A stretch of DNA of 6,788 nucleotides from Pseudomonadota bacterium (GTDB taxonomy: Bacteria > CALINM01), in assembly GCA_026415985.1 (NCBI GenBank), contig JAOAGA010000079.1:1-6788 (forward strand), in the 5' to 3' direction. A program made the translations under genes and the position numbers. Positions 1 to 6,788 of this stretch are shown here, in pieces (the first letter of the stretch is position 1; each line of letters opens with the position of its first letter). Below the pieces are notes generated by a model that was given only the letters and a program-made list of their open reading frames with translations, was not told where the DNA came from and did not search any database.

Positions 1-153
1 GTATCTTCCAAGAGTGAAGCAAGAAGGTTGATACAACAAAATGCAATCCAGATTGATGGTAAAAAAATTAATGATATAAATCATAAAATGTCACCCTCTG
101 CCACAGGGGCTATAATAAAAGCAGGAAAGAGAAAGTTTTTGAAGATAACTTGA
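1..153 (+). CDS. tyrS: Tyrosyl-tRNA synthetase, C-terminal S4 domain (partial, 5' end outside window)
   Basis: This open frame enters from the left edge and stops at TGA 151-153, giving the last 50 residues of the protein. The segment begins [20 protein letters not shown] and ends in [11 protein letters not shown]. In the family this is the C-terminal S4-like RNA-binding domain of bacterial tyrosyl-tRNA synthetase, with the SKSEARRLI helix and the GKRKF-type end strand. The cytoplasmic enzyme charges tRNA-Tyr with tyrosine using ATP, and the S4 domain helps hold the tRNA. The Rossmann catalytic core and KMSKS loop lie upstream of the window and cannot be checked. The MFS gene starts two bases after the stop, so the two are probably co-transcribed. 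Another S4-domain protein is possible but less likely, because the SKSEARR plus GKRKF combination is typical of TyrS. Confidence 0.93.
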
Positions 154-155
154 TT

Positions 156-1334
156 ATGAAAAATTTTATTAAAGGCAATATATTAATTTTAGGACTTGTT
201 AGTCTTCTTAATGATATTGCCAGTGATATGATATACCCCCTTTTACCGTTATTTTTAGCATCTCTTGGAGGAACTCCAAAGGTTTTAGGAATTATAGAAG
301 GTGTCGGAGAGACAACCGCCAGTCTTTTAAAGCTTTTTAGTGGTTACCTTTCCGATGTTTTCAGAAAAAAGAAACCCCTTGCCTTATTAGGTTACTCTCT
401 GTCTAATATTCTCAGACCTTTTTATTTTTTTGCTAACAGCTGGATTCTGGTTTTTGTTATAAGGTTAGCAGACAGAGTAGGTAAGGGGATTAGAACTGCA
501 CCAAGGGATGCCTTGATTGCAAGTTCGGTCTCGGAAAAAGACAGGGCAAAGGCTTTTAGTTTTCACAGGGCATTGGATAATTTGGGTGCTCTCATCGGAC
601 CTTTCCTTGCGATGGTTCTTTTATCTGTTTTTAATAATGATGTAAAAATGGTTTTTTTAGTCTCCGTAATCCCTGCGGTTATAGTAATACTTCTCATGTC
701 CTTTGTAAAAGAGGAAAAAATTGAGGGAGAAAGTAAAAAGAATATTTTTAAACCTTCTGATTTTCTAACCCTAAAAAATTTTTCAAAAAAGGCGAAGTTG
801 TTTTTTTTATCGGTCTTTGTTTTTACCCTTGGCAACAGTAGCGATGCCTTTTTAATTTACCGGTTGAAGGAAAGCGGTGTTGAAACTATTTACATCCCCT
901 TTCTCTGGGGGGTTTTTAATCTTGTTAAATCAATAGGAAATTATCCTGCCGGGATAATTGCAGATAATTATAACAAGAAGACAGTTATCATAGCGGGATG
1001 GATTATCTATGGAATTACTTATTTACTATTTGGCGTAGTTACATCTAAATATGCAGTTATATCTGTTTTCTTGTTTTACGGGCTCTATTACAGTCTTACC
1101 GAAGGGGTAGAGAGGGCTTTTCTGGCGGATATAGTGCCTCAGGAATACAGAGGAAGTGCCTATGGTGTTTACAACTTTGCGGTTGGTATATCTGCTTTGC
1201 CTGCCAGTTTATTATTCGGGTTTCTGTGGGATAGATTTTCATATAAAGTTGCGTTTCTTGCGGGAGCCATTTTTAGTGTCTTTGCTTTGGTTTTGTTTAT
1301 ATTAACCCTGTATATTAATGATAATAAGGAGTAA
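156..1334 (+). CDS. MFS transporter (MJ1317-like group), substrate unknown
   Basis: The frame encodes 392 residues, a usual length for a 12-helix major facilitator superfamily permease. Hydrophobic segments run through the whole protein, with a basic, polar central loop at about residues 185-215 separating the two six-helix halves. The loop between helices 2 and 3 carries the MFS motif A variant G63-Y-L-S-D67-x-x-R70. A similar loop (GIIADNYNKK) recurs in the second half. The segment D106-R-V-G-K-G-I-R-T-A-P-R-D-A is a signature of a widespread but poorly characterised MFS subgroup recalled as MJ1317-like. It presumably acts in the cytoplasmic membrane as a secondary transporter; the substrate cannot be inferred. 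ATG 156 is preferred over an in-frame TTG at 150, which overlaps the tyrS stop; family members usually begin near this point. No clear Shine-Dalgarno precedes it, and the purine-rich stretch at 122-135 is too far away. Translation may be coupled to tyrS. Confidence 0.92.
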   Translation: MKNFIKGNILILGLVSLLNDIASDMIYPLLPLFLASLGGTPKVLGIIEGVGETTASLLKLFSGYLSDVFRKKKPLALLGYSLSNILRPFYFFANSWILVFVIRLADRVGKGIRTAPRDALIASSVSEKDRAKAFSFHRALDNLGALIGPFLAMVLLSVFNNDVKMVFLVSVIPAVIVILLMSFVKEEKIEGESKKNIFKPSDFLTLKNFSKKAKLFFLSVFVFTLGNSSDAFLIYRLKESGVETIYIPFLWGVFNLVKSIGNYPAGIIADNYNKKTVIIAGWIIYGITYLLFGVVTSKYAVISVFLFYGLYYSLTEGVERAFLADIVPQEYRGSAYGVYNFAVGISALPASLLFGFLWDRFSYKVAFLAGAIFSVFALVLFILTLYINDNKE

Positions 1335-1400
1335 AACAAAGAAAGTTAAATTTATTGGGTTGACATTTTAAAACCTTAATCTGTCTGTTTAGGTAGTGGT

Positions 1401-1428
1401 TTGATTACAGCAGGAGAAATGATATAAT
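1401..1428 (+). promoter_or_regulatory. Sigma-70-type promoter with extended -10, upstream of the M50 protease gene
   Basis: A -35 element TTGATT lies at 1401-1406, followed by a 16-base spacer and a perfect -10 TATAAT at 1423-1428. The -10 is preceded by TGA (1420-1422), which makes an extended TGnTATAAT element. Standard geometry puts the transcription start near 1435-1437, zero to three bases before the only available GTG start at 1438. The rest of the 103-base gap (1335-1400) holds an isolated TTGACA at 1360-1365 with no good partner -10, and no convincing terminator hairpin. The element match is seen directly; the start site is inferred. Confidence 0.65.
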
Positions 1429-1437
1429 AAAAATAAC

Positions 1438-2334
1438 GTGGACCATTTTGATAGTAAGATAATTGAACTACAGGAGAAAGATGGAGAGTTCAGGTTTATA
1501 GAGCCTAAGAAGAAAATACCCTGGCTTAACATATTTCTTTTTGTTCTCACATTTTTCACTACCACCTTTGCGGGTGCAACCTTTAATATCAAGGACCCCT
1601 CAGAAGGTTTAAATTTTTTCTCAGGTTTGCCCTTCTCGATATCGCTTCTTACAATACTGCTTTTTCATGAGTTTGGCCATTATCTTATGTCGAAAAAACA
1701 TAATGTTCCTGCTTCTTTACCTTACTTCATACCTGCGCCGTCATTTATAGGAACCTTTGGTGCTATTATTAAGATGAGGTCTGTAATTACAGACAAAAAA
1801 TCTTTAATAGATATTGGTGCTACTGGGCCTATAGCGGGATTTATTGTTTCTATACCACTTTTGATTTATGGTATTGCAAACTCAACAATGTCAGAGATAA
1901 AAAGTAGCAGTGGCATAATCTTAGGGGATTCTCTCCTTTTAAAATTCTTAACATATACTATATGGGGGAAACTTCCGGAGAACCTTGATCTTATCTTACA
2001 CCCCGTTGCCTTTGCGGGCTGGATAGGCACCTTTGTTACTGCTATGAACCTTATACCTGTCGGACAACTTGACGGAGGTCATATTCTTTATGCACTTTTT
2101 CCAAAGCTTTACAGAAAGCTTTCGTTTCCTCTTATTCTTGGGCTCTTTCTGATAGGTTATTTAGGATGGGAAGGCTGGATCTTCTGGGGATTTTTGCTTT
2201 TAATCTTAGGAAGAAACCATCCTCCAGTGATAGACGAAGAAGAAAAACTACCTTTATCTAAAAAGATTGTCGGATTAATTGCACTTATTATTTTTGTAAT
2301 TACGTTTGTTCCGGTTCCTTTTAAAATGCCTTGA
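1438..2334 (+). CDS. Site-2 protease family (peptidase M50) intramembrane zinc metalloprotease
   Basis: The 298-residue protein is mostly hydrophobic. It carries both hallmarks of M50 proteases. The zinc-binding HExxH motif is H77-E-F-G-H81 within a membrane segment. The second motif, N204-L-I-P-V-G-Q-L-D212-G-G-H, contains the third zinc ligand Asp212. Such enzymes cut transmembrane substrates inside the bilayer, often releasing anti-sigma factors or membrane-bound regulators. No PDZ domain is visible between the motifs, so it is closer to compact bacterial or EGY-like S2P homologues than to RseP. About 30 polar N-terminal residues are probably cytosolic, and several hydrophobic helices follow. 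GTG 1438 is the only start candidate near the N-terminus: an in-frame TGA sits at 1420-1422 and no other start codon intervenes. The only AGGAG (1412-1416) is 21 bases from the GTG, too far to act, and the promoter -10 ends nine bases before the GTG, so a leaderless transcript is likely. The substrate is unknown. Confidence 0.93.
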   Translation: MDHFDSKIIELQEKDGEFRFIEPKKKIPWLNIFLFVLTFFTTTFAGATFNIKDPSEGLNFFSGLPFSISLLTILLFHEFGHYLMSKKHNVPASLPYFIPAPSFIGTFGAIIKMRSVITDKKSLIDIGATGPIAGFIVSIPLLIYGIANSTMSEIKSSSGIILGDSLLLKFLTYTIWGKLPENLDLILHPVAFAGWIGTFVTAMNLIPVGQLDGGHILYALFPKLYRKLSFPLILGLFLIGYLGWEGWIFWGFLLLILGRNHPPVIDEEEKLPLSKKIVGLIALIIFVITFVPVPFKMP

Positions 2335-2358
2335 CTATAGCTTTTTTTATGCTTTAAT
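2331..2358 (+). promoter_or_regulatory. Promoter upstream of the small membrane protein and kinase genes, leaderless geometry
   Basis: TTGACT at 2331-2336 overlaps the stop codon of the M50 gene (TGA 2332-2334). After a 16-base spacer comes TTTAAT at 2353-2358, itself preceded by TGC (2350-2352) as an extended -10. Only six bases separate the -10 from ATG 2365, so the expected start of transcription falls on or next to the A of the start codon. This layout closely matches the promoter before the M50 gene. It would let the cassette that follows be expressed independently of the protease. The elements are visible; promoter activity and the start site are inferred. Confidence 0.58.
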
Positions 2359-2364
2359 TTCTGT

Positions 2365-2565
2365 ATGAAGAATATTAAAGAAAAGGATTGGTGGATAATA
2401 CTTGTTGTGGTTGGAGTTGTTGTCCTTAATTATCCCTTTATGAGTATCTTCAATGGGTTGATATACATCGCAGGATTACCGCTCTTTTTTATTTATCTGT
2501 ATTTAGGCTGGATAATATCAATTTTTATAATCTACCTGTACGTTAGGTTTCTTAATAACAGTTGA
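2365..2565 (+). CDS. Small two-helix membrane protein preceding the SLC5-type kinase (CbrX / DUF3311-like)
   Basis: The 66-residue product has a short charged N-terminus (MKNIKEKDWW) and two hydrophobic segments at about residues 9-30 and 36-62. They are separated by a short link containing Asn, Gly and Pro. The pattern NYPFMSIFNG followed by AGLPLFFIYLYLGW resembles the small proteins that commonly precede SLC5-family transporters or transporter-kinases, such as CbrX before Pseudomonas CbrA and the DUF3311 group. That assignment is from memory of the pattern and context, not from a search. It may be a small membrane partner or a translational-coupling leader for the kinase. ATG 2365 has no Shine-Dalgarno, and the promoter -10 ends only six bases before it. 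Its TGA stop (2563-2565) is two bases from the kinase ATG and overlaps an alternative TTG start at 2562. Its tight position and membrane character argue that it is a real gene. Confidence 0.82.
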   Translation: MKNIKEKDWWIILVVVGVVVLNYPFMSIFNGLIYIAGLPLFFIYLYLGWIISIFIIYLYVRFLNNS

Positions 2566-2567
2566 CT

Positions 2568-5500
2568 ATGTCTTACATTCCCGTTATAACATTAGCTTAT
2601 CTAATCATCCTGTTTTTAATTGCCTATCTTGGTGATAGAGCAAAGGAAAAAGGCAAAAGCCTTGTTTCAAACCCATATATATATTCTCTTTCTTTAGCTG
2701 TTTACTGCACCGCCTGGACTTTTTATGGCAGTGTCGGTTTATTTATGCATCATGGCTTTGCCTATATGCCAATATATATAGGGCCAACCTTTGCTTCATT
2801 TACCTGGTGGTATTCTCTCAGAAAAATGGTTAAGATATCAAAAAAACACAATACCACCTCAATTGCAGACTTCATTAGCACAAGATACGGAAAGTCAAGT
2901 TTACTGGCAGGTATAATATCTTTCTTTATCTTTATAGGTCTTCTTCCATATATTGCTTTACAGATTAAGGCGGTTACTAATTCCCTTAACTTATTATATT
3001 TTTACAAAAGTAGTTTTAAAGCAGTCTCCATAGGAGGTTTTTATAAAGACCTTTCCTTTTATATAGCGGTTATACTTGCTATCTTTGGTGCCCTTTTTGG
3101 TGCAAGAAAGTTAGATGTAACTGAAAAACATGAGGGAATGGTTCTTGCCATATCCTTTGAAGCCATTGTGAAATTGGTTGCCTTTTTGGTTGTAGGTATT
3201 TATGTTACCTATTTTATTTTTAACGGATATGGGGATATTTTCAGGAGTGGTGAATATTTTAAGGAAATCAAAAACCTTTATACAATAGGAGAGTCACCGA
3301 CACCTTCCTATTTTCAGTGGTTAGCAATGATGATACTCTCTGGTGTAGCGGTAATGCTTTTACCAAGGCAGTTCCACATAGCAATTATCGAGAATACCAA
3401 TGATAATCATATAAAGAAGGCCATGTATATCTTTCCTCTTTATTTGTTTTGTATAAGTCTATTCGTTCCAGCCATAGCAATCGGAGGACGGCTTTTGGGA
3501 ATATCTCTTGATTCGGCTGATATAAGTGTATTACTTATCCCTGCTATGAGAGGAGAGGATTTTATCGCCGTTCTGGTTTTCCTTGGTGGTTTTTCTGCAG
3601 CAACAGGTATGGTAATCGTTGAGACAGTGGCCATAAGCACCATGATTCTTAACCATATAGTGTCGCCGTTTCTTTTAAAATTACGTCTAAAAAAATTAGA
3701 TATGTCTCATCTGCTTATACATCTGAAAAGGGCAATTATACTTTTTATCACCGTCAGTGGTTATATCTATTTTAAGCTTTTAGGTGAAGAGAAAATACTT
3801 GTAGATATTGGACTTATGTCTTTTTGTGCGGTTCTTCAGTTAGCTCCCGCAACATTTTTAGGGTTATACTGGGAGAAGGTTAATAAGGCAGGTGCCATAG
3901 CTGGCATTACTGCAGGTTTTATAATTTGGTTATATGTGCTTTTTATTCCGAGTTTTGCAGGGTCATTTCCCTTTATTAACGAGATAATACAAAAGGGATT
4001 GTTTAATATATCGGCACTTAAACCCTTTGAGTTATTTTATCTTAAAGGACTTGATAATTGGAGTCATTCAATATTCTGGTCCCTGACCTTTAATTTTATA
4101 TTTCTTGTTATTTTTTCAATTATTTCTGAACAATCAGAAATCGAGAAGGAGATGGCAAAGAGCTTTATTTCGGAGGGTAGGGTAGAGACCAGGAGGGTTA
4201 CTCTTGAGTCTAAGCATATTTCACACTCTCCGTCACTTGTTGATTACAGAGGCTTTCTTGCCAAGATAATCGGTGATACGCAGGCTGATAAGGTTATAGA
4301 AGGGTTTATATCTGAAAGAGGTCTCAAGAAAGATGAAACAATTAGTTCAAAGACCGCCCTTGAACTGAGAGAACACGTTGAAAAAAATCTTTCTGCCTAT
4401 TTAGGCTCTGCAACTGCAAAAAACCTCTTGGATAATTTTTTAAAAATTTATGGAACAAAGGTGGTTGAGATTTTTGATATATTCCATGATATCTCCGAAT
4501 CTCTTAAAGAAAGCAGAGAAACTCTGGCAGTTAAGGTCAATGAGATAAAGTTATTATACTCTTCCTTAGAGACCCTTCTTTCAAGTCTTGACAAAGAAGT
4601 AGTTATGAATAATATTCTTGATATTATTGTAAAAAATTTTAATGCCGATGGCTGTGCTGTAATCCTGAAAGATAAAGATGGAATTTTAAGGATAAAAAAA
4701 CATATTGGTCTTAAAGAAGAAGATGTTAATAAGATTGAGTTTGAATGTGATTCCAATACCTATGTGGCAAAGGTTTTTGAGAGCAGGAAAATAGAAGTAA
4801 TTGAAGATGTAGATAAACTTGCTGTACCGCCGAAGATTAAAAGGCTTAGTGATGATACTCCTATTAAATCACTGACAGTTGCACCGATCGTTGTTGCCAA
4901 TGTCCCCCTCGGGGTCATTGTAACTGTTCACAAAGATAAGAGATTTTTTTCTGAAACCTTTCAGAATTTTTTACAGGGGCTTGCAAACCAGTTGGGTCTC
5001 GCCCTTAAAAATGCTGAACTTTATGAGGAATTGAATAAACTGAATATAGATCTTGAGAACAAGGTTAAAGAAAGAACTATTGAGCTGGAAAGAAAATCCA
5101 AACTACTTGAAGAAGCTAATATTCATCTGAAAGAAGTGGACAGATTAAAATCTCAGTTTTTAGCAACTATGTCGCATGAACTAAGAACACCTTTAAACTC
5201 AATAATTGGTTACACTCAATTAATACTTGATGGTGTTGATGGTTCCATAACGGAGGAACAGAGGCAGGACTTGGAAAGAATTGAGAAGAACGGCAAACAT
5301 CTGTTACAACTTATAAATGATATTCTTGATCTTTCCAAGATTGAAGCAGGCAAGATGGAACTTAATATTGAGAAGGTAAGTTTAAGGGAACTGATTGATA
5401 ATATTATACCGATGGTCAGGCCACTGATTGCCGAAAAAAAGATAAGCTTTAATATAAAGATTGAGAAAAACGTAACGGTTTTAGCCGATAGGCAGAGATT

Positions 5501-6614
5501 ATCACAGGTTCTTATCAATTTACTTACTAATTCAGTTAAGTTCACTCAGGAGGGTTTTATAGAGATAGGCTGTACTTTAAAGAAGGATTTAATTAATAAA
5601 ACCTGGGCAGAAATATATGTTAAAGATACCGGTATTGGTATAAGCAAGGAAAATCAGGCATTAATTTTTGAAGCTTTCAGGCAGGTTGATGATAAATCTG
5701 CAAAAAAACCTAAGGGAACCGGTTTGGGTTTAAGTATCACCAAAAGGCTTGTAGAGATGCACGGTGGTTCTATCTGGGTGGAGAGCGAGCTTAATCAGGG
5801 CACAACAATGTTTTTCACAATGCCGGTGTCTGAAGAGGAGTTTCAGTCTTTTGTAAAGGAAGTATCACTTTTCAAAGGAACGGAAAAGAGGATTGTTATT
5901 GTTGAAGAAAGAGAAGATATTCTTCAGGTATTATATGATTTCCTGTCTAAGGAAGGTTATACCGTTTTTTATTCCGGTTTTAAAGACGCCATCGATGAAA
6001 TAAAAAGAAAAAAACCTATGGCTATAGTTTTAGATATTATCTACTCTGAGGAAAATAACTGGTCTATACTTCAGAAACTAAAAGAAGATAGCGAAACTGC
6101 TAAAATACCGGTTATTTTTATATCAATAGAGGGTGATTTTCAGAAAGGATATTCCGTTGGCCCCATTGACTATATATTAAAGCCCATTATTAAAGAAGAT
6201 GTTATAAGAGAGTTAAAAAAGATTGAGGAAAATATTAAAAATAAGTTTGTTTACATAGTTGATGATGATGCAGATTCCATAAAACTGCTTGAAAAAATTT
6301 TATTGGAAAAAAATTATAAGGTTAAATCATTTACTAACGGGAAGGAATTAATTGAAACCCTCTTAATAGAAACACCGGGTGTAATATTGCTTGATCTGTT
6401 TATGCCTGAGATAACCGGCTTTGAGATAATAGAAATTTTAAAGAAGAAAGAGTTAACAGATATTCCTATTATCGTTATAACCGGGGGAGAGCTTACGGAA
6501 GAAGAAAAAAATAAATTACTTACCGATGTGAAAAAAATATTTATCAAGGCCTCTCTTGACAAGGATGAGTTGTTAAAGGAGATAAAAAGATCTATAGAGA
6601 GGTATGAAGTATGA
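2568..6614 (+). CDS. Hybrid sensor histidine kinase: SLC5 transporter-STAC-GAF-HisKA-HATPase-REC-REC (CbrA/CrbS-like)
   Basis: The protein has 1348 residues from ATG 2568. Residues 1-520 form a multi-helix sodium/solute symporter (SLC5) module. It has stretches typical of CbrA-type sensors: YCTAWTFYGS 46-55, LPYIALQIK 126-134, LPRQFH 265-270 and GGFSAATGMVIVE 340-352. A STAC-like linker follows at about 555-628, then a GAF domain at about 669-820 and a coiled coil at about 820-858. HisKA carries the phospho-acceptor H870 in SHELRTP. The ATPase has N988 in the N box, DTGIGI 1020-1025 and GTGLGL 1050-1055. Receiver 1 has E1113-E1114, D1156 and K1205. Receiver 2 has D1232-D1234, phospho-acceptor D1276, T1305 and K1327. 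The kinase is therefore predicted active, anchored in the cytoplasmic membrane and sensing or transporting an unknown solute. CbrA has PAS, not GAF, and no fused receivers. No Hpt domain is visible. A TTG at 2562 is an alternative start. No Shine-Dalgarno is seen, so translation may be coupled to the small upstream gene. Confidence 0.95.
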   Translation: MSYIPVITLAYLIILFLIAYLGDRAKEKGKSLVSNPYIYSLSLAVYCTAWTFYGSVGLFMHHGFAYMPIYIGPTFASFTWWYSLRKMVKISKKHNTTSIADFISTRYGKSSLLAGIISFFIFIGLLPYIALQIKAVTNSLNLLYFYKSSFKAVSIGGFYKDLSFYIAVILAIFGALFGARKLDVTEKHEGMVLAISFEAIVKLVAFLVVGIYVTYFIFNGYGDIFRSGEYFKEIKNLYTIGESPTPSYFQWLAMMILSGVAVMLLPRQFHIAIIENTNDNHIKKAMYIFPLYLFCISLFVPAIAIGGRLLGISLDSADISVLLIPAMRGEDFIAVLVFLGGFSAATGMVIVETVAISTMILNHIVSPFLLKLRLKKLDMSHLLIHLKRAIILFITVSGYIYFKLLGEEKILVDIGLMSFCAVLQLAPATFLGLYWEKVNKAGAIAGITAGFIIWLYVLFIPSFAGSFPFINEIIQKGLFNISALKPFELFYLKGLDNWSHSIFWSLTFNFIFLVIFSIISEQSEIEKEMAKSFISEGRVETRRVTLESKHISHSPSLVDYRGFLAKIIGDTQADKVIEGFISERGLKKDETISSKTALELREHVEKNLSAYLGSATAKNLLDNFLKIYGTKVVEIFDIFHDISESLKESRETLAVKVNEIKLLYSSLETLLSSLDKEVVMNNILDIIVKNFNADGCAVILKDKDGILRIKKHIGLKEEDVNKIEFECDSNTYVAKVFESRKIEVIEDVDKLAVPPKIKRLSDDTPIKSLTVAPIVVANVPLGVIVTVHKDKRFFSETFQNFLQGLANQLGLALKNAELYEELNKLNIDLENKVKERTIELERKSKLLEEANIHLKEVDRLKSQFLATMSHELRTPLNSIIGYTQLILDGVDGSITEEQRQDLERIEKNGKHLLQLINDILDLSKIEAGKMELNIEKVSLRELIDNIIPMVRPLIAEKKISFNIKIEKNVTVLADRQRLSQVLINLLTNSVKFTQEGFIEIGCTLKKDLINKTWAEIYVKDTGIGISKENQALIFEAFRQVDDKSAKKPKGTGLGLSITKRLVEMHGGSIWVESELNQGTTMFFTMPVSEEEFQSFVKEVSLFKGTEKRIVIVEEREDILQVLYDFLSKEGYTVFYSGFKDAIDEIKRKKPMAIVLDIIYSEENNWSILQKLKEDSETAKIPVIFISIEGDFQKGYSVGPIDYILKPIIKEDVIRELKKIEENIKNKFVYIVDDDADSIKLLEKILLEKNYKVKSFTNGKELIETLLIETPGVILLDLFMPEITGFEIIEILKKKELTDIPIIVITGGELTEEEKNKLLTDVKKIFIKASLDKDELLKEIKRSIERYEV

Positions 6615-6625
6615 GTAAGATTATC

Positions 6626-6630
6626 AGAGG
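6626..6630 (+). promoter_or_regulatory. Ribosome binding site of the response regulator gene
   Basis: AGAGG lies five bases before ATG 6636, a normal Shine-Dalgarno spacing. It is the only well-placed ribosome binding site among the five gene starts in the window. It decides the start against an ATG at 6611-6613 that overlaps the kinase stop, whose frame closes after 18 codons. Confidence 0.7.
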
Positions 6631-6635
6631 TTTAT

Positions 6636-6788
6636 ATGGAGAAAAGAAAAATTCTTGTTGTCGATGATGAGATTGACAATGTAGTTCTGTTAGAGAAAAG
6701 ATTGAAGGCAACGGGATATGATGTCCTTTCTGCCTATGATGGTGAGGAGGCTATAAATAAGACTTTTAGCGAAAACCCCGATTTAATC
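6636..6788 (+). CDS. Response regulator receiver protein (partial, 3' end outside window)
   Basis: The open frame starts at ATG 6636 and runs off the right edge after 51 codons. It begins MEKRKILVVDDEIDNVVLLE, the first strand and helix of a CheY-like receiver. The acidic metal-binding pair is D10-D11. The second strand and helix follow (GYDVLSAYDGEEAI), and the window ends in NPDLI just before the expected phospho-acceptor aspartate. The start is 21 bases after the kinase stop, so it is likely in the same operon and may accept phosphate from that kinase. The visible part cannot tell whether it is a lone receiver or is fused to a DNA-binding, cyclase or kinase output domain. The receiver assignment is firm; partnership with the kinase is inferred from position. 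Confidence 0.93.
   Translation, partial: MEKRKILVVDDEIDNVVLLEKRLKATGYDVLSAYDGEEAINKTFSENPDLI

Follow-up and report, generated by a model that had tools for sequence, protein, structure and literature searches.

A CbrX-like small membrane protein accompanies SLC5-STAC sensors with diverse outputs, among them a kinase with tandem receivers

Introduction

The described systems closest to the locus considered here are CbrA of Pseudomonas – an SLC5-STAC-PAS-HK protein that works with the regulator CbrB and couples histidine transport to the proton gradient (PMC7918813, PMC13022988) – and CrbS/MxtR, a hybrid kinase of the form SLC5-STAC-PAS-HK-REC that already carries a receiver (PMC7918813, PMC5715377). 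CbrA is accompanied by a small peptide, CbrX, which has so far been a matter of the Pseudomonadaceae and for which translational coupling is the only role shown. In P. putida cbrX encodes 58 amino acids and overlaps cbrA; conservation of the gene was reported within Pseudomonas and Azotobacter, and its role was attributed to translational coupling, the sequence of the peptide being dispensable for cbrA translation, as a frame-scrambled peptide kept CbrA levels (PMC6591292). A 2026 preprint presents CbrX bound to the SLC5 domain of CbrA, packed on TM3 and TM8 (cryo-EM, 1.9 Å), and reports that CbrX is not required for growth on histidine (PMC13022988).

Here we describe a related locus contained in a stretch of 6,788 nucleotides (hereafter the window), which is one entire contig of a 1.57-Mb draft genome. 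An earlier note had drawn attention to a "CbrA-like" sensor kinase of unusual architecture preceded by a gene for a small membrane protein. We take up both genes, and find that it is the smaller of the two that has the wider significance.

Results

The features of the window, with the evidence for each, are as follows.

5′ of the 66-residue ORF: end of tyrS, an MFS transporter gene and an M50 protease gene
1438-2334: the M50 site-2 protease gene, 5′ of the small gene
2365-2565, + strand: CbrX-like two-helix membrane protein of 66 residues (67% identity to its counterpart in locus L017)
2568-6614, + strand: SLC5-STAC-GAF-HisKA-HATPase-REC-REC sensor kinase (1348 residues from the ATG at 2568)
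2568-4127, + strand: SLC5 (SSS) transporter domain, approximately residues 1-520 (phmmer match to 10ed_A; SLC5 structural match)
4236-4451, + strand: STAC four-helix domain, residues 557-628 (alignment to the STAC domain of 10ed_A; four helices in the model)
4587-5006, + strand: GAF domain (Pfam GAF_2, 50.6 bits; Z 22.5 to 3ci6_B)
5148-5351, + strand: HisKA (DHp) domain with phospho-acceptor H870 (Pfam PF00512, 84.2 bits; HELRTP at 870)
5487-5831, + strand: HATPase_c catalytic domain (Pfam PF02518, 100.3 bits)
5886-6227, + strand: receiver 1 (one of two Response_reg stretches; REC match 5886-6215)
6249-6584, + strand: receiver 2 (Response_reg, residues 1230-1341; canonical residues retained)
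6636-6788, + strand: 5′ part of a kinase gene (REC-HisKA-HATPase) that runs off the contig

The small ORF and the kinase ORF are both open and adjacent: the kinase ATG at 2568 lies 2 nt past the stop of the 66-residue ORF, and inspection of the sequence revealed no clear Shine-Dalgarno motif in front of it. An alternative start, TTG at 2562, would give a kinase of 1350 residues overlapping the small gene. The two genes occupy different reading frames, and the termini of their products lie on opposite faces of the membrane. The small gene placed directly before the kinase by the earlier note is genuine, and the identical layout, small gene included, recurs in a second genome of the same family (locus L017; 62% identity).

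That the kinase combines transporter, STAC, GAF, kinase and two receiver domains in one chain was borne out. The SLC5-STAC chain of P. putida CbrA (10ed_A) matched residues 5-628 in a phmmer search (255 bits, E 1e-74), the 624-residue alignment extending through the end of the STAC domain. Pfam cut-offs were cleared for GAF_2/GAF, HisKA, HATPase_c and Response_reg, the last in two stretches, so that the HMM check proposed by the earlier note succeeded for these domains; for SSF (which two relatives reach) and for STAC, Pfam returned no match with the window kinase. Since Pfam gave neither, the SLC5 and STAC calls rest on the match to 10ed_A together with an AlphaFold model (pLDDT 84). In that model residues 1-540 align with CHT1, SGLT1, SMCT1 and NIS (Z 28-30), residues 557-628 form four helices and the GAF part matches GAF structures at Z of about 22; 10ed was absent among the structural matches listed (library to April 2026). 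The protein therefore has what marks an SLC5-STAC sensor: an SLC5 domain of the type with 13 TM helices and the LeuT fold, a four-helix STAC bundle between this and the signalling domains, and a C-terminal output composed of HisKA, HATPase_c and two Response_reg domains.

Both the transporter motifs and the kinase catalytic residues are intact, as had been proposed; the kinase boxes read H870ELRTP, NLLTNS, DTGIG and GTGLGL. Receiver 1 retains its Asp and Lys, the usual acidic pair being EE. A Pfam scan of the chain found no HPt domain, and because of this the built-in relay suggested earlier is only partly upheld: the two receivers are present in the chain and a complete relay is not established. 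The results that might have overturned the earlier note did not materialise: STAC and GAF domains were both recognised, the architecture as a whole did not prove to be characterised already and the small gene is not missing beside close homologues of the kinase.

Evidence that the small gene belongs with the sensor came from its distribution. An SLC5-STAC alignment of five sequences served to scan genome contigs, and the 80 loci most similar to the query were taken; these span Pseudomonadota, Thermodesulfobacteriota, Myxococcota-labelled MAGs, Nitrospirota, Bacteroidota, Balneolota, Spirochaetota and Chloroflexota, although the taxon labels of MAGs may be wrong. A partner was scored where a two-TM ORF of 40-140 amino acids ended near the sensor start. 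Such an ORF lies upstream in 80 of 83 testable SLC5-STAC loci (the window and further relatives included); when 500 other ORFs from these loci were put to the same test, 14 had one. The 80/83 figure is not an unbiased rate, the scanned loci being the 80 closest to the query, a bias to which broader genome samples give a partial answer. Among the three misses a peptide was found by eye in two, leaving L092 without one. In a broad genome sample the small gene was present at 14 of 16 further SLC5-STAC loci (one through a weak CbrX-type match). A profile of the small protein, run against 386 genomes, found 16 places in 14 genomes, every one directly upstream of an SLC5-STAC gene, and no match in any genome of that sample lacking an SLC5-STAC gene; in eight named genomes all 11 profile matches were likewise directly upstream of SLC5-STAC genes. 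The earlier note had asked whether the small gene consistently comes first: it precedes nearly all sensors of the family, in many phyla, whether the output is HK, PP2C or GGDEF-EAL. No small gene was recognisable at the CrbS-type loci L119 and L146, nor at L118, L122, L092 and L150.

The small protein is also conserved in sequence. Proline and tryptophan are invariant in 80 of 80 aligned members (P24 and W49 in profile A3) and an isoleucine is kept in 74; the 66-residue protein, lying directly upstream of its SLC5-STAC gene, has the two helices and the N-x-P...W...I motif. Its AlphaFold model is a hairpin (pLDDT 88). Between the window and L017 the small gene has a dN/dS of 0.13, with dS near saturation, and pairwise values across the family, where measurable, range from 0.02 to 0.49; the sequence of the small peptide is therefore under selection. 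The family has no Pfam or NCBIfam model. Solved structures searched with the 66-residue sequence and the family profile yielded no CbrX chain, and Foldseek found nothing with the 66-residue model, because a short helical hairpin carries little signal. Mirror-tree comparison of the small protein with the SLC5 domain gave a correlation of 0.75, which we did not count as evidence of contact, since a common history of the species would by itself produce such a value.

How CbrX relates to this family was approached through a Pseudomonas locus (L123) whose CbrA is 90% identical to 10ed_A and has CbrX upstream. The window-family profile matched this CbrX weakly (HMMER, E 0.006), and profile comparison placed CbrX with the family at 79% (reversed control, 0.4%); one reversed-profile control reached 17%, so that values of that size are uninformative. 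The same Pseudomonas genome holds two further family members, each by another SLC5-STAC gene. Most likely CbrX belongs, as a divergent member, to this much wider family of small proteins.

Other small membrane proteins, the DUF3311, DUF997 and DUF4212 partners of SSS symporters, resemble the CbrX-like family in kind; we know of no link between them and STAC sensors. All three Pfam families appeared among weak matches of small-family members. The DUF3311 profile scored 65% against the small family (0.2% reversed), and homology to DUF4212 found no support, profile comparison having given nothing. Elsewhere in the window genome (G000:C148:186-413, L167) a DUF4212 small subunit is followed by the start of a putative SSS symporter.

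In a quick FastTree tree of 100 SLC5-STAC parts the proteins of the window and L017 join those of Desulfuromonadales-type genomes with 97% support, and the CbrA clade forms a separate, long, fully supported branch. The nearest kin of the window kinase are SLC5-STAC-GAF proteins (L022, L025, L028, L032 and relatives) that share with it SLC5-STAC kinship, the position of the GAF domain and an upstream small gene, but end in a SpoIIE/PP2C phosphatase and have neither kinase nor receiver. Their GAF region, aligned from the STAC end onward, is 22-27% identical to that of the window. Pfam confirmed the SpoIIE/PP2C output in L022, L025, L028, L032 and L150; nearly all of this sister group have a CbrX-like gene upstream, L150 being without one. 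The description "CbrA-like" thus holds at the level of the SLC5-STAC family, but the protein falls with the GAF-PP2C proteins, far from the CbrA clade, and has a different pocket.

Outputs among the loci are mostly plain kinases, with two GGDEF-EAL proteins: in L048 and L066 (Pseudomonas tumuqii and Thauera) SLC5-STAC is joined to GGDEF-EAL, and each has a CbrX-like gene upstream. The SLC5-STAC protein of L118 (Motiliproteus) lacks both a recognisable output domain and a small gene. Response_reg was found in one of 78 cytoplasmic parts scanned, that of the window, and also in L017. The tandem receivers, seen only in these two sister genomes, look special to the window lineage. To that extent the architecture is unusual, as the earlier note had it; in other respects it has precedents, the small partner in CbrX (PMC6591292, PMC13022988) and a receiver in CrbS/MxtR (PMC7918813, PMC5715377). 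CrbS/MxtR differs from the window kinase in having one receiver and a PAS domain, and upstream of it no small gene could be recognised (L119, L146).

The Na2-site lysine of CbrA (K196) is K202 in the window, and a lysine occupies this site in 89 of 89 readable rows. For this reason proton-coupled transport, with the lysine replacing sodium as in CbrA, is likely to be the mode of the family, as judged from the alignment. The window pocket (Y46, T48, W50, T51, Y66, Y70, S258 and F419) follows the family majority (Y, T, W, T, Y/F, Y, K, S, F). It departs from CbrA at three positions, S53, A56 and F248 of CbrA being T, T and S in the window. L119, of the CrbS type, has T53, T56 and S248, as in the window. 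CbrA is the exception at these positions, T, T and S being found in most other family rows; on these residues its histidine specificity may be derived.

Discussion

The main result of this work is a small partner protein that is family-wide and independent of output; the window kinase itself is a variant of known SLC5-STAC sensors. CbrX had previously been described from Pseudomonadaceae only, and the wider family is the new element: in the literature, as far as our partial coverage reaches, we found no statement on its wider distribution. A partner conserved in sequence across unrelated outputs argues for a place in the sensing module itself, and makes a CbrX-type role testable in many systems. 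It may be that SLC5-STAC transceptors across phyla have in the CbrX-like proteins an ancient subunit of their own, one that probably mediates dimer contacts through which the state of the transporter reaches whatever output is attached; we regard this proposition as evenly balanced.

The window shows the same input module rewired to new outputs – SLC5-STAC-GAF coupled to a two-receiver hybrid kinase, with a second kinase beside it. The explanation that we favour, and hold to be probable as a whole, is a two-gene SLC5-STAC nutrient transceptor with a CbrX-type subunit, receivers in cis and a downstream kinase cascade. It builds on what is directly established: the architecture, the intact catalytic residues, the linkage of small gene and sensor across the family, and the selection acting on the small protein. 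The 66-residue subunit would pack as a helical hairpin on the SLC5 domain, a contact that in the window lineage we infer by homology to the divergent CbrX and its complex with CbrA. The SLC5 domain, acting as a proton-coupled transporter, would bind a small solute; its conformation would be passed to STAC and thence to GAF, which may add a cytoplasmic ligand, and the STAC/GAF signal would set autophosphorylation at H870. From H870 phosphate would then pass to both receivers of the same chain and, probably, also to the N-terminal receiver of the adjoining soluble kinase. The latter step has its basis in gene order: the REC-HK gene adjoins the sensor kinase in both same-family genomes, and this retention suggests that the sensor passes phosphate to a second kinase in a kinase-to-kinase cascade. 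The product of 6636-6788 shares 62% identity with the N-terminus of the 357-residue REC-HK of L017; a search for the rest of the gene found no clear continuation.

The 66-residue protein probably belongs to the sensor proper and is more than a leader peptide. Were it only a leader, its translation would open the kinase start and the peptide itself would be inert, much as coupling was reported for cbrX-cbrA, where a scrambled peptide kept CbrA levels (PMC6591292). The layout of the window, where 2 nt separate stop and start and the kinase has no clear Shine-Dalgarno in front of it, fits such coupling, as does that of the family, the nearest sensor start falling between overlap and 10 nt past the small-gene stop in 61 of 80 loci. 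Against this, the proline and tryptophan are kept in every aligned member and the isoleucine in nearly all, dN/dS is well below 1, the profile recognises the small peptides specifically and gaps exceed 40 nt in seven loci; the solved structure, moreover, has CbrX physically attached (PMC13022988). We therefore think a leader-only role quite unlikely.

Somewhat less improbable, though still doubtful, is that the SLC5 domain purely senses, binding without transport, and that the GAF domain serves as the main input. Sensing needs no working transporter, and overproduced CbrA without its TM part still signals (PMC6591292); against this stand the conserved pocket and Na2-site lysine, and transport of histidine with the proton gradient by CbrA (PMC7918813, PMC13022988). 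That the window kinase is a CbrA orthologue that senses histidine has hardly any claim at all. The two share SLC5-STAC homology, the Na2-site lysine and a close-coupled upstream gene for a two-helix protein. However, the window kinase does not group with Pseudomonas CbrA in the (quick) tree, its pocket has T, T and S in place of S53, A56 and F248, and where CbrA has PAS before the DHp domain and no receivers it has GAF and two C-terminal receivers; its neighbour, moreover, is a REC-kinase and not an NtrC-type regulator.

Returning to the proposed transceptor, a short carboxylate is the more likely ligand than histidine, a guess drawn from neighbour genes in relatives, not in the window: an acetyl-CoA synthetase homologue (acs) is found near 27 of 84 loci and a further SSS symporter near 20 of 84. 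The neighbours in the window itself (tyrS, MFS and M50 protease) offer no hint of the ligand. The M50 site-2 protease gene lies 5′ of the small gene in both the window and L017, and an M50 protease gene is found upstream in a Nitrospirae locus too (L097, 49% identity).
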